Assembly: GCF_014205135.1 (NCBI RefSeq)
Contig: NZ_JACHMY010000001.1
Span: 8,742,001-8,806,000 of the forward strand
Length of the DNA: 64,000 nt
Reading direction: 5' to 3'
Origin: Kribbella italica
Lineage (GTDB): Bacteria > Actinomycetota > Actinomycetes > Propionibacteriales > Kribbellaceae
The notes beneath the pieces are model-generated. The model was not told the origin of the DNA. It worked only from the letters and a program-made list of their open reading frames with translations, and made no database searches. Shown here piece after piece: positions 1-64,000 of the stretch. Position numbers and translations under genes: made by a program. Position 1 is the first letter of the stretch, and every line of letters starts with the position of its first letter.

Positions 1-257
1 CAGGCGCCTTCGCCAGCACCGAGGTCCCGACGCTGGCTCCCCTCGACAGCTCTGAAGCCTTCCTCACCACCTACCAGGAAGAATCCGGCACGTTCACCCG
101 CGACGAGCTCGAGGTCGCCTGGGCCGCCAGCCTCTGGCCCGCCCTGCACAACGCCCGCGCCGAGCTCCTGTGGAACCACCCACCCGTCGCCCTCACCGCC
201 CTGCTCGACCAGGCCGAGACCCGCCTCCACCGCGCCGATGCGTCCGAAGAATCGTGA
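1..257 (+). CDS. C-terminal end of a probable aminoglycoside-phosphotransferase-like protein (5' truncated by window)
   Basis: An open frame enters from the left edge (first full codon at base 3) and runs for 84 codons to a TGA at 255-257. The protein tail is rich in Ala, Glu, Leu and Trp, with a motif FTRDELEVAWAAS followed by a helix LWPALHNARAEL. This resembles the last helical segment of APH/choline-kinase-like phosphotransferases, but the catalytic HGD and DxD motifs lie outside the window, so the family assignment is an inference. The stop codon falls inside the first two units of a 19-bp tandem repeat, so the last residues (DASEES) are encoded by repeat sequence. Confidence 0.5.
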   Translation, partial: GAFASTEVPTLAPLDSSEAFLTTYQEESGTFTRDELEVAWAASLWPALHNARAELLWNHPPVALTALLDQAETRLHRADASEES

Positions 258-331
258 TGCGTCCGAAGTTCCGCGATGCGTCCGAAGTTCCGCGATGCGT
301 CCGAAGTTCCGCGATGCGTCCGAATTGCCGA
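237..331. repeat. Five tandem 19-bp repeats
   Basis: Units start at 237, 256, 275, 294 and 313. The three central units are identical (gatgcgtccgaagttccgc). The first differs at its end and overlaps the stop of the preceding gene; the last diverges after gatgcgtccgaa. There are no spacers, so this is a head-to-tail array rather than a CRISPR. Inverted copies of the core gcgtccgaagaa lie just beyond it at 349-360 and 368-379. Confidence 0.9.
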
Positions 332-361
332 GGCCTATAGCCTCGGGTTCTTCGGACGCAT
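314..361. terminator. Long interrupted palindrome, probable bidirectional terminator
   Basis: The outer arms atgcgtccgaa (314-324) and ttcggacgcat (351-361) are perfect complements. Inside them ccgaggc (328-334) and gcctcgg (340-346) pair around a 5-nt loop. The structure lies between the end of the plus-strand kinase-like gene and the end of the minus-strand PBP gene, which fits a shared terminator, although no T run follows. The sequence from 380 to 495 is G-rich low-complexity DNA in which I see no gene. Confidence 0.6.
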
Positions 362-495
362 GCGGCTTCTTCGGACGCTAGGGCTCGGGATCGAGTGGTT
401 GACAGGGTGGGCGCGAGGCGGGGCGGGGCGGGGCGCGGGCGCGGCGCGGCGCGGGTGCGGCGGGGCACGGGGGCGGCGGGGCGCGGGTGCCGGCG

Positions 496-2271
496 TCAGC
501 GGCCCGCGGGGACCGGGGCGCCGGCGTACGCGGCCCAGGTGAGGACCGGCCACTGGTCGGCGCCCTTCGCGGGGAGCGCCGACTCGCCCTGCGAGCCGGC
601 TCGATACACCACCGCGGTCGACAACTCAGGCGTGAAGCCGACGTACCAGGAAGCGAGCGGTTGCAGGCCCTTCTGCGCCCGGCAGCGGCACTTGGCGTTC
701 AGCCGGCGCTTCTCGATGCTCAGCCCGGTGGCAGTCGTCGCCCGGCCCTCACCGACCACCTTGCCGGTCAGCTGGGCGATCTCGGACGGGAAGGCCCGCA
801 CAGGCTTGAGACCGGGATGCTTCGCGGCCGACCACAGCACCTTGCCGCGCGAGTCCCGGACCTCCTTGATCACATGCGCCGGAACCCGCCGCCCGTCGGC
901 GACGAACGTGCTGTACGCCGTCGCAAGATCCACCGGAGACGCCAGCGCGTCAGGGCCGAGGCCGGGCGCGGCCCGATCGGCCGGAGGGATCGGCGGGACG
1001 CCGGCGTTCTCGGCGGCGGTCGAGACCAGGTGCCCACGCCGCGCGTCGACGAGCCGGAAGAACGCCTTGTTCACCGAGTTCCCCGATGACGGTACGTCGA
1101 ACGGCCGGCTGCGATCGGTCAGTCCCGCCGTGATCGCGAACGGCCGCAGCAGCTGCCCGGGCGGCGCCTTGAGCGTTGCCCAGTTCCGCTGGCTCTCGAG
1201 GAAGTCGTTGCCACCGACAAGCGCTGCGACCTCGCCGGTACCGGGCCGGATCGAGGCCAGGCCGACCTGCACACCGGGCGGCCGCCCGACCGCCATCCCG
1301 GGCGGCCGCCCGACCTGCACCCCTTGCGGTCGCCCGGCGCCAACCGCTGCGACAGCTCGAGCCTGCAGCGTGGCGTCGAAGGTGGTGATCACCCGCAGCC
1401 CACCACCGCTGAGCCGATCACCTTCGAACCCGTACTTCCCCAGCTCCCGGCGCGCCAGGTCGAGCAGGAAGCCGGTCGGCCCGGCGTACCGGTTGCCCTT
1501 GGGCTTCTTCCGCAGCGGTGGCAGGGCCTCGCGGTAGACGGCGTTGTCGCGGGCCGTGATCGTGGACAGCTCCGTCATCCCGTCGAGCACGTACCGGTAG
1601 CGCCCGAGGATCAGCGGGCCTGCGTCAGGATCGTCGGCGTCGAACTTGGTCGGGTTGTTGAGCACGGTCGCCAGGTAGGCGGCCTGCGGCACGGTCAGGT
1701 CCCGAGGGTGGTCGACCCCGAAGTACGCCTGCCCGGCCGCGCGGATGCCGTAGGCCCCCTCGCCGAAGTAGATCGTGTTCAGGTAGTTGCCCAGGATCGT
1801 GCGTTTGTCCTGGGTCCGGCCGATCTTGGTCGCGATGAACAGCTCGTCGAGCTTGCGGCTCATCGTGCGTTCCTGGGTGAGGTACATGATCTTCACGTAC
1901 TGCTGGGTGATCGTCGACCCGCCCTGCAACTGCTTGCCGCGGGCAATCGCGAGGGCGGCCCGGGCCATCCCCGGCAGCGAGACCCCCGCGTTGGTCCAGA
2001 AGCTGCGGTCCTCGGCCGCGATCACCGCGTCCTGCACGTGCCGCGGGATCTCCTCGAGCGGGACGGACTTGCGGTTCTGCTCGTAGAACGAACCGATCTC
2101 GGTCCGGCCGTCGGCGTAGGTCACGATCGTCGTGTTCGCCTCGAACTTCGTGTTCGGATCCGGGATCGTGGTCCGCGCGTAGCCGACGAAGAACGCGGCG
2201 ACGGTCCCGATCACCACGACGAAGCACAGGCCCAGGCACCACCCCGCCATCCGCACGATCCTTCGGCGCAC
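496..2271 (-). CDS. Class A penicillin-binding protein (GT51 glycosyltransferase) with degenerate transpeptidase domain
   Basis: This is a membrane-anchored peptidoglycan synthase of 591 aa, shorter than the usual 700-800 aa. Residues 9-30 form a transmembrane anchor. The GT51 domain (about 40-235) looks complete: AAEDRSFWTN with catalytic Glu87, and GGSTITQQYVK at 118-127. It resembles PonA-type enzymes. The penicillin-binding domain is recognisable (about 335-560) but damaged. The expected SxxK nucleophile motif reads Q373-L-L-R, the KTG box is absent before SWYVGFTPELSTAV, and only an SVN triad (399-401) remains. A short GRPxG repeat occupies 313-335. It starts at GTG 2271 behind AGGAGG. 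I infer a glycan polymerase without working transpeptidase activity; sequence error cannot be excluded, but the frame is open throughout. Confidence 0.88.
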   Translation of the reverse strand: MRRRIVRMAGWCLGLCFVVVIGTVAAFFVGYARTTIPDPNTKFEANTTIVTYADGRTEIGSFYEQNRKSVPLEEIPRHVQDAVIAAEDRSFWTNAGVSLPGMARAALAIARGKQLQGGSTITQQYVKIMYLTQERTMSRKLDELFIATKIGRTQDKRTILGNYLNTIYFGEGAYGIRAAGQAYFGVDHPRDLTVPQAAYLATVLNNPTKFDADDPDAGPLILGRYRYVLDGMTELSTITARDNAVYREALPPLRKKPKGNRYAGPTGFLLDLARRELGKYGFEGDRLSGGGLRVITTFDATLQARAVAAVGAGRPQGVQVGRPPGMAVGRPPGVQVGLASIRPGTGEVAALVGGNDFLESQRNWATLKAPPGQLLRPFAITAGLTDRSRPFDVPSSGNSVNKAFFRLVDARRGHLVSTAAENAGVPPIPPADRAAPGLGPDALASPVDLATAYSTFVADGRRVPAHVIKEVRDSRGKVLWSAAKHPGLKPVRAFPSEIAQLTGKVVGEGRATTATGLSIEKRRLNAKCRCRAQKGLQPLASWYVGFTPELSTAVVYRAGSQGESALPAKGADQWPVLTWAAYAGAPVPAGR

Positions 2272-2378
2272 AGGAACCTCCTGGTGGGGGACAGGTCACC
2301 CATCAGGACGCCGCGACCACGCTGGGTGGTGGACAGGGCCCGGTTTTTTCGTCCGGAAGGACGACGCCTCCTCTGAAA

Positions 2379-2412
2379 GGCGGAGTCAGCCGGCGGACGG
2401 CGGAGTCAGCCG
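2379..2412. repeat. 14-bp direct repeat at the end of the TetR gene
   Basis: ggcggagtcagccg occurs at 2379-2392 and 2399-2412. The second copy contains the stop codon of the TetR gene (2406-2408), so the first looks like a short duplication of the gene end. Confidence 0.6.
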
Positions 2413-3134
2413 ATGCCGGCGAGGATCACGTCGAGGCTGTAGAGGAACTCCGGCGACACCGCCGGATCGCCGGCGGCCGTGGCCGGCATCGCCCCGAAGA
2501 CGCCGGAGGCAACGAGTTCGGCGACCTCGGGGTAGGTCGCCGGATCGATCAGCCGGGCCAGGCTGCGGCCGTACCGCGCCTCGGCCTCCGGGGTGTCCGC
2601 GCCGGTCTGCGCGAATCCGGCGGCGAGCTGGGCGGCCTGGCGGACGTAGCCGCCGAGGAGACCGACGACGGCGAGTTTCTCGCTCCAGCCGAGTTTCGTC
2701 GGGCGCAGCAGCGCGAGCCCTTGGTTCATCCAGGCCACGCTGTACGGGCCGAGCGGTGGCGAGGCCGGCGTGACCCCGGCCAGCCACGGATGGGCGCCGT
2801 ACATCCGGCGCATCGCGCCGGCCCACTGCCGCAGGCCGGAGCGGAAGTCCTCCGGGTCCGCCGTGACGTCGGGCGGCAGACCGATGGCGAGGTCCTGCAT
2901 GAGCACGAGCAGCTCGTCCTTCGACCCGATGTGCCGGTAGAGGGCCATCGTCGTCACGCCGAGGGAGGTCGCGAGCTTGGACAGCGCGACCGCGTCGAGC
3001 CCGTCGCGGTCGGCCAGGTCGACCGCCGTACGGACGACGCGCTCGGTGTCGAGCTCGGCCGGCCGGCCCAGCCGGGACGGACCGCCGGTCCGCCACAGCC
3101 GCGCCAGGTCGGCCGGATGATCGTCAGTGCTCAT
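2406..3134 (-). CDS. TetR/AcrR family transcriptional regulator
   Basis: A 242-aa one-component repressor. The N-terminal helix-turn-helix lies at about residues 28-75 (AVALSKLATSLGVTTMALYRH, the typical TetR recognition-helix region), followed by a C-terminal all-helical ligand domain of the TetR_C_1 type. It lies 24 nt downstream of the DUF418 membrane protein gene on the same strand, so the two are probably co-transcribed. An inverted repeat (agtgtgc / gcacact) in front of that operon at 4394-4424 is the obvious candidate operator, which would make it autoregulated. The ligand cannot be told from sequence. Confidence 0.88.
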   Translation of the reverse strand: MSTDDHPADLARLWRTGGPSRLGRPAELDTERVVRTAVDLADRDGLDAVALSKLATSLGVTTMALYRHIGSKDELLVLMQDLAIGLPPDVTADPEDFRSGLRQWAGAMRRMYGAHPWLAGVTPASPPLGPYSVAWMNQGLALLRPTKLGWSEKLAVVGLLGGYVRQAAQLAAGFAQTGADTPEAEARYGRSLARLIDPATYPEVAELVASGVFGAMPATAAGDPAVSPEFLYSLDVILAGIG

Positions 3135-3158
3135 CTGGTCTCGGCTCGCATGGTCCGA

Positions 3159-4376
3159 TCATCGCCGATGGCCACCATGGGTGAACCACCGGATCAGCCG
3201 TTCCACCGGCCCGCGCCGCCCGTACCGCTGCAGGACCGAAGCGCCCAGCAGGCTGACCAGCCAGACCGAGAACGCGCAGACCAGTGCCGTGTACGCCGGA
3301 CTGCTGGTCCGCTCGCCGAGGGCGAGTCCGTAGTGCGTCAGCAGGATCACCCAGCACACCGACTGGAACAGGTAGAACGTCAGCGAGCGCTGGCCCAGGG
3401 CAACCAGCGCCGCCACCGGAGGGATCGTGTGCGGGTCGCGCTTCGCACGGGACAGCCGCATCCCGATCAGGCCGAAGACACTGGCGTAACCGACCGCACC
3501 GAACAGCCCCGCTCCCTCGTACAGCTGCTTGGCGGCACCGGCCAGCTCCGCGTCCGGCCCGGCGAGGCCTGCCGCGGTCAACGCCATCGGGAGCGCGCCG
3601 GCGATCGCGACCGTGAAGCCGCCGATCGCTCCCCAGCGCAGCAGCGTGCGGTGCTTCTCGGGCTCGTCGAGGATCCGCTGCTTGGCCGCCCAGGCCCCGA
3701 TCCAGGCGAACAGGATGGTGGTCAGCAGAACCAGCGTGCTGCCCGGCCAGTCCGTCAGCCGGTCGACGATCGACTCCGGGTACGTCGCGATCGCGGCGGT
3801 CGTGTCCACCGGTGCCGGTACGTCGGTCGTGCTGCTGCCGGACATCGTCGGGTAGACCTGCACCGCAAGGACGACGAGGTAGAGCCCGCCGAGCAGCAGG
3901 TAGACCAGCGATCCGCGGAACGCCCAGTTCCCGCGCCGCAGCAGCAGGACGGTGAGCACCGTGCCGACCACCGCGAACGCGCCGAGCACATCGCCGACGA
4001 ACAGGAAGATCCCGTGCACCGCGCCGATCACGAACAGCCCGAGATGCCGGCGCAGCAGCGAGGCCCGGGTCCGCTCCGCCGGGACGCCGAGGCTGTCCTG
4101 ACGGCGTACGAACTGGACCAGTCCGTACCCGAACATCATCGCGAACAACGGCAGCGCGCAGGCGTGCACGAACAGGAACATCACCAGGTAGAAGACCTGC
4201 TCGCCACCGTGCGGCGACAAGTCCACGCCGGGCACGGTCCGGTTCAGGATCCCGGTCGAGTGCGCGAGCGCGACCAGCAGGAGAGCGAACCCGCGCGCCA
4301 GGTCCGGCGCCAGGATCCGCTCCCCGACCGGCACCGGCCCAGCATCGCGCCCCGCCCGTTCGGTAGCTGTGGACAT
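3159..4376 (-). CDS. DUF418 domain-containing integral membrane protein
   Basis: A 405-aa polytopic membrane protein. It begins with a cytoplasmic N-terminus and the family's opening motif RILAPDLARGFALLLVALAHS at about residues 19-39. About ten hydrophobic segments follow, and the C-terminal part (from about residue 300) matches the DUF418 region. Family members are often paired with regulators in actinomycetes and are suspected transporters or acyltransferase relatives; the function is not established. The start ATG has GGAGG about 10 nt upstream. It is the first gene of a two-gene operon with the TetR regulator. Confidence 0.8.
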   Translation of the reverse strand: MSTATERAGRDAGPVPVGERILAPDLARGFALLLVALAHSTGILNRTVPGVDLSPHGGEQVFYLVMFLFVHACALPLFAMMFGYGLVQFVRRQDSLGVPAERTRASLLRRHLGLFVIGAVHGIFLFVGDVLGAFAVVGTVLTVLLLRRGNWAFRGSLVYLLLGGLYLVVLAVQVYPTMSGSSTTDVPAPVDTTAAIATYPESIVDRLTDWPGSTLVLLTTILFAWIGAWAAKQRILDEPEKHRTLLRWGAIGGFTVAIAGALPMALTAAGLAGPDAELAGAAKQLYEGAGLFGAVGYASVFGLIGMRLSRAKRDPHTIPPVAALVALGQRSLTFYLFQSVCWVILLTHYGLALGERTSSPAYTALVCAFSVWLVSLLGASVLQRYGRRGPVERLIRWFTHGGHRR

Positions 4377-4393
4377 TTACGCCGCCTCCAGAA

Positions 4394-4424
4394 AGTGTGC
4401 AAAAGAAACTATATGACGCACACT
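4394..4424. promoter_or_regulatory. Candidate TetR operator upstream of the DUF418-TetR operon
   Basis: A perfect 7-bp inverted repeat, agtgtgc (4394-4400) and gcacact (4418-4424), spaced by an AT-rich 17-nt core containing tatagt on the minus strand. It sits 18-48 nt before the DUF418 start codon, overlapping the likely -10 region. Confidence 0.55.
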
Positions 4425-4473
4425 AACTGGATCGGTGGGTCGCTACATCGGGGAGAACCCTCGCTGTGCCCCT

Positions 4474-5379
4474 TCAGGCAAACCGCGAGACCGGGGTCAG
4501 TACCTCGTCGAGGCGGGGGTCGAAGCGGTCGACGAACCGGACGCCCGGTGGCACCTCGATGCTTGCCGTCGACGACCAGCCGCGGGTCAGCGTCGGGAAG
4601 TCCGGTACGTCGGGGTGGTAGTGCGGCTTGCCGGTCCCGAGCGCGTCGACGGCCATCGGCGCGCTGATCGCCTGGTACCGGAAGTCCGCCGACAGCCGGA
4701 GCTGCCGGGTCCGGTTCGGCATCGCACCGTGCACGGTCAGGCTCGTGAACAGCAGGACGTCGCCCGGCTGGTACGTCGCCGTACGCCACTCCGGGTGCTC
4801 CTCGTCCGCCTCGGCGCGCATCATCCCGGGCCCGTCGGAAGGCTTCACCGGAAGGACTCCCAGCCGCGGTGATCCGGACAGCACCCGCAGCCCACCGATC
4901 TCGGGCGGAGCGGCACTGAGCGGCAGCCAGGTCGTGAGCGTGTCGATGCAGCCCTGGATGAACCGGTAGTCCTGGTGGATCGGCGTCGGGTTGGCCCCGG
5001 GCGAGGGCGGCGCGATCCGGCAGATGTGCGCGGGATGCGCGAACGACGGCTCGCCGAGCAGTCGCGCGGACAGGTCGAGCAGCTCCGGCCGGATCGCCAG
5101 CTGGTGGAAGGCCTCGGTGCTCTGGATCGCCGTGTAGGCCCCGAAGAACCCGGCCGATCCCTCCTCGACCGCGCGGTCCGACGCCATCAGCTCCTCGGCC
5201 TTGGTTCCCGGCGCGAGCCAGTGGCTGTCGAACAGGATCCGCGCGATCCGCGTCCGGACGTCGTCCACCACGGCGGCCGGCAGCAGCCCGCGGAAGAACA
5301 GGTAGCCCTCGTCGGACAGGCGGGCCCGCAGCGTCTCGGTGTCGTCGAGCGCCGGTGCGGAGTCGGTGAGTTCCTTCAT
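4474..5379 (-). CDS. Phytanoyl-CoA dioxygenase (PhyH) family Fe(II)/2-oxoglutarate-dependent oxygenase
   Basis: A 301-aa cytoplasmic oxygenase of the double-stranded beta-helix fold. The iron-binding triad is visible: H135 and D137 (HQD in PTPIHQDYRF) and the distal H217 in SLTVHGAMPN. A downstream Arg (about R228) is suited to 2-oxoglutarate. The start ATG overlaps the stop of the solute-binding protein gene by 4 nt, so it is the last gene of the GH36/ABC operon. PhyH-like enzymes beside sugar importers recur in actinomycetes. The substrate is unknown, with oxidation of a sugar-linked or small hydroxylatable compound being an inference. Confidence 0.85.
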   Translation of the reverse strand: MKELTDSAPALDDTETLRARLSDEGYLFFRGLLPAAVVDDVRTRIARILFDSHWLAPGTKAEELMASDRAVEEGSAGFFGAYTAIQSTEAFHQLAIRPELLDLSARLLGEPSFAHPAHICRIAPPSPGANPTPIHQDYRFIQGCIDTLTTWLPLSAAPPEIGGLRVLSGSPRLGVLPVKPSDGPGMMRAEADEEHPEWRTATYQPGDVLLFTSLTVHGAMPNRTRQLRLSADFRYQAISAPMAVDALGTGKPHYHPDVPDFPTLTRGWSSTASIEVPPGVRFVDRFDPRLDEVLTPVSRFA

Positions 5380-6713
5380 CGGCCGTTCCCCTTCTCGTCC
5401 ATCGCGGTGGCGACCTTCGCGGCGTCGCCCTTGTCCAGGTACAGCTGGTTGACCACCTTGTTGAGGTCGGCAACCTTCGCCGTCCAGCCCTCCGCGATCG
5501 GCATGTTCACCGTGCTGCCGGCCGCGGAGTCGAGGAACGGCTGCACGTCGATCCCCTTCTTCTTCCAGTACGCCGAGTAGCCCGCGGCCGTGTCGTTCAG
5601 TGCCGGGATGACGTAGCCCGCGTCACCCATCAGCTTCTGTGCCTTCTCCGACCCGAGGAACGCGATCAGCTTGCCGGCCTCGTCGGGGTGCTTGGTCTTG
5701 GCGAACATCACCTCGGCCAGCCCGTTGATCACCACCGACCGCCCGCTCGGTCCGGCCGGCATCGCGGCGACGCCGATCGGGAACTTCACCTCCGGCAGCG
5801 CGAACGGCAGCAGCGCGTTGTTCGCCGGGAACATCGCGACCTCGCCGCGGTAGAACATCTCGGTCGCCTGCCCGGTCGGCGGGTTCGTCCGCGTCCCGTC
5901 CGGCGACACGTGCCACTTGAAGACCAGGTCGCGGGCCCACTGCAGCGCCTCGACGGACTTGGCGCCGGCGAACTCGAAGGTCCCGTACGGCGCGTCCATC
6001 GCCTTACCGCCGTTCGAGGCGATCCAGTTCAGCCACTGGGTCTGGCTGTGGTTCCACGAGCAGAACCCCCACTGCTTGATCGCCGCGGGGTCGAACCCGC
6101 TCTGCCCGGCCTTGAGCCCGGCCTTGTCCACGGTCAGCTTCCGCGCCACGTCCAGGAACGTGCCGCTGCCGTCCGGCGCCCAGGTCAGCTCCTTCGGCAT
6201 AGTGATCCCGGCCTTGGCGACCAGGTTCTTGTTGTAGAGCAGCCCGACCACGCCGAGGTCCTTCGGTACGCCGAGCTGCTTGTCCTCGAACTTGTACGAC
6301 TGGACGACGTTCGGGTGGTACGACGCCAGGTCGAGCTTGGCACCTTTGAGCAGGTCGTCGAGCGGCGCGAGCACGCCCTTGCTGGCCAGGTCCGGGAAGT
6401 TCTCCACGGTCAGCCAGAACACGTCCGGCGCCTTGCCGCTGGCCAGTTCGGTGGTGAGCTTGGTCCAGTATTGGTCCCACGGCAGCACTTCCATCCGGAC
6501 GGTGATGCCCGGGTTCTCGGCGGTGAACGCGGCGAAGACCGACTTGTAGCCGACCTCCTGCTGCTCGTCCCACAGTCGGTACACGAGCTCGACCGGCCCG
6601 CCGGCCGTGTTGTCGCTGGACGAGCCGCAGCCGGCCGCACCGACCAGGCCGGCACCGCCGATCAGACCGGCGCCACCGCGGAGCAGGGTTCGCCGGGACA
6701 GGGGATGTGACAT
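5376..6713 (-). CDS. Extracellular sugar-binding lipoprotein of an ABC importer (Tat-exported)
   Basis: A 445-aa family 1 (MalE-like) solute-binding protein. The N-terminus has a twin-arginine motif (SRRTLLRGG) and a lipobox ending VGAAGC with the lipidated Cys at residue 29, so it is a Tat-dependent lipoprotein on the outer face of the membrane. The mature part carries typical signatures such as APDVFWLTVENFPDLASKG. GGAGG precedes the ATG. It follows the MalG-type permease by 16 nt and overlaps the PhyH gene. The upstream GH36 gene suggests an alpha-galactoside or related oligosaccharide as the ligand. Confidence 0.92.
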   Translation of the reverse strand: MSHPLSRRTLLRGGAGLIGGAGLVGAAGCGSSSDNTAGGPVELVYRLWDEQQEVGYKSVFAAFTAENPGITVRMEVLPWDQYWTKLTTELASGKAPDVFWLTVENFPDLASKGVLAPLDDLLKGAKLDLASYHPNVVQSYKFEDKQLGVPKDLGVVGLLYNKNLVAKAGITMPKELTWAPDGSGTFLDVARKLTVDKAGLKAGQSGFDPAAIKQWGFCSWNHSQTQWLNWIASNGGKAMDAPYGTFEFAGAKSVEALQWARDLVFKWHVSPDGTRTNPPTGQATEMFYRGEVAMFPANNALLPFALPEVKFPIGVAAMPAGPSGRSVVINGLAEVMFAKTKHPDEAGKLIAFLGSEKAQKLMGDAGYVIPALNDTAAGYSAYWKKKGIDVQPFLDSAAGSTVNMPIAEGWTAKVADLNKVVNQLYLDKGDAAKVATAMDEKGNGR

Positions 6714-6729
6714 GACGACCTCCGTTGAA

Positions 6730-7560
6730 CTACTTGAGCCCGGTGACGGCGACCGAGCGGACGATGAAGCGCTGGAAGAACACGAACAGCACGAGCAGCG
6801 GCACGAGGGCGATCAGGCTGCCGGCCATCACGGCGTTGTAGTCGACCCCGACCTCGCCCTTGAACAGCGCGATCCCGAGCGGGAGCAGGCGTTTGTCCTC
6901 GCTGCTGGTGATGATCAGCGGCCACAGGAAGCTGTTCCAGTTCGCGACCACGGCGAGCGTGGTGACGGTGACCAGGATCGGCCGGGACAGCGGCAGCACG
7001 ATCGACAGCAGGGTCCGGACCCGGCCGGCCCCGTCGATCCGGGCCGCGTCCTCCAGGTCGGCGGGGATGCTGCGGAAGAACTGCCGGAGCAGGAAGATCG
7101 CGTACGGCGTACCGAGCATCGTGGGCAGCATCAGCCCGGCCCAGGTGTCCACCAGGCCGAGCTTCTGCATCATCAGGTAGAGCGGGATCATCGTGACGAC
7201 CGGTGGCACCATCAGTGTCGACAAATACACCCAGAACAGGGCGTCCCGGCCGGGGAACGACAACCGGGCGAAGGCGTAGGCGGCCAGGACCGCGAAGACC
7301 ACCTGCCCGGCGGTGATCCCGGCCGTGACCAGAGTCGAGCTGATCAGGTAGCCGCCGAAGCCGGACGCGAACAGCCGGTCGAACGCGGCGGTGCTGGGCG
7401 GCAGGCCCGGCTCCCACGGCATCGTCTCGGACAGTTGCCCTGGGCCCTTGAACGCGGTCAGCACGGTCAGCAGGTACGGGAAGACCGCGAGCAGGCAGCC
7501 GATCAGCAGGACGCCGTAGCAGAGCAGGCTGACGGACAGGCGAGGTCTGGACATGGTCAC
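6730..7560 (-). CDS. Carbohydrate ABC transporter permease, MalG type
   Basis: A 276-aa inner-membrane permease with six predicted membrane segments. It has the cytoplasmic EAA loop of binding-protein-dependent transporters (LEDAARIDGAG at about residues 177-187), which docks to the ATPase. It pairs with the MalF-type permease 4 nt upstream. No ATP-binding subunit gene lies in the operon, so a shared MsiK-like ATPase elsewhere in the genome is expected. Confidence 0.92.
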   Translation of the reverse strand: MTMSRPRLSVSLLCYGVLLIGCLLAVFPYLLTVLTAFKGPGQLSETMPWEPGLPPSTAAFDRLFASGFGGYLISSTLVTAGITAGQVVFAVLAAYAFARLSFPGRDALFWVYLSTLMVPPVVTMIPLYLMMQKLGLVDTWAGLMLPTMLGTPYAIFLLRQFFRSIPADLEDAARIDGAGRVRTLLSIVLPLSRPILVTVTTLAVVANWNSFLWPLIITSSEDKRLLPLGIALFKGEVGVDYNAVMAGSLIALVPLLVLFVFFQRFIVRSVAVTGLK

Positions 7561-7564
7561 CTCC

Positions 7565-8476
7565 TCAGGACTGGTCGTACGTCGTACGACGCTCGAAGTA
7601 GGCGAACTGGGCCACGGTCACCGCGAGGATCACCGCGAAGAGCAGGACCGAGATCGTGGCCGCGTAGCCGAAGTCGAACTTGCGGAACGCCTCGTCGTAG
7701 ATCAGGTAGGTGGCGACCTCGGTGCTGTCGCCGGGGCCGCCCTCGGTCATCACGAAGATCGTGTCGAAGGCCTGGAACGAACCGATCACGTTGGTGATCA
7801 GCACGAACAGCAGCGTCGGGCGCAGCAGCGGCAGGGTGATGCCGAAGAAGTGCGCGACCGGCGAGGCGCCGTCGAGCGAGGAGGCCTCGCGCAACGACGC
7901 GGGGATGTTCTGCAGCCCGGCCAGGAAGAACAGCATGTTGTAGCCGGCGAACTGCCAGATGTGCACCGCGGCCACGCTCGGCATCGCCAGCAGCTCCGAC
8001 GACAGCCAGGCCGGGCCGTTGACGCCGAAGATCCCGAGGAACTGGTTCAGCGCGCCCTGCCCGGGGTCGAAGATCCACGCCCAGACCAGGCCCATCGCGA
8101 CCGGCGTCGCCATCCACGGGATCACCAGCAGCGCCCGGAAGTACTTCATCCCGCGCAGCTTGCGGTCGACCAGCAGCGCGAGCAGCAGCGACAGGATCGT
8201 CGTACCGGGCACACAGATCAGGACGTAGTACCCGGTGACCAGGAACGAGTGCCAGACCTCGCCGTCGCCGAGCAGTTCGCGGTAGTTCGCCAGCCCGACG
8301 AACTCCGGCGTCGCGAGCAACTTCCAGTCGAACAGGCTGAGCACGATCACGATGACGACCGGCGCGAGCAGGAAGCCGAGGACGCCGACCAGGCTCGGGG
8401 CGAGCAGGGCGTAGCCGGCCAGGGTCTGCTGCCGTCGTTGCGTACGGCGTACTGGGCGAGTGGCCGGCTTAAGCAT
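7565..8476 (-). CDS. Carbohydrate ABC transporter permease, MalF type
   Basis: A 303-aa permease with an N-terminal basic stretch (RPVRRTQRR), six membrane segments and an EAA loop REASSLDGAS around residues 207-216. It overlaps the end of the GH36 gene by 8 nt and is followed after 4 nt by the MalG-type partner, which indicates translational coupling in one operon. Confidence 0.92.
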   Translation of the reverse strand: MLKPATRPVRRTQRRQQTLAGYALLAPSLVGVLGFLLAPVVIVIVLSLFDWKLLATPEFVGLANYRELLGDGEVWHSFLVTGYYVLICVPGTTILSLLLALLVDRKLRGMKYFRALLVIPWMATPVAMGLVWAWIFDPGQGALNQFLGIFGVNGPAWLSSELLAMPSVAAVHIWQFAGYNMLFFLAGLQNIPASLREASSLDGASPVAHFFGITLPLLRPTLLFVLITNVIGSFQAFDTIFVMTEGGPGDSTEVATYLIYDEAFRKFDFGYAATISVLLFAVILAVTVAQFAYFERRTTYDQS

Positions 8477-9788
8477 CGAAGGCTCTCAGTGGATGCGGCC
8501 GGGACGACGTCGGCGTCAGCAGTTCGCGGGTCCGGTCGAGGCCCCATCGGTCCAGCGCGCCGATCGGGTCGCTGGACATCCGCAGGCCGGGAGAGTTCTC
8601 GACGTGGTTCGCCCACGCCTCGCGGTCCTGGATGTCGGGCTGGACGATCAGGCAGTCCGGGTCGTTCGCCCACCAGCGGCCGTGCAGGAACTCGCGCGCC
8701 ACCGAGGTCGACCGGGCACCACGCTGACCGGGCTGGCTGATGTCGCCGGACGGCGGATCGACCAGCGGGTCGGTGTCGGGGGAGACCCGCATGCAGTCGA
8801 CCAGGCCGAGGCTCGGCAGGATCGGGGCGCCGCAGCCGTGCAGGATGCGGTTCGGTCCGACCACCTCGCGGATCAGCCGTAGCCCGTGCCGGTACGCCGT
8901 GATGCCGTCGACCTGTTCGTGCCGCCGGCCCTCGATCGCGCCCGCGTAGCAGAAGTCGAGCTTGAAGTGGTCGTAGCCCTGGCGGCACAACTCGGTGAAC
9001 ACGTCCTGGAGATGCCTTGCCGCGGCAGGGTTCGTGACGTCCAGGACCAGTTGCTCCTGGCCCCAGTTCGTGCCCGCGGAGATGCCGGGGACGAGCCACT
9101 CGGGGTGTTGGCGCGCGGTCTCGCTGCGGCTGCCGACCAGGAACGGTGCCACCCAGATCCCGGCCCGCCGCCCGCTCGCGCGGATGTCGGAGGCGAGCCG
9201 GACGGTCGAGCCGAAGTCGTCGCGTGGCGTCAGCCAGTCGCCGATCTCGGCCTGGTAGCCCTCGTCGAGCAGGACCAGGTCGACGCTCAGCCCGTGCTCG
9301 TCGAACTGGCGGACCTCGTTCATCACGTCCCGCTCGGTGACCTTGCCCCAGTACGCGTACCAGCTGCACCAGGACGGGCCGAACACGCGGACCGCGGGGT
9401 GGTACTGGGCAGCGAACGTGTCGGCCCAGTCGGCGAGGGCCTGGTTGCTGTTGGCCTGGGTGCTGGTGGTCAGTTCGACCTTGCCGTCGGCGGAGATCAC
9501 GAGACGATCCCCGACGACCTCGCAGCGGATCGACGGGACGATGTCGGGGGACAGCGCCGCGACGACGGTGACCTCGCCGCCCGTCGAGACCGCGAGCAGG
9601 CCCTCGCCCTGGAACCGGCCCGCCTCGACGTCCGGCCGGTAGGCCATCACGTGGTGGTTGGGAGCCGTCGGCCTGGGCGGACGGGCGGTCGGGTCGTACC
9701 AGCCGCTCGGGCTCCACGACTGCCACCCGTGCTCGAAGATGCGGGTGGTGGTGTCGTGCACGAGCTCGGTGACGGTACGAAAGCCCAC
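8469..9788 (-). CDS. Glycoside hydrolase family 36 (alpha-galactosidase-like)
   Basis: A 439-aa enzyme. The (beta/alpha)8 barrel shows clan GH-D signatures: LDEGYQAEIGDW near residues 174-185, GIWVAPF near 210, the nucleophile Asp278 in HFKLDF, and a probable acid/base Asp338 or 340 in MRVSPDTD. There is no signal peptide, so it should act in the cytoplasm on sugars imported by the downstream ABC transporter. At about 440 aa it is compact compared with many GH36 enzymes. I chose GTG 9788 because GAGG lies a few nt upstream; a longer ATG reading (9866) would overlap the divergent AraC start and adds unconserved residues. Confidence 0.85.
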   Translation of the reverse strand: MGFRTVTELVHDTTTRIFEHGWQSWSPSGWYDPTARPPRPTAPNHHVMAYRPDVEAGRFQGEGLLAVSTGGEVTVVAALSPDIVPSIRCEVVGDRLVISADGKVELTTSTQANSNQALADWADTFAAQYHPAVRVFGPSWCSWYAYWGKVTERDVMNEVRQFDEHGLSVDLVLLDEGYQAEIGDWLTPRDDFGSTVRLASDIRASGRRAGIWVAPFLVGSRSETARQHPEWLVPGISAGTNWGQEQLVLDVTNPAAARHLQDVFTELCRQGYDHFKLDFCYAGAIEGRRHEQVDGITAYRHGLRLIREVVGPNRILHGCGAPILPSLGLVDCMRVSPDTDPLVDPPSGDISQPGQRGARSTSVAREFLHGRWWANDPDCLIVQPDIQDREAWANHVENSPGLRMSSDPIGALDRWGLDRTRELLTPTSSRPHPLRAFDA

Positions 9789-9864
9789 GGGATCCTCACT
9801 TCGTCGGGGTTGCAGGATCTTGCTGCTGGTTGGGTAATCTAGGGACCCGCACGAAGGGTGCACC
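9789..9864. promoter_or_regulatory. Divergent promoter region between GH36 operon and araC-type gene
   Basis: The 76-bp gap holds both promoters and presumably the AraC-type binding site. It contains the AT-richer stretch ttgctgctggttgggtaatc, with taatct as a possible -10 for the plus-strand gene. I see no clear palindrome. Confidence 0.4.
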
Positions 9865-10776
9865 ATGACAGAGCCTGCTGACTACGAGCACGATCTTGCT
9901 ACTCAGGTGCTGATCGAGCTGTACAGCGAGATCCCGCCGCCGAGCAAACTCGTCACCGGCCACTTCCACAGCGGCGGCGACTACCGGGTGGTCCGGCCGG
10001 CCGGTGTCGGCAGCTGGTACCTGCTCTACACGGCCGGCGGCACCGGGCGGTACCGGATCGGTGCCGACTCGCTCACGCTGCGCGTCGGCGATCTCGTCCT
10101 GGTCAGCCCGGGGACCGAGCACGACTACGGCACGGTCGGCACGTACTGGGAGACCTGGTGGGCCCACTTCCAGCCGCGGCGCGACTGGCACGCCTGGTGG
10201 TCGTTGCCGCAGGCAATGCCCGGGCTGTCGTACGTGCGGCTGACCAGGCCGTCGGAGACCGATCGGCTGGTGTCCGCGTTCGCGCGGCTGCACCGGGACG
10301 CGCAGCGCGCGGGTCTGTCGCCGACCGGCGACACCGAGCTGCACCTGCTCGAGCAGAACCTGGCCGTCCAGCTCACGATGAACGGCATCGAGGAGGTGCT
10401 GCTCGTTGCCGCGAGCAGCTTGCGCCGGGAGACCCGTTCGCTCGATCCGCGGGTGCAGTTGGTGCTCGACGCGGTGACGTCCGACCCGGCCCGGGCGCAC
10501 ACGCTGAACTCACTGGCCGGGCTGGCGCAGGTCTCGGTGTCCCGGCTCGCCCACCTGTTCAAGGAGCAGGTGGGCGACTCGATCATGAGCGTCGTGGTCG
10601 GGCTGCGGTTGCAGCGTGCGTCGGAGCTGCTCGGCGCGACCGACATGTCCGTCGGACAGGTCGCGCGCGCCGTCGGCTTCGAGTCCCCGCACTACTTCAG
10701 TCGCCAGTTCGGCCGCCGGTTCGGGGCGTCGCCGAGCGACTACCGGCGTTCGGTCAGGAACCCAGGGCAATGTTGA
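9865..10776 (+). CDS. AraC family transcriptional regulator
   Basis: A 303-aa regulator with an N-terminal cupin-like sugar-sensing domain (about 20-160, with GTEHDYGTVG) and a C-terminal double helix-turn-helix. The first HTH (LNSLAGLAQVSVSRLAHLF) and the second (MSVGQVARAVGFESPHYFSRQF) are both clear. It is divergently transcribed from the GH36/ABC operon and is the likely activator of that operon. Its last 23 nt overlap the end of the convergent 5'-nucleotidase gene. Confidence 0.9.
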   Translation: MTEPADYEHDLATQVLIELYSEIPPPSKLVTGHFHSGGDYRVVRPAGVGSWYLLYTAGGTGRYRIGADSLTLRVGDLVLVSPGTEHDYGTVGTYWETWWAHFQPRRDWHAWWSLPQAMPGLSYVRLTRPSETDRLVSAFARLHRDAQRAGLSPTGDTELHLLEQNLAVQLTMNGIEEVLLVAASSLRRETRSLDPRVQLVLDAVTSDPARAHTLNSLAGLAQVSVSRLAHLFKEQVGDSIMSVVVGLRLQRASELLGATDMSVGQVARAVGFESPHYFSRQFGRRFGASPSDYRRSVRNPGQC

Positions 10777-12949
10777 GTTCGGTGGCGGCGGCGTAGTCGG
10801 CGCCACCGGTCAGGCCGAGCAGCTTGACGTAGCGGGCCGTCGTACCGGCCGGGAAACGTGCGATCTTGGCGTCCACCGTGCCGTCCCAGGTGCCGGTGGC
10901 CACCGACCGGAAGTTGTTGCCGTCAGCACTCACCTGCACGTCGTACGAGGAGATCCGGCCGTTCGGTACGTCGGCGTCCTGTCTCGGGGTGTAGACCAGC
11001 GCCTCGATCGACCGGGTGCTGCCGAGGTCGAGCGTGATCGACTGCGGGAGCGGCGCGGGCGGGCTCCAGTTGGAGTGCCACATCGTCGAGCACTTGCCGT
11101 CGATGGCGAACGGCGCGGCGTACGCGGCGGACCCCTGGCTGGTCGCGGTGGCCGTCATCTCCTGCTGGGGAACGAGTTTCAGCGGGCCGAACGGGCCGTC
11201 GACGGGCTGGGGTGTGCCGGGGATGGCGGTGACGCGGCCGAGCGCCGGGGCTTTGATCGACGGGTGGGTGCGGAGGTGGTTGAGGAAGACCTGCTGGCCC
11301 ATCCTCGGCGCACGGACCAGGTGCTTGGGCTGCTCGAAGCCGGGGTAGCCGTACTGCGCGCCGTGCAGCGGCAGCACCGCGGTCGTCGCGACGCGGTAGG
11401 TGCGGCGGAGGTCGAGCCTGCGGCCGTCGACGAAGACCTGCCGCGGGTCGACGCGGCTGCCGGGCGGTGCGCCGAGATCGTAGGTGTAGCGGACGTTCTT
11501 GGAGATCGCGAGCGAGGACAGCCGCTGGCAGCCGTACGCCGGCGGGATCCACTGCTGCTCGAGGACCGCGTCGACCTGCTGGCCGGTCAGGGATTGCGTC
11601 GTGATCGGGGAGATGCCGGCGACCGGCCACGCTTCGCCGTACAGGATGCGGCCGGGCCGGTCGGTGGGCTGGTTGCCGGGGGCGTACTTCAGACCGGCCG
11701 CGATCACGTCGACGCCGAGGTCGGCGGGGACGAGCGCGAGGTCGGCGTCGCCGTGGCGGTGTGAGGCGGCTTCGTCGTGGTACAGGTCGGCGACCAGGTT
11801 GCCGGTGCGGCTCTCGGCGGTCGTGGAGAAGTCGAGGTCGCGGTCGAGCTTGGCGAGCGGCTCGTTCTGGCGGGCGGCCCAACGGTCGGTCCAGTACTTG
11901 ACGATCTTCTGGACCGCAGGATCGGGGGTGAGATCCTTCGTGACCGCGTGGTTCGTCGCGGTGGTCGCGGAGCGGATCACGTCGCCGGTCCTCGGGTCGA
12001 GGGACAGGTTGACCTCGCCGAGCACGCGGCCGTGGTTGGAGGCCTCCAGGACCGGGCGCGGGACGCCGTTCGGGTCGGGGATCATGCAGTTGAACGCGGT
12101 GTGCCAGTGGCCGCCGAAGATCACGTCGATGTCGGGCGACATCGCGCGGGCGGCGTCGAAGATCGGGCCGGTGGGGTTCAGGCAGTCGTTGAACTGGCCG
12201 CCCTGCTGACCGCCTTCGTGCATGCTCACCGCGATCGCCTCGACGCCCTTGGCCTTGAGCTCGGCGGCGGCCTGGTTCGCCGTACCGACCAGCGCCCGGA
12301 AATCGAAGCCGGAGCCCTCGATCGAGAGCGTCTCGGTCGGCGTACCGGGGAAGGCGAGGCCGATCACGCCGAGCTTGACCGTGCCACCGCCCGGCTTCGG
12401 TACCGAGGTGATCCAGTACGGCGGCAGCGCCGGCCGCTTCGTCCGCCGGTCGATCACGTTCGCCGCGTGGTACGCGTAGTCGGTGCCACGGAAGGCGCGG
12501 CCGGTGGAGTCCTTGAAACAGCTGTCGAAGCCGGGCTTGCCGTAGCACTTGCCGGAGACCATCCGCTGCAGGAACGGGAACTCCCGGTCGAACTCGTGGT
12601 TGCCGGCCACGTCGAAGTCCATCCCGAACGCGTTCAGCACCTCGATCGTCGGCTCGTTCGCGAACGCCTGCGTGTAGTCGGGCCAGCCGCTGAACTGATC
12701 GCCCGAGCCGATCAGGAACGAGTTCGTCCGGCCCTCCCGCAACCGGTCGAGATGAGCCTTCAAGTACCCGGCCCCGCCCACCTGCAGCCCATTGATGGTC
12801 AGGTTCTCGGTCTCAGACAGATACCCGTGCAAGTCCGTAAGGCTTAGCAGGTGCACCGGGATCCCCGCCTGGGCCTGCGCCGGTGCCGACACCGCACCTC
12901 CCACCAGCGCCGCCACCACGGCCAACGCCGCCCGCACCTTGAACCTCAT
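10754..12949 (-). CDS. Secreted bifunctional 5'-nucleotidase/metallophosphoesterase (UshA-like) with C-terminal discoidin-like domain
   Basis: A 731-aa exported hydrolase. A Sec signal peptide covers about residues 1-27 and ends at AQA. The calcineurin-like domain has the metal motifs LTDLHG, GSGDQFSG, GNHEFDRE, SMHEGGQ and GGHWHT. The 5'-nucleotidase C-terminal domain follows (about 340-570). The last 140 residues form an F5/8 type C (discoidin) domain, starting near TATSQGSAAYAAPFAIDGK, likely to bind polysaccharide or cell surface. I took ATG 12949 with a GGGAG site upstream; the open frame extends to 13333 but would run across the promoter of the HAD gene. It probably scavenges phosphate and nucleosides outside the cell. 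Confidence 0.9.
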   Translation of the reverse strand: MRFKVRAALAVVAALVGGAVSAPAQAQAGIPVHLLSLTDLHGYLSETENLTINGLQVGGAGYLKAHLDRLREGRTNSFLIGSGDQFSGWPDYTQAFANEPTIEVLNAFGMDFDVAGNHEFDREFPFLQRMVSGKCYGKPGFDSCFKDSTGRAFRGTDYAYHAANVIDRRTKRPALPPYWITSVPKPGGGTVKLGVIGLAFPGTPTETLSIEGSGFDFRALVGTANQAAAELKAKGVEAIAVSMHEGGQQGGQFNDCLNPTGPIFDAARAMSPDIDVIFGGHWHTAFNCMIPDPNGVPRPVLEASNHGRVLGEVNLSLDPRTGDVIRSATTATNHAVTKDLTPDPAVQKIVKYWTDRWAARQNEPLAKLDRDLDFSTTAESRTGNLVADLYHDEAASHRHGDADLALVPADLGVDVIAAGLKYAPGNQPTDRPGRILYGEAWPVAGISPITTQSLTGQQVDAVLEQQWIPPAYGCQRLSSLAISKNVRYTYDLGAPPGSRVDPRQVFVDGRRLDLRRTYRVATTAVLPLHGAQYGYPGFEQPKHLVRAPRMGQQVFLNHLRTHPSIKAPALGRVTAIPGTPQPVDGPFGPLKLVPQQEMTATATSQGSAAYAAPFAIDGKCSTMWHSNWSPPAPLPQSITLDLGSTRSIEALVYTPRQDADVPNGRISSYDVQVSADGNNFRSVATGTWDGTVDAKIARFPAGTTARYVKLLGLTGGADYAAATELNIALGS

Positions 12950-13060
12950 CCGCTGCTCCCGTCCTCGAACCGGACTGCAACGTAGCCAGCACCGATGAAC
13001 ACAAACCATCCCCGGAGTTGCTGACTCCCTGCACAATCCGGCTACGGATAGGTTGGACCC

Positions 13061-13732
13061 ATGCGCCGTGCTCTGCTCGTGGACCTGTTCAGCACCCTGA
13101 TCCCCGGCGGCCACGCCGAACGAGACCTGGTGCACCGCGAGATGGCGCAGGTCCTCGGCGTCGAGCCCGCTGCGTTCGAGGCCGCTTTCCGCGCCACGGC
13201 GTACGAGCGTTTCACCGGCGCGTACGGCGACCTGCCCAGCACCCTGCGGGAGATCACCCGCCGCAGCGGAGGCCGGCCGACCGACGACCAGCTCCACCAG
13301 GCGGCCGCCTTGCGCCGCGCCCTGGCGCGCCAACTCATCGCGGGCGCTCCGGCCTCGACGCTGAGTGCCCTCGCGAAGCTACGGGACCTCGGATGGCGGA
13401 TCGCGCTGGTCAGCAACATCACCTCGGAGACCCAGCTGCAGTGGGCGGACAGCGCCCTGGCGCCGTACTTCGCGTTCACGGCGTTCTCCGCCGAGCTGGG
13501 CTCGGCCAAGCCGGAGGCCGCGATCTACCTGGCGGCCTGCGAAGGGCTCGGGGTTGCTCCGGGCGAGTGCGTCTACGTCGCCGACGGTGCGGACAACGAA
13601 CTGGCCGGTGCGGTCGAGCTCGGCATGCACGCCGTTCGGACGACGGAGCACGCGGACAGCGACCCGGCCTGGGCAGGGCCGGCGATCAGTTCGTTCGCCG
13701 AGGTGCCTGCGCTGGTCGGGTCGCCCGCCTAG
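13061..13732 (+). CDS. HAD-superfamily hydrolase
   Basis: A 223-aa haloacid-dehalogenase-like phosphatase. Motif I reads VDLFSTLI, with the nucleophile Asp and Phe in place of the usual second Asp, as in 2-haloacid-dehalogenase-like members. Motif II is VSNITSE, motif III the Lys in SAKPEAAIY, and motif IV VADGADNELAGA. A helical cap domain lies between motifs I and II. It is divergent from the nucleotidase gene and ends 11 nt before the convergent dipZ gene. The substrate is unknown. Confidence 0.85.
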   Translation: MRRALLVDLFSTLIPGGHAERDLVHREMAQVLGVEPAAFEAAFRATAYERFTGAYGDLPSTLREITRRSGGRPTDDQLHQAAALRRALARQLIAGAPASTLSALAKLRDLGWRIALVSNITSETQLQWADSALAPYFAFTAFSAELGSAKPEAAIYLAACEGLGVAPGECVYVADGADNELAGAVELGMHAVRTTEHADSDPAWAGPAISSFAEVPALVGSPA

Positions 13733-13743
13733 GGCGTGCCGGC

Positions 13744-15504
13744 TCAGCCGAAGCTGAAGGTGAAGGCGGAGACGCCGGAGCTGTAGGTCAGCGTCATGGT
13801 CTTGCGTTCCTGGGTGGGCTTGTCGACCAGCTGGTAGGCGTTCGGCGTACCGGAGACCTGGACGGTCCGGTCGGGTTCGCCGGGGATCGAGACCGTGACG
13901 GTGCCCTTGCCGGACAGGACGTGGTAGACCTTCGCGGCGTTGAAGTTGAGCCGGGCCTGGGACCCCTTCGACGAGGTGACGTCCTGGGGACCGACGAGCC
14001 AGTTGCCGCCGAGGCTGTAGGTGTCGTCGGGCTGGGCCGGGTTCAGGCCGAAGGCGGTGGGCGTCTTGCGCGGGACGAGCTTGCCGGTGCCGTTCAGGTT
14101 GGTCGAGCGGGAGTAGGCCAGGTAGGTCTCGGGCGTGGTCCCCGCGGCACCGACGCTGTCGGCCTCGACCGTGCCGTCGACCGGATCGGGCAGCTTCACA
14201 CCGGGGTTCGCGGCGGTCAGCAGTTCGCGGATCTGGTTCTCGGTCTGGCCGTACGAGCCCTCGCCGAACTTGATCGACCGAACGGTGCCCTCGGCATCGA
14301 CCAGGTACTTCGCCGGCCAGTACTGGTTGCGGTACGCCGTCCAGGTGGCCAGGTTGTTGTCCTGACCGACCGGGTAGCCGATCTTCTCCTTGGTGATCGC
14401 CGACTGCACGTTGCCCGCCGACTTCTCGAACGCGAACTCCGGCGAGTGGATGCCGACGATCTGCAGCCCGAGGGACTTGTACGCCTTGTCCCACGCGAGC
14501 AGGTGCGGCGTCGCGCGCTGGCAGTTGATGCAGGAGTACGCCCAGAAGTCGACCAGGACGACCTTGCCCTTCAGCCCTGCCAGCGTGACCGGCGGACCGT
14601 TGAACCACTTCTGCGTGCCGGTGAACTCAGGCGCCTTGCCGCAGGACGCGAGCTCGGCGGCACCCGGCGTGCACTTGGCCAGTTCCTCACCGCCGGGACC
14701 GAGAGCGGGGGCCAGCGCACCTTGCACGGTCTTGTTCTCGGCGACCTTCTTCTCCAGGCCGCTGGTGTAGCTGGGCAGCGAGCGCTGGATGACGTCGGTG
14801 ACGTTGAACGCCAGCGCGACGGCGAGCAGGATCATCACGACGCCACCGCCGATGCGGAAGCCCCGGGCGTGGTCGCGGTAGGCCTTCACCCGCTGGGAGA
14901 TCCGCGATCCGGCCGAGGCGAAGATCAGCAGCGGCAGCGCCGCGCCCATCGCGAACGACACGGTCAGGACGACGGTGCGCCAGCCGACGTTGCCGGTGGC
15001 ACCGGCCACGGTGATTGCCGCCAGCACCGGTCCGGCGCACGGCACGTACAGGGTGCCGAGCCCGAGGCCGAGCACGAAGGCGCCGTTGTTGTTGCGGTTG
15101 ATCTTCGGCAGCCGGTAGAACGGCTTCTCGATCCAGTGCCCGAGGGCCGGGAAGATCAGGCCGAGGCCGACCAGGGTGAGGATGGTCAGGCCGCCCCAGC
15201 GCAGGAAGTCGTCGGGCAGGCCGAGCGCCGACAGGATGACCGAGCCGGCCAGTGTGAACAGCGAGAAGCTGACGACGATCCCGGCGATGATCTTCAGCGG
15301 CCGGAAGTCGCGCGGCGGTTTGCCGACCTCGAGCTCCTCGACCAGGACGTCACCGTCGGCCGGCGTACCGGTCTTGGCCTGGGCCTTGGCCGGGGTCTTG
15401 GTGCTGGTTCCGGCGAAGAAGATGATCGGGAGCATCGGCAGGACGCACGGAGAGACTCCGGTGATCAGCCCACCCAGCAGTCCGATCAAGGCAAGCGTCA
15501 ACAT
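13744..15504 (-). CDS. dipZ: DipZ-like fusion: CcdA-type membrane domain, thioredoxin domain and C-terminal DipZ domain
   Basis: A 586-aa membrane thiol-redox protein. It starts with a CcdA-type six-helix region (TGVSPCVLPMLP near the N-terminus, and VPCAGPVLA). An extracytoplasmic thioredoxin-like domain follows with a CxxC active site, YSCINCQRATPHL (near residue 330). A beta-rich C-terminal domain as in mycobacterial DipZ ends the protein. It would carry electrons across the membrane to reduce exported proteins. As in Mycobacterium, it neighbours a fasciclin lipoprotein and a sigK/rskA-like pair. A SigK-like promoter sits 43 nt upstream. Confidence 0.9.
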   Translation of the reverse strand: MLTLALIGLLGGLITGVSPCVLPMLPIIFFAGTSTKTPAKAQAKTGTPADGDVLVEELEVGKPPRDFRPLKIIAGIVVSFSLFTLAGSVILSALGLPDDFLRWGGLTILTLVGLGLIFPALGHWIEKPFYRLPKINRNNNGAFVLGLGLGTLYVPCAGPVLAAITVAGATGNVGWRTVVLTVSFAMGAALPLLIFASAGSRISQRVKAYRDHARGFRIGGGVVMILLAVALAFNVTDVIQRSLPSYTSGLEKKVAENKTVQGALAPALGPGGEELAKCTPGAAELASCGKAPEFTGTQKWFNGPPVTLAGLKGKVVLVDFWAYSCINCQRATPHLLAWDKAYKSLGLQIVGIHSPEFAFEKSAGNVQSAITKEKIGYPVGQDNNLATWTAYRNQYWPAKYLVDAEGTVRSIKFGEGSYGQTENQIRELLTAANPGVKLPDPVDGTVEADSVGAAGTTPETYLAYSRSTNLNGTGKLVPRKTPTAFGLNPAQPDDTYSLGGNWLVGPQDVTSSKGSQARLNFNAAKVYHVLSGKGTVTVSIPGEPDRTVQVSGTPNAYQLVDKPTQERKTMTLTYSSGVSAFTFSFG

Positions 15505-15547
15505 AGGGGTTTCTCCAACTCAGAGGGTCTCGGCAGGGTCACCTGTT

Positions 15548-15575
15548 CTTCGCTGCCGCCGCGCTCCCTGGATGG
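15548..15575 (-). promoter_or_regulatory. SigK-like ECF promoter of dipZ
   Basis: On the minus strand, CCATCC (15575-15570), a 16-nt spacer and GCGAAG (15553-15548) lie 43 nt before the dipZ start. This resembles the mycobacterial SigK consensus (CCATCC at -35, CCGAAT at -10). Confidence 0.5.
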
Positions 15576-15632
15576 GCGAGCCGCCGATTACGGCGCTCTT
15601 ACCGGCCCTTCGAAGAAAGTTCTGCCCCGCAC

Positions 15633-15659
15633 CCATCCGGCCTGACGCGGGCGCCGAAG
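15633..15659 (+). promoter_or_regulatory. SigK-like ECF promoter of the fasciclin gene
   Basis: CCATCC (15633-15638), a 15-nt spacer and CCGAAG (15654-15659) lie 68 nt before the fasciclin start. It is divergent from the dipZ promoter and of the same type. Confidence 0.5.
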
Positions 15660-15726
15660 TACCGGTGTCTGCTGCAGGTCGCAGAAGGCGGCTCTGGCTC
15701 CCCATTCAGTGAAAGAGAGTTCCACC

Positions 15727-16398
15727 ATGTCGAACACCCTGAAGCGCGTCACCATCTCGGCCGCCGCCGTTTCGTTGCTCTTCGCAACGGCTGCCTGTGG
15801 TGGCGGCGACGACAACGCCGACAGCGGTAGCGGCAGCAGCCCGTCGGCCAGCACCTCGTCGCCGGCCGACAGCCCGAGCGCCTCCCCGTCGGCCGACAAC
15901 ATGTCCGGTCTGGTCGGTCCGGGCTGTGCGGACTACGCCAAGGCCAACGCCACCGGCGCGGGCTCGATCGACGGCATGGCCGCCGCTCCGGTCGCCAGCG
16001 CTGCCGCGGGCAACCCGCTGCTGAAGACCCTGGTCGCCTCGGTGTCGGGCAAGCTGAACCCGAAGGTCAACCTGGTCTCGACGCTGAACAGCGACCAGTT
16101 CACCGTGTTCGCCCCGGTCGACTCCGCGTTCGCGAAGATCCCGGCCGCGACGATCAACACGCTGAAGACCGACAGCGCGCTGCTGACCAAGATCCTGACC
16201 TACCACGTCGTCCCGGGCCAGCTCGACGCGACCGCGGTGGTCGGCAAGCACGCCACGGTCGAGAAGCAGGAGCTGACCGTCACCGGCTCCGGCCAGAACC
16301 TGAAGGTCAACAACGCCAACGTCGTCTGCGGCGGCGTGAAGACGGCCAACGCGACCGTCTACCTGATCGACACCGTCCTGATGCCGCCGGCGGCCTGA
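15727..16398 (+). CDS. Fasciclin-domain lipoprotein (MPT70/MPT83-like)
   Basis: A 223-aa exported lipoprotein with a lipobox LFATAAC near residue 27. A Ser/Pro/Asp-rich linker (about 30-62) precedes one fasciclin domain (about 85-222) with the H1 and H2 boxes [14 protein letters not shown] and [11 protein letters not shown] Cys pair (GPGCADY and NVVCGGV) could form a disulfide made or maintained by the divergent DipZ. It is the counterpart of MPT83/MPT70, known members of the SigK regulon in mycobacteria. Cell-surface adhesion is the family's general role; its specific function here is unknown. Confidence 0.9.
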
Positions 16399-16462
16399 CC
16401 AACCCTTCTCGACCAGTACTGACGGGGCCGCCCTAGCCATCCCACCCCGGTGGCGCAGTCCC

Positions 16463-16503
16463 GGCACCACCGGTGGTGCCTCCCTTCGCCAGGGAGGCAC
16501 CAC
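16463..16503 (+). terminator. Strong hairpin after the fasciclin gene, with a competing upstream palindrome
   Basis: A 12-bp perfect stem pairs gtggtgcctccc (16473-16484) with gggaggcaccac (16492-16503) around a 7-nt loop. Just before it, ggcaccaccggtggtgcc (16463-16480) is a perfect palindrome sharing bases with the left arm, so two mutually exclusive hairpins are possible. It separates the fasciclin gene from the anti-sigma gene. No T run follows, as is common in actinomycetes. Confidence 0.65.
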
Positions 16504-16534
16504 CGCTTCACCCTCGTCAGGATGGTCGACCCAG

Positions 16535-17263
16535 ATGACAACCACAGCAGAGCTCCACACCCTGACCGGCCCGTACGTGCTCGACGCCATCACCGACGAC
16601 GAGCGGGACGGCTTCGAGCGGCACTTGGCCCTGTGCACGGCGTGCACGGCCGAGATCGACAGCCTCCGCGAAGCGATCGCCAGGCTCAGCCTCGAGATCG
16701 CCACCGAACCGCCCACGGGACTCAAGTCCCTGGTGCTGGCCCGGATCGAAGAGATCCGTCAGCAGCGTCCGGTGAGCCGCGCCGCCGACGTCCCGGACAC
16801 CCGTCGGCGGATGTCCCGCCGGGTCCTCCTGACCCTGGCCGCCGCGTTCGTTGCCGTCGGCACCAGTGGTGCGATCGCGATCGACCAGTACCGCGACAAC
16901 GCCGCCACCACGACCACCAGCGCCCGGGCCAACGAGATCCTGGCCGAGCCGGACGCTCGCACCCTGCACGGTGCCGTCACCGGCGGTCAGGCCACCCTCG
17001 TAGTGTCCCGCCAACGCGACGCGGCCGTTGTGCTGGTCCAAGGCCTCAGGTCACTGCCTGAAGGCATGACCTACCAGCTGTGGATGGTCGACAGCTCGCG
17101 GACCGCCCACTCGATCGGCCTGGTCGAGGACGGGGCCACCGTGGTGACCCGTGGGGTGGCGGACAAGGTCGCCTTCGGGATCACTGTCGAACCGGAGGGT
17201 GGATCGGCCACTCCGACCCTCCCGGCCACGGGCGGCCTGCGGCCCGTCGTACAGCTGGACTGA
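16535..17263 (+). CDS. Anti-sigma factor, RskA family (first of two)
   Basis: A 242-aa single-pass membrane anti-sigma factor. The N-terminal zinc-finger-like anti-sigma domain has the HxxxCxxC motif (HLALCTAC, near residue 30). A membrane helix follows RRRMSRR at about residues 90-112, and the extracytoplasmic anti-sigma-K domain occupies about 125-240 (with MTYQLWMVDSSR). It is paralogous to the gene after sigK: both share the stretch AIAIDQYRDNAAT just after the membrane helix. It should bind and hold an ECF sigma factor until regulated proteolysis. It lies 72 nt before sigK on the same strand. Confidence 0.87.
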   Translation: MTTTAELHTLTGPYVLDAITDDERDGFERHLALCTACTAEIDSLREAIARLSLEIATEPPTGLKSLVLARIEEIRQQRPVSRAADVPDTRRRMSRRVLLTLAAAFVAVGTSGAIAIDQYRDNAATTTTSARANEILAEPDARTLHGAVTGGQATLVVSRQRDAAVVLVQGLRSLPEGMTYQLWMVDSSRTAHSIGLVEDGATVVTRGVADKVAFGITVEPEGGSATPTLPATGGLRPVVQLD

Positions 17264-17269
17264 GTCTGA

Positions 17270-17284
17270 GGGCCGCCACGGCCC
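17270..17284 (+). terminator. Small GC hairpin between the first anti-sigma gene and sigK
   Basis: gggccg (17270-17275) and cggccc (17279-17284) pair around a 3-nt loop just after the stop codon. It is short and could be a weak terminator or processing site inside the operon. Confidence 0.3.
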
Positions 17285-17334
17285 GTGATAGACATGGTTA
17301 CCGCTCAGCCCATGAGTCGAGCAGAGGACCGAAA

Positions 17335-17946
17335 GTGACCGACCGTACGGCAACGCCTTGGTCCGTCGTCGGCAACGGCCGATCGCCGGCCGCCAGTGAA
17401 GGCGATCTGATAGTGCTGGTCGCCCGCGGTGACGCCGACGCCTACTCCGACCTGTACGACCTGGTCAGCCCGCGGGTCTACGGCCTCGTACGGCGGGTGC
17501 TGCGCAATCCGGCCCAGTCCGAAGAGGTCACCCAGGAAGTCATGCTCGAGGTCTGGCGGCTGGCCGCCCGGTACGACGCCTCGAAGGGCTCGGCGATGTC
17601 CTGGATCCTGACCATGGCGCACCGCCGCGCGATCGACCGGGTCCGGGCCGAGCAGTCGTCCGTCGACCGCGACCACGTCGTCGGCAGCCAGTCGGTCGAC
17701 ACCGACTACGACCAGGTCACCGACAGTGTGATCGGCCGGCTCGAGGCCGAGCGGGTCCGCGGCTGCCTGGGGTCGCTGACCGAGCTGCAGCGGGAGTCGA
17801 TCACGCTGGCCTACTACGGCGGGCACAGCTACGCCGAGGTGGCCGTGCTGCTCGACGCCAAGCTCCCGACCATCAAAGCCCGCATGCGCGACGGACTGAT
17901 CCGGCTGCGCGACTGCCTCGGTACTGGGGAAGTGACCACCAGATGA
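17335..17946 (+). CDS. sigK: ECF RNA polymerase sigma factor, SigK type
   Basis: A 203-aa ECF sigma factor. Region 2 (about 27-95: DLVSPRVYGLVRRVL, EVTQEVMLEVW, SAMSWILTMAHRRAIDRVR) and region 4 (about 140-195: LTELQRESITLAYYGGHSYAEV, then LPTIKARMRDGLIRLRD) are complete. The start is GTG 17335 with GAGG 7 nt upstream. It overlaps the downstream rskA by 4 nt, the usual coupling of sigma and anti-sigma. The DipZ/fasciclin context and CCATCC-type promoters nearby support SigK rather than another ECF group. Confidence 0.88.
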   Translation: MTDRTATPWSVVGNGRSPAASEGDLIVLVARGDADAYSDLYDLVSPRVYGLVRRVLRNPAQSEEVTQEVMLEVWRLAARYDASKGSAMSWILTMAHRRAIDRVRAEQSSVDRDHVVGSQSVDTDYDQVTDSVIGRLEAERVRGCLGSLTELQRESITLAYYGGHSYAEVAVLLDAKLPTIKARMRDGLIRLRDCLGTGEVTTR

Positions 17947-18659
17947 CGTCGCCGGACCTCCACGCCCTGACCGGCGCCTACGCGCTGGACGCCTTGTCCG
18001 CGGACGAGCAGGCCGCGTTCGAGGAGCACCTGGTGGGCTGTACGGAGTGCGCGGTCGAGGTCGACGAGCTGCGTGAGGCCGCCGGCAAGCTGTCGGCGAA
18101 CGTGGCGATGGCGCCGCCGGCGAGGCTCAAGGCCGACGTGATGGCGGCGATCGGTCAGGTCGAGCAGTTGCCACCGCTGGACTCGAACGTTGTCGCCCTG
18201 CGGAGCCGGCGGTTCAGCCGTCGTACGGTGCTGACCTTGGCCGCGGCGGCCGTCGCTGTCGCGGTCAGCGGTGGGATCGCGATCGACCAGTACCGCGACA
18301 ACGCCGCCACTCAGCAGGCCAGCGACCAGTTCGCGGCGCTGCTCGCCGCGCCGGATGCCCGGACGGTTCGTGGCGCGGTCAACGGCGGTGGGCAGGCGAC
18401 GGTGGTCGCGTCCAACCGCCAGGACGCGGCGGTCGTCGTACTGCATGACCTTCGGGCGCTTCCGTCGAGTCAGACCTACCAGCTGTGGCTCATCGACAGC
18501 GCGCAGGTCGCGCACTCGGTCGGTCTCACCGGGACCGACCAGACGAAGTACATCAGCGGCGGCGTCACGGGCAAGGTCGCCTTCGGCCTGACCGTCGAAC
18601 CCAGCGGCGGCTCCCCGAAGCCGACGATGCCCGCCGCGGTCGTCATCGCGATGGCCTGA
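17943..18659 (+). CDS. rskA: Anti-sigma-K factor RskA (second of two)
   Basis: A 238-aa membrane anti-sigma factor of the same layout as the paralogue upstream of sigK: anti-sigma domain with HLVGCTEC near residue 30, a membrane helix at about 92-112 after RRFSRRTV, then an extracytoplasmic domain (QTYQLWLIDSAQ). Its ATGA overlap with sigK marks it as the cognate anti-sigma factor. It diverges from the paralogue mostly in the linker before the membrane helix. Confidence 0.9.
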   Translation: MTSPDLHALTGAYALDALSADEQAAFEEHLVGCTECAVEVDELREAAGKLSANVAMAPPARLKADVMAAIGQVEQLPPLDSNVVALRSRRFSRRTVLTLAAAAVAVAVSGGIAIDQYRDNAATQQASDQFAALLAAPDARTVRGAVNGGGQATVVASNRQDAAVVVLHDLRALPSSQTYQLWLIDSAQVAHSVGLTGTDQTKYISGGVTGKVAFGLTVEPSGGSPKPTMPAAVVIAMA

Positions 18660-18748
18660 GCGCCCCGAGCTCGGGCGAGACGATCGTCGGGGGTCTGCAG
18701 CGGACGTCGGACAGCCGCGCGGCACCTCGACATTTCGGGTCTTTTGGT

Positions 18749-19666
18749 TCACGGAGGGACCCATGACTGCTGACCGGCCGTGGTCGCGCGCGCCGCACGG
18801 AGGTGGCCGAGGAAGACGGCCAGGCCCGGATGCCGGTTGCCGGCTCGCCAGATGATCGAGTGCGGGTAGACGGGGGTCGGCGCGACGATCGGGATCCGGC
18901 GCAGGTCGTACGCCGCGGGCCAGAGGTATCGCGTGCCCTCGCCGACGAGCGTGGCGCGGTCGGCGGAGGCGGCGAGCTCGTCCAGTTGCACCTCGATGCC
19001 GAAGCTCGGTCCCGTGGTGTCGATCGTGAGGGCGAAGGCGTCCGCGAGGGCGGCGTAGTACGAACCCCACTCCGTGTCCGCAGGCAGACCGGGCATCCAG
19101 ATCGGGTACGGCGCGAGGTCCGCGAGCGTGAGCTGGGCAGCCGAGGCGAGCGGGTGCCGCGGACCGACCAGCAGCTGGTGTCGGTCGTCGACGACGCGCT
19201 CCGCCCGGACCGGCCCGGTGAGCTCGTGCCGCGGGCAGCGGAACGTCGCGTCAATGGTGCCATCGGCAACGGCTTGGACGGCCTCGTCGATCGATGCGTC
19301 CGGCAGCTCGACGACGTCGAGCTCGATGCCGGGGTGCAGCTGGTGGAAGGCGTGCAGCGCGGCGGCCGGCGCTGTCCGGCGATTGAGTACGTCGATGCGC
19401 AGCGCCCGGCGTACCGTCCGTACGGAGGCCTCCGCCTGCTGGGCGACCCGGAGCAGCTCGCGGGCATGGGGCAGGAACGCGTGACCGTCGACGCTCAGCT
19501 GGGCGCCCCGCGGAGATCGGGTGAACAGCAGGACGCCGAGATCCCGTTCCAGCGCGGCGATGCGCTTGGACACCGCCTGCTGCGTGATGCGCAACTCGTC
19601 GGCGGCGGCCTGGAACTGCCCGGCGTCGGTCGCGGTCACGAACGTCCGGACGACCTCGAGATCCAC
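18749..19666 (-). CDS. LysR family transcriptional regulator
   Basis: A 305-aa regulator. The winged HTH lies at residues 1-60 (VVRTFVTATDAGQFQAAADE, then LRITQQAVSKRIAALERDLG), followed by a periplasmic-binding-fold effector domain. The real start is GTG 19666: the frame runs open for a further 128 codons upstream, but those are antisense to the acetyltransferase gene and unlike LysR. It is divergent from the acetyltransferase gene with about 90 bp between them, and may regulate it. Confidence 0.88.
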   Translation of the reverse strand: MDLEVVRTFVTATDAGQFQAAADELRITQQAVSKRIAALERDLGVLLFTRSPRGAQLSVDGHAFLPHARELLRVAQQAEASVRTVRRALRIDVLNRRTAPAAALHAFHQLHPGIELDVVELPDASIDEAVQAVADGTIDATFRCPRHELTGPVRAERVVDDRHQLLVGPRHPLASAAQLTLADLAPYPIWMPGLPADTEWGSYYAALADAFALTIDTTGPSFGIEVQLDELAASADRATLVGEGTRYLWPAAYDLRRIPIVAPTPVYPHSIIWRAGNRHPGLAVFLGHLRAARATTAGQQSWVPP

Positions 19667-19756
19667 CCGGCCACTGTAGGGGGACAACCGGACGTTGTGC
19701 CGCGGGGCCGGACGGTTGTTTGCGCGCTCGTCCGGCTGGTTGCTTGGGTGGTCCGC

Positions 19757-20272
19757 ATGGAATCCTTTCGTGAGCGAGTCGTCCGGGCGATCGGTGTGAC
19801 CGAGCGACTCAACAAGCTCCCGTACGACGACCAGCCGGCGATCCTGGCGACCTGGTCCGAGCTGACCCGGCAACCCGTCGACGAGACCTTGCACCTGATC
19901 CCGCCGGTGTACTCCGACCACGGGATCAACGTCCGGATCGGCCGCAACGTGTTCGTCAACCAGGGCTGCCGGTTCAACGACATCGGCGGGATCGAGATCG
20001 GCGACCAGGTGATGATCGGACCGGACGTCAGCCTGATCAGCTCCGGGCACCCGGTCGCGCCCGCGGAGCGCCGCTCGGGCATCACCGCCGCGCCGATCCG
20101 GATCGGGCGCAACGTGTGGATCGGCGCCTCGGCGATGATCCTCCAGGGCGTGACGGTCGGGGAGGACGCGGTGATCGGCGCCGGAGCCGTCGTCACCCGC
20201 GACGTACCGCCCGGCACACTCGCCGTCGGCTCACCGGCGAGGGTGGTGCGATCAGTCCGGCCTGATCCCTGA
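19757..20272 (+). CDS. Sugar/maltose O-acetyltransferase-like hexapeptide protein
   Basis: A 171-aa left-handed beta-helix acetyltransferase. The hexapeptide repeats (about 55-160) include NVFVNQGCRFNDIGGIEIG and the catalytic-type His in SSGHPV, and the family tail GSPARVVR is present. An N-terminal helical segment (about 1-45) matches the maltose acetyltransferase cap. The start is ATG 19757; the frame is open far upstream only because it is antisense to the LysR gene. The acceptor is probably a sugar or other small hydroxylated molecule. Confidence 0.85.
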   Translation: MESFRERVVRAIGVTERLNKLPYDDQPAILATWSELTRQPVDETLHLIPPVYSDHGINVRIGRNVFVNQGCRFNDIGGIEIGDQVMIGPDVSLISSGHPVAPAERRSGITAAPIRIGRNVWIGASAMILQGVTVGEDAVIGAGAVVTRDVPPGTLAVGSPARVVRSVRPDP

Positions 20273-20288
20273 GCCGAACCCGAGGATT

Positions 20289-20303
20289 GCCCGCGGCGCG
20301 GGC
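20289..20303. terminator. GC hairpin between convergent genes
   Basis: gcccgc (20289-20294) and gcgggc (20298-20303) pair around a 3-nt loop between the convergent acetyltransferase and SARP genes. Confidence 0.4.
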
Positions 20304-20326
20304 GCTCTCGCCAGCTCGCCCCCGGG

Positions 20327-21118
20327 TCAGCCGGCGCGTTTGGTGCAGTGGTGGTTGCAGCAGGCCGCGCCGACCGTGTTGGACAGGATCGCCCAGTGCA
20401 GGGATCGCAGCTCGGGCCCGGGTTCGATGCCCAGCTCTTGGACCAGGGCGTTCCGGGTCCGCCGGTAGACGTCGAGCGCTGACGACGGGCGTCCGTCGAG
20501 GTACCAGGCGTGCATCAGCAGGCCGGCCAGGCGCTCGTCCAGCGGGTCCTGGGTGGCGACCTCGACCAGTTCGGCCAGCGCGTCGGTGAGACCACCCAGG
20601 CGGATGACGAGGTCGATGCGTTCGCACTGCACCTGACGGTGGAGCTCGCGCAGCTTGCGGCGTTGTGACTCCAGGTACCGGCCCGGCAAGCCGCCCAGCG
20701 GTTCGCCGCCGAACAGGTCGAGAGCCGCCGCGAGCCGGCCGGCGGCGTACTCGAAGTTGCTCGCGGCGCGCGCGGTCCTGGCCTCCTTGAGCAAGGCCTC
20801 CAGCTGACCGACGTCCGTCTGGTCGGTCCGCAGACAGAGCTGGTACCCGTGAGGCACCGTCCGCAGAAGGTCGGGGCAGGGGAGCAGGTTGCGGATCCGG
20901 TAGATGTAGGAGGCAACGACCTTCGCACCGGACGGCGGCTCGTCCTCGTCCCACGCCGCGGTGAGCAGTTCGTCGCTGGTGAACTCGCGATTGGCGTTCA
21001 ACGCGAGGACGGCCAGCACACCTTGCTGCCGGGCCGGCCCCAGCTGCAGCAGACGGTCACCGCACCACGCTCGCGGCGGCCGCAGGAACTCGAACCTGAT
21101 CTCGCACACGGCGCTCAC
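20327..21118 (-). CDS. SARP family regulator (winged HTH plus BTAD domain)
   Basis: A 263-aa regulator of the AfsR/SARP class. An OmpR-type winged helix occupies about 5-95 (RQQGVLAVLALNANREFTSD, then LLTAAWDEDEPPSGAKVVAS). The bacterial transcriptional activation (BTAD) domain follows (about 100-245, with GIEPGPELRSLHWAIL). The C-terminus ends in a Cys/His-rich tail (ACCNHHCTK). It is a small SARP without an ATPase domain. Such proteins usually activate secondary-metabolite clusters, but none lies beside it. The start at GTG 21118 lies very close to GGAGGG; the in-frame GTG at 21109 is an alternative. Confidence 0.85.
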   Translation of the reverse strand: MSAVCEIRFEFLRPPRAWCGDRLLQLGPARQQGVLAVLALNANREFTSDELLTAAWDEDEPPSGAKVVASYIYRIRNLLPCPDLLRTVPHGYQLCLRTDQTDVGQLEALLKEARTARAASNFEYAAGRLAAALDLFGGEPLGGLPGRYLESQRRKLRELHRQVQCERIDLVIRLGGLTDALAELVEVATQDPLDERLAGLLMHAWYLDGRPSSALDVYRRTRNALVQELGIEPGPELRSLHWAILSNTVGAACCNHHCTKRAG

Positions 21119-21249
21119 CCCTCCGACGGAACCCGCTCCGTTTGTCGACGGTCACTGATGACACGTCGCCGCGCGGCCATCGGATCAACCGGAGCGAAGG
21201 TGTTCGGATAACGTGCAGGTGACCCAGTACGCCGCCGGGCCGTGGGAGC

Positions 21250-22080
21250 TCACCGCCGGAGTTGCGTGAAGGTGCTGGTGGTCGCGGTGATCGCCTGCTC
21301 GGTGGGCAGCCGTTCCATCGACGACGCGCCGTAGAAGCCGTCGATCGACGGGCAGAGCCCGAGGATCGTCCGGACGTCGTCGGGCTCGGCGATCGGCCCG
21401 CCGTGGCACAGCACGAACACGTCCGGCCGGACCGCGCGGGCAGCGGCCGTCCACTCCTCGATCAGTGGCGCGCACTCTTCGACGGTGCGTGCCGTCGTCG
21501 CGCCGATCGAGCCGCCGGTGGTGAGGCCGAGGTGCGCGACGATCACGTCGGCGCCGGCCTGTGTCATCGCGGTCGCGTCGGCCGCGGAGAACACGTACGG
21601 CGTGGTCAGCAGGTCGAGTTCGTGCGCGACGGCGATCATCGCGACCTCCTCGGCGTACCCCATCCCGGTCTCTTCCAGATTGGCCCGGAAGTTGCCGTCG
21701 ATCAGGCCGACGGTCGGGAAGTTCTGGACGCCGGAGAAGCCGAAGTCGATCAAGTGCCGCAGGTAGACCTCGGGCTGGTAGAACGGGTCGGTGCCGTTCA
21801 CTCCGGCCAGGACCGGCGTGTGCCGGACGACCGGCAGCACCTCGCGGCCCATGTCGAGCACGATGTCGTTGGCGTTGCCGTAGGCCAGCAGCCCGGCGAG
21901 CGAGCCACGGCCGGCCATCCGGTAGCGGCCGGAGTTGTAGATGACGATCAGGTCGATCCCGCCGGCCTCCTCGCACTTGGCCGACAGGCCGGTGCCGGCG
22001 CCGCCGCCGATGATCAGCTCGCCGGCGTCCCGCTTGGCGGTCAGCCGGGCGAGGATGGTCTCGCGGTCGATCCGCGGCAT
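21250..22080 (-). CDS. TIM-barrel protein of the phosphoenolpyruvate hydrolase-like family (Tm-1 C-terminal-type domain)
   Basis: A 276-aa TIM-barrel protein of the PEP_hydrolase family (motifs [30 protein letters not shown] and VLCHGGPI). It ends an operon and follows the Tm-1-like ATP-binding gene by a single nucleotide. In plant Tm-1 these two domains are fused in one polypeptide, so the pair very likely acts as one complex. The biochemical activity is not established for the family. The operon context (sugar ABC importer, oxidoreductase, cupin) suggests a catabolic role. Confidence 0.85.
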
Positions 22081-22081
22081 G

Positions 22082-23311
22082 TCAGTTCCCCTTTCGCTGC
22101 AGGTACTCGTCCAGTTGGTCCGCCATCGCCGCGGCGAAGGTGGCGTCGTTCACCGCGGCGTCGAGCTCGACCAGGTCGACCACGGAGCGGTCGACGGTAG
22201 CGCGGATGCTGTCGAACAGAGCGGTGTCGGCCACCGGGTCATGGAACACCCCGCCCTCGACCGCGATCGCCGAGACACCCCGCAACGGAAGGAACAACGC
22301 GACGGGTCCCAGCGCGGTGTTCAGCCGGGTCGCGAGCCGCCGTCCGAGCTCGGCGCACTCGTCCGGCGTCGTCCGCATCAGCGTGACGGTCGGGTTGTGC
22401 ACGAACAGGTTGCGGTCGGCGAAGCGTTCGGGCACGGTGTCCCGCGGCCCGAAGTTGACCATGTCGAGAGCGCCGACCGACACCACCTGAGGGATCCCGC
22501 GACGACCGGCCGCGGTGAGCCGGTCGGGCCCTGCCGAGAAGACACCGCCGACCAGCTCGTCGGCCAGCTCGGTCGTCGTGACATCGAGTACGCCGGCCAG
22601 CTGCCCCGAGGCAGCCAGCGACTCCAGCGTCCGGCCGCCGGTCCCCGTCATGTGGAAGACCAGCACCTCGTACCCGGACTCCGACAACCGTGCCCGCGCG
22701 GTGTCCACACCCTGCGTCGTCACCCCGAACATGCTTGCCGCCAGCAACGGCTTGTCGGTGGCCAGGTCGACCGGCGCCGCGGTGACCATGCCGGCCACGG
22801 CCGCGGCGGCGTTCGCCAGGATCCGGGCCGACAGCCGGTTCACCCCGGCGACGTCGACCACACTCGGCATCAGCACCAGATCGGTTTCCCGCACGTACGC
22901 CGAGGTGTCGCCCGCCGCCGCGGTCGACACGATCACCTTCGGCACACCCAGCGGCAGCTCCCGGAACGCCTGCGCGGCGATCGACGTACCGCCGGTCCCG
23001 CCGAGCGCCAGCGCGGCGTCGCACCGGCCTTCGTCCCGCAACCGCGCGACCACCGCCGCCGCACCGGCCGCCATCGCGGTCACCGCAAGGCCCCGGTCCT
23101 CGGCCGCCCGCAGACCGTCCAGGTCGGCTCCGCCCGCGGCCGCCACCTCCGCGCGGCTCACGTCGGCGGGCAACTCCGGCTCACCGAGGACGCCGGCGTC
23201 GACGACGAGCACCGTCAGCCCGGCCGCGACCAGCCGGTCCCGGACGAACCCGTACTCCGCGCCCTTCGTGTCGAGCGTGCCGAGCAGAACGACGACGGGC
23301 ATCTCACTCAC
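22082..23311 (-). CDS. Tm-1-like ATP-binding protein (UPF0261)
   Basis: A 409-aa protein matching the N-terminal, nucleotide-binding half of plant Tm-1 (UPF0261). It begins [20 protein letters not shown]-like, the conserved family start, and carries [17 protein letters not shown] and [12 protein letters not shown], the latter a phosphate-binding-like loop. It overlaps the cupin gene by 8 nt and is followed immediately by the TIM-barrel partner. The reaction is unknown. Confidence 0.87.
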
Positions 23312-23666
23312 CGACCGTCTGCCGGTCCGGCGCCGAGAACGAGATGACGAAGATCGCCTCGTCCGGACCGGTGTTGCGCGCGTTGTGCAAGGCCCCGGAC
23401 GGGATGCTGATCGTGTCTCCCGGACCCATCGTGACCAGGTCGCCGTCGACGCTGTGCTCGATCGTGCCCTGCAGCACGTGCAGCACCTCGTCGCAGTTGG
23501 GGTGGTAGTGCCGCGGGTTCTGCTGACCGGGCCGGATGTAGCAGCGCCCCACGGTCAGGGTGCCGGAGTTGCCCAGGGCACCGGAAACCATCCACTCCAG
23601 CCGTCCCCACGTCTGCTCCTCCACCGTCACGTCGGCGGCGGTCGTCAGCCGGCTCTTCAGTCCCAT
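23304..23666 (-). CDS. Cupin domain protein
   Basis: A 120-aa single-domain cupin with both motifs: PRHYHPNCDEVLHVLQG (His, His, Glu metal ligands) and MGPGDTISIPSGALHNARN (distal His). Small cupins of this kind act as sugar isomerases or epimerases, dioxygenases or ligand sensors. Its place between the oxidoreductase and Tm-1-like genes of one operon suggests an enzyme of the same pathway. The substrate cannot be told. Confidence 0.85.
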   Translation of the reverse strand: MGLKSRLTTAADVTVEEQTWGRLEWMVSGALGNSGTLTVGRCYIRPGQQNPRHYHPNCDEVLHVLQGTIEHSVDGDLVTMGPGDTISIPSGALHNARNTGPDEAIFVISFSAPDRQTVGE

Positions 23667-23670
23667 CGTT

Positions 23671-24768
23671 TCAGCTCCCTGCCTTGATGTCTGGTCGGAC
23701 CTCGGCCGGTTGCCCGGCCGGCACCCGGCGGTACAGCTCGTACAGCCGGAGGATCTCCCGTACGTCGGCCAGCGTGCCCTTCTCGGGGGGACGGCCGGCC
23801 AGCACGCTCTCGCAGAAGTGCAGCACCTCGGGCACGTACCCGAGGTAGAACAGGTTCTTGTTGTAGAGCTGCCCCAGCGAGAACTCCGGTTCCCAGCGCA
23901 ACGGCGCCGACGCGTCGTCGGTGAAGAACGAGCCCGACCGCCCGTACGGCAACGGCGTACCGCGCCGGTAGTAGGTCAGGCGGACACCGTTCTCGACCAC
24001 GACGTTCGCGCCCTCGCCGATCACCTCCACCCGCTCCAGCGGCGCTCCGGTCGCGGATCCCGCGGCCAGGTGGAGCGTGCCGACGGCACCGGACTCGAAG
24101 AGCATGCTGGACACGCTCGCCCCGGTGCGCGAGTCCCACTCGTAGGTCAGCCGCCGGACCGGCCCCATCAGGTAGGTGAACAAGGCGGCCGGGTGGAAGA
24201 TGTGGTCGAGGAAACCGATCATCGCGACGTCGTCACCCCGGTCGGCCGGTGCGGGCAGCGCCTGCGGGTAGCGGATCGAGATCGAGGTCGGCGTCCCGAA
24301 CTCCGGCGAGGTCATGATCGCCTTCACCTTCTCGGCGGCCGGGGTGAAGACCTTCTTCAGCCCGGTCATCACCGTCCGGCCGGTCTCGTCGGCGGCCGCC
24401 TGCAGCCGGTCCAGCTGGGCCAGTCCGGCGGCGGTCGGCTTCTCCATCCACACGTGCGCGCCGGCCCGCAGGCAGTCCTCGGCGATCGCGGTCGCCTGGA
24501 CGTCGCCGCCGGCCGTGTACGACGTCACGACGAACACCGCGTCGGGCCGCTCGGCGGCGAGCATCTCGTGGTGGTCGGCGTACGCCGTACCGCCGCCGAA
24601 GGTGCGCGCGTAGGTGCGGGCCCGGTCGAGGTCGGTGTCGCAGACGGCGACCAGGTCGACCGGTGCGTACTGGAAGGTGGGATAGACGTTGCGGTAGGAG
24701 TGGCCACCGGCGCCGACGAAGGCGCAGCGCAGCCGCTCGGGGTACTCGAACTGATAGGTCACGGTCAT
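23671..24768 (-). CDS. Gfo/Idh/MocA family NAD(P)-dependent oxidoreductase
   Basis: A 365-aa dehydrogenase with an N-terminal Rossmann fold (CAFVGAGGHSYRN), the family EKP motif (HVWMEKPTAAG, near residue 116) and a C-terminal alpha/beta domain containing FLDHIFHP, with likely catalytic Asp and His. It starts at ATG 24768, overlapping the permease stop by 4 nt; the frame is open upstream only as shadow of the permease. Likely role: oxidation of an imported sugar or inositol-like compound. Confidence 0.88.
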   Translation of the reverse strand: MTVTYQFEYPERLRCAFVGAGGHSYRNVYPTFQYAPVDLVAVCDTDLDRARTYARTFGGGTAYADHHEMLAAERPDAVFVVTSYTAGGDVQATAIAEDCLRAGAHVWMEKPTAAGLAQLDRLQAAADETGRTVMTGLKKVFTPAAEKVKAIMTSPEFGTPTSISIRYPQALPAPADRGDDVAMIGFLDHIFHPAALFTYLMGPVRRLTYEWDSRTGASVSSMLFESGAVGTLHLAAGSATGAPLERVEVIGEGANVVVENGVRLTYYRRGTPLPYGRSGSFFTDDASAPLRWEPEFSLGQLYNKNLFYLGYVPEVLHFCESVLAGRPPEKGTLADVREILRLYELYRRVPAGQPAEVRPDIKAGS

Positions 24769-25589
24769 CGCAAAGCTCCAGCCACGAGGCCACGGGTGAA
24801 AGATCGCTGCAACACGACGTACACGAGGATCGACGGAATCATCGCCAGCACGATCCCGGCGAACAGCGCGCCGGAGTCGGAGCTGTACTGGCCCTGGAAC
24901 TGGACCAGCCCGAGCGGGATGGTGCGCTTCTCCTGGCTGAACAGCAGGAGCAGCGCCAGCTGGTACTCGTTCCAGGCGCCGAGGAAGCTGAACACGCCGA
25001 CCGCCAGTACCGCCGGTTTGGCCAGCGGCAGCATCACGCTCCGGAAGATCCGCCAGTCCCCGGCGCCGTCGACACGGGCGGACTCGATCAGCTCGTTCGG
25101 CAGGTCGCGGAAGAAGTTGCGGGCGATGAACACGCCCAGCGGGACGCCGCCCGCGACCAGGATCAGCCCGAGACCGACCCGGCTGTCGACCAGTGACATC
25201 TCCCGCAGCTGGTAGAAGGTCGGCACCATGATCGCCTCGCCCGGCAGCGTCATCACCATCAGGTAGGCGTAGAACAGGCCGTTGCTCCGGCCGGTCGTCA
25301 GCTTGCCGAAGGCGTAGCCGGCCGGGCAGGTCACCGCGACGGTCAGCAGCGTCACGGCGACCGCGATCACGGCGCTGTTCACGAAGTAGGTGCCGAAGTC
25401 CCCGCTGGTCCAGACGGTCCGGAAGTTCTCCCACCGCCACTGGGCCGGCAGGCCGAGCGGATCACCGAAGATCTCGGTGTCGTTCTTGAAGGAGCTGAAC
25501 AGTGCCCAGACCACGGGCACCATGGTCGCACCGGCGATCAGCGCCACCACGACGACGAGCAGGTTGTGCCACCGGTTGACGGTCCGCAT
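24765..25589 (-). CDS. Carbohydrate ABC transporter permease, MalG type
   Basis: A 274-aa permease with six membrane segments and an EAA loop (IESARVDGAGDW). ATG 25589 has AAGGTGAG just upstream; the open frame continues upstream only antisense to other coding. It is preceded by the MalF-type permease with a 5-nt gap and overlaps the oxidoreductase gene. Confidence 0.92.
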   Translation of the reverse strand: MRTVNRWHNLLVVVVALIAGATMVPVVWALFSSFKNDTEIFGDPLGLPAQWRWENFRTVWTSGDFGTYFVNSAVIAVAVTLLTVAVTCPAGYAFGKLTTGRSNGLFYAYLMVMTLPGEAIMVPTFYQLREMSLVDSRVGLGLILVAGGVPLGVFIARNFFRDLPNELIESARVDGAGDWRIFRSVMLPLAKPAVLAVGVFSFLGAWNEYQLALLLLFSQEKRTIPLGLVQFQGQYSSDSGALFAGIVLAMIPSILVYVVLQRSFTRGLVAGALR

Positions 25590-25594
25590 CCGTC

Positions 25595-26482
25595 TCACCT
25601 TCCCGTCGCGGCGCGGTCGCGCCAGCGGTTGAACCCGACCGTGATGACGATCGCGAGGACGGCGATGCTCAGCCCGGCCGCGCTCGCGCCGCCGATGTCG
25701 CCGAGCCCGAACGCCTGCTTGTAGGCGTAGACCGCGACCAGCTCGGTCGAGCGGTCCGGTCCGCCCTCGGTCATCGACCAGACGGTGCCGAAGCCCTTGA
25801 GCGCGTTGATGAACGCCAGGACGACGACCAGGCTGATCGCGTTGTGCAGCGACGGCACCGTGATGTTGCGGAACCGCTGCCAGGGCCCGGCGCCGTCGAT
25901 CGCGGCGGCTTCGTGCAGGGCCGGGTCGACCGCCTGGATGCTGGCCAGGAAGATGACCAGGTAGAAGCCGTACGCCTGCCAGGCACTGGCGACGCCGACG
26001 GCCGGCAGGGCGAACGTCGTACTGCCGAGCCAGGGTTCGGCCAGGCCGCCGAGACCGGTCGCGTCGAGGAACCCGTTCAGCAGACCGATCGTCGGGTGGT
26101 AGAGCTGGCTCCAGATCACGCCGACGACGGCCAGCGACATGATGTGCGGGACGAACGCCAGGCTGCGGAACACGGTCTGCGCGCGGCGCCAGCGGATCTC
26201 GCTGATCAGGGCCGCCAGCAGCAGGCCGCCGCCGACCGCCAGCCCGAGGTGCATCGCCCACCACACGACGGTCCGGCCGAGGGCCGACAGGAACGCCGGG
26301 TCCGACCAGATCCGGGTGTAGTTGTCGAGCCAGACCCGGTTCATCACCGGGGCGACGCCGTCCCACGAGTAGAAGCTGAGCTGGATCCCGCGCACCAGCG
26401 GCAGGAAGAGGAAGACGGCGAGCAGCGCCAAGGACGGCAGCAGCATGACGGCGATCAAGGTGGTCCGTCGGGTCGTGGTCAT
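25595..26482 (-). CDS. Carbohydrate ABC transporter permease, MalF type
   Basis: A 295-aa permease with six membrane segments and the EAA loop HEAAAIDGAGPW. Its start (ATG 26482) overlaps the stop of the solute-binding gene by 4 nt. It forms the membrane pore with the next gene. No ATPase gene is in the operon. Confidence 0.92.
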   Translation of the reverse strand: MTTTRRTTLIAVMLLPSLALLAVFLFLPLVRGIQLSFYSWDGVAPVMNRVWLDNYTRIWSDPAFLSALGRTVVWWAMHLGLAVGGGLLLAALISEIRWRRAQTVFRSLAFVPHIMSLAVVGVIWSQLYHPTIGLLNGFLDATGLGGLAEPWLGSTTFALPAVGVASAWQAYGFYLVIFLASIQAVDPALHEAAAIDGAGPWQRFRNITVPSLHNAISLVVVLAFINALKGFGTVWSMTEGGPDRSTELVAVYAYKQAFGLGDIGGASAAGLSIAVLAIVITVGFNRWRDRAATGR

Positions 26483-27765
26483 CGGCTCGCCTCCAGTTTG
26501 TCCTGGACCGCCCGCATCGCCTGCTCGGGCGAGATCCGGCCGGTCAGGAGCCCCTGCACCGCTTGGTACCAGGCCTCCTTCGCCGCGTCCGGGAGATAGA
26601 CGCTCGGGTTGAATCCGGTGCCCTTGGCAACTTTCTCCAGGCCGTCCGCGACGGCCGGGTCCAGCGTGATCCCGGCCGGGACGACCTGGGCCGGGACGAG
26701 CGTCCGCCCGTGCTGAGCGGTCAGCGCCAGGTACTCCGGGCTCGCGAGCCACCGCAGCCACTCGACCACGGCCGAGCGCGACTTGGTGCTGTTGTTGACC
26801 ACCCAGCTGAGCGCCAGCCCGGCGGTCGGCAACGCTTCGGCGCCGGGCACGGTCGTCGGCATCGGGAAGCTTCCGTACGACGCCACGTCGACACCGTCCT
26901 GCCGCGCGTTCGCCATCGACCCCTGCGGTACGACGATCATCCCGCCACCGCCGCGCCAGAAGGCCGCCTCGGCCTGCCCGCCGTCGAGGGCGGCCGCCTG
27001 CTCGCCGTCCAGACATCCCTTGTCCAGCAGGTCGGCCAGCATCTGACCGCCGCGGACGATGCTCGGGTCGGCGAACGAACCGGACCCGGCGATCACGTCG
27101 CGCATCGTGTCCCGGCCTGCCGACGCCTGGACCAGTGCCCCGAGCAACCAGCCGCCGGCGAAGTTGTCCCGGGCCCCGGCGAGCAACGGCTTCACGCCCG
27201 CCGAGCGCAGCGTCGTACAGGCGGTCAGGAAGCTGTCCCAGTCGGTCGGCACCTCGACCCCGTGGGCCGCGAAGAGCTTCTTGTTGTAGTAGACCTGGAA
27301 GACGTCCAGGCCTTCGACGATCTCGTAGACCCGTCCGTCGTTGCCCTCGCGGGTCTGCCGGACCACCTCCGGGGTGAACCGGGCGGCCAGGCCGTTGGCC
27401 GTGAACACCTCGTCCAGCGGCCAGATCAGGCCGGCGTCGGCCAGCATGCCGACCCGGCCCGGACCTGAGTTCACCAGCATCAGGTCCGGGCCACTGCCGG
27501 AGCGGAGCAGCGTCTGGGCGCTGCCCTCCTCGAACGAGACCGCTCCTTTGACGTACTCCACGCTGATCTCGGGGTGCTGCCGTTCGAACGCCGCCACGGT
27601 GGCATCGGTGTAGGGGAAATCGGTCCCCATGATGCGCAGGGTGCTGGACGTGTCCTGGGGTCCACCGGTGTCGAGCGACCCGGAGCCGGGGGCGGCGACG
27701 GTGGCGCACCCGGGGACCAGAACGACAGCGAGAACGAGCAGCAGCGTGATCGGGTTTCGCCTCAT
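26479..27765 (-). CDS. Extracellular solute-binding lipoprotein of a sugar ABC importer
   Basis: A 428-aa family 1 solute-binding protein. It has a Sec-type lipoprotein signal with a short basic start and lipobox LVPGC (Cys20). The mature domain shows usual features (GPDLMLVNSGPG, DVFQVYYNKKLFAAHGVEVP). It is the first gene of a seven-gene operon (binding protein, two permeases, oxidoreductase, cupin, Tm-1-like pair), divergent from the MocR-type regulator. Confidence 0.92.
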   Translation of the reverse strand: MRRNPITLLLVLAVVLVPGCATVAAPGSGSLDTGGPQDTSSTLRIMGTDFPYTDATVAAFERQHPEISVEYVKGAVSFEEGSAQTLLRSGSGPDLMLVNSGPGRVGMLADAGLIWPLDEVFTANGLAARFTPEVVRQTREGNDGRVYEIVEGLDVFQVYYNKKLFAAHGVEVPTDWDSFLTACTTLRSAGVKPLLAGARDNFAGGWLLGALVQASAGRDTMRDVIAGSGSFADPSIVRGGQMLADLLDKGCLDGEQAAALDGGQAEAAFWRGGGGMIVVPQGSMANARQDGVDVASYGSFPMPTTVPGAEALPTAGLALSWVVNNSTKSRSAVVEWLRWLASPEYLALTAQHGRTLVPAQVVPAGITLDPAVADGLEKVAKGTGFNPSVYLPDAAKEAWYQAVQGLLTGRISPEQAMRAVQDKLEASR

Positions 27766-27784
27766 TGCGCCCCACCTCACCAAC

Positions 27785-27866
27785 CAATTGCTTCGCTGAA
27801 AAGCCAATGACCGGTAGATTGGCACCGCTGGATCCGCCGGCTCTAGAGCCACATCGACGAAATTGG
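27785..27866. promoter_or_regulatory. Candidate MocR operator region with repeated CCAAT/ATTGG half-sites
   Basis: The divergent promoter region holds ccaat at about 27784 and 27804 and attgg at 27818 and 27862. The pair GCCAAT (27803-27808) and ATTGGC (27818-27823) forms a perfect inverted repeat. This AT-rich patch stands out in GC-rich DNA, and MocR regulators often bind such repeats between divergent genes. Confidence 0.5.
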
Positions 27867-27873
27867 ACTCTCC

Positions 27874-29352
27874 TTGGACCTCTTGGACGGCAGCGGCCTG
27901 CGATTCCCGGCCGATCAGGTGGCGCGGATGATGGTCGGCACCGGTGCCCGGTCCGGGCCGCTCTACCGGCAGCTGAGCGACAGCCTCGCCGAACTCATCG
28001 ATCGCGGCGAGCTGCCGCCGTCCGCCGTACTGCCGCCGGAGCGGGCGCTCGCGACCGCGCTGACCGTCAGCCGTACGACGGTGGTCGCGGCGTACCAGGC
28101 ACTGCGGGAGAGCGGCCGCCTCGAACGACGGCAGGGCAGCGGTACGCGGGTCCGCGCCGATCGTGGCCGCGAGACCGTGTCCAACAGCCTGCTGGCCGGC
28201 GATCACGCCGCCAGTCAGTTCCTGGACGGGCCGCTGGCGACGATCGACTTCGCGACGGCCGCGCTGCCCAGCCTCGACCTGGTCGCCGACGTCGCGAGCA
28301 GCCTGACCCGTGACGACTACCTGCGGCTCACCAGCTCTCACCACGGATACCACCTGCGCGGGCTGACCGCGCTGCGTGAGCGCATCGCCCGCTGGTACTC
28401 CGACGGCGGCGTACCGACGACTCCCGAGGAAATCCTGATCACCTCCGGTGCGCAGCAGGCGCTGGAGCTTGTCGCCCGGGGCTGCCTGCATCCGGGGGAC
28501 GGCGTGATCGTGGAGCAGCCGACGTACCGCGGCGCGCTCGAGGCGTTCTCGCGGACCGGCAGCCGGCTGCGGCCGGTCCGCGCCGACGAGGACGGGCTCG
28601 ACGTCCGCTCGCTCGAAACGCTGCTCCGGACCGGCAGCCCGCGGCTGGTCTACGTCCAGGCGGCCGTGCACAACCCGACCGGTGCGGTGCTCTCCGAGGA
28701 CCGGCGGCAACGGCTGGCGCGCCTGGTCGACCAGCACGAGTTCGTCCTGGTCGACGACACGTCGCTGGCCGGCACCGGCTTCGCCGAAGGCCCCGGTACG
28801 CCGGCGCTCGGGTCGCACGAACGCATCGTCACGATCGGCTCGATGAGCAAGCTGTTCTGGGGAGGACTGCGCCTGGGCTGGATCAGGGCCGTGCCGCAGG
28901 TCGTGTCCCGGCTCGCCCAGGTTCGCGGCATCACCGACCTCGGCAGTTCACTGGTCGCCCAGGAGGTCGCGGTCCGGCTGCTCGACCACTCGAGCGCCGC
29001 GTCGGCGGAGCGGCGCAGCACGCTGCCGGGCGGTCTGCGCACCCTCACCGACCTGCTGGCCACGCAGCTGCCCGACTGGACCTGGCAGCAACCCCGCGGC
29101 GGAGCGTCCCTGTGGGTCCGGCTGCCGCAAGGTGACGCCACCCACCTCGCCCAACTGGCCCTCCGGTACGGCGTCGCGCTGCTGCCCGGCTCGGTCTTCT
29201 CCGCCGACGGCAGCACCGACAACCACACCCGGCTGCCCTTCGCGTTGCCACCGGCAACCTTGCACAGCGGCATCACCCGGCTCGCCCAGGCCTGGCAGAC
29301 CTACCTCGAACGCGGCGCCGTCGACGTCACGGTCACCTCCACCATCACCTGA
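27874..29352 (+). CDS. MocR/PdxR-type regulator (GntR HTH fused to a class I aminotransferase-like domain)
   Basis: A 492-aa regulator. The GntR winged HTH occupies about 27-95 (GPLYRQLSDSLAELIDRGEL, then RTTVVAAYQALRESG). A fold-type I PLP-binding domain follows (about 115-480) with HNPTGAVLS and the Schiff-base Lys in GSMSKLFWGG. The TTG start is uncertain: no good ribosome site precedes it. ATG 27928 has AGGTGG, but starting there would drop residues (FPADQVARMM) that look homologous. It likely controls the divergent ABC operon in response to PLP or an amino compound. Confidence 0.85.
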   Translation: MDLLDGSGLRFPADQVARMMVGTGARSGPLYRQLSDSLAELIDRGELPPSAVLPPERALATALTVSRTTVVAAYQALRESGRLERRQGSGTRVRADRGRETVSNSLLAGDHAASQFLDGPLATIDFATAALPSLDLVADVASSLTRDDYLRLTSSHHGYHLRGLTALRERIARWYSDGGVPTTPEEILITSGAQQALELVARGCLHPGDGVIVEQPTYRGALEAFSRTGSRLRPVRADEDGLDVRSLETLLRTGSPRLVYVQAAVHNPTGAVLSEDRRQRLARLVDQHEFVLVDDTSLAGTGFAEGPGTPALGSHERIVTIGSMSKLFWGGLRLGWIRAVPQVVSRLAQVRGITDLGSSLVAQEVAVRLLDHSSAASAERRSTLPGGLRTLTDLLATQLPDWTWQQPRGGASLWVRLPQGDATHLAQLALRYGVALLPGSVFSADGSTDNHTRLPFALPPATLHSGITRLAQAWQTYLERGAVDVTVTSTIT

Positions 29353-29555
29353 CCGGCGACCCCACCCGGCCGCGAGAAGATGCTCCGTCGGCTGCCACGG
29401 ACGTCGTCCCGCGTGGCTGACCGGGCTTTTGGGGCCTTTAACCGAAGGGGTCGCTCAGGTTACGGCCGCGCCGGGCTGGGGTGACCCATGGCGCCTTTAC
29501 CGTGCCTGCACGGCGGCATCGACCCGCGGTGGCGCCTGGTGAAGGGTGGGGCACG

Positions 29556-30515
29556 ATGGACATGAACCGGAGGCGTTTACTCGCGCTCGGTGCCGGAGCT
29601 GCGGTAGCTGCCGGGATCACGGGGACGGCGGCAACCGCGGAGGCCACGGGCGGCGGCGTGCCGTCGGATGCTGCGCTGGCTCGCACGCTGGGCTTGCGGA
29701 GCAAGTACGCGAAGGGCCAGCACTACGTCATCGGTGGTCGTGGTGAGCCGCTGGTCCTGCTGCCCGGCTGGCCGCAGACCTGGTGGTCGTTCCACAAGAT
29801 CCTGCCGGCCCTGGCTAAGCGCTACACGGTGATCGCCGTCGACCTGCGCGGAATGGGCGGATCCGCCAAGCCGGCCGACGGCTACGACAAGAAGACGATG
29901 GCGGCCGATGTCCACCGCCTGATCCGGCACCTCGGCTACAGCTCGGTCAACATCGCCGGCCACGACATCGGCGCGATGGTCGCCCACAGCTTCGCGGTCA
30001 ACCACCGCGCCGCGACCCGCAAACTCGTCCTGATGGACGTCGGCCACCCCGACCCGTCCCTGTACGACATCCCCCTGCTGGTCCGCCCCGGCCGGGGCTT
30101 CAGCCTGTGGTGGTTCGCCTTCAACCAGGTCCAGAGCCTGCCCGAGCAGCTGATCACCGGCCGCTCGCGCTACATCGTCGACTACTTCATGGACGCCTTC
30201 CCACCCGACCCGACCGCCATCGACGAGCTCTCCCGGCGCGTCTACGCCCACGCCTACGCCCGCCCGGAAGCGATCCGGGCCGGCAACGCCTGGTACCAGG
30301 CCTTCCACCAGGACGTCCTCGACTTCGCCACCTACGGCAAGATCACCGCACCGTTCCTGGGCCTGACCTCGGAGTACAGCTTCGAGTCCAACCTCGCCGC
30401 CTGGACCCAGCAGGCGACCGACGTACGGGTCCACAAGGTCCCCGGCACCGGCCACTTCCTCGCCGAGGAGAACCCCCAGGCCGTGATCACGGAACTGACC
30501 ACTTTCCTCGGCTGA
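29556..30515 (+). CDS. Alpha/beta hydrolase of the epoxide hydrolase / haloalkane dehalogenase type, Tat-exported
   Basis: A 319-aa enzyme. The N-terminus has a twin-arginine signal (NRRRLLALGAG) ending near residue 35 (TAEATG), so it is secreted. The fold shows the oxyanion HG-type motif LLPGWPQTWWSF, the nucleophile Asp in AGHDIGAMVA, and the catalytic His in GTGHFLAEENP near the end. An Asp nucleophile, rather than Ser, points to epoxide hydrolase or dehalogenase relatives. ATG 29556 follows AAGGGTGG. The 200 bp upstream hold no gene I can see. Confidence 0.85.
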   Translation: MDMNRRRLLALGAGAAVAAGITGTAATAEATGGGVPSDAALARTLGLRSKYAKGQHYVIGGRGEPLVLLPGWPQTWWSFHKILPALAKRYTVIAVDLRGMGGSAKPADGYDKKTMAADVHRLIRHLGYSSVNIAGHDIGAMVAHSFAVNHRAATRKLVLMDVGHPDPSLYDIPLLVRPGRGFSLWWFAFNQVQSLPEQLITGRSRYIVDYFMDAFPPDPTAIDELSRRVYAHAYARPEAIRAGNAWYQAFHQDVLDFATYGKITAPFLGLTSEYSFESNLAAWTQQATDVRVHKVPGTGHFLAEENPQAVITELTTFLG

Positions 30516-30525
30516 ACCGTGACTG

Positions 30526-30570
30526 CACAAGGCCCAGGAACAGACGCGGTGTCTGCCTGGGCCTTGATGC
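30526..30570 (+). repeat. Hairpin repeat, copy 1 (of a 45-nt element repeated at 32632-32677)
   Basis: ggcccagg (30531-30538) pairs with cctgggcc (30556-30563), enclosing caggaacagacgcggtgtctg-like sequence. The same element with only a few changes occurs 2.1 kb away beside a tRNA fragment. Here it follows the hydrolase stop and can serve as its terminator. Confidence 0.8.
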
Positions 30571-30587
30571 CGTCAGGTGTAGGGGTT

Positions 30588-30608
30588 GTCCAGGAACGCT
30601 TCCTGGAC
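30588..30608. terminator. Perfect hairpin between convergent hydrolase and methyltransferase genes
   Basis: gtccaggaa (30588-30596) and ttcctggac (30600-30608) pair around a 3-nt loop, 25 nt after the methyltransferase stop. It is a likely bidirectional terminator. Confidence 0.6.
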
Positions 30609-30632
30609 AGGGATCGATGGCTGGTTGGTTGC

Positions 30633-31424
30633 TCACGCGACCTTCGTGCCGAGGAGGGCTCGTACCGGGACCTGCTCGACGTACGGCCGATGGGGACGAA
30701 GTACTTCCTGGAGTTCCGCTGCGAGCTGTGGACGCTCCTCGGGCGCGGGAAGGCGGTCGACCGGCAGTGCGCTGTAGATCCCGCCGAGTAAGTGATCGAA
30801 GTCGAGCTCGTCGGCATAGTCGAGCTCGACTTTGCTGACCTCGAAGCCGTTGGTCATCAGGCTCTGGCGATAGCGTTGTTGCGTCGCGTCGTCGGTGCCG
30901 CAGCTGTTGGCCGGCCCTGCGCCCAACCAGTCGGACAGCCATTCGCGTAGGGCCCGTGACCAGTCCGAGTCCTGCAGCCACAGTGGGATCCCGTTGGCCA
31001 CGACCATGACACCACCTCCAGGACGTAGGAGTGGATCGACCGCGGCGAACAGCGCCTCGTGGTCCATCCAGTGCAGTGCTTGTCCGATCGTCACAGCACC
31101 GACCGACTGTTCACCCAGCAGCGATCGCAGCAGCGGCAGGTCGGAGTCGCTGCCGACCATCCACGCCACCTTCGCGACACCCTGGTCCTGGGCGGCTGAA
31201 CGGGCGCGGGCCAGCATGTCCGGTTCGGGATCGACCCCGATCACGGCCCGAACCTGCGAGGCGATCGGTGTCGCCAGTTGACCCGTGCCACACCCGAGAT
31301 CGATCACGAGATCGTCGCCGTTCAACGAGAACGCGTCGACGCACGCACCGATCGACCCCGACGGATAACCGCGACGGTATCGGTGATACAGATCGGCAAC
31401 TTCGCCACCAAACCCCAGATCCAT
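30633..31424 (-). CDS. Class I SAM-dependent methyltransferase
   Basis: A 263-aa methyltransferase. Motif I is VIDLGCGTGQLATP (near residues 40-53), followed by GVDPEPDMLARAR (motif II acidic residue) and AVTIGQALHWMD (motif IV region). The family resembles the small-molecule Methyltransf_11 group. It stands alone between a secreted-protein gene upstream and a convergent hydrolase. The substrate is unknown. Confidence 0.87.
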   Translation of the reverse strand: MDLGFGGEVADLYHRYRRGYPSGSIGACVDAFSLNGDDLVIDLGCGTGQLATPIASQVRAVIGVDPEPDMLARARSAAQDQGVAKVAWMVGSDSDLPLLRSLLGEQSVGAVTIGQALHWMDHEALFAAVDPLLRPGGGVMVVANGIPLWLQDSDWSRALREWLSDWLGAGPANSCGTDDATQQRYRQSLMTNGFEVSKVELDYADELDFDHLLGGIYSALPVDRLPAPEERPQLAAELQEVLRPHRPYVEQVPVRALLGTKVA

Positions 31425-31564
31425 CGTCTGAGGATGCCTCGTCCCGTCGATGATCCGACAGGGCTTCTGCCACCGGCATAAGGCCTGCCGGCCGCTCTGG
31501 ACCGCTGCCAGAAGCTGCCGGCTTCGACGTCACGACCGCGGCCTGTCCACGACCGGACATGGTT

Positions 31565-31600
31565 GCTCCTGGCGCCATTGTGGTGGCCGGCGCCAGGAGC
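31565..31600 (-). terminator. Strong terminator of the secreted protein gene
   Basis: A 12-bp perfect stem, gctcctggcgcc (31565-31576) with ggcgccaggagc (31589-31600), and a 12-nt loop. It lies 7 nt past the stop of the minus-strand gene at 31608. Confidence 0.75.
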
Positions 31601-31607
31601 GGGTGGG

Positions 31608-32330
31608 TCAGCGGGTGGTGGTGGCGCTGGCGAGGTCCCAGCTGATGGAGGTGGAGTACAGCGCGAAGCGGTAGTCGCGGACCGGGCTGTAGCGGTAGGC
31701 CATGGTGGCTTCGCCGGCGCTGTTGGTGGTGACGGCCTTGAGGTTCTTCCAGGTGGTGGTACCGCGGTCGCGGTACTGGAAGACGCCGCTGGCGGAGCGC
31801 TTGAAGAACACGTTCTTGCCCACCGAGTACAGCAGCGAGGTGCCCTTCAGGGTGACGACGTCAGCGGTGCGGGTCGAGGAGATCCAGGCGCCGGCGGCCA
31901 GCTTCACGGTCGTGGCCGGGGTGTTCTGGGTCAGCGGCTGGTCGGCCGGGTCGACCGCGACCTGGGGGACGAATTTCTGGTTGCCGATCGGGTCGGTGGA
32001 GTAGATGTCCCACGGGTAGGTGGTGTCGCCTTCTTCGAAGCCGACCTCGGTGACCTCGCCCTTGCTCGGGTGGGTCAGGGTCCACAGCGAGAAGCTGCCG
32101 TTGGCGGTGCAGTTCCCGCTGATCCGGGTGGGCAGTTCCATGTACGGGCGGCTGATCGCGACCCGGGTGGGCACCGACAGGTTGCACACCCCGGCGGCGG
32201 TCGCGGCGGTGGCCTTGGACAGCCCGGCGGGCGGCGTGGGGCCGGGGCGCCCGGCGGTGGCGGTCAACGGCAGCGCGGCCGCGACGCCGAGCGCGATGGC
32301 AGCGGACATGACGGTACGACGAAGCTTCAT
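31608..32330 (-). CDS. Secreted protein of unknown function
   Basis: A 240-aa protein with a clear Sec signal peptide (MKLRRTVMSAAIALGVAAAL, cleavage near ATA-GRP). The mature part is beta-rich, with Thr/Ser/Trp-rich segments (VCNLSVPTRVAISRPYMELP, SFSLWTLTHP, SISWDLASATTTR) and a single early Cys pair (GVCNL, GNCTA). No catalytic motif is recognised. The architecture suggests immunoglobulin-like or Calcium-free beta-sandwich modules, which is only an impression. It is monocistronic with its own terminator. Confidence 0.7.
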   Translation of the reverse strand: MKLRRTVMSAAIALGVAAALPLTATAGRPGPTPPAGLSKATAATAAGVCNLSVPTRVAISRPYMELPTRISGNCTANGSFSLWTLTHPSKGEVTEVGFEEGDTTYPWDIYSTDPIGNQKFVPQVAVDPADQPLTQNTPATTVKLAAGAWISSTRTADVVTLKGTSLLYSVGKNVFFKRSASGVFQYRDRGTTTWKNLKAVTTNSAGEATMAYRYSPVRDYRFALYSTSISWDLASATTTR

Positions 32331-32631
32331 GATGATTGTCTTTCCAGTGGCAGAAGGCACTGGTTCCCCCCAGTGCTGAATGGTCAGCGGAGCATATATC
32401 GACGGACAGCTGACGTGTCAAGCGCCTGTTTGACCGGCCGAGTGGCCGGTTGCGGCTCGCTGCAGACGCCCGTAACGCGCGCTGCGATTCCCACGATGTA
32501 GCCATCGCTTGGCCCAGCCCGGTGACCACCTGTTGCCGGCTCAACGGCTGATCGAGAATCGACCCGATCACGCCGGACCGTGTGAGGTAACACACAGTGA
32601 CGGGACGGTGAGGAAAGAGGGTCCTGGAACG

Positions 32632-32677
32632 CACAAAGGCCCAGGAACAGATGCGATGTCTGCCTGGGCCTCGATGC
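32632..32677 (-). terminator. Hairpin repeat, copy 2: terminator of the tRNA-Lys fragment
   Basis: ggcccagg (32638-32645) and cctgggcc (32663-32670) pair, with an inner cagat/gtctg stem. It lies directly after the tRNA-like 3' end on the minus strand and is nearly identical to 30526-30570. Confidence 0.7.
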
Positions 32678-32717
32678 TGGTGCGCCGCCAGGGACTCGAA
32701 CCCCGAACCCGCTGATT
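32678..32717 (-). other. 3' end of a tRNA-Lys(CTT) gene: probable integration (att) site
   Basis: Forty nt on the minus strand begin at aatcagcgggttcg just after the anticodon loop and end in ggcggcgcacca. They hold the complete T arm (ttcgagt loop), the 3' acceptor strand and the encoded CCA, as in actinobacterial tRNA-Lys(CTT). The 5' half (acceptor, D arm, anticodon) is missing from the sequence beyond 32717. This is the scar expected when an integrative element uses the 3' end of a tRNA gene. Original downstream DNA (the terminator) lies to the left, so the element lies to the right. Confidence 0.8.
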
Positions 32718-33245
32718 TGCGCCCCGCATTTGCTGTTGATGCCGAACTGTTGCCAATAGTGGCCGTGACCTGTGCACTTGCGATTGGAGACGTGGCATCC
32801 GCCGCTAATGGTTGGCATTGCTGATCGCTGAAAGTGGTGCGTTAGATGGTGTGTTGTTCTGATCACAAGGCGAACTCTTCCCAGAATTAGCGGCTCTCTT
32901 CAACTCGGCTGTGGATAAGAGTCAGGACTGCGGAGCATCTCACACTGAGTAGTCGAAGCTTATGTTGAAGGATCAGCCGCCAACTCGGCACCTCGCGACC
33001 GGTCCACCACGTCGGCCTCTGCCGGATTGTTCATGGCGGAGGACGGCCGGATCCGGCGTTTGTCGACTACTCCCTCGACGGCGCGAAGACGGCCGGCGGC
33101 TGGGACGCGTGATCGCGGACCACTGTGGATACGTCGGAGATCCCCGGGTACCCGGCCCTGGTCCCCGACGCATCTCGCGGGCAGCCCGGCTGCGGCGGCG
33201 AACTCCTGACGGGGCATCCTGTCCTGCGTCGACTCAGGAGGACAG
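32718..33245. other. Non-coding junction of the island
   Basis: These 528 bp are visibly less GC-rich (for example around 32820-32900). I see no convincing gene, no tRNA 5' half and no integrase. AGGAGG at about 33236 is the ribosome site of the next gene, so its promoter must lie here. Confidence 0.5.
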
Positions 33246-35100
33246 ATGCATCTCAGCAGGCTGCGCGTCCAGGGCCTTCGGGCCACTGCTCTGGGGGAGC
33301 TGGAGGTCAGCCTTCCAGGACGCTTCAGCGTTCTGATCGGCGCGAACGGCGCCGGAAAGACCACAGTCAGCGAAGCGCTTTATCTCGCCACCGGAAGACC
33401 TTCCCCCGTCTGCCTGGCCCGTCGGCGTCGACCCTCGGTCCGCCCGAGCGGGCCATCGAAGTCGACTACTCTTACGCGGATGACCCGAAGGGCGAGCGTC
33501 CGCTTGGTATCAGTCTGCAAGCGCAAAGTGGACGTAACGCGCCAGGAACGGTCGCTGCGACGTGGTCTCGGACTCTTCGGCGTGACCTGGGACGGGTGCG
33601 CACCGAGCCGCTCGTCACGAGTCAGGTCGAGGACGCGATCTTCTCGTACACCTTCCCGCGTGGCGTAATCCGCTGGACGAGTTGGCTCGCCGAGAAGCCC
33701 GGGTGCTGGTCGAGCTCCTCAGAGCACAGCAGCAGAACAGGGGAATGGGACGAGACCTGACCTCTCTGCGCACCAAAGCCTCCCGCTTGCTGGAGGAGTT
33801 GGCGAGCGACGGTCTGTTAACTGCCCTCGAGGACCGCGTTGGTGACCATCTGCGATCCCTGTCCGCCGGTGTCAGCCGGAACTGGCCGTACATCCGCGGA
33901 CAGGTGGCCGACGATCGCTATCTCGCGCGGGTACTCGAGCTGATGCTGGCAGCCATCGAGGGCCGTGAACACGCGCTTCCCCTCGAGGCAGTCGGGCTCG
34001 GGTACGTCAACCTCCTGCACATCGCCGTGACGTTGGCTGCGATTCCAGATGCAACACGGGTCGAGGAGGCGACGGCTGAGATGGCGGATGTTGGGCCCGT
34101 CGCCGCCTCCTCGGCTCAACAGGATGGGGCCCAGACTCAGCAGTCGCCGACTGAGGAGCCGCCGGAGTTCGAGGACGCGGAGGAACGTCTTCGCCAGGCA
34201 CGTGTCGAGAGTGAGAGTCGCGAAGACTCCTTCTTCCCCGACGGGCCGTTCCACGTCACGTTGGTCATCGAAGAACCCGAGGCGCACCTACATCCTCAAT
34301 TGCAACACTCGTTGATCCGCTACTTGCGTCGTGAGGTCGCTCAGCGTCCCGAACTGCAGGTGATTGTCTCCACGCACGCCAGCGATGTCATCGCATCTTG
34401 CGATCCCAAAGAGATTGTCGTCGTTCGACGTGACAGGCAGGGCAGAAATGTCTCGCGTGCTGTTGCGTCCCTGCCGATGACCGGCAAGGAGGAGGTACTG
34501 CGAAAGACTCGGTTGCACCTTGACGCCAGCCGATCGGCCGCGCTGTTCGCCGAGCGGCTGTTGCTGGTCGAGGGAGTGACCGAAGCGGCCGTCGTCAGGG
34601 AGTTTGGATGGATCTGGGCCGGCCAGGACCGTGACAAGCAGGCGTTCGTCGACGCGCTGAGCATCGTGCCGATGGGGACCAAGGTCGGTTCCTGGGCAGT
34701 TCGTCTGCTCGCCACCAAAGATCACGAACTCTGCAGCCGCATTGCAGTGCTGCGTGACAGCGACTTGCCCTTCGACCAGGTACCCACGCTGCCGGCTTGG
34801 GCAGCCGAGCACGATCCGGAGGTGCTTCTGGTCGCACAGAGCCACCCCACGCTGGAGCCAGAGTTGACCGAGGACAACGAGAATCTTGTGGTGAAAGCCC
34901 TGACCGCTCTTGGGCTCGACGTCCCGGATCCGGTGACGCCGGAGTCTGTGCACCCGATCTTTCGAAGTGCCCGAAAGCCGAAAAACGGCGTGCACACGCC
35001 CGCTGGGCCAGGTGCGCCGCGCAAAGCTGAGTTCGCGCTCGCCTTGGCCGAAGGGTTTGCGGGAGGCGCATCAAACTGGCGCGGCCATCCGCGTACCTGA
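33246..35100 (+). pseudogene. OLD-family ATPase-TOPRIM nuclease (GajA-like), broken by two single-base frameshifts
   Basis: Joined across frames the product is about 618 aa, the size of class 2 OLD nucleases such as GajA. Frame one (from ATG 33246, AGGAGG upstream) gives Walker A LIGANGAGKTT at residues 30-40. Near 33387-33395 the reading continues one frame back (KTFPRLPGPSAS); near 33646-33652 it shifts again (LPAWRNPLDELARREARVLV). The last frame holds Walker B VTLVIEEPEAHLHP, the H-loop VIVSTHAS, and a TOPRIM domain (LLLVEGVTEAAV and VLRDSDLP). Both shifts fit loss of one C from a C run. It is either decayed or carries sequencing indels. It lies 53 nt before the UvrD-like gene, as in Gabija loci. 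Confidence 0.8.
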
Positions 35101-35153
35101 GCCGATCGCAAGCGCGCTGGACTTCCTGTCGGCAGCGACACCGCGTCCGAATC

Positions 35154-36676
35154 ATGACGGCTGAGGGCGGCGAGCCGTTCAAGGCCGCTGCCGACGCACT
35201 CACCGAGGAACAGCACAGGGCGCTTGGTGCGCGGAGTCCGCGACTGTACATCGAAGCAGGTCCGGGGACCGGAAAGACCACGGTGTCGGCCCAGCGGTTC
35301 GGCGTGCACCGGTTCGATCCGGAGGCCCGGAGCGACGTGCGGGCAGTAGTAGCGGTCAGCTTCACCCGGGCAGCGACCCTGACGCTTGCCCGGCGGGTCC
35401 AGCGGTTCTGGGGGCGGGAGGCGTTGAGTTGGCCGCATCAGATCGTGACCCTCGACGCCATCATGTCGGACCTTCTCCGTGATCTGTTGCGGGCGGGGGT
35501 CCTGCGCTGGCCGAACGGGCACGTGGATCTGCGGGTCGAGGACAGTTGGTCGGCGTTCGGTGCGACGTTGTGGAACAGGACGGCGTACGAGTTGACGGTC
35601 CAGAACGGCGAAGTCGTTGTGGTCAGCGGGTTCACGGACTCCGGTCGCGTCACCGTGCCGACGACTATCAGCATTCCACTGCTCAACGACGGCATCTGCA
35701 CGCACGACGACATTCGATCGGTTCTGGAGCAGGCGATCGACGATCCTGGGATCGCCGACTTCGTCAGAGCGCGGTTGGCGGCGCGGATGCGCGCCCTGAT
35801 CGTCGACGAGGTCTTCGACGCCAATGACCTGGACATCGCCATCATCGAGTTCGCGGTCGAGGCCGGAGTGGCAGTCACTCTAGTCGGGGATCCTGGCAGG
35901 CGTTGTATGTGTTCCGCGGTGCCCGGCCTGAGGTCGTTCCCTTGTTGCTCGACCGGCAGGAGTTCCGGCGGCTCTCGTTGACCCAGTCGTTTCGCTGGCG
36001 TGACCCGGGGCAGAAAAAGTTGGCGGATGCCCTACGCGCCGGGCAGCCCGCGACCCTGCCGGTGCTGAACCACGCCGCCGGACCCGTGGGGGTCGACGTG
36101 GTCCTGTCCTTGTACTGGAAGCCGCTGTGGGAGCTCGGTGCGGAGGTGCTCCCGCTGGCGTTCCAGAGTTTCAAGGGCGGGCACGAAGAGGCCGCCGCGA
36201 CGCTGGTGCTGAACCATGTCGCCAGGAACATCTTCAGTCTGGACGCGACTTATCTGAACGATGCACTGACCGCTTTGGCGATCAGCGACCGTGATGTCCT
36301 GCGACAGATCGAACCCGACTTGCAGGCGATCACGGATTTACTTCACGAAGGCGGAAAGAGCGGAATTCGCGCCGGCTACATACGAGTGTGTGAACTGATC
36401 GAAGCGATATCACCTCGACGCCTGCGAAAGCCGCACCACAGCCACACAGGGCGCCTGGCTCAGATCCGAGAGCGGCTGTCCTTTCCCGGTCGTCCGGTGC
36501 CTGGTCTCACAACTCATCAGGCCAAAGGCGCAGAGTGGGACGCGGTTGGAATCAAGCTCTCGGACGACGATCGCGATCGGCTGATCCATGGCCTGAGCGT
36601 GGACAGCGACACCGATCGGAAGCTCTACGTCGCCTGCACCCGAGCCCGCGTGCGAACCGTGGAGGTGTTGCCCTGA
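35154..36676 (+). pseudogene. UvrD/Rep-like superfamily 1 helicase (GajB-like), one frameshift
   Basis: Joined across frames it is about 507 aa, close to GajB. Motifs in order: Q motif LTEEQHRAL, Walker A EAGPGTGKTTVS, motif Ia VSFTRAATLTLARR, motif II IVDEVFDAND, motif III VGDP, then motif IV LTQSFRWRDPG, motif V THQAKGAEWDAV and motif VI YVACTRAR. The break is inside motif III: the sequence reads gatcctggcag where gat-cct-tgg-cag (DPWQ) is expected, so one T is missing near 35893. The remaining motifs are intact, so the damage looks recent or is a sequence error. Partner of the OLD gene upstream. Confidence 0.8.
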
Positions 36677-36987
36677 CGGACCCGAGATCCGCCGAGGTCG
36701 GGAGGTGCTCAGGGCCTTGGGCGCGTATTTCTGAGTCGCGCATCAGCGTTCGGCAACAGGGAAGGTCTGGCCCTGCTCGGTTCGGACGCTGCAGCGGGCG
36801 TATGGCGCCGACGTGGAACCATGGACCTCCCGACCAGCGGTCGGGTGGTATCGGTCCAGCAGACGACGTACACCATCCCAGTGCGGTCATCGGCTCGTTT
36901 GGTGTCTGCCTCGACGGTCGCGGCTGATCGCGTCTGACCGCCACGCGTTCAGACCACAATCCAGTTTCAGTTCGGTTACATTGAGTC
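36677..36987 (+). other. Intergenic gap inside the defence block
   Basis: These 311 bp contain no gene I can support. The AT-richer stretch before 36988 (ccagtttcagttcggttaca) may hold a promoter for the four-gene run that follows. Confidence 0.4.
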
Positions 36988-38643
36988 ATGCCTGCAGGCG
37001 AGGAACCGGTCAGCGCTCAGTGGGTGCGACCTCCGGAGTTGGTTGGTAGCGACGGTTTGATTCGCATCGGGGCAAGTCATGCCCGAGGTGAGTCTGTGGG
37101 CTGTCCCGCCGGGGACAGCGTGAAGATCCGGCCGAAGCTGCGACTGCGGCACTGGGTTGAGTCGTCGAGGACGCCGCTGACGACATTCACGCTCGACCCG
37201 GTGATGAAGGCTTTGGACCGGATCGAGTTCGACGGTGTCAGTGACGCGGTCGCGCTCGCCGAGATCGCCTCCGACCGAGTCCACCCGGGCCTTGTGACCT
37301 TCGCTCGGCACGCGACCAGCTCGTATCGGGCGTCCTGCGACGCTCGGCAACGTGGACTCGTTCCTGCCCGCGACCTCTGGGTGGTCCAGCGGCAGGCGAA
37401 GGCTGTCTGGGAGTTGTATGCCTGGGGACGTCGGTATTGGTCTATTGACGGGGACCGCCGCGAGTTCCGTTTCCTCCGCACAGGTACGTCGGCCGCAAGG
37501 GCCGAGTCGCAGGTGGCGATCGCGGCGTTCGCGACCGCATTCGGCGACCCGTCCCCGTGGCCCAGACCATGGTCGAGTTCGTTCGAGATCACCTCGGCGC
37601 CCGCACCGACCAAGGTCAGAGTGACTCAGATTGACCTGGCGACCGGCAGGCTCGACGTGCTCTTCGACGGTACGCCGGCGGAGGCGTCGGAGCTGTTCGA
37701 ACTACGCGGTCGTAGCGAGGTGACGCGCCTGTCCCGCGGTGTAGAGACCCATGCGGGAAGTTGGTGCAGTGGCTGCAAGCGGCAGAGCTTCTGCGACGCC
37801 TTGCCGGCGGTTCCAGGGCTGCTCGGGATGACAGCGCGTGGAAATCCCGAACGGAGCGTTTCGGCCAGCAACCTGCGATACCACCGAGCATGTCCCGCCC
37901 AAAGTCACCTTCGAGACCTTGGGTTGCCCAAGACCTGGGAGTACGACCCGAGTTCGACGCTTGGGCAGGCGGTGCACGCGTGGCTCGACGAGCGGCATCG
38001 GCGCGGTCTTCCGTGTGATGCGGCCGATACACCGCCGGAGGCCGACTGGTCAGCCGGCGGCTGGTCTGTCGAAGGCGACCAAGCAGCGTCTGGTCGGCGC
38101 ATGATCGAACACCACCGCGCGCTCTGTGCGTTTCAGTTCTCCGAGGTGGCCGAGCAAGCGCGAGTGGAGCCGACGCTTGTCGTCCACGATCCGCAGGCGC
38201 GCGCCGTGGTTGTGGCCAAGCCCGATCTGCTGTACCGCGACGGCGAAGCGTGGGTGTGGCGCGAGGTGAAGACCACTACGCGTCCGCAGCAGTTCGCGAC
38301 CGATCCTATCGAGATGCCACAGCTCGCGATGGCGGTGGTCATCTTGTCCGGCGGTGCGCTCGGCGGTGAGTTCGAGGGGGCGCGGGTGGAGCTCGAGATC
38401 CTGCACCCGGACGGTTCAGACATTCAACTGATCGACGCGGCAGATCCGGATCAGATCACTCGGGCGCGAGATGCTCTGCGGTCCTATGTCGAGCCCTGGT
38501 ACCACGACGAGGTGTTCCCAGCCCGCCCGGGCAGAAACTGTCGGTGGTGCCCTGTATCCAGGTGGTGTCCGAGTTTCCCGGGCGACAGCGCGTTGCAGAT
38601 CGACAGGACAGCACATGACGACGACACAGGAACCGCCAGCTGA
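36988..38643 (+). CDS. PD-(D/E)XK nuclease family protein with Cas4/AddB-type iron-sulfur cysteines
   Basis: A 551-aa protein. The C-terminal nuclease domain (about 285-540) has the catalytic signature VVAKPDLLYRDG and WREVKTT (D and ExK). One Cys lies before it (RYHRACPAQSH, about residue 299) and a C-terminal group CRWCPVSRWC; this 1+3 arrangement is the 4Fe-4S cluster of Cas4, AddB and related RecB-like nucleases. A further CxxC..C set (GSWCSGCKRQSFC, near 255) sits in the N-terminal half, whose remaining function I do not recognise. The start is provisional because no strong ribosome site precedes it. It overlaps the next gene by 29 nt, so it belongs to the pPIWI-RE operon. Likely a DNA nuclease. 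Confidence 0.8.
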   Translation: MPAGEEPVSAQWVRPPELVGSDGLIRIGASHARGESVGCPAGDSVKIRPKLRLRHWVESSRTPLTTFTLDPVMKALDRIEFDGVSDAVALAEIASDRVHPGLVTFARHATSSYRASCDARQRGLVPARDLWVVQRQAKAVWELYAWGRRYWSIDGDRREFRFLRTGTSAARAESQVAIAAFATAFGDPSPWPRPWSSSFEITSAPAPTKVRVTQIDLATGRLDVLFDGTPAEASELFELRGRSEVTRLSRGVETHAGSWCSGCKRQSFCDALPAVPGLLGMTARGNPERSVSASNLRYHRACPAQSHLRDLGLPKTWEYDPSSTLGQAVHAWLDERHRRGLPCDAADTPPEADWSAGGWSVEGDQAASGRRMIEHHRALCAFQFSEVAEQARVEPTLVVHDPQARAVVVAKPDLLYRDGEAWVWREVKTTTRPQQFATDPIEMPQLAMAVVILSGGALGGEFEGARVELEILHPDGSDIQLIDAADPDQITRARDALRSYVEPWYHDEVFPARPGRNCRWCPVSRWCPSFPGDSALQIDRTAHDDDTGTAS

Positions 38644-39763
38644 GTTCTTCACGGGGGAGCGACTGCTGCGGTTGGTCGCCTCGGCCATTACCAGGTTGGC
38701 TTCAGCCCGGCAGCCGGCGACGCCGGTCTACGAACCGACCGTGCTGACGGCGTACAACCACCTCGTTCTGCGCTGCCTCAAGGATGGTGTCGCGCCCCCG
38801 AGCAGTGTGCCGGACATGACGGCCTGGGCAGCCGAACTACCGCTGGAGCGTTGGCCTCTCGAACTGCCTGATGGCTTCGCACCGCAGGACGAGTTCCTGG
38901 TCGACGCGGCGACCGGTAGTCTCACCCAGCAGTGCCTTGAATGGGCTGTCTCGGCTCCCGATCCGGCGGCTGAGCTGTTCGAGAATGTCCTGATGCACGA
39001 AGCGATCAGCGCCTGCCGGATCAGTCAGTCTCCGGAGTCGTACACGGCGTTCCGGGCGTTGTTGGTCGCCCGACCTGTGCTGACGGGTGCCGATCTCATC
39101 GAACTCAATCGGGAGATCAACCTGCAGCCAGTTCTCGAGCTGATCCAGAGAGTCTACGAGCCGGTCACGGCGACCTACCTGCGCGACGGCCAGGCTGCGA
39201 CCTGCGCGCGCTGTGGCTGCTTGCTGGTTTCGATCTCCAGGGACGGGTATCGATGCGAGCTCGATCGCTGTCATCGGGCCGGCGCGGGCACGGTTGGCAA
39301 GGTGCTGAGCGCTGCGTCCGACGGCGGACTGCGTCAACTCAGCCGGCCGTTGCGAATGTTCATCACCGGTCCAGGGTTGGCTGAAGGCGACTTGGACACC
39401 GAACTGCAGAAGCGGGGTCTGAAGGCCGAGATGTGGCCGAACTTCGACGCCTACGATCTGCGAATCGCCCTGCCGTCCGGGAAGGTCTGGGCAGTTGACG
39501 TCAAGGACCGCTCGAACCCGGTGCTGCTGGGTCGTGGGGCGAAACAACTGCGGCCCGATCCGCCGTACCACCGGGCATTTCTGGTCGTGCCGCAGTACCG
39601 ATTCGACGAACAGGAAAGCTACGGCCGCGTCTTCAAACGGAACCTGGCACCCGACCTGGCCACGAGACTCGAGTTGCTGACGGACACCGAGTTCCTTCTC
39701 CGGGTCGACCGCGAACTGTCGTCGATCCCGGCAGGCTCCGGCGCTGGAGCGAGCGATGCGTAG
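38615..39763 (+). CDS. pPIWI-RE-associated restriction-endonuclease-like protein with zinc ribbon
   Basis: A 382-aa protein. A helical N-terminal half precedes a zinc-ribbon-like CARCGCLLVSISRDGYRCE...C segment (about 200-226). A C-terminal restriction-endonuclease-like domain follows, with FDAYDLRIALPSGKVWAVDV running into KD (about 280-305), giving a D...DxK active site. Gene order, size and the downstream helicase and PIWI genes match the REase component of pPIWI-RE operons. ATG 38615 lies inside the end of the preceding gene and 8 nt overlap the next gene. Confidence 0.8.
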   Translation: MTTTQEPPAEFFTGERLLRLVASAITRLASARQPATPVYEPTVLTAYNHLVLRCLKDGVAPPSSVPDMTAWAAELPLERWPLELPDGFAPQDEFLVDAATGSLTQQCLEWAVSAPDPAAELFENVLMHEAISACRISQSPESYTAFRALLVARPVLTGADLIELNREINLQPVLELIQRVYEPVTATYLRDGQAATCARCGCLLVSISRDGYRCELDRCHRAGAGTVGKVLSAASDGGLRQLSRPLRMFITGPGLAEGDLDTELQKRGLKAEMWPNFDAYDLRIALPSGKVWAVDVKDRSNPVLLGRGAKQLRPDPPYHRAFLVVPQYRFDEQESYGRVFKRNLAPDLATRLELLTDTEFLLRVDRELSSIPAGSGAGASDA

Positions 39764-42700
39764 CCGGAGCGATTGGCACCAGGAGATCTTGTCGCAACTA
39801 TCGGACGGTTGGCCGGACGACGTTGCCGTTCGACCGGGCGATCTGCTCGACGTCGAACTCGGACTTCGACTACTGGAGAGAGTTACTCCGACGTGGACGG
39901 CGATCGATGCCTGGACGCTGCTCGGTGGATATCCGTACAGCGACGTCCTCGCGGAAACCGGTGCCGAGCAGCGACTGATGATCCGCCGGGCGCGGCACTA
40001 TCTGTGGGACCTGCGCCGGCGCTACGAGTGGCGGCGGTTGCTCTCGATGTACCTCGAGGTGCCTCGGCACCTGCGCGCCTATGACTTCGGCGAAGTGGAC
40101 GAGACGCCTGTGCGGCGAGACCCCAGTCGTGCCGCGAGGCGCTTCGATGTGTACGACCGCCTGCTGACGTCGCCGCCGACCTTTGTGCGGAGTGCGTTGC
40201 CGCGAGCGGAAGCGGGGCAGTTCCAGTTCGTTGCCCGGGAGCGCCACTATGCGGTGACGATCCCGGCTGAGCTCGTTCCGGATGCACCGAACCGAGGACA
40301 TGATCTCACCGCGATGCCTGCCGCACTGGGCGCTGCGATCGAGGTCAGCTGGAAGGAACTCGAAGCAGCTGCGCGCTCCATGGACGCGTTGGAACAGACC
40401 GACGGAGAACGTCCGAACAGGTGGACCGAACGCCTGCAGCGGGTCGAACTGCTGATGCGCGACGACGCCGCGGGTCGCTTCAGCCGGTCCGATGCGTTTC
40501 GGGTGGACGGTCTGCTGAATCTCGTCGGGATGGTCGGCGCGGGAAAGTCCACGGTGCGCGACATCCTGGCGTTCTGGGCGGCTACGCGAAGCGGCCGGCA
40601 CATCACGATCGTCGTCGGTGATGTCGCCGAAACGCTGGCGATCGTGCATCAGTTCGAGCGTCTAGGGCTTTCGGCGGCTCCGATCCTCGGGCAGTCGACC
40701 CGGGAGCGGCACATCGAGCGGTTGCACCGACGGGTGGCCGGAACCGGTGCGGCCTCCATGCTCCAGCACCGGCATCCCGGTTTCACGTTCCTGAGCAGCG
40801 CCTGTCCTCTCGACGCTCTCCGAGGGTTCGAGGCGCCGCATCCGCTCGCGATCGGTGAGGCTCCTTGTGGTTCGCTGATCCCGGTGGAGCCGGCGGAGGA
40901 CTTCGCGCACTCGCTGGCGAGTTCTGAAAGTCCCGAAGGTTCGCGCCGTAGGCCAGGCAGAGCACCACGTCGTCACAGTTGCCCACTGTGGTCGTCCTGC
41001 CCGCGTCATCACGGTGCTCGGTCTCTGGTTGATGCCCAGATCTGGGTCACCACGTCGGCCGGGCTGGTTCACAGCGCAGTACCCCGGCAGTTGCAGGACG
41101 AGAACCTTCGCTACCTCGAGCTTGTTTGCCGGCGAAGCGACCTGGTGATAGTCGACGAGGCGGATCGGGTGCAGATCCAGCTGGACGCCGCGTTCGCGCC
41201 CTCGCTCACGCTGATCGGACGATCGCCGAACTCCTGGCTCGACCAGGTCGCCGGCCACGCGGTGAGCGAACTGGCCAGGCGCGGGAGGATTCAGCTGTCA
41301 GCTCGCGAGGTCGACGACTGGACCGGCGCGGTGAACACGGTCACCGCGGCAGCCAATCGTCTGTACGCATTGCTGATCAACGACAGTGGACTTCGCGGTT
41401 GGATCACCGAGGAGTACTTCAGCGCGCACACTCTGCACCAGTGGTTGATCAACGCTTGGTTTCCGGAGGACCATTCACGCGACGATCATGATCAGGTCGA
41501 CCCCGAGCGGCTGGAGGCGATGCGCCGGGTCGGCGAGATCCTCGACCAGTTCCGGAACGAGCCGCTCGAGATGCGGTCTGCCGACTCCGGCGACGAGCTC
41601 GCTCCAGAGGTGAACCAGCTCGTGGCGCTTGCGCTCGAGTTGCTGCACGCGCCCCGCGGTTCGTCCATCCGCGACCGCCTCCGGAGCGTTCTTCTCGACC
41701 TCGTCGAGTTGAACGAGGACATCGAGGCACACACCACCAGGTTCGAGTTCACCCTGATCCTCGCCGCGCTGCACCACCGACTGAACTTCATGACCACGCT
41801 GTGGCCACGAGTCGAAGCCGCGCTCAATCTCGAGTCCGCCTCGAACGTCCTGTCACGGCGACCGCCACGGGACTACGAACCGATGATCCCGGAGTCGCCG
41901 ATGGGCAACGTGCTCGGCTTCCAGTTCCGGCCGGGGGAACGGGAGCGGGACGGCGATCAGAGTGGCGAGCTGAGCTTCTTTCGATGCGGTGGGGTCGGGC
42001 GTGAATTGTTGATGGAGCTGCACAACCTTCCGGCGGTCGACGATCGACCAGGGCCCAATGTGCTCTTCATGTCCGCCACCAGCTGGGCGGGCACCTCGAG
42101 TCGTTACCACCTGCACGCGCCTGTTGGTGCCGTGCTACGCCCGCATCAACGGGAGGTCGAGGCCGTTCTGGGGACCGAATTCCGCAAGGAGTTCCTGCAT
42201 TGGCCGGACAGCCACGAACCGCTTCGCCTGTCCGGGGCGCCTCCGGAGCAGCGAGGAAAGGTGCTCACCGCGATGCTGCGTCAGCTCGCGGAGCCGGATC
42301 GCAGTCTCACCGGTGCCACTTCGATGCTTGAGGACGAGCTGGCGGCGATCACAGATCCTGACCGCCGCCGCGTTCTGCTTCTTGTCGGCAGCTACCAGGA
42401 GGCCGAGCAAGCCACTACCTACCTGCGCAGTCTTCCGGAGTGGAAGGACCGTGTCGTCCAACTGATCTCAGACGACGCGGACTTGGACACGTTGTGGACG
42501 CTGCGCCGGGGCGACGTCGCGGCGTTCGGCCGGACCGGCGGTGAGATCTTGGTCGCGCCGTTGCTGGCTGTCGAGCGCGGCCACAACATCGTGCTGCCCG
42601 ACGGTCGAGCGGCGATCGGTACGGCGTACTTCCTGGCCCGGCCACATCCGCGCCCGGACGACATCTCCCTCGCGGTCAACGCCATCAACGACTGGGCGGT

Positions 42701-43139
42701 GCGTCAGATTCGTGACGGCACCGGAGAGTTCCGGCGCGCCGTTCGGTCGGCAGGATCCGCGGATGCCGCGGCGAGGTCCTTCCGGGCCAAGGCAGCGAAG
42801 CTGTGGAACAGGTATCTGACCCGACAGTTGATTTGGAGTCACCTGCCGGAGGAGGAGAAGAACGCCTTCACTTGGGACCAGCTCGTGGTGATCTGGCAGG
42901 TGATCGGCCGTCTGGTCCGTGGGGGAGTGCCGGCGCGGGTTGTCTTTGTCGACGCCGCGTTCTCTCCTCGCGAGGCCGGCTTTCGATCGCTGGACACTCC
43001 TGACACGAGTCTTCTCGTCAGCATGCGTGAGTTGCTCGCGCCGTACTTCGACGAGCAGTCGTCCAGGCCCGCGCTCGACAAGTCCTTGGTCGAAGCGTTG
43101 TACGAACCCTTGTATCGAGCACTCGTAGAGATGAACTGA
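39756..43139 (+). CDS. DinG-like superfamily 2 helicase of a pPIWI-RE system
   Basis: A 1,127-aa protein. Walker A GMVGAGKST lies near residue 262 and the DEAD-like box LVIVDEADRVQI near 465. Between them are four cysteines at about residues 349, 370, 408 and 415 (ACPLD, PCGSL, SCPLWSSCP), as in the iron-sulfur domain of XPD/DinG helicases. C-terminal helicase motifs include LLLVGSYQEAEQAT and VIWQVIGRLVRGG, the latter being motif VI with its Gln and Arg. The N-terminal 240 residues are outside the helicase core and match the extra module of pPIWI-RE helicases. It overlaps the REase gene and is 6 nt from the PIWI gene. Likely unwinds or translocates on the nucleic acid targeted by the PIWI protein. 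Confidence 0.85.
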   Translation: MRSRSDWHQEILSQLSDGWPDDVAVRPGDLLDVELGLRLLERVTPTWTAIDAWTLLGGYPYSDVLAETGAEQRLMIRRARHYLWDLRRRYEWRRLLSMYLEVPRHLRAYDFGEVDETPVRRDPSRAARRFDVYDRLLTSPPTFVRSALPRAEAGQFQFVARERHYAVTIPAELVPDAPNRGHDLTAMPAALGAAIEVSWKELEAAARSMDALEQTDGERPNRWTERLQRVELLMRDDAAGRFSRSDAFRVDGLLNLVGMVGAGKSTVRDILAFWAATRSGRHITIVVGDVAETLAIVHQFERLGLSAAPILGQSTRERHIERLHRRVAGTGAASMLQHRHPGFTFLSSACPLDALRGFEAPHPLAIGEAPCGSLIPVEPAEDFAHSLASSESPEGSRRRPGRAPRRHSCPLWSSCPRHHGARSLVDAQIWVTTSAGLVHSAVPRQLQDENLRYLELVCRRSDLVIVDEADRVQIQLDAAFAPSLTLIGRSPNSWLDQVAGHAVSELARRGRIQLSAREVDDWTGAVNTVTAAANRLYALLINDSGLRGWITEEYFSAHTLHQWLINAWFPEDHSRDDHDQVDPERLEAMRRVGEILDQFRNEPLEMRSADSGDELAPEVNQLVALALELLHAPRGSSIRDRLRSVLLDLVELNEDIEAHTTRFEFTLILAALHHRLNFMTTLWPRVEAALNLESASNVLSRRPPRDYEPMIPESPMGNVLGFQFRPGERERDGDQSGELSFFRCGGVGRELLMELHNLPAVDDRPGPNVLFMSATSWAGTSSRYHLHAPVGAVLRPHQREVEAVLGTEFRKEFLHWPDSHEPLRLSGAPPEQRGKVLTAMLRQLAEPDRSLTGATSMLEDELAAITDPDRRRVLLLVGSYQEAEQATTYLRSLPEWKDRVVQLISDDADLDTLWTLRRGDVAAFGRTGGEILVAPLLAVERGHNIVLPDGRAAIGTAYFLARPHPRPDDISLAVNAINDWAVRQIRDGTGEFRRAVRSAGSADAAARSFRAKAAKLWNRYLTRQLIWSHLPEEEKNAFTWDQLVVIWQVIGRLVRGGVPARVVFVDAAFSPREAGFRSLDTPDTSLLVSMRELLAPYFDEQSSRPALDKSLVEALYEPLYRALVEMN

Positions 43140-43145
43140 GGAAGA

Positions 43146-45902
43146 ATGGCTTACCAGACTGTCCACACCGCGGCATTCGTTCCCAGGAGTCCTGACGAGA
43201 GCGTCGAAGCCGAGTACGCCACGCTCGCTTTTCCTGCTGCCTGGCGCGAGCCGATCCTGGATCTCTACAGGTACGCCAAGTCGGCTGCCACGCAGGAGAG
43301 ACTGCGGCGTGTCCCGATCCGGCGGCTAAACGCGGTTCTGCGGGCAGTGGCTCCTGATCTGCTGACGGTCGACGACAGCGCTTCGTTCAGCGCGGCGGTC
43401 CCCTGGCTGTATGCCGGTTCGCCGTTGCCCGCCAGTGTCTTCGCGGGCTTCCTCAATGCCTGGCTGTGGGACATGTCGCCCGGGCCAGAGGCGTTTCCGG
43501 TGTTCAAGCAGACCATCGAAAGCCTGAGGTCCGCGGATCTCCGCTGGTCGGCCAAGACAGTCGACCTTCTGGAACACTCACTGTCCGCGGGTGGCACGAA
43601 CACCCCCGCCGATGCCAGCTACCATCTCCTCCCCGACGTCATCGCAGACCGCATCGCGAAGCTCGCTCCTTATGAACACCTCGGGGAGCGGGTGGAGTTT
43701 CGACGCGTCGCTGGCAGTGCCCGGGCTTCCGGTGCCGAACTGATGTCCTGGCCGCCCCTCGAGGAGCATCGCAAGGACAAAACCGGCGGCAGGCGCACAT
43801 GGCGCTACTCGGCCGTCATCAGGATCTCGCTGAGGACGGTCCCTTTCTCCCAGGTTCCTCGCGTCCATGTTGCGTTCGGCATCCGTCGCTGGGTCAGCCG
43901 TACGGCATGGTTACCGCGCGGTTCGTCCGCATCGGTTTACCTGCTGCCGGACAGCCCGTTGCGTTCGGGCCTGACCGAGTCCAACCGCTTCGCGGTGGGC
44001 GCCGTCGAGTGGAACCGTGGGCTCGGTCGCGTCGCGTGGAGGCACGGCGGACCCGAGGGAATGTTGAAGCACCTGTCGGTGATCGAGAACCTTCCGCCAG
44101 CCGAGCTACTGGTCAAGGACGCTGATGCGTGGCTTGTCGGCAAGGACGGCCTGGTCGCAGCGATCGTTCACCACACCCGTATGGGGGCACACGCGATCGG
44201 CGCGGGCCTCATGCCGAGCGAGCGGCGGCGCCTTGCGGAATGGGTCGCTCCCGCCTTGGAGCCTGAGTTCGTCATGGCGCCGGAGCTGCGACGAAGCAAG
44301 TACGTCTCCGAGTTGCCGCTTCGGCAGCTCGAGCCGATCAAGCCGGTCTCGGCGAAGCTGGCCGACGAGCAGCAGGCTGAGATCAATTCCATCAATGACC
44401 AGCGGACGATCAACAACGCGCGCACAGTCAGGGCCTCGGTGTCCGAGGCAGTCGACGGCCGCCAACTGTCGGTGCTGGTGCTCCACCAAGGCGGCGCGTT
44501 GGCAGATCTACTGACCGGCGCCATCGAGGCGAGTCTCGACCTGGCGGAACACCGGGTGGCCTCCGAGCCGACGCTGTCTCGATGGCAGGCGCCCGACCTG
44601 ACGCTGGAGTTGCACTTCGCTGAACTCGGATCGCTCGGTGCGCCGCTTGGTGCCGATCCGCAACCGCGCACGCGTGCTGAGCACAGCGAAGCGTTCAGCG
44701 CGCGGCGCCGGGAGGTCACGGCCTGGATCAGTGGAGTCGGCGAGCAACGAGGGATCAACCCATCCCTCGCCCTGCTCGAGTTGGAGGGCGCTGACAAGTT
44801 CGGGCCACTCACCGATCCTAAGTTCGCGTTGCGAGCCGGGTGTGCTGAGGCCGGCCTGGTGACCCAGTTCGTCGAATTGAAATCTCCGCCGACCAAGGAT
44901 GCGGAGTTTCGAATCGCAGCTGCCTGGTCTGACGGCCTCCGGCAGACCGGATCCCGTCTGATTCCGGAGCACAGTCTTGGCGACGCGATCCCGGACAATC
45001 TCAACCAGGTGGCGGTCTGGTTGGTGAGGCGTCGCCACGACGGTCCGACCTACACCCCGCAGTTCACACCGATCGCCGTTCTGCTCCGGCCCCAGGAACG
45101 TCAGGTCCTCGGCCGAACCGCCGACATGGACGAGTGGGTGCCCTACTCTCGCCTCCTGGCTTCACTGGTTGGCACGATGCGTCCGCAGGACCTCAGGTCC
45201 AGGGATCAGCAAACAGAAGCGGTCGCAGTCTTTATGCGTAAGCTCTTGTACGGTTTGAAAGGGCGACCGACGCTCGTTCTCACCCGCGCCCAGAACCTTC
45301 GGCCGCGGTGGCCCTGGCTTCTCAATGGAGGCCTGGTTCCGGACCACCTGCAGCTGGGAAATGGTCCGCTTCAGCGCCTTGCACTCCACGGACGGAACCT
45401 GCGGGTGGTTCGGGTCGCGGACCAGCAGCGTGACGAAACTCCGCAGTGGTGGGCGCCGAAGGAGAACGGCGGAGGCGGAATCTCGAAGGGGTTGTGGGCC
45501 CCGGCTGAAGAGAGCGGCCACAGCGGACGCGTCTTCTACAGCACTACCGATAAGGCGAGCACACACAGCGGCGTCGGCGTGGATCTGAGCAAGCTGACAC
45601 ACCATCTGGACAGCAAAGGGAAGCCGAGGATCAACCCCGGTACCGCCGGCTGGACCCCGCAGTTGCTGGAGCTGACGATGGCAGGGCTGCAGCCCGGCGA
45701 CGACCCCGCCACTTGGGCGATGTTCGTCCACCAGCAGCGAACGGCCGAGGACTACCGCGATCAACTCGGACTCCCGCTGGCGCTGCACCTAGCCCGGCTG
45801 ACGGAGCAGTACGCGTTGCCGTACGACGCGGAGGAAACCGAGGCTGTCGAGGCCAGCATCGACGAACTCGATAGCGACCTCAACAGTCAGAGCGACGAAT
45901 AG
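43146..45902 (+). CDS. pPIWI-RE protein (prokaryotic PIWI of the RE class)
   Basis: A 918-aa protein. The N-terminal module (formerly DUF3962), a MID-like middle and a C-terminal RNase H-like PIWI domain (formerly DUF3893) follow one another. Signatures include LLELEGADKFGPLTDPKFAL and AEAGLVTQF in the MID/PIWI transition, and VLTRAQNLRPRWPWLLNGGL and RVFYSTTDKAS in the RNase H part. Catalytic residues were not assigned with certainty. Known bioinformatics places this family with a DinG-type helicase and an REase as a predicted guide-dependent or R-loop-directed anti-invader system. GAGGAAG overlaps the previous stop. It is the last gene of the operon. Confidence 0.87.
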   Translation: MAYQTVHTAAFVPRSPDESVEAEYATLAFPAAWREPILDLYRYAKSAATQERLRRVPIRRLNAVLRAVAPDLLTVDDSASFSAAVPWLYAGSPLPASVFAGFLNAWLWDMSPGPEAFPVFKQTIESLRSADLRWSAKTVDLLEHSLSAGGTNTPADASYHLLPDVIADRIAKLAPYEHLGERVEFRRVAGSARASGAELMSWPPLEEHRKDKTGGRRTWRYSAVIRISLRTVPFSQVPRVHVAFGIRRWVSRTAWLPRGSSASVYLLPDSPLRSGLTESNRFAVGAVEWNRGLGRVAWRHGGPEGMLKHLSVIENLPPAELLVKDADAWLVGKDGLVAAIVHHTRMGAHAIGAGLMPSERRRLAEWVAPALEPEFVMAPELRRSKYVSELPLRQLEPIKPVSAKLADEQQAEINSINDQRTINNARTVRASVSEAVDGRQLSVLVLHQGGALADLLTGAIEASLDLAEHRVASEPTLSRWQAPDLTLELHFAELGSLGAPLGADPQPRTRAEHSEAFSARRREVTAWISGVGEQRGINPSLALLELEGADKFGPLTDPKFALRAGCAEAGLVTQFVELKSPPTKDAEFRIAAAWSDGLRQTGSRLIPEHSLGDAIPDNLNQVAVWLVRRRHDGPTYTPQFTPIAVLLRPQERQVLGRTADMDEWVPYSRLLASLVGTMRPQDLRSRDQQTEAVAVFMRKLLYGLKGRPTLVLTRAQNLRPRWPWLLNGGLVPDHLQLGNGPLQRLALHGRNLRVVRVADQQRDETPQWWAPKENGGGGISKGLWAPAEESGHSGRVFYSTTDKASTHSGVGVDLSKLTHHLDSKGKPRINPGTAGWTPQLLELTMAGLQPGDDPATWAMFVHQQRTAEDYRDQLGLPLALHLARLTEQYALPYDAEETEAVEASIDELDSDLNSQSDE

Positions 45903-46187
45903 ACCTGGACCCCCTCGATTGCCGCAGTACTGGCACACCGCCATCCGCCATCCCGGGCCGGCCGGAGGGCGGACGCTCGAGGACTTGGCCGACTAGTCGT
46001 TGCTCAAGGCCTGCTTTCCCTGCGGTGTTCGTCTTGTCGGCTGAGCTGTCTTTCATGGGGCGCGGCCTGCACGATGGCGAGTGGGACCATCAGAGCAGGG
46101 GGCAGGGCTCGCCACGGCACGTGTACCGCGATCCCGCTTCTACTCCGAATCTGTGAGGACCTGGACCGCGAAGTGTGTCGACCAGAT

Positions 46188-47279
46188 CTAGGGATTCAGC
46201 CCGCGGAACAGAGCTATCAGGCCGGTCAGGGTGCTGACAACCAGGGTCACAGCGCCGAAGGCTTTTCGTAGGGTCCATGGGTTCCACGCCGCGTGATTAG
46301 CGAGGTCGTGCGGTTTTGCCCAGCTCGTCAACAGCTCGGTCTTACCGAGATAGGCCAGCTGGACGGCCTGCGTGACCGCCCTGCTGCCGTAGATCGGTGC
46401 GTCGGACGACGCGAGCTCCGCGAGGTCGTCGGCGACGTACTGGGCGGAGGACAGCAGCGCCTTCTGGTCGAGACCCTTCCACTGGCGCGCGCGTCGACGG
46501 AGAACTTCGCGTAGGGGATGGATGGCAGCGAGCAGTTCCCGTCGCTCCGGGGGAAGGCCGTCGAGCCACAGCTGAGCCATCGTGGTGGTTCTGGTCGTCG
46601 TGGGTTCGAGCCAGCGCGATGGCGGCTGCTGTTCGGGAGCGCACGCGCGGCTGAGATGGCGCAGGAGACGATCATGTTGCCGGTGGCGGCTCAGGAGATA
46701 GAGGCCGATTACCATCATGGGTGAACTGATGAGCGCGAGGATGGCCGCCGAGGCCGCGGCGAACTGCCAGGAGCGGGGCTGCCAGATCCCTGAGACAGGG
46801 AGAACGATCGCCATGGACGTTGTCGCGACGAAGACGCCGGCTGTCAGGTTCGTGAGTGCTCGCTCCCGCCCGAGGATCACGACCACACCGGCGGGGATGC
46901 CGTGATGGTGGAGCCACGCGAGCTGGTCGGCGATCGATCGCGTGGTCGCGCGGCGAAGATAGATGCCGGCAAGGACGTTGTACCCGACGAAGTAGCCGAA
47001 GGTGCCCAGACCGATTGTGAGATCGAGGGCGGTGTACTGCGCGACGGCCACAACCGCCATGATGCAGAGCATCACTCCGTAAAACAGCAGCGATTCGCGG
47101 TCAGACCGTGAGCCTTGGGTAGGTACAGACGGCGCCTGCGTTCGGATCCTCCGACCGTGGATCACCTCGGCGTACCAGGGCCAGATCGTCACGGACACAC
47201 CGAGCAGAAGGACGGTCTCAATCAGAATCGCTCCGGCACTCAGCACCACCAAGTCAGCTGCGGCTGTCGCGTCGTTCAT
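46188..47279 (-). CDS. Multi-pass membrane protein of unknown function
   Basis: A 363-aa protein with about five or six hydrophobic segments in the first 215 residues (for example AILIETVLLLGVSVTIWPW and ALDLTIGLGTFGYFVGYNVL). A cytoplasmic helical region follows (about 220-335) and a last membrane helix closes the protein (FGAVTLVVSTLTGLIALFRG). I chose ATG 47279, with GGGGG upstream; ATG 47294 is possible. I do not recognise a family. It stands alone on the minus strand behind the pPIWI-RE operon. The 285 bp between the two hold nothing I recognise. Confidence 0.65.
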   Translation of the reverse strand: MNDATAAADLVVLSAGAILIETVLLLGVSVTIWPWYAEVIHGRRIRTQAPSVPTQGSRSDRESLLFYGVMLCIMAVVAVAQYTALDLTIGLGTFGYFVGYNVLAGIYLRRATTRSIADQLAWLHHHGIPAGVVVILGRERALTNLTAGVFVATTSMAIVLPVSGIWQPRSWQFAAASAAILALISSPMMVIGLYLLSRHRQHDRLLRHLSRACAPEQQPPSRWLEPTTTRTTTMAQLWLDGLPPERRELLAAIHPLREVLRRRARQWKGLDQKALLSSAQYVADDLAELASSDAPIYGSRAVTQAVQLAYLGKTELLTSWAKPHDLANHAAWNPWTLRKAFGAVTLVVSTLTGLIALFRGLNP

Positions 47280-47427
47280 CCGTGTAGCCCCCATGAATTC
47301 GTAGTCCTGCCGATGCCGGCTGGGCACCACCGCATTACGGTGACAGGTCCGGCCGACACTTCGTGGAGATACAACTTCGCCTAGTGTCGTGCACGGAAAG
47401 TGCCTTGGTTAAGTCGTAGACTGAGGT

Positions 47428-48036
47428 ATGCCGCGCTCAGGACGTCCCAAAGCCGAACTGACCTTGACTGCTGAGGAGCGTGAGCAGTTGACGCGCGATG
47501 TCCGGCGGGCCACTTCGGCCCAGGCGCTGGCCCTGCGGTCGAAAATCGTGTTGGCGTGCGCTGATGGGCTCGACAACAAGACGGTGGCCGACCAGGTGCG
47601 GTGCTCGGCGAACACGGTGTCCAAGTGGCGCAAGCGGTTCATCGAGCGGCGGCTGGATGGCCTGCTGGACCAGGAGCGTCCAGGTCGTCCCCGCACGATC
47701 AGCGTGGACCAGGTCGAGGACGTGATCGTCGCGACGCTGGAGTCCACGCCGGCGAACGCGACGCATTGGACCAGGTCGAAGATGGCCACGCGGACAGGCC
47801 TGTCCAAGACCACGATCGGCAAGATCTGGAAGGACTTCGGGCTCAAGCCCCACAAGGCCGACCACTTCAAGCTCTCCACCGACCCGTTGTTCATCGACAA
47901 GCTCTACGACGTGATGGGGCTGTACTTGAATCCGCCTGAGGCAGCGGTGGTGCTCTGTGTTGACGAGTTATGCAAGGCCTCGCATAACTCGCCTGATGTG
48001 AAGCCCACTAAGCTGAATGACCGAACTCAGGACTGA
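47428..48036 (+). pseudogene. IS630-family transposase, 3' truncated
   Basis: The first 180 of 202 codons match IS630-type transposases: an N-terminal HTH (VADQVRCSANTVSKWRKRFI), a second HTH (HWTRSKMATRTGLSKTTIGK) and the start of the DDE domain (AAVVLCVDE). Homology stops exactly at the first catalytic Asp (VDE, about 47967), leaving roughly half the catalytic domain missing. The frame then runs into unrelated sequence that begins with a 26-bp palindrome. The element cannot be active alone. Confidence 0.85.
47965..47990. repeat. 26-bp near-perfect palindrome at the IS630 breakpoint
   Basis: gagttatgc (47965-47973) and gcataactc (47982-47990) flank aaggcctc, itself almost self-complementary, so all but one base pair match. 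It begins precisely where transposase homology ends, suggesting the end of another mobile element or a recombination site. Confidence 0.7.
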
Positions 48037-48116
48037 GGCTGACCGAGGTCGGTGTCCAGGCGGCGGCTGACTGCATCCACTTCGCGCAAGGGCCGCCGTT
48101 GCGCTGGTCACGGCCG

Positions 48117-48650
48117 TCAGCGGCCGCCGAGGGCGCCGAGGGTGGTTTGGACCAGGAGGTCGGGGCGGCCGTCGGGGTCGGTCAGCTCGGGGGCGTCGTC
48201 GGGGAGGAGGGCCACCTCGTGCATCAGGGCCAGGTAGACCTGGCGGCACCAGGCCGGGCGGGGGGCGGTGATCGTGCCGTCGGCGTACAGGCGGGTGAAC
48301 AGGAGGTCCAGGCCGTCCCGGACCTCGGGCTCGGTCGACAGGCCGAGGCTGATCGAAAACGGGTGGCTTGCCTTGAGTTCGAAGACGATTTCCGTCACGC
48401 GGTGCAGGGCGATCAGGGGTGGCGCCGTGCGCACCCGGGCCTGCTCGAGCCCGAGCAGGTAGCGCTCGTGGAGCCCGGCGCGCATCGACTCCAGCAACAC
48501 CTGGCGGGAGGCGAAGCGGCGGTGGACGGTGGCGCGGGCGACCCCTGCGGCGTCGCCGATGCGTTCCAAAGAGGCGTTCGGGTCGGCAGCGAGCACGTCT
48601 TCGGCGGCCTTGAGGATCCGGTACGTGCTTCGTTCCGCGTCCGCTCTCAT
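48117..48650 (-). CDS. TetR family transcriptional regulator
   Basis: A 177-aa repressor with a TetR HTH at about residues 12-55 (NASLERIGDAAGVARATVHR) and a helical ligand domain. It is divergent from the SDR gene with 84 bp between. The inverted repeat agttat/ataact at 48694-48709 lies between both starts and is the likely operator. Confidence 0.88.
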   Translation of the reverse strand: MRADAERSTYRILKAAEDVLAADPNASLERIGDAAGVARATVHRRFASRQVLLESMRAGLHERYLLGLEQARVRTAPPLIALHRVTEIVFELKASHPFSISLGLSTEPEVRDGLDLLFTRLYADGTITAPRPAWCRQVYLALMHEVALLPDDAPELTDPDGRPDLLVQTTLGALGGR

Positions 48651-48693
48651 CGTGGATCACTATACCGAGGCCGAAATGAGACGTCAGTGGCAT

Positions 48694-48709
48694 AGTTATT
48701 GACATAACT
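48694..48709. promoter_or_regulatory. Candidate TetR operator between the TetR and SDR genes
   Basis: agttat (48694-48699), tgac, ataact (48704-48709): a perfect 6-bp inverted repeat in an AT-rich patch, placed between the divergent starts, 44 nt from one and 26 nt from the other. Confidence 0.55.
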
Positions 48710-48734
48710 GAGGCTTCCATGTTGCACTTAGGGT

Positions 48735-49523
48735 ATGAATCTTGAACTGACAGGTAAGCGTGTTCTCGTCACCGGGGGGAGCAAGGGCATCGGCCTCGCG
48801 ATCGTCCGGGCCTTCGTGGCTGAGGGTGCCTCGGTCACGACCGTGTCCCGGACCAGCACTCCCGAGCTCGAGGCCACCGGCGCCACGTTCGTGGCCGCCG
48901 ACCTCGCCGAGCCGGACGGCCCGCGGCGCGCGGTCGAGACCGTGCTCGCTGCTGACCCCCGCCTGGATGTGCTGGTCAACAACGCCGGCGGCGGCATCAT
49001 GAGCGACGGGTCGTTCACCGATCCGCTCGACGGAAGCGACGACGACTGGATCGGCACGTTCGCCCTGAACCTCAACGCCGCCGTGCGCACCACCCGGGCC
49101 GCGCTGCCCGCTCTGCTCAAAGCGCGGGGAGCCGTCGTCAGCATCAGCTCCGACAGCGCCTTGCGCCCCGGGGCGGCGCCGCTGCCCTACGCCACCGCCA
49201 AGGCCGCCCTCAACGCGTTCTCCCGCGGGCTGGCCGAGAAAGTGGGTGCGCAGGGTGTCCGGGTCAACGTGGTCACCCCGAGCGGCACGCGCACCGCCAT
49301 CATGGAGGGCAAGGACGGCTTCGTCGCGCAGCTGGCCGCGCACCTGGACATGGACCACGCGGCACTGGTGGCCGCCATGCCCGGCCAGGGCGGCATGCTG
49401 ACCGGCGCCCTGATCGAGCCGGACGAGATCGCCCGCGTGGTGCTGCTGCTGGCGTCCCCGACCATGCCCAGCGCGATCGGCGCGAACTGGCTCGTGGACG
49501 CCGGCGCCATGAAAACGGTTTAG
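48735..49523 (+). CDS. Short-chain dehydrogenase/reductase
   Basis: A 262-aa SDR enzyme. Cofactor loop TGGSKGIG (residues 14-21), NNAG motif VNNAGGG, catalytic Ser in SISSDSAL and YxxxK as YATAK. The C-terminus GANWLVDAGAMKTV is complete. It is regulated, by inference, by the divergent TetR protein. The substrate is unknown. Confidence 0.9.
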   Translation: MNLELTGKRVLVTGGSKGIGLAIVRAFVAEGASVTTVSRTSTPELEATGATFVAADLAEPDGPRRAVETVLAADPRLDVLVNNAGGGIMSDGSFTDPLDGSDDDWIGTFALNLNAAVRTTRAALPALLKARGAVVSISSDSALRPGAAPLPYATAKAALNAFSRGLAEKVGAQGVRVNVVTPSGTRTAIMEGKDGFVAQLAAHLDMDHAALVAAMPGQGGMLTGALIEPDEIARVVLLLASPTMPSAIGANWLVDAGAMKTV

Positions 49524-49579
49524 TGCCGTCGTTGTCATGCGGGCGGTGGGGAGTTCCACGACGGGGATCACGGGAGCGG

Positions 49580-49680
49580 AGCTTCCGGATCGCGTCGTTG
49601 ACCAAGACATTCACGTCCACGGCACTCGTGCTGACCCTGCGGGAGCTCGGCATCCCGCTGAGTACGCCCGCGCCCGGGCT
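49580..49680 (+). pseudogene. Fragment of a class C beta-lactamase-like serine hydrolase
   Basis: About 30 codons, FRIASLTKTFTSTALVLTLR followed by ELGIPL, match the SxxK active-site region (SLTK) of beta-lactamase/D-peptidase-like serine hydrolases. Nothing before or after continues the family, so this is a remnant. Confidence 0.6.
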
Positions 49681-49814
49681 GCTCCCCGGGGTCGGCGCCG
49701 GACTGGTGAGCCGACCCGGACCTGCAGCTCCCGCTGACTTCACCACCCCCATGTAAAGCGCGCCCTGTAGTGCATAACTGGTACCGCCGGGCGTTGGAGT
49801 GACAAGAGTGCACT

Positions 49815-50062
49815 GCCGGGTGGCGACGTACTGGGCGTAGGTGGTGGCTGCTCCGCGGACGTGGCGCTCGATGGTCTGGGTGGTGTATCCGAGTGCGTCG
49901 GCGATGATCGCGATCGGGGCGAGTTTGGTCAACTCGTGCAGAGTTCCCAGGCGGGCAGCGCGGGGGCCGAACAGCCGTTGGAGGCGTTCTCTGAGCTGAT
50001 GTGCTGGCCGGGGTGGTAGCCGGGGAAGACCCAGTTGCTGTTCGGCTGGGCGGCGGTGTTGC
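49815..50062 (-). pseudogene. C-terminal remnant of a tyrosine recombinase (integrase), frameshifted
   Basis: On the minus strand, one frame gives NWVFPGYHPGQHIS and a second continues HQLRERLQRLFGPRAARLG and ADALGYTTQTIERHVRGA, then TTYAQYVATRQ. This is the W-FPG ... L-RL ... LLG ... W/YA pattern at the end of a family of actinobacterial site-specific integrases. The catalytic core is absent and the frame is broken. It may be what is left of the integrase of the island. Confidence 0.55.
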
Positions 50063-50149
50063 TGGGAGCGGTGGCGGCACATTTCATGGCGAGATCAAAC
50101 GGTCCTTTCGCGATGCCGCGCGGACGGTGCGGATCCCGCGCCGTCCGCA

Positions 50150-50417
50150 GGAGCTTCAGGGCGCGGTCGCGCGCGAACTGGGACCGCGCGGAATCACTGT
50201 CAACGCCCTCGCGCCAGGACTGGTGGACAACACACCGTTCTTCGGTGAACCACTGAGCGAGGAACGGCGACGGGCCTGAGCGGCTGAGACGGTGACCGGC
50301 CGGGTTGGCGGTTCAAACGACGTGATGCAAACGCTGCGCTGGCTTGCGTCCGAGGCCGCCGGCCACATCACGGCCCAGGTCATCCAAGTCAACGGTGGTG
50401 CGGAGAGTAGCCGCTGA
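50150..50417 (+). pseudogene. C-terminal part of an SDR dehydrogenase, frameshifted
   Basis: The first piece reads VARELGPRGITVNALAPGLV and ends at a stop (50277-50279). After a frame change a second piece reads LRWLASEAAGHITAQVIQVN followed by GGAE, and ends at 50415-50417. Together they are the last third of an SDR lacking its cofactor-binding half. Confidence 0.65.
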
Positions 50418-50451
50418 TTACCTCAGTCAGTCGACCGTTTCTCGGAGCCGC

Positions 50452-50823
50452 GGGGTGCCGGTCTTCGTGTACGACTCGGGGACCGACCAGCCGTTCACCT
50501 CCGGCAACCAGGTCCCGCCCAACGACATCATCCGGCTCGCCGGCGGACGCAACATCTTCGTCGACCTGGAGGCCCGCTGGATCCAGGTCAGCCGGGAGGC
50601 GGTCACCAAGGCGGCGCCGGAGGTCGTCATCATCCTCGACTACGGCAACCAGCTCGCGCAGAAGCAGCTCGACTTCCTGAAGACCTCCGCCCGGAACAAG
50701 AACCTCCCCACCGTCCGGAACAACCGGTTCTTCGTCCTCGGCTACAACGAAGGCATCAGCGGACCCCGCATCACCGATGGCTTGGAGAAGTTCGCCGCCT
50801 ATCTGCGCGATCTCGACCGGTGA
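50452..50823 (+). pseudogene. C-terminal part of a siderophore/cobalamin-type ABC solute-binding protein
   Basis: From about codon GVPVFVYDSGTDQPFTSGNQ onward, 123 codons match the C-terminal lobe of FepB/BtuF-type binding proteins (DIIRLAGGRNIFVDLEARW, then SREAVTKAAPEVVIILDYG). The N-terminal lobe and signal peptide are missing. The frame is open further upstream, but that sequence belongs to the SDR remnant. Confidence 0.75.
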
Positions 50824-50850
50824 ACGCCATCCTGAACGGCGGTGAGTTCC

Positions 50851-52233
50851 CTAGTCAGCCGAGAGCCATCCCGCTGTCAGCAGGATCCCGTTCGGGTCGT
50901 AACGCTCCGCAAGTTGCGCGAGCTTGCGCCGGGTGTCGTCGTCGTACGCGCTGGAGAATCCGCCCGGGTCTCCCGGTACGGCGAAGTTGACGAACGACGC
51001 GCCGTTCGACCAGGACGAGACACCGGCGAAGGTCTCGCTGATCGCCGAGGCTACGGCGTCACCCGGCAGACCAATCGCGGTCAGGGCATAGGGGAGCTCA
51101 CGGTTGCTGAAGGCCCCTTCTTCACCGCGTGGGGCCGACAGAGCGCCGCCGAGACGGCGGATCTCGACGACCTTTAGCGGTGACTGAGAGTCCGGGCCGG
51201 CCACCTGGACGATCGCGTCGATGGCCTCGGTGGGCAGGCTCGTCAGCAGCCGCTGGTCCTGGGCCAACGGCATCGGCATCGCGGGTTCGGCGTGGATGTG
51301 CCCGATGTCGCGGTACGGCATCGTGCCGACGGAGTCCAGGATCGGTTTGACTCCTGCCGACCGGAGGGGAGCGAGCACGAGTTCGGATGCCTTCTGCGAC
51401 AAGGTGCTGGCGAAGCGGACCGCGACGGTCAGGCGTCCCGCGAGAACCTCGGGTACGCCCGGTACGGCCGGCAGGTTAACCAGCGCGACGGAGGTCGTCA
51501 CCTCGTCGGGTACGTTGGCCGACCACTCCGCCCAGGTGCGCAGGACCACCGATGCATCAGCTCCGTCGAAGTAGAGGGCGCCGCCCTGAAGCGTCTCCAG
51601 CCGCACGAGTTCGAGCTCGATCGCCGTGATGATGCCGACGGTGCCCTTGCCGCCCCGGAACGCCCAGAACAGCTCGGGGTGATCGGTGGCGGACACCCGT
51701 CGTACCTCTCCATCCGCGGTGACCACGTCGAGCGCCTGGACGTAATCGGACGACAGGCCGAAAGTCGTCACTAGCGGACCGACTCCGCCGCCGCTGATGA
51801 ATCCCGCGACACTGACAGTGCCGGCGGATCCGAGGATCGGCGCAAGACCGTGCTCGGTCGCGGCGTCGATCAACTGCTGAGCGGTCACGCCAGCGCCGAC
51901 CCGAGCGGTTCCCGCTGCGGCGTCGACCGAGCACTCCGACAGGCCGCCGGTGTGGACCAGCAGCACGTCGGCGCCCAGGCTCACTCCACCGTGCCCGGTG
52001 GCCTGAACGGCAAGCTTCAGCCGGTGCGCTGTGGCGAACCGAACCGCCTCGGCGACATCGCCGCTGTTGGCTGCCAGGACGACTGCCGCGGGGTTCACCA
52101 CGGCGGTCAGGTTCCACGGTTCCGCCGTCTTGTACCCGGCGTCTTGGGGGAGGGCGACGGTTCCGGTCAGTCGCTGCCGTAGCGACTCCACCTCCGCAGT
52201 CAGCAAGTCGGAATCGTTTTCGGGGATATTCAT
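50851..52233 (-). CDS. FAD-binding oxidoreductase of the berberine-bridge-enzyme (BBE-like) type
   Basis: A 460-aa flavoenzyme. The FAD-binding PCMH domain covers about 40-215, with AVQATGHGGVSLGADVLLVH (its His is the usual covalent FAD site) and AGTVSVAGFISGGGVGPL. The C-terminal BBE motif reads KLAQLAERYDPNGILL. It is the last gene of a four-gene minus-strand operon with LLM oxidoreductase, RidA and SnoaL-like genes. Such enzymes oxidise alcohols, sugars or aromatic side chains; the substrate here is unknown. Confidence 0.88.
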   Translation of the reverse strand: MNIPENDSDLLTAEVESLRQRLTGTVALPQDAGYKTAEPWNLTAVVNPAAVVLAANSGDVAEAVRFATAHRLKLAVQATGHGGVSLGADVLLVHTGGLSECSVDAAAGTARVGAGVTAQQLIDAATEHGLAPILGSAGTVSVAGFISGGGVGPLVTTFGLSSDYVQALDVVTADGEVRRVSATDHPELFWAFRGGKGTVGIITAIELELVRLETLQGGALYFDGADASVVLRTWAEWSANVPDEVTTSVALVNLPAVPGVPEVLAGRLTVAVRFASTLSQKASELVLAPLRSAGVKPILDSVGTMPYRDIGHIHAEPAMPMPLAQDQRLLTSLPTEAIDAIVQVAGPDSQSPLKVVEIRRLGGALSAPRGEEGAFSNRELPYALTAIGLPGDAVASAISETFAGVSSWSNGASFVNFAVPGDPGGFSSAYDDDTRRKLAQLAERYDPNGILLTAGWLSAD

Positions 52234-52276
52234 CAGGTCCTCAATCTGTGGGGTGCGTCAGCGAACTGGCAGGCAC

Positions 52277-52651
52277 TCACGAAGCGTTGAACACCGGTCC
52301 GGCGTCCATGTAGATCCTGTAGTCGATCACCAGGTCGTCCCGGAACCGCAGGATGTTGCAGCACGGCAGCCGCAGCTCGCGGCCGTCCTGGGTCAGGTAG
52401 TCCACCTCTACGACGATGACCGCAACGCCCTGCTCGGGCTCCCACAGGTCCAGTACGTCGTGGTGCACCCGGGCGACGAACTGGTTGTAGGCGCGACTGG
52501 CCGCCTCGATTCCGGTCCGGCCATGTACCGGCTCGGTGCTCCCGAACCGGAAGACGACATCATCGTGGCAGACGGCGACCAGCCGGTCGGTGTCCTGGGC
52601 GTCCGCCGCGGCCAGGACGGCGCGGGCCAGGTCGGGAATGTTCTTGCTCAT
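52277..52651 (-). CDS. SnoaL/NTF2-like small protein
   Basis: A 124-aa alpha+beta barrel protein (MSKNIPDLARAVLAAADAQD start, VVFRFGSTEPVHGRTGIEAA in the middle, FRDDLVIDYRIYMD at the end), typical of the SnoaL-like polyketide-cyclase/ketosteroid-isomerase fold. The frame is open upstream to 52813, but ATG 52651 starts the conserved fold. It lies 44 nt before the FAD oxidase in the same operon. Confidence 0.82.
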   Translation of the reverse strand: MSKNIPDLARAVLAAADAQDTDRLVAVCHDDVVFRFGSTEPVHGRTGIEAASRAYNQFVARVHHDVLDLWEPEQGVAVIVVEVDYLTQDGRELRLPCCNILRFRDDLVIDYRIYMDAGPVFNAS

Positions 52652-52688
52652 AGCAACTTTCTGTGTAGGGGGCGGGCGGTCTTGAGGC

Positions 52689-53084
52689 TCAGAGGGCGGC
52701 GACGATGTCGATCTCGACCAGGAACAGTGGCGAGTAGAGCGAGGCGACCCCGACCAGGGTCTGGGCCGGCGGTGGCGTCGTGGCGCCTTGGCGAAGCGCT
52801 GCGAAGATCGCATCGACGACGTCCGGCCGATAGTCGGCGATGTAGATGGTCTCCTTGATCACCCGGGTCCGGTCGGTCCCGACGGCGGCGAGCGCGGTAT
52901 CGATGTTGCGGACGATCTGCTCGGCCTGCAGCCCGTGATCACCTTCGCCGACCAGTTCACCGGCGGCGTTCCAGGCGACCTGTCCGGACAGGTAGACGAG
53001 GCCGGCCTGCTCGGCCACGACGGCGTGGCTGAGAACTCCGGGCACTGGGTGCAGGCCTGCAGGGTCGAGATGACGAAGCGACAT
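52689..53084 (-). CDS. RidA family protein
   Basis: A 131-aa protein of the RidA/YjgF family, which hydrolyse reactive imines or enamines. The typical core is GLVYLSGQVAWNAAGELVGE, EQIVRNIDTALAAVG and a late VEIDIVAAL. The usual Arg of the RidA active site (in an RxxV-type motif near residue 105) is not evident, so it may belong to another Rid subfamily. It lies inside the LLM-SnoaL-FAD oxidase operon. Confidence 0.85.
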   Translation of the reverse strand: MSLRHLDPAGLHPVPGVLSHAVVAEQAGLVYLSGQVAWNAAGELVGEGDHGLQAEQIVRNIDTALAAVGTDRTRVIKETIYIADYRPDVVDAIFAALRQGATTPPPAQTLVGVASLYSPLFLVEIDIVAAL

Positions 53085-53126
53085 GGTGACTACCGGAACC
53101 TTTCTGATCAGGACTTGGAAGCTTGG

Positions 53127-53981
53127 TCACGCACGCAGGGCGGCGAGCCGGTCGAGCTCGTCGAGGGCACGGTCCTCCTCGCGGGATCCGCCGATCTGTC
53201 CGTGGTTGACCAGCTCGAACAGCACCCGATCGACGCCGGCGTCCGCATAGGCGCGCAGGACTTCGGGGGTCTGCTCGGCGCCGTAGAGCGTCACCGAAGG
53301 CCGCGGCCGACCGAGATCCGCCGCACGGGAGCGCAGGTCGGCGATGCGGACCGCGAACTCGTCGACGTCGGATGCTCCGACCCCGATGGGCAGCCAGCCG
53401 TCACCGTGCGACAGCACCCGGTCAAGCACGCTCGGGCCGTAGCCGGCAATGAGCACCGGGGGCGCGTGCTCGGGCTTGGGCCAGGACCACACCGGGCCGA
53501 AGTCGACGAACTTGCCGTGGAACTGCGCCTCGTCGTTGGTCCAGACCGCGCGGATGGCCTCGATGTGCTCGAGCATCCGTAGGGTGCGCCGGCCGGAATC
53601 GACGCCGTGGTTGGCCATCTCCTCCACGTTCCAGCCCGGTCCGACGCCCAGTTCGAAACGCCCGCTGGAGAGCCGATCGAGGGAGGCGGTCTGCTTGGCC
53701 AGCACCAGCGGATGGTGCTGATTGATCAGCGCGATGCCGGTCCCTAGTTGCAGCGTGGTCGTTGCACCGGCGATCGCGGTCAGCGCGATCAGCGGGTCGT
53801 AGGTCCGCTTGTAGTGCTCGGGCAGCTCTCCGCCGGCCGGATACGGAGTGCGCCGGCTGAGCGGGATGTGGGTGTGCTCGGTGAGGAACAGGGCGTCGAA
53901 ACCGCGCTCCTCCACCGCGCGGCCCAGCGCGACCGGCTGGATTCCGTAGTCGGACAGGAACGACACCACAGCGTGCTTCAC
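53127..53981 (-). CDS. LLM class F420-dependent oxidoreductase
   Basis: A 284-aa luciferase-like TIM-barrel enzyme (FLTEHTHIPLSRR, LTAIAGATTTLQLGTGIALI, GRFELGVGPGWNVEEMANHG), the pattern of F420-dependent oxidoreductases of the TIGR03619 kind. GTG 53981 is preceded by GGGAGG at ideal spacing, so it is preferred to the upstream codon at 54014. It is the first gene of the operon, with RidA, SnoaL-like and FAD oxidase genes behind it. Its presence implies F420 in the host. Confidence 0.88.
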   Translation of the reverse strand: MKHAVVSFLSDYGIQPVALGRAVEERGFDALFLTEHTHIPLSRRTPYPAGGELPEHYKRTYDPLIALTAIAGATTTLQLGTGIALINQHHPLVLAKQTASLDRLSSGRFELGVGPGWNVEEMANHGVDSGRRTLRMLEHIEAIRAVWTNDEAQFHGKFVDFGPVWSWPKPEHAPPVLIAGYGPSVLDRVLSHGDGWLPIGVGASDVDEFAVRIADLRSRAADLGRPRPSVTLYGAEQTPEVLRAYADAGVDRVLFELVNHGQIGGSREEDRALDELDRLAALRA

Positions 53982-54181
53982 TGCGCCTCCCTCGGTAGTT
54001 AAAGATTCAATCAATAGGGCTATTCTGCATCAGACGGCACTCGGACTCAAGCTCCGCTAGAGATCTCGCGGCGGTGCGACCCGGCTATCCGTTGCTGTCG
54101 GCAAGAAATTCTTCGCCATGGTGCGCGATCGGGTTCCACGTCTGGCCCCGACCGCAGGTTGACCGTGGCCGAGGAAACGAC

Positions 54182-54195
54182 GGAAACATGTTGCC
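54182..54195. promoter_or_regulatory. 14-bp near-palindromic operator upstream of the GH127 gene
   Basis: ggaaacatgttgcc, a near-palindrome with core AACATGTT, lies 60 nt before the GH127 start. The identical 14 bases occur at 60081-60094 before the dehydrogenase/ABC operon. Confidence 0.55.
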
Positions 54196-54254
54196 TAGCG
54201 TACCGCAGGTCTGCGACGATGGTGGTGCGAAGTCTGCGGTTGGTGAGGAGCGTG

Positions 54255-56153
54255 ATGATGACATCGACAACGTCCGACGGCGCAGGTCCGGCAATGCCGA
54301 TCGCGGCAACGGTGCTGCGGCCGTTGCCGCTGCGTGCCGTCCGCCTGGCCGGTGGTGTTCTCGGCGAGTTGCAGCAGACCAATGCGGCGGTGTCCATCCC
54401 GTCCGGGGCCGAACACCTCGACCAGCAGCAGGCATGGGACAACTACCGCAACGTCGCGAAGGACGTGACCGCCGCGCAGTACCACGGTCCGAACTACGAG
54501 GACGGTGAGGTGTACAAGTGGCTCGAGGCGGTCGCATGGGAGGTGGGCCGCTCCGAGGACGCGACGCTGCGCGAGTGGCTGCGAGCGCGGACGGAGTTGA
54601 TCGCCGCGGCCCAGGACGACGACGGCTATCTCGGAACGTTCGTCCAGTCGGGCCAGCGCGATGAGCGCTACGGACGGCTGGACTTCGATCACGAGATCTT
54701 CAACATGGGTGCGCTGATCCAGTCGGCGGTCGCACAGTACCGGGCCACCAGCCGGACCGAGTTGCTCGACGTGGCCCTGAGGGCGGCCGATCACCTGCAT
54801 CGGGAGTTCGGCACCGGTCCTGGCCAACGCGAAGGGTTCTGCGGTCACCCGGTCGCCGAGCTGGCCCTGGTCGAGCTCTACCGGACCACCGGTGAGCGGC
54901 GGTACCTCGACCTGGCGCGGTACTTCGTCGAGGCGCGTGGCCGGCTGTTGCTTGCCCCGGGCAACCCGCATCGGGCCGCCTATCTGTCCGACCGCGTCCC
55001 CGTGCGGGAAACCCGGACGCCGGAAGGTCATGCCGTTCGCGCCGTCTACCTGGCCGCCGGAGCCACCGACGTCGCGATCGAGACCGGTGACGAGGACCTG
55101 TTGGCGCGGCTGGAAGCTCAGTGGGACGCGATGGTGCAGACCAAGATGTACGTGAACGGCGGACTGGGCAGCCGCTGGAGCGGCGAGTCGTTCGGCAATC
55201 CGTACGAGCTGCCGTCGGACGTCGCGTACGGCGAGACGTGCGCGGCCGTCGCCGGCGTGCAGTGGAGCTGGCGACTGTTGCTCGCTACCGGCAAAGCGAA
55301 GTATGCCGAGCTGATCGAGTGGCAGCTCTACAACGCGATCCTGCCCGCGGTGTCGCTCGACCGAACGCGCTACTTCTACGTGAACGCGCTGCAGGTCCGT
55401 GCCGACTCCGATGACGCCGACGACAGGGCGCCGAGCAATGGCCGGCAGCACTGGTTCGGGACGAGTTGCTGCCCGACGAACCTGATGCGCACCTTCGCGT
55501 CCTTGCAGCACTACGTCGCGACGGTTGCCGACTCCACCCTCCAGATTCACCAGTACGCCGCCGGTACGGTCGACGCCGGCGAGCTGAGCGTGAGTGTCGA
55601 GACGGACTACCCGTCGACCGGTCGGGTCGTGCTGACGATCCGCGAGGCACCGACAACCGAAGCAGGCTTGGCATTGCGGATCCCCAGCTGGGCGCACGGG
55701 GCGGAGCTGACGATCGGCGACGAGACGCATCCCGGTGCCGCCGGCCAGTATTTGAAGGTCAGTCGTGTCTGGCAGCCCGGGGACAGGTTGGTGCTCCTGC
55801 TGCCGATGGCGCCGCGTTTCCTGTACGGGCACCCTCGGGTCGAAGGCACCCATGGGGCTGTGGCCCTCAGCCGTGGACCGCTCTTGTACGCCGTGGAGCA
55901 GGCGGACCATTCCGAGGTGGTCGACGACCTGGTCCTGACCGGTGCCTCGCTCACCGAGGCGCCAGTGGCTGACGGGCCGCCGGCGATTGCCACGATGGGC
56001 GCCGTCCAGACGCTGCCGACGCAGCTGTACGCCGACGAGCCCGCGCCGCTGGGAGCGGTCGTGCCCATGCGAGCCGTGCCGTACTACCAGTGGGGGAATC
56101 GTGAGCTCGGCCCGATGAAGGTCTGGCTGCCGTATCGCGGTCGGAGCAGCTGA
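54255..56153 (+). CDS. Glycoside hydrolase family 127 (beta-L-arabinofuranosidase-like)
   Basis: A 632-aa enzyme of the (alpha/alpha)6-barrel GH127 family (formerly DUF1680). Key sites: the Glu and Cys in YGETCAAVAGV and the double Cys in SCCPTNLMR, matching the Zn-bound cysteine nucleophile site known in HypBA1. C-terminal beta domains include GHPRVEGTHGAVALSRGPLL. There is no signal peptide, so it should act on imported oligosaccharides. The start is ATG 54255 (or 54258) behind GAGGAG; the open frame extends upstream without conservation. It faces the LacI gene convergently with 34 bp between. Confidence 0.88.
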   Translation: MMTSTTSDGAGPAMPIAATVLRPLPLRAVRLAGGVLGELQQTNAAVSIPSGAEHLDQQQAWDNYRNVAKDVTAAQYHGPNYEDGEVYKWLEAVAWEVGRSEDATLREWLRARTELIAAAQDDDGYLGTFVQSGQRDERYGRLDFDHEIFNMGALIQSAVAQYRATSRTELLDVALRAADHLHREFGTGPGQREGFCGHPVAELALVELYRTTGERRYLDLARYFVEARGRLLLAPGNPHRAAYLSDRVPVRETRTPEGHAVRAVYLAAGATDVAIETGDEDLLARLEAQWDAMVQTKMYVNGGLGSRWSGESFGNPYELPSDVAYGETCAAVAGVQWSWRLLLATGKAKYAELIEWQLYNAILPAVSLDRTRYFYVNALQVRADSDDADDRAPSNGRQHWFGTSCCPTNLMRTFASLQHYVATVADSTLQIHQYAAGTVDAGELSVSVETDYPSTGRVVLTIREAPTTEAGLALRIPSWAHGAELTIGDETHPGAAGQYLKVSRVWQPGDRLVLLLPMAPRFLYGHPRVEGTHGAVALSRGPLLYAVEQADHSEVVDDLVLTGASLTEAPVADGPPAIATMGAVQTLPTQLYADEPAPLGAVVPMRAVPYYQWGNRELGPMKVWLPYRGRSS

Positions 56154-56187
56154 GCGCCCTGATGTTTCGACGACCGAAAGACTGAGG

Positions 56188-57201
56188 CTAGCCGGCCGAG
56201 TCGTCGGTGGACGCTCGGACCACCAGCTGGCAGGGCACCCGCTCGAGCCCGCAGTGGGGCCGTCCTTCGATCGCGTCGAGCAGCCGCTGGGCAGCGGTCC
56301 GGCCGACATCGGCCAGTCTCATGTCCACCGACGTGAGCGGTGGTCGCGCGCCCTCGGCGATGAGCTCCCAGTTGTCCGTACCGGTGATCGCGACGTCCTC
56401 CGGGATCTGCCGGCCGAGTTCGCGCAGGGCATCCGCGCCACCGCGAGCCAGCAGGTCGCTGCCGAAATGGATCGCGTCGAGCTCAGGGTGCTCGCGGAGC
56501 AGGATGTGGGTGGCCTGCCGCCCCCACGCTTCGGTCCAGCCGCCGAACAACGCGCTGCCGGTCAGCTCGACGCCGGCGGCCGCGAGCGCCGCCGCGAAGC
56601 CGTCGTACCGGCGTTTGGTCGCGTCGAAGTAGTCGGGGCCGGTGATGTGCGCGATCCTGGTCCGCCCGATGCGCAGCAGGTGCTCGGCCGCCAGCCGACC
56701 GGAGGCGGTGTCGTCGACGACGACTGAGCAGTCGGTCTCGTCGGCCGACGGAGTGAGGGCGTACACGACCGGTACGTCGCCGGCGCCGGCCAGTGGCGGC
56801 CGCCGGTTCGAGCTGCGGCCGGTGACGATGAAACCGTCGACCTGCCGGCCGAGCAGCACCTCCACATAGTGCCGCTCCCGGATCCGGTCGCCGCGGCTGT
56901 CGCAGAGGAACACCGAGATCCGTCCCGCACCCAGCGCGTCCTCGGCGCCGAGCATCACCGGCACGCTGAACCGCTCGAAGCTGTCGGTGGTGATCATCCC
57001 GACGGTGTAGCTACGCCGCTCGAACACGCTGCGGGCCAGTGCGTTCGGCCGGAAGTCGATCTCCTCGGCCGCGGCGCGAATCCGGTCCCGGGTGGCCGCA
57101 CTGATCTGGCCGGTGCCGTTCAGCGCCTTGGACACGGTGCCGGGGGACACGCCGGCTCTTGCCGCGACATCACGGACCGTTGCCCGCCGCTCGCTGTTCA
57201 A
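56188..57201 (-). CDS. LacI family transcriptional regulator
   Basis: A 337-aa repressor. The HTH lies at residues 5-50 (RDVAARAGVSPGTVSKALNG, then hinge FRPNALARSV) and the periplasmic-binding-fold effector domain follows to the end. I place the start at TTG 57201 because GGGAGG lies 4 nt upstream. The TTG at 57231 would put the start inside the palindrome gtttccggaaac (57218-57229), which is more likely its own operator. The same palindrome stands before the dehydrogenase/ABC operon, so it probably represses that operon too. Confidence 0.87.
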   Translation of the reverse strand: MNSERRATVRDVAARAGVSPGTVSKALNGTGQISAATRDRIRAAAEEIDFRPNALARSVFERRSYTVGMITTDSFERFSVPVMLGAEDALGAGRISVFLCDSRGDRIRERHYVEVLLGRQVDGFIVTGRSSNRRPPLAGAGDVPVVYALTPSADETDCSVVVDDTASGRLAAEHLLRIGRTRIAHITGPDYFDATKRRYDGFAAALAAAGVELTGSALFGGWTEAWGRQATHILLREHPELDAIHFGSDLLARGGADALRELGRQIPEDVAITGTDNWELIAEGARPPLTSVDMRLADVGRTAAQRLLDAIEGRPHCGLERVPCQLVVRASTDDSAG

Positions 57202-57217
57202 CCGACCTCCCAAACTG

Positions 57218-57229
57218 GTTTCCGGAAAC
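57218..57229. promoter_or_regulatory. LacI-type operator in front of the lacI-family gene
   Basis: A perfect palindrome gtttccggaaac with the central CpG typical of LacI operators, 17 nt before the start codon. It is shared with 59989-60000, including the following aa-tgta-like flank. Confidence 0.7.
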
Positions 57230-57369
57230 AACTGTATACCTTCGGTGGCCGGGTTCTCTGGCCCACAAGAGTGTCCGGTTGATCCTTCGGCCGACTGCTC
57301 CTATAAATAAGCAACGAGTTGCCGGGACGTTTCGGCACCAGGTGCGGTTGGCGCACCAAGAAGTCCGAC

Positions 57370-57818
57370 ATGCTAATGAAGGAGTCGACGGCGGGTCTGC
57401 AATCGCCGGCCTGCCCGGGGTCTGTCCTGCGCACCGTGGTGCCCGGGGTCGCGATGATCGCGGTCACCTCCGGGCTTGCGCGGGTACGGGTACGGGTTGT
57501 TGCTGCCGCAGACGCAAGCGGATCTGGGCATCACTTCGCGCAGTGCCGGTCTGATCGCCTCGGCGGCGTACGCCTCGTATCTGGTCGCCAACGTCGGCGT
57601 GGTCTGGTTGACCGTGCGGTGGGGCCAACGCTTGCCGATCGCGCTCGCCTCGGTGCTCGCCGTCAGCGGTATGGCCGCCGCCGCGACGGCCAGTACCCCG
57701 CTCGGTGCGGCGGTTGGCGCCGCGGCAGGGCTCGCGCTTCCTCCGTACGCCGACATCGTGGCTCAGCACGTTCCCGCGGCTCGTCGTCGGGCCCTGGCTT
57801 GGTCGACGATCAGCTATG
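57370..57818 (+). pseudogene. MFS transporter, N-terminal fragment, frameshifted
   Basis: It starts near ATG 57370 (VLRTVVPGVAMIAVTSGLA). After a frame change near 57478 it continues GYGLLLPQTQADLGITSRSA and GLIASAAYASYLVANVGVVW, the first membrane helices of a YbfB-like or sugar MFS permease. It ends abruptly after RALAWSTISYG where IS110 homology begins. About two thirds of the transporter are missing. Confidence 0.7.
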
Positions 57819-58189
57819 GGGGATCAGTGACGACCGGCAGCGGTTCGCCGATGCCCGCGGAGTCAAGGCCTACGCCGGCTCCGCGCCCATCACCCGAGCC
57901 TCAGGCCGATCGATATCTGTCACCCACCGGCGAATCAAAAACAACCGCTTCGCCGCAGCCGGCTGGATGTGGGCCTTCGCCTCGATCGTGCACAACGAAC
58001 ACGCACGCGCACTACCAACGCCGCCGCGACCACGGCGACCGCCACTCCTCAGCCCTCCGGCACCTCTTCAACCGCCAGCTCGGACAGCTCTGGCACTGCC
58101 TGAAAAATGGCCAGCTCTACGACCCCGACCGCGCCTTCGCCCGCGAAGCAGAGACGGCGACCGAACCGCCCACGACAGCCGCTGCTTAA
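57819..58189 (+). pseudogene. IS110-family transposase, C-terminal fragment, frameshifted
   Basis: One frame reads SDDRQRFADARGVKAYAGSA and PITRASGRSISVTHRRIKNN, then AAGWMWAFASIVHN. After a frame change a second frame reads HYQRRRDHGDRHSSALRHLF and LGQLWHCLKNGQLYDPDRAF before a stop. This is the Transposase_20 half of IS110 elements; the N-terminal DEDD domain is absent. Confidence 0.8.
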
Positions 58190-58249
58190 ACGGCTCCTCA
58201 CCATCGAGGGGCTAGTTGCGGCACCTACACGCCCGTGGAAAATGTTCAC

Positions 58250-59227
58250 ATGACGCCGGAGCTTAGCGCTGACACCCATCAGCTCGACCAGTATCGCGAC
58301 CCGTCCGACGTAGCCCTCGTCCGTGACTTGGCCGCCGAAGTGGCCGCCCGCTACGGCGGCGACCTCACGCGGATGCGGCGAGCCAACGGATACTCGAACG
58401 CGACGTGGGTCGGTGACGGCGTCGCCGTTCGGATCGCGCATACACCCGTCGACATGGCTCGCGAGGCCGCGCTCGTGCGGGCTCTACCGAAAGGGGTCGG
58501 GCACCCAGAGATCCTCGGAGAGGGCACTGTCGAAGGCCACGGCTGGATCGTGACTGCGGAGGTTCGCGGCCAGAACCTGCACGAGGCATGGCCGACGCTG
58601 ACGCCTGCGGAGCAGCAACAGGCGGTTCGTCAGCTGTGGGCTCGGGCCCGTATTGTGCACGACGCGAGCCCGTCTCTCAGGACGCATGTCGCCTCGCACG
58701 GGGGTTTCGTGCCTGCCACATTCGGCGATGGCACCGAGGCGGCTGAACGCGCCGACGTGGCGCTAGGGCTGTCCAGCGCCCAGCAGTCGCGGCTCCACGA
58801 AGTCATCGAAGGCTACTTCCGGGCTGCGCCCCTGGTCGAGCAGTCTGTCAACCACGGCGACCTCGCTCTGATGAACGCCCTGTGGGACGGCGAGGTCGTC
58901 GCTCTGCTGGACTTTGAGTTCGCCGTGCTCGGTCCGGTCGAGATCGACCTGTGCCGACTGGTGTGCGAGGCCCGCGTATCCGAGGAAGGCAAGCGCGTCG
59001 ATGCGGAAGCAAGCGCGGCCGCGCTGGAGATCGCCGCTCGTCACATGGATCCGATTCATGGGCGCGCGCTGATCCACGGTGCCGCGGTTCTCGATCAGCT
59101 TCGCGACCTCGACATCTGGCTCGCCCATGACGGCGCCGACGAACGGGTCGAGGATTGGCGCCCCTGCCGTCTGCTGACGGATCTGCTCACCGCCGATGGG
59201 GGCTACCTCGCGCCCCTGCTCGGGTAA
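58250..59227 (+). CDS. Aminoglycoside phosphotransferase (APH) family protein
   Basis: A 325-aa kinase-like protein. The ATP site region starts near RRANGYSNATWVGDGVAVRI, and the catalytic Brenner motif reads VNHGDLALMNALW (HGDxxxxN) followed by LLDFEFAVLGPVEIDL with the metal-binding Asp. It is complete at both ends, unlike its neighbours. It could phosphorylate an antibiotic or a small metabolite; the family does not allow a choice. ATG 58250 has GGAAA upstream; GTG 58235 is an alternative. Confidence 0.85.
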   Translation: MTPELSADTHQLDQYRDPSDVALVRDLAAEVAARYGGDLTRMRRANGYSNATWVGDGVAVRIAHTPVDMAREAALVRALPKGVGHPEILGEGTVEGHGWIVTAEVRGQNLHEAWPTLTPAEQQQAVRQLWARARIVHDASPSLRTHVASHGGFVPATFGDGTEAAERADVALGLSSAQQSRLHEVIEGYFRAAPLVEQSVNHGDLALMNALWDGEVVALLDFEFAVLGPVEIDLCRLVCEARVSEEGKRVDAEASAAALEIAARHMDPIHGRALIHGAAVLDQLRDLDIWLAHDGADERVEDWRPCRLLTDLLTADGGYLAPLLG

Positions 59228-59324
59228 CCGGTCCTGGTTGGCTCCTGTCTCATTGAACTCGCCGCGACCAGGCTCGACAGTTCCTTGGCGCAGGGGGCTC
59301 ACTTGACGGCTAGCCTCATCGGAG

Positions 59325-59866
59325 GTCTTGTGGTCGGTCACGAACGGTGGTGTCACGGAATAGCCGAAGAAGTGCAGTTCACCGGTGGCCGGATCAGCCT
59401 TGGGGTGTGAGGTCATCGCGGTGGCGAGTCGACCGCCGAAGTCGCCGGTCCCTACGGTGTCCAGCTCCGGGGTGATCTCGTACGGGAGGCCGGCCTCGAT
59501 CAGGGTCAGGATCTTGCCGGCGTGGGCGATGACGCTGGTGCTCGCTTCGACCGCGGCCAGGTCGATCTTCCCGTCTGGAGCCTGGTACGGCTTCCCGGCG
59601 AGCGCTTCCGTGCGTACCCAGCGGTTGCGGTACCACTTCGCGCGGCCACCCTCAAGGCGGATGCCGTGCACCATTCCGTGGCCGGAGAGCCAGTGCTTCG
59701 AGGGCTCGCCGGGCAGCGGGTTGGGGCCGTTACGCAGCAGGCGGCCGACCAGTTCGGGAGGCAGTGCTCCTTCGACCGGTAGGTCGACGGCGTCGATCTC
59801 GTCGTGGACCGGAGCGAGGTGGCCGGTCACGTGCTGGGGAACGGGTTTCGTCTCGAGGTTCGTCAT
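59325..59866 (-). pseudogene. Carotenoid oxygenase, N-terminal fragment
   Basis: About 180 codons from ATG 59866 match carotenoid cleavage oxygenases: DLPVEGALPPELVGRLLRNG, HGMVHGIRLEGGRAKWYRNR, then ELDTVGTGDFGGRLATAMTS and GELHFFGYSVTPPFV. A full protein would be about 480 aa with four His iron ligands; most ligands are missing. The frame stays open to 58763 only because it is antisense to the APH gene. Confidence 0.8.
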
Positions 59867-59988
59867 GTTCTTGATTCAATCGTCGCTCGAGCACAAGGGC
59901 GGAGGGTTGAAACAGCCAGAAGGGGGCCACACCGGACCGGCCGCGCGAGCGCGCGCGTAGCTTGCCACCCGAACTGGCCTCTGACGCT

Positions 59989-60000
59989 GTTTCCGGAAAC
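59989..60000. promoter_or_regulatory. LacI-type operator before the dehydrogenase/ABC operon
   Basis: The palindrome gtttccggaaac, extended to 14 bp (t..a), is identical to the one in front of the LacI-family gene and lies 142 nt before the dehydrogenase start. Confidence 0.7.
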
Positions 60001-60080
60001 AAGTGTACTCAGTTTGGCAACGAATGTCCTTGTTGGATACGCCTGATGGTTGACCACCCAAGAACTCGCTCCTACAGTGA

Positions 60081-60094
60081 GGAAACATGTTGCC
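60081..60094. promoter_or_regulatory. 14-bp near-palindromic operator before the dehydrogenase gene
   Basis: ggaaacatgttgcc is identical to 54182-54195 upstream of the GH127 gene and lies 48 nt before the start codon. Confidence 0.55.
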
Positions 60095-60141
60095 GCACCG
60101 CCCCCGGCGACCGCTTCCGCTACTCGGCGAAGGAGTCCGGC

Positions 60142-61155
60142 GTGCCTGTTCCCGCTGTGGTCCCCCGGTTCAGGGGTGACGCCCTGATCGAGTGGGCCGA
60201 TCACGACTACCGCGATCCCGGCACCGGCGAGCTGCGGATCCGGATCGCCGCGAACGCGCTCTGTGGCACCGACCGGCACCAGTACCATGCCGGCAGCCCG
60301 ATCGTGCCCGGGCACGAGGCCGCGGGCATCGTGGTCGATGCCGGTTCGGACACCACCACCCCGGTCGGCACCCGGGGCGTCATCTACCTGATGGACTACT
60401 GCGGCGAGTGCCGCAGCTGCCGGATCGGCGCCACCAACCAGTGCTTCGCCAAGCGTGGGGACGTCGGTCTGTCCACCGACGGTGGCTACGGGCCGTACGT
60501 CGTCGTCCACGAGACGAACTTCTTCGCGGTCGACGACAATCTCGATCTGGCGACCGCGACGATGCTGCTGGACGTGATGGGCACCAGCTCGCACGCGCTC
60601 GGCCGGGCCCAGCTGCTCCGGCCCGACATCGAGAGCATCTTCGTCGCCGGCGCCGGTCCGATCGGTCTCGGCGTGCTCGTGATGGCCAAGGTCCGCTTCG
60701 GCGACGACTTCCCGGTCTACCTGTCGGACGTCAGCACCTGGCGGCGGAAGTTCGCCGAGGACCTCGGCGCGGTGACGTTCGACGCTGGGGACCGGGCCGG
60801 AATCCTCGGGACCGGTGCCGACATGAGTTTCGACACGGCCGGGAAGGAAGCCGCGCGATCGCTGGCGCTGGCAGCCAGCAGCCGGCGCGGTGGGCTCATC
60901 TGCATCGGTCATGGCGAGGGTCTCGGTCTCGATGTGTCGGCCGATCTGATCGCGCCCGAACGCGCCGTCGCCGGCAGTGAGTACTTCCGCTTCGACGAGC
61001 TGCCGGAAAACCTCGAGCTGCTCAAACGCCACCAGGACTACCTCAGCCGGGTGATCACGCATTGGCTGCCGGTGAGCGAACTGGACAGCGCGTTCCGCCT
61101 GTTCTTCGCCGGGCAGACCGGCAAGGTGGTCGTCATCCAGGAGACAGGCGTATGA
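60142..61155 (+). CDS. Zinc-dependent medium-chain alcohol/polyol dehydrogenase
   Basis: A 337-aa MDR enzyme. The catalytic zinc ligands are Cys in LCGTDRHQYH and His-Glu in GHEAAG; the structural zinc site is CGECRSCRIGATNQC. The Rossmann loop is VAGAGPIGLGVL. The start is GTG 60142 with AGGAG 6 nt upstream; upstream open frame crosses the operators. It overlaps the next gene by 4 nt (ATGA). Probable role: oxidation of an imported sugar or polyol. Confidence 0.88.
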   Translation: MPVPAVVPRFRGDALIEWADHDYRDPGTGELRIRIAANALCGTDRHQYHAGSPIVPGHEAAGIVVDAGSDTTTPVGTRGVIYLMDYCGECRSCRIGATNQCFAKRGDVGLSTDGGYGPYVVVHETNFFAVDDNLDLATATMLLDVMGTSSHALGRAQLLRPDIESIFVAGAGPIGLGVLVMAKVRFGDDFPVYLSDVSTWRRKFAEDLGAVTFDAGDRAGILGTGADMSFDTAGKEAARSLALAASSRRGGLICIGHGEGLGLDVSADLIAPERAVAGSEYFRFDELPENLELLKRHQDYLSRVITHWLPVSELDSAFRLFFAGQTGKVVVIQETGV

Positions 61156-62150
61156 GCGACAACCTGCGTGTCGCCGTGGTCGGTGCGGGTGGGTGGGGTC
61201 GCGAGCATGCCCGGGTCTTCGCCCGTCGCCCCGATTGTGAACTGGTCGCGCTCGCCGCCCGTACGCCGGAGTCGGCGGCCAGGCGCGCAGCGGAGTACGG
61301 CGCCGCGCCGTACACCGATCTGGCCGCGATGCTCCGGGAGACCGAGCCGGACCTGGTCACCGTGTGCCTGCCGAACGAGGAACACTTCGAGCCCACCCGG
61401 TTCCTCCTCGAGTCAGGGGTGAATCTGCTGGTGGAGAAGCCTCTCGTGTTCGACCTGGCCGAGGCCGACGAGCTGCTCCGGCTGGCCGCGGAACGCGACC
61501 TCTTCTTCGGGATCAACTTCAACCACCGGTACGCCGAGCCGGTCGTCCGCGCTCGCGCGGCGATCAGCGACGGCCTGCTCGGCGAGTTGGTGTTCCTCAC
61601 CTGGCGGTTCGGTGGGGAGCCGAATCACGGGAACTCGCCTCATGCGAACCTGATCGAGACCCAGTGCCACGGCTTCGACCTGCTCGAGCAGTTGGGCGGG
61701 CCGATCCGGTCGGTGGCCGCACAGATGACCGACCAGACCTACGGCGCCTACAGCACGGTCGCGTTGGCGCTGGCCTTCGAGTCCGGTGCGGTCGGCACGA
61801 TGCTGGGCAGCTACGACTCGTCGTACGCCTATCCCGACAGTCAGTTGATCGAGATCAACGGGACCGCGGGGCGGGCCACGATCCACGACACCGTCCGCCG
61901 GCTCACTCTTTCCCGGGCCGGCGACGCGACCGCCAGCGTCTGGCAGCCGGGCTATTTCGACGACGAGGCGCGCTCGTTCGAAGCCACGTTCGACCGGCAC
62001 GCCGACGCCGTCGTCACCGCGCTCCGGGCCGGCGGCCCACCACCCGTTCACGCGTCCGCCGGCCGGCGTGCGCTGCAGCTCGCCCAGGCCACGATCGCCT
62101 CGTTCGACCGGGGTGTGCGCGTCGACGTCGACGAGTTCGTTCGAGCCTGA
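61152..62150 (+). CDS. Gfo/Idh/MocA family NAD(P)-dependent oxidoreductase
   Basis: A 332-aa dehydrogenase with Rossmann start VAVVGAGGWGREHARVF, the EKP motif in NLLVEKPLVFDLAEA, NFNHRYAEPV and a catalytic-region His in ETQCHGFDLLEQ. It is translationally coupled to the zinc dehydrogenase upstream and followed by the sugar-binding lipoprotein after 24 nt. It likely acts in the same sugar pathway. Confidence 0.88.
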   Translation: MSDNLRVAVVGAGGWGREHARVFARRPDCELVALAARTPESAARRAAEYGAAPYTDLAAMLRETEPDLVTVCLPNEEHFEPTRFLLESGVNLLVEKPLVFDLAEADELLRLAAERDLFFGINFNHRYAEPVVRARAAISDGLLGELVFLTWRFGGEPNHGNSPHANLIETQCHGFDLLEQLGGPIRSVAAQMTDQTYGAYSTVALALAFESGAVGTMLGSYDSSYAYPDSQLIEINGTAGRATIHDTVRRLTLSRAGDATASVWQPGYFDDEARSFEATFDRHADAVVTALRAGGPPPVHASAGRRALQLAQATIASFDRGVRVDVDEFVRA

Positions 62151-62174
62151 CCGTCACTGTTCCAGGAGGCACCC

Positions 62175-63572
62175 ATGTCAGCACCGCACCCCATCGGCCG
62201 TAGACGGTTGCTCCAGCTCGGCGGGCTGGCCGCGCTGGGCAGCGCCGCGGCCGGCCTGTCCGGCTGCAGCGGAAAGTCGCTCGGCGACTCCGGCTCAGGA
62301 TCCAGCTCCGGGGGCAAGCAGTTGCAGTTCATGTTCTGGGGATCGACCGCCGAGCAGAAGGCGATCGCGAACATGCTCAAGGGCTTCGAGAAGGAGAAGC
62401 CCGGCGTGACGGTGAAGCCGGTCTTCACTCCCGCGGACTACGACACCAAGCTGAACGCCCTGGTAGCCAGCAACCGGCAGCCCGACCTGTGCTACATGCA
62501 GGCTGCGATGGGCTACCGGCTGGCCGAGCAGGGCAAGCTGGTCAACCTCTATCCGTACTTCGACAAGTACCCCGACCTGGCGAACCGGTTGCCCGGCACC
62601 TACTTCTGGTGGGACAAGGGCAAGACCTACGGGACCCAGAGCGCGAACGAGATCATGTCGCTGTGGTACAGCAAGGCCGCCTTCGGCGACGCGGGCGTCG
62701 CCGTACCTCCGGCCGAAGCAGCGAAGGCCTGGAACTGGGACACCTTCGTCGACACGGCGTACAAGCTCACCGTCGACCAGGAGGGCAGGCACCCGGACGA
62801 AACCGGCTTCGACGCCAAGCGGATCCGCCAGTACGGCGTATCGGCCGGACTCGGCGCGACGGTCTGGCAACCCTTGTTGCTCAGCCGGGGGATCAACTTC
62901 ACCGACGAGACCGCGACGAAGAGCATGCTGGATACCCCCGAGGCGATCGAGGTGTTCCAGGACCTGGCCGATCTGATGTTCAAGCACCGGGTCGCGCCGA
63001 CGCCGGCGCAACTCGGCAACAACGCCCCGAGTACGACCGTACAGCTGAAGACCCGGCGCGTCGCGATGGTGATCGACGGGCAGTGGACGCTGCTCGACCT
63101 GAGCCAGGGCAACGTCGAGTTCGGGATGGGAGTGCTGCCCCGGTACGACAAGCCGATGACGATCACGCTCGGCGGGGCGACGGCGATCTTCGCGTCCACG
63201 AAACACGAGGAGGAAGCGGTCGAGCTGTACCTGCACCACGACAACCCGGAGAAGGTCGACCTGTTCAGCTCCGGGCTGTGGATGCCGCTGGAGAAGCGGT
63301 ACTACACCGACCAGAAGGACATCGACGTGTGGACGCGCAACGACGCGCACCCACCCGAGTACCGGACCGCGGCGATCGACTACACGATCAACCACTCGGC
63401 GCCGTACTTCTACCAGAAGCTGCGCAACATCGAGGCGATCGACAAGGTGCTGACGCCCGCGATCCAGGTGATCCAGCAGGGCAAGACACCGGCCGCCGAA
63501 GTCCTGAAGCCGCTCGCTGCCAAGCTGAACGGTGGGCTGCTGAAGGGCACCTACCCGACCGACGGCAGATGA
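62175..63572 (+). CDS. Extracellular sugar-binding lipoprotein of an ABC importer (Tat-exported)
   Basis: A 465-aa family 1 solute-binding protein. A twin-arginine signal (IGRRRLLQLGGLAALG) ends in the lipobox LSGC (Cys31), followed by a Ser/Gly linker. The mature region resembles YcjN/MalE-type binding proteins (NRQPDLCYMQAAMGYRLAEQ). AGGAGG-like sequence precedes ATG 62175. It overlaps the permease gene by 4 nt. With GH127 nearby the ligand may be an arabinofuranosyl oligosaccharide. Confidence 0.9.
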   Translation: MSAPHPIGRRRLLQLGGLAALGSAAAGLSGCSGKSLGDSGSGSSSGGKQLQFMFWGSTAEQKAIANMLKGFEKEKPGVTVKPVFTPADYDTKLNALVASNRQPDLCYMQAAMGYRLAEQGKLVNLYPYFDKYPDLANRLPGTYFWWDKGKTYGTQSANEIMSLWYSKAAFGDAGVAVPPAEAAKAWNWDTFVDTAYKLTVDQEGRHPDETGFDAKRIRQYGVSAGLGATVWQPLLLSRGINFTDETATKSMLDTPEAIEVFQDLADLMFKHRVAPTPAQLGNNAPSTTVQLKTRRVAMVIDGQWTLLDLSQGNVEFGMGVLPRYDKPMTITLGGATAIFASTKHEEEAVELYLHHDNPEKVDLFSSGLWMPLEKRYYTDQKDIDVWTRNDAHPPEYRTAAIDYTINHSAPYFYQKLRNIEAIDKVLTPAIQVIQQGKTPAAEVLKPLAAKLNGGLLKGTYPTDGR

Positions 63573-64000
63573 CCGCGGCCACCGTGCGGAGCCCCAGCCG
63601 TCGAGGTGACCTGCTCAGGTCGGAACGGCGGTGGGGATGGTTGCTCGCGGCACCGGCCATCCTCGGGTTCGTGATCTTCACGATCGGGCCGATGGTCGCC
63701 TCGCTGGTGTTCAGCCTGACCGACTGGACCATCGGGGCTCCCGCGAAGTTCATCGGCCTCGACAACTACGACCGGCTGGCCGGTGACCCGCTGTTCTGGA
63801 AGTCCCTGAACGTCACCACCTATTACACCCTCGGCGTCGTACCGCTCACCCTGCTGGCCGGCTTCGTCGTCGCGCTCTTGCTGAACCAGGGGGTCCGCGG
63901 TCGTTCTTTCTGGCGCACGATCTACTACCTGCCCACGCTGGTACCGGCCGTGGCCAGTTCGGTGTTGTGGATCTGGATCTTCAACCCCGACTTCGGTCTG
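63569..64000 (+). CDS. Carbohydrate ABC transporter permease, MalF type (3' truncated by window)
   Basis: The first 144 codons of a permease. A basic N-terminus (SPSRRGDLLRSERRWGW) is followed by membrane segments LLAAPAILGFVIFTIGPMVA and later LGVVPLTLLAGFVVALLLNQ, the usual start of MalF-type subunits. The start codon overlaps the binding-protein stop (ATGA). The EAA loop lies beyond the window. Confidence 0.9.
   Translation, partial: MTAATVRSPSRRGDLLRSERRWGWLLAAPAILGFVIFTIGPMVASLVFSLTDWTIGAPAKFIGLDNYDRLAGDPLFWKSLNVTTYYTLGVVPLTLLAGFVVALLLNQGVRGRSFWRTIYYLPTLVPAVASSVLWIWIFNPDFGL

Follow-up and report, generated by a model that had tools for sequence, protein, structure and literature searches.

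The pPIWI-RE gene triad of Kribbella italica is preceded by a nuclease gene that overlaps it. This raises the question of whether the nuclease is a component of the system or a neighbour, and of how the work would be shared among four gene products. The window, i.e. the whole stretch of DNA analysed, comprises 64,000 nt of the forward strand of NZ_JACHMY010000001.1 (8,742,001-8,806,000).

Gene content of the locus

According to the ORF list, four intact genes lie on the plus strand at 36988-45902, overlapping or almost abutting. This layout had been described in a first-pass annotation and is borne out by the ORFs and by Pfam and PADLOC matches. The features are:

36677-36987 (+), presumed promoter region, the 311-nt gap ahead of the operon (ORF list and sequence)
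36988-38643 (+), gene 1, apparently tandem Cas4/AdnA-like PD-(D/E)XK nuclease, PprPDDEXK, 551 aa (ORF, Pfam, PADLOC, AlphaFold2)
36988-37839 (+), N-terminal half of the nuclease, with a cysteine quartet and PD-(D/E)XK-like element order, ExK not kept (alignment, model)
37840-38640 (+), C-terminal half of the nuclease, active-type PD-(D/E)XK (conservation; nearest solved folds AdnA and ACE1)
38615-39763 (+), gene 2, pPIWI-RE REase protein, 382 aa (ORF, Pfam, PADLOC, conservation)
39756-43139 (+), gene 3, pPIWI-RE DinG-like helicase, 1127 aa (ORF, Pfam, PADLOC, conservation)
43146-45902 (+), gene 4, pPIWI-RE protein, 918 aa (Pfam, PADLOC, alignment, model)

An ORF at 36535-36927 that overlaps the 311-nt gap was judged spurious. 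The REase frame is open from 38471; with the internal ATG at 38615 as start, the protein has 382 aa (38615-39763) and its gene overlaps the nuclease gene by 29 nt, exactly the value first reported. The REase and DinG genes overlap by 8 nt, and 6 nt separate DinG from PIWI. All expected pPIWI-RE domain families and PDDEXK_1 were matched in Pfam: PDDEXK_1 by the nuclease (7.7e-25), pPIWI_RE_Y (1.3e-37) and pPIWI_RE_REase (4.7e-35) by the REase protein, pPIWI_RE_Z (8.4e-44) by the helicase, and pPIWI_RE_X (8.8e-98), MID_pPIWI_RE (5.4e-23) and RNaseH_pPIWI_RE (4.5e-67) by the 918-aa protein. In PADLOC-DB 2.0.0, the nuclease matches PprPDDEXK (PDLC02423, 4.4e-94) and the other three products match PprRE (3.6e-80), PprDinG (8.5e-255) and PprPIWI (5e-187). 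The REase, DinG-like helicase and pPIWI-RE identities proposed earlier are thus upheld by both collections. Chance ORFs are ruled out by the profile matches and by conservation, and a chance arrangement is ruled out because relatives show the genes in the same order and just as closely packed. An Rfam search of 30-50 kb of the window gave no match.

Distribution and co-inheritance of the nuclease gene

Relatives were collected by scanning one genome per species (84,980 species) with eight DinG queries of the pPIWI-RE helicase family. The best 80 of the 305 relatives obtained were kept; as the closest relatives, they are biased towards the window's own clade. In 79 of these 80 loci, the nuclease gene lies upstream of and adjoins the REase gene. 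Its spacing to the REase start is at most 60 nt in 78 of 80 complete four-gene operons, a 4-nt overlap being commonest. In the one exception (L097), the nuclease is absent by tblastn and the REase match begins only at position 198 of the 340-position profile, so that this operon has lost its 5' end. L097 was rejected as a true three-gene member, its REase being truncated and abutting an acyl-CoA-synthetase-like gene (read by eye). One locus (L031) represents the same contig stretch as L018; it is counted among the 80 adjacency loci and the 81 PIWI alignment rows and was excluded from tree, distance and neighbour counts. L052 lacks a PIWI gene at a contig end.

Between pairs of loci, nuclease distances are correlated with the distances of REase, DinG and PIWI (Pearson 0.87, 0.91 and 0.91; 0 of 500 permutations as high); since related hosts share ancestry, this correlation alone is no proof of interaction. 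On a DinG tree (FastTree, 143 rows, long branches flagged), the four-gene form requires 2 changes, compared to a mean of 46.5 after shuffling. Within this sequence-based tree, the two changes are consistent with one gain plus L097. Two loci with genes in pieces (L107, L138) were excluded from the tree; L138 resembles a decayed four-gene member and was counted as lacking the nuclease.

Less biased samples were taken at the genus and phylum levels. In a genus sample of 392 genomes, by inference Streptomyces, PF13032 is found in 110 and the nuclease profile in 61, in some weakly. For counting, PIWI matches covering fewer than 200 of 288 positions (27/139) and nuclease matches below 60 bits (7/63) were dropped. 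A nuclease gene is located 6.1-7.2 kb upstream on the same strand in 51 of the 112 near-complete PIWI genes and is missing there in 61, one of which (G422:C747) has a nuclease on another contig, perhaps owing to an assembly break. Conversely, 51 of 56 strong nuclease matches occupy this position. The other five are on a different contig (G422), beside a PIWI gene in pieces (G760), in PIWI-free surroundings (G735, G765) or a fragment (G728). Of the 61 loci without nuclease, 56 were fetched, two (G182, G023) are L020 and L022, and three (G422:C747, G422:C792, G717:C134) were left out; four nuclease-bearing or broken loci were fetched besides. The 56 loci together with L012-L016, L019, L020, L022, L023 and L097 form the 66 rows without nuclease used below. 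Removal of L097 leaves 65 control loci, in 56 of which both REase and DinG are seen by profile.

PIWI-RE occurs in 6 of 396 genomes drawn from the phylum. Among the loci read, the nuclease is present in the window, L017 and L018, triads in L019, L020 and L022 lack it, and the rest are PIWI fragments only. Within Kribbella (38 genomes), PIWI-RE is found in 8 and the nuclease in 2; in both of the latter, the nuclease gene shares the strand of PIWI and precedes it by about 6.4 kb or less. Plasmid PIWI matches comprise five triads, from Streptomyces, Azospirillum, Nostoc (two) and Calothrix, and AP018293 (27% covered); no nuclease was found near the five triads. A search of a phage collection gave no match to the nuclease.

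Adjacency, genus and phylum samples, plasmids, tree and distances together indicate that the nuclease belongs invariably to one clade and is lacking elsewhere among the loci sampled. Judged from this sequence distribution, it is a co-inherited component of one actinobacterial clade, not of the whole pPIWI-RE family. The proposal that the fourth gene is a component thus applies to that clade and fails for the more distant loci sampled. The observation named beforehand as refuting, absence of the nuclease gene beside most other pPIWI-RE operons, is made outside the clade and not inside it.

The nuclease also has a PIWI-free home, observed at four loci on two plasmids (Rhodococcus, Streptomyces) and in two genomes (G735, G765, inferred Streptomyces). 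In all four, the nuclease is followed by a protein of about 265-285 aa and then by a convergent IrrE-like protein. The middle protein has a sub-threshold PIN match in one member (L011). These nucleases keep the eight cysteines, H337/C343/H376/C380 and D413/E426/K428 described below; Q445 is kept in one of four. The PIWI-free occurrence marks the nuclease as an independent module; recruitment may have run towards the PIWI clade or in the opposite direction. The trio (L010, L011, L104, L105), with its IrrE/ImmA-like third gene, is possibly a separate defence or stress module.

Other genes accompany triads without the nuclease. A conserved gene of about 420 aa is present in 23 such loci (L108-L126 and relatives); in L116, the member searched for domains, a helix-turn-helix lies at the N-terminus. 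Of its ORFs, 22 lie upstream on the operon strand with a median of 4 nt between open frames; the gene is perhaps this nuclease-free branch's own extra component. A Streptomyces plasmid triad (L012:9606-11359) is closely followed by a 227-aa protein and an Mrr-type restriction endonuclease, possibly an alternative way to gain a second nuclease.

Architecture of the nuclease

The first-pass annotation had noted a cluster of one plus three cysteines. The cluster is present, but the description was incomplete: there are two quartets, C39/C260/C263/C269 in the N-terminal half and C302/C518/C521/C527 in the C-terminal half, all eight cysteines being invariant in 82 of 82 aligned relatives. From this arrangement, an iron-sulfur cluster is predicted. 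H337, C343, H376 and C380 are likewise invariant and may hold another metal. In the C-terminal half, D413, E426, K428 and Q445 are each found in 80 of 80 four-gene rows, which together with the one-plus-three cysteines gives the D...ExK plus Q pattern of Cas4/AdnA/AddB-type nucleases.

An AlphaFold2 model of the nuclease was built from 82 rows (pLDDT 91.1). Its best structural match is AdnA (Z 15.6, nuclease residues 282-530), and it also matches ACE1 (Z 13.8) and AddB (Z 12.9). In a sequence search against solved structures, nuclease and helicase matches were chance-like. In the model, the N-terminal half has strands at 130-136, 140-144, 148-152 and 157-164, a helix at 173-185, strands at 209-216 and 222-228, and helices at 230-250 and 258-262. 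Their C-terminal counterparts are found at 397-401, 406-410, 414-418, 421-429, 444-454, 466-473, 476-483, 487-506 and 516-520. These nine elements follow a common order in both halves, as does the placement of the cysteines. Where the C-terminal half has ExK, its N-terminal counterpart mostly shows E/D159-x-R/W161. It matches no Pfam family, and profile comparison of the two halves is weak (probability 36%). Judged from alignment and model, the nuclease looks like two fused Cas4/AdnA-like units of which only the second has catalytic residues; the first would then be a fused pseudo-nuclease.

PIWI protein, REase and helicase

The window's PIWI protein carries the X, MID and RNase H (PIWI) domains that define a pPIWI-RE protein. 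Its model (pLDDT 89.0) matches whole Argonautes, at best with Z 14.6 over residues 1-894; a search of solved structures by sequence gave no match to it. R756 (79/81 four-gene rows) and E842 (74/81), both present in the window, probably represent the R/E pair that defines the family.

Slicer positions were set by predicted secondary structure and spacing. At positions 619-630, which cover strand 1 (620-629), there is no aspartate in any of the 81 four-gene rows. At position 714, where strand 4 ends, 64/81 of these rows have H and 4/81 have D; the window has R, and 31 of the 66 rows without nuclease have D. The DED(X) tetrad of slicing Argonautes is therefore not recognisable in the four-gene clade. 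The spacing of 85 between D525 and D610 in PsPIWI-RE, as given in the accessible part of PMC10991935, equals that between 629 and 714, an agreement in spacing that supports this assignment. E628 (19/81) and D632 in the loop right after strand 1 (56/81) leave some doubt, and the active site may be shifted. On the basis of alignment and model, the PIWI protein of this clade is taken as a binder and a predicted non-cutter. A replacement of PIWI slicing by the extra nuclease was rejected: the strand-1 aspartate is equally missing where there is no nuclease (0/66 rows), so that gain of the nuclease does not explain the loss of slicing.

The REase protein consists of the Y domain, a zinc ribbon (C197/C200/C214/C219, kept in 80/80 four-gene rows) and the REase core D295-x-K297 (D295 in 79/80, K297 in 78/80). 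The helicase comprises the Z domain, Walker K264, D467-E468-x-D470 and the cysteines C350/C371/C409/C415; K264, D467, E468 and the four cysteines are found in 80/80 four-gene rows. The window thus has the features of the three-gene system: ahead of DinG, a REase protein that combines Y domain and zinc ribbon, and a DinG with cysteine cluster and Z domain.

Genomic surroundings and methyltransferase neighbours

The GC content is 0.64-0.66 at about 32-48 kb of the window, 0.67-0.72 before and 0.66-0.69 after. Just upstream of the operon (33247-36676) lies a broken Gabija-like pair: near 33.25 kb, the beginning of a GajA-like gene, recognised by eye together with its Walker motif; at 33682-35100, the GajA-like remainder in another frame, which matches AAA_15 and, weakly, an OLD-like TOPRIM; and a split UvrD/GajB-like gene (35154-35981 and 35903-36676). 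At 32680-32717 on the minus strand, the 3'-terminal 38 nt of tRNA-Lys(CTT) recur without mismatch, in the same orientation as the intact gene (G000:C1:55588-55661); this remnant resembles a scar of integration at the border of the island. As expected, lower GC, the broken Gabija-like pair and the tRNA remnant fit a mobile defence island. The Gabija-like genes were rejected as part of the system, since the window's pieces matched no other fetched locus (phmmer, E <= 1e-10). A 42-nt direct repeat (93% identical) is also located nearby at 30529-30570 and 32636-32677; its core is self-complementary and terminator-like (read by eye). In another four-gene locus, L101, a GajB/mad8-like helicase lies upstream of the operon (L101:1439-3610) and an Orf5/HEC-06-like gene downstream (L101:16498-19029); these neighbours are a defence-island setting.

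Of the 82 loci that make up the four-gene clade when L097 is included, 40 encode an N6-adenine DNA methyltransferase within 2.6 kb upstream of the nuclease, compared to 3 of 65 control loci without nuclease. When loci whose upstream sequence falls short of 2.6 kb are set aside, the counts are 40/76 and 3/61. Fisher's test of this contrast gives about 6e-10, with ancestry ignored. The usual order is methyltransferase (+), divergent Ser/Thr kinase (-), nuclease (+); in a smaller set, the methyltransferase is directly divergent from the nuclease, without the kinase. A representative methyltransferase matches N6_Mtase, its C-terminus weakly resembling type I specificity subunits, and a representative kinase matches the PD-T4-6 and mad6 profiles. 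Methyltransferase, its C-terminus specificity-like, and divergent PD-T4-6/mad6-like kinase are seen together beside the four-gene operons of L068, L080, L090, L101 and others. On an 81-row tree, methyltransferase adjacency changes 11 times (at least 8 on well-supported branches) versus 27 after shuffling, the kinase twice. The window contains no N6-adenine-type methyltransferase, so the four genes need none as a neighbour; a search of the K. italica genome with the N6_Mtase profile gave one weak match, 0.9 Mb into the record.

Triads have been likened to modification-targeting Mcr systems because a methylase is missing (Burroughs 2013, PMC3702460, in the accessible text). For the four-gene clade, this absence often does not hold. 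The clade might be an Argonaute-based restriction-modification system, in which the methyltransferase, often with the Ser/Thr kinase, would mark self, while a guided PIWI protein that does not cut, DinG, REase and the tandem iron-sulfur nuclease would destroy unmarked DNA; forms like that of the window would rely on guides alone or on a distant methyltransferase. We regard this extension as unlikely.

Proposed mechanism and alternatives

We lean slightly towards a single guided DNA-interference system, with a non-cutting PIWI protein as sensor and the helicase and two nucleases as effectors; that it is a clade-specific variant of the pPIWI-RE three-gene system is part of this reading and is held with the same slight preference. 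It rests on which genes are present and in what order, on the conservation of catalytic residues and metal ligands, on co-inheritance within one clade, and on predicted folds. From these we infer the guide type, target, order of events, complex formation and role in defence. The PIWI protein would bind a short guide, likeliest RNA by analogy with PsPIWI-RE, and recognise invading DNA or an R-loop without cutting it. It would recruit or license the DinG-like 5'-3' helicase, which opens the DNA. The REase would cut, and the Cas4/AdnA-like nuclease would degrade the opened DNA, acting with the helicase as AdnA/AddB nucleases do with theirs. Precedents are provided by PsPIWI-RE, an RNA-guided DNA nuclease (PMC10991935, accessible part), and by Synechococcus, in which a plasmid is limited individually by Argonaute, by a Cas4-like nuclease and by UvrD (PMC10653904, accessible part). 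A machine of two nucleases, a helicase and a PIWI protein had been proposed at the outset. All these parts are present, but as the PIWI protein is predicted not to cut, there would be two cutting sites, not three.

The main alternative assigns the nuclease to guide production: it would shorten DNA of the invader, or DNA ends, to guides for PIWI much as Cas4 trims CRISPR prespacers, and the REase would make the killing cut. The nearest solved relatives of the nuclease include the Argonaute-associated ACE1 and Cas4 of Cas4-Cas1-Cas2 complexes, its gene is the first of the operon, and a PIWI protein without a recognisable slicer would be unlikely to make its own guides. Against this, PsPIWI-RE cuts DNA with RNA rather than DNA guides, DNA guides directing RNA cutting (PMC10991935, accessible part), and a DNA nuclease would not produce RNA guides. 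Loci without the nuclease also exist, and guides would be needed there too. We consider a guide-producing nuclease rather doubtful.

Quite improbable is a housekeeping or replication/repair complex, with R-loop removal by the DinG-like helicase and end processing, in place of defence. DinG and AdnA-type enzymes have roles in repair. Deletion of PsPIWI-RE increases ciprofloxacin sensitivity and affects cell division, a phenotype in keeping with such a complex, and the accessible part of the article reports no phage test (PMC10991935). Patchy occurrence speaks against housekeeping: PIWI-RE is found in 110 of 392 genomes of the genus inferred as Streptomyces and in 8 of 38 in Kribbella, 2 of 38 with the nuclease. 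PIWI-RE is also found on plasmids, and operons adjoin other defence genes. That the PD-(D/E)XK gene is an independent neighbour sharing a defence island is highly implausible: the family does occur PIWI-free beside PIN-like and IrrE-like genes, but 79/80 adjacency (best 80 of 305), the stop/start overlap, restriction to a single clade, the joint loss of nuclease and REase N-terminus in L097 and the position of the strong nuclease matches, 51 of 56 of which precede a near-complete, same-strand PIWI gene by 6.1-7.2 kb, stand against it.

With a PIWI protein without recognisable slicer and two nucleases that retain catalytic residues, the division of labour in this clade becomes accessible to single-residue mutants. 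Sequence comparison brought pPIWI-RE systems to light in 2013; in the extra nuclease, one branch of this poorly understood family has a fixed additional part. Its PIWI-free relatives offer a route to the nuclease's own activity. The recurrent methyltransferase neighbour suggests a self/non-self signal, which the accessible text of Burroughs 2013 does not mention.

Comparison with known systems

The published pPIWI-RE core consists of three genes, the REase gene always being first (Burroughs, Iyer and Aravind 2013, PMC3702460, accessible text). The window agrees with it in the REase protein (Y, zinc ribbon), DinG-like helicase (Z) and pPIWI-RE protein (X, MID, RNase H), encoded in this order and tightly spaced, and the earlier statement that this core is known from comparative genomics matches that source. 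It differs in a fourth, first-placed nuclease gene; because this gene rather than the REase gene comes first, the locus was filed as a variant and not as the three-gene form itself. The extra nuclease is not mentioned in the accessible text of that article. The first-pass view that the fourth gene lies outside the known core is correct for the published triad, but PADLOC-DB 2.0.0 has PprPDDEXK, so the gene is not unknown; all four products match PADLOC profiles (PprPDDEXK, PprRE, PprDinG, PprPIWI), which carry no description. A paper search for the profile names returned only the string 'pprre', all off topic by title. In open-licence PubMed Central, no description of the four-gene form or its nuclease, no experiment on the four-gene clade and no paper on ACE1 was found; the PIWI mentions in the accessible part of PMC7641849 are 'Piwi-related' and off topic for PIWI-RE.

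The C-terminal half of the nuclease resembles ACE1, Argonaute-associated Cas4 family protein 1 (PDB 9iab, 9iac; Z 13.3-13.8). ACE1 is named for its association with an Argonaute. Its chains have 266-269 residues, about one unit, whereas the window nuclease seemingly consists of two fused units and is encoded together with a PIWI-RE protein, DinG and REase. It likewise resembles AdnA/AddB nuclease domains (AdnA 787-1039, Z 15.6, 23% identity), but has no in-chain helicase, is accompanied by a separate DinG-like helicase and has an extra cysteine-cluster half. PsPIWI-RE of Pseudomonas stutzeri (PMC10991935, accessible part) is similar in that a PIWI-RE gene stands beside DinG and REase genes. 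It is reported to be active (D525, D610), while the four-gene clade lacks both recognisable aspartates at the positions assigned by predicted secondary structure and spacing. Compared with these systems, an apparently tandem nuclease with eight invariant cysteines, whose second unit alone keeps the catalytic residues, is new, as are a clade-wide PIWI protein without recognisable slicer, the methyltransferase adjacency and the second, PIWI-free home of the nuclease.
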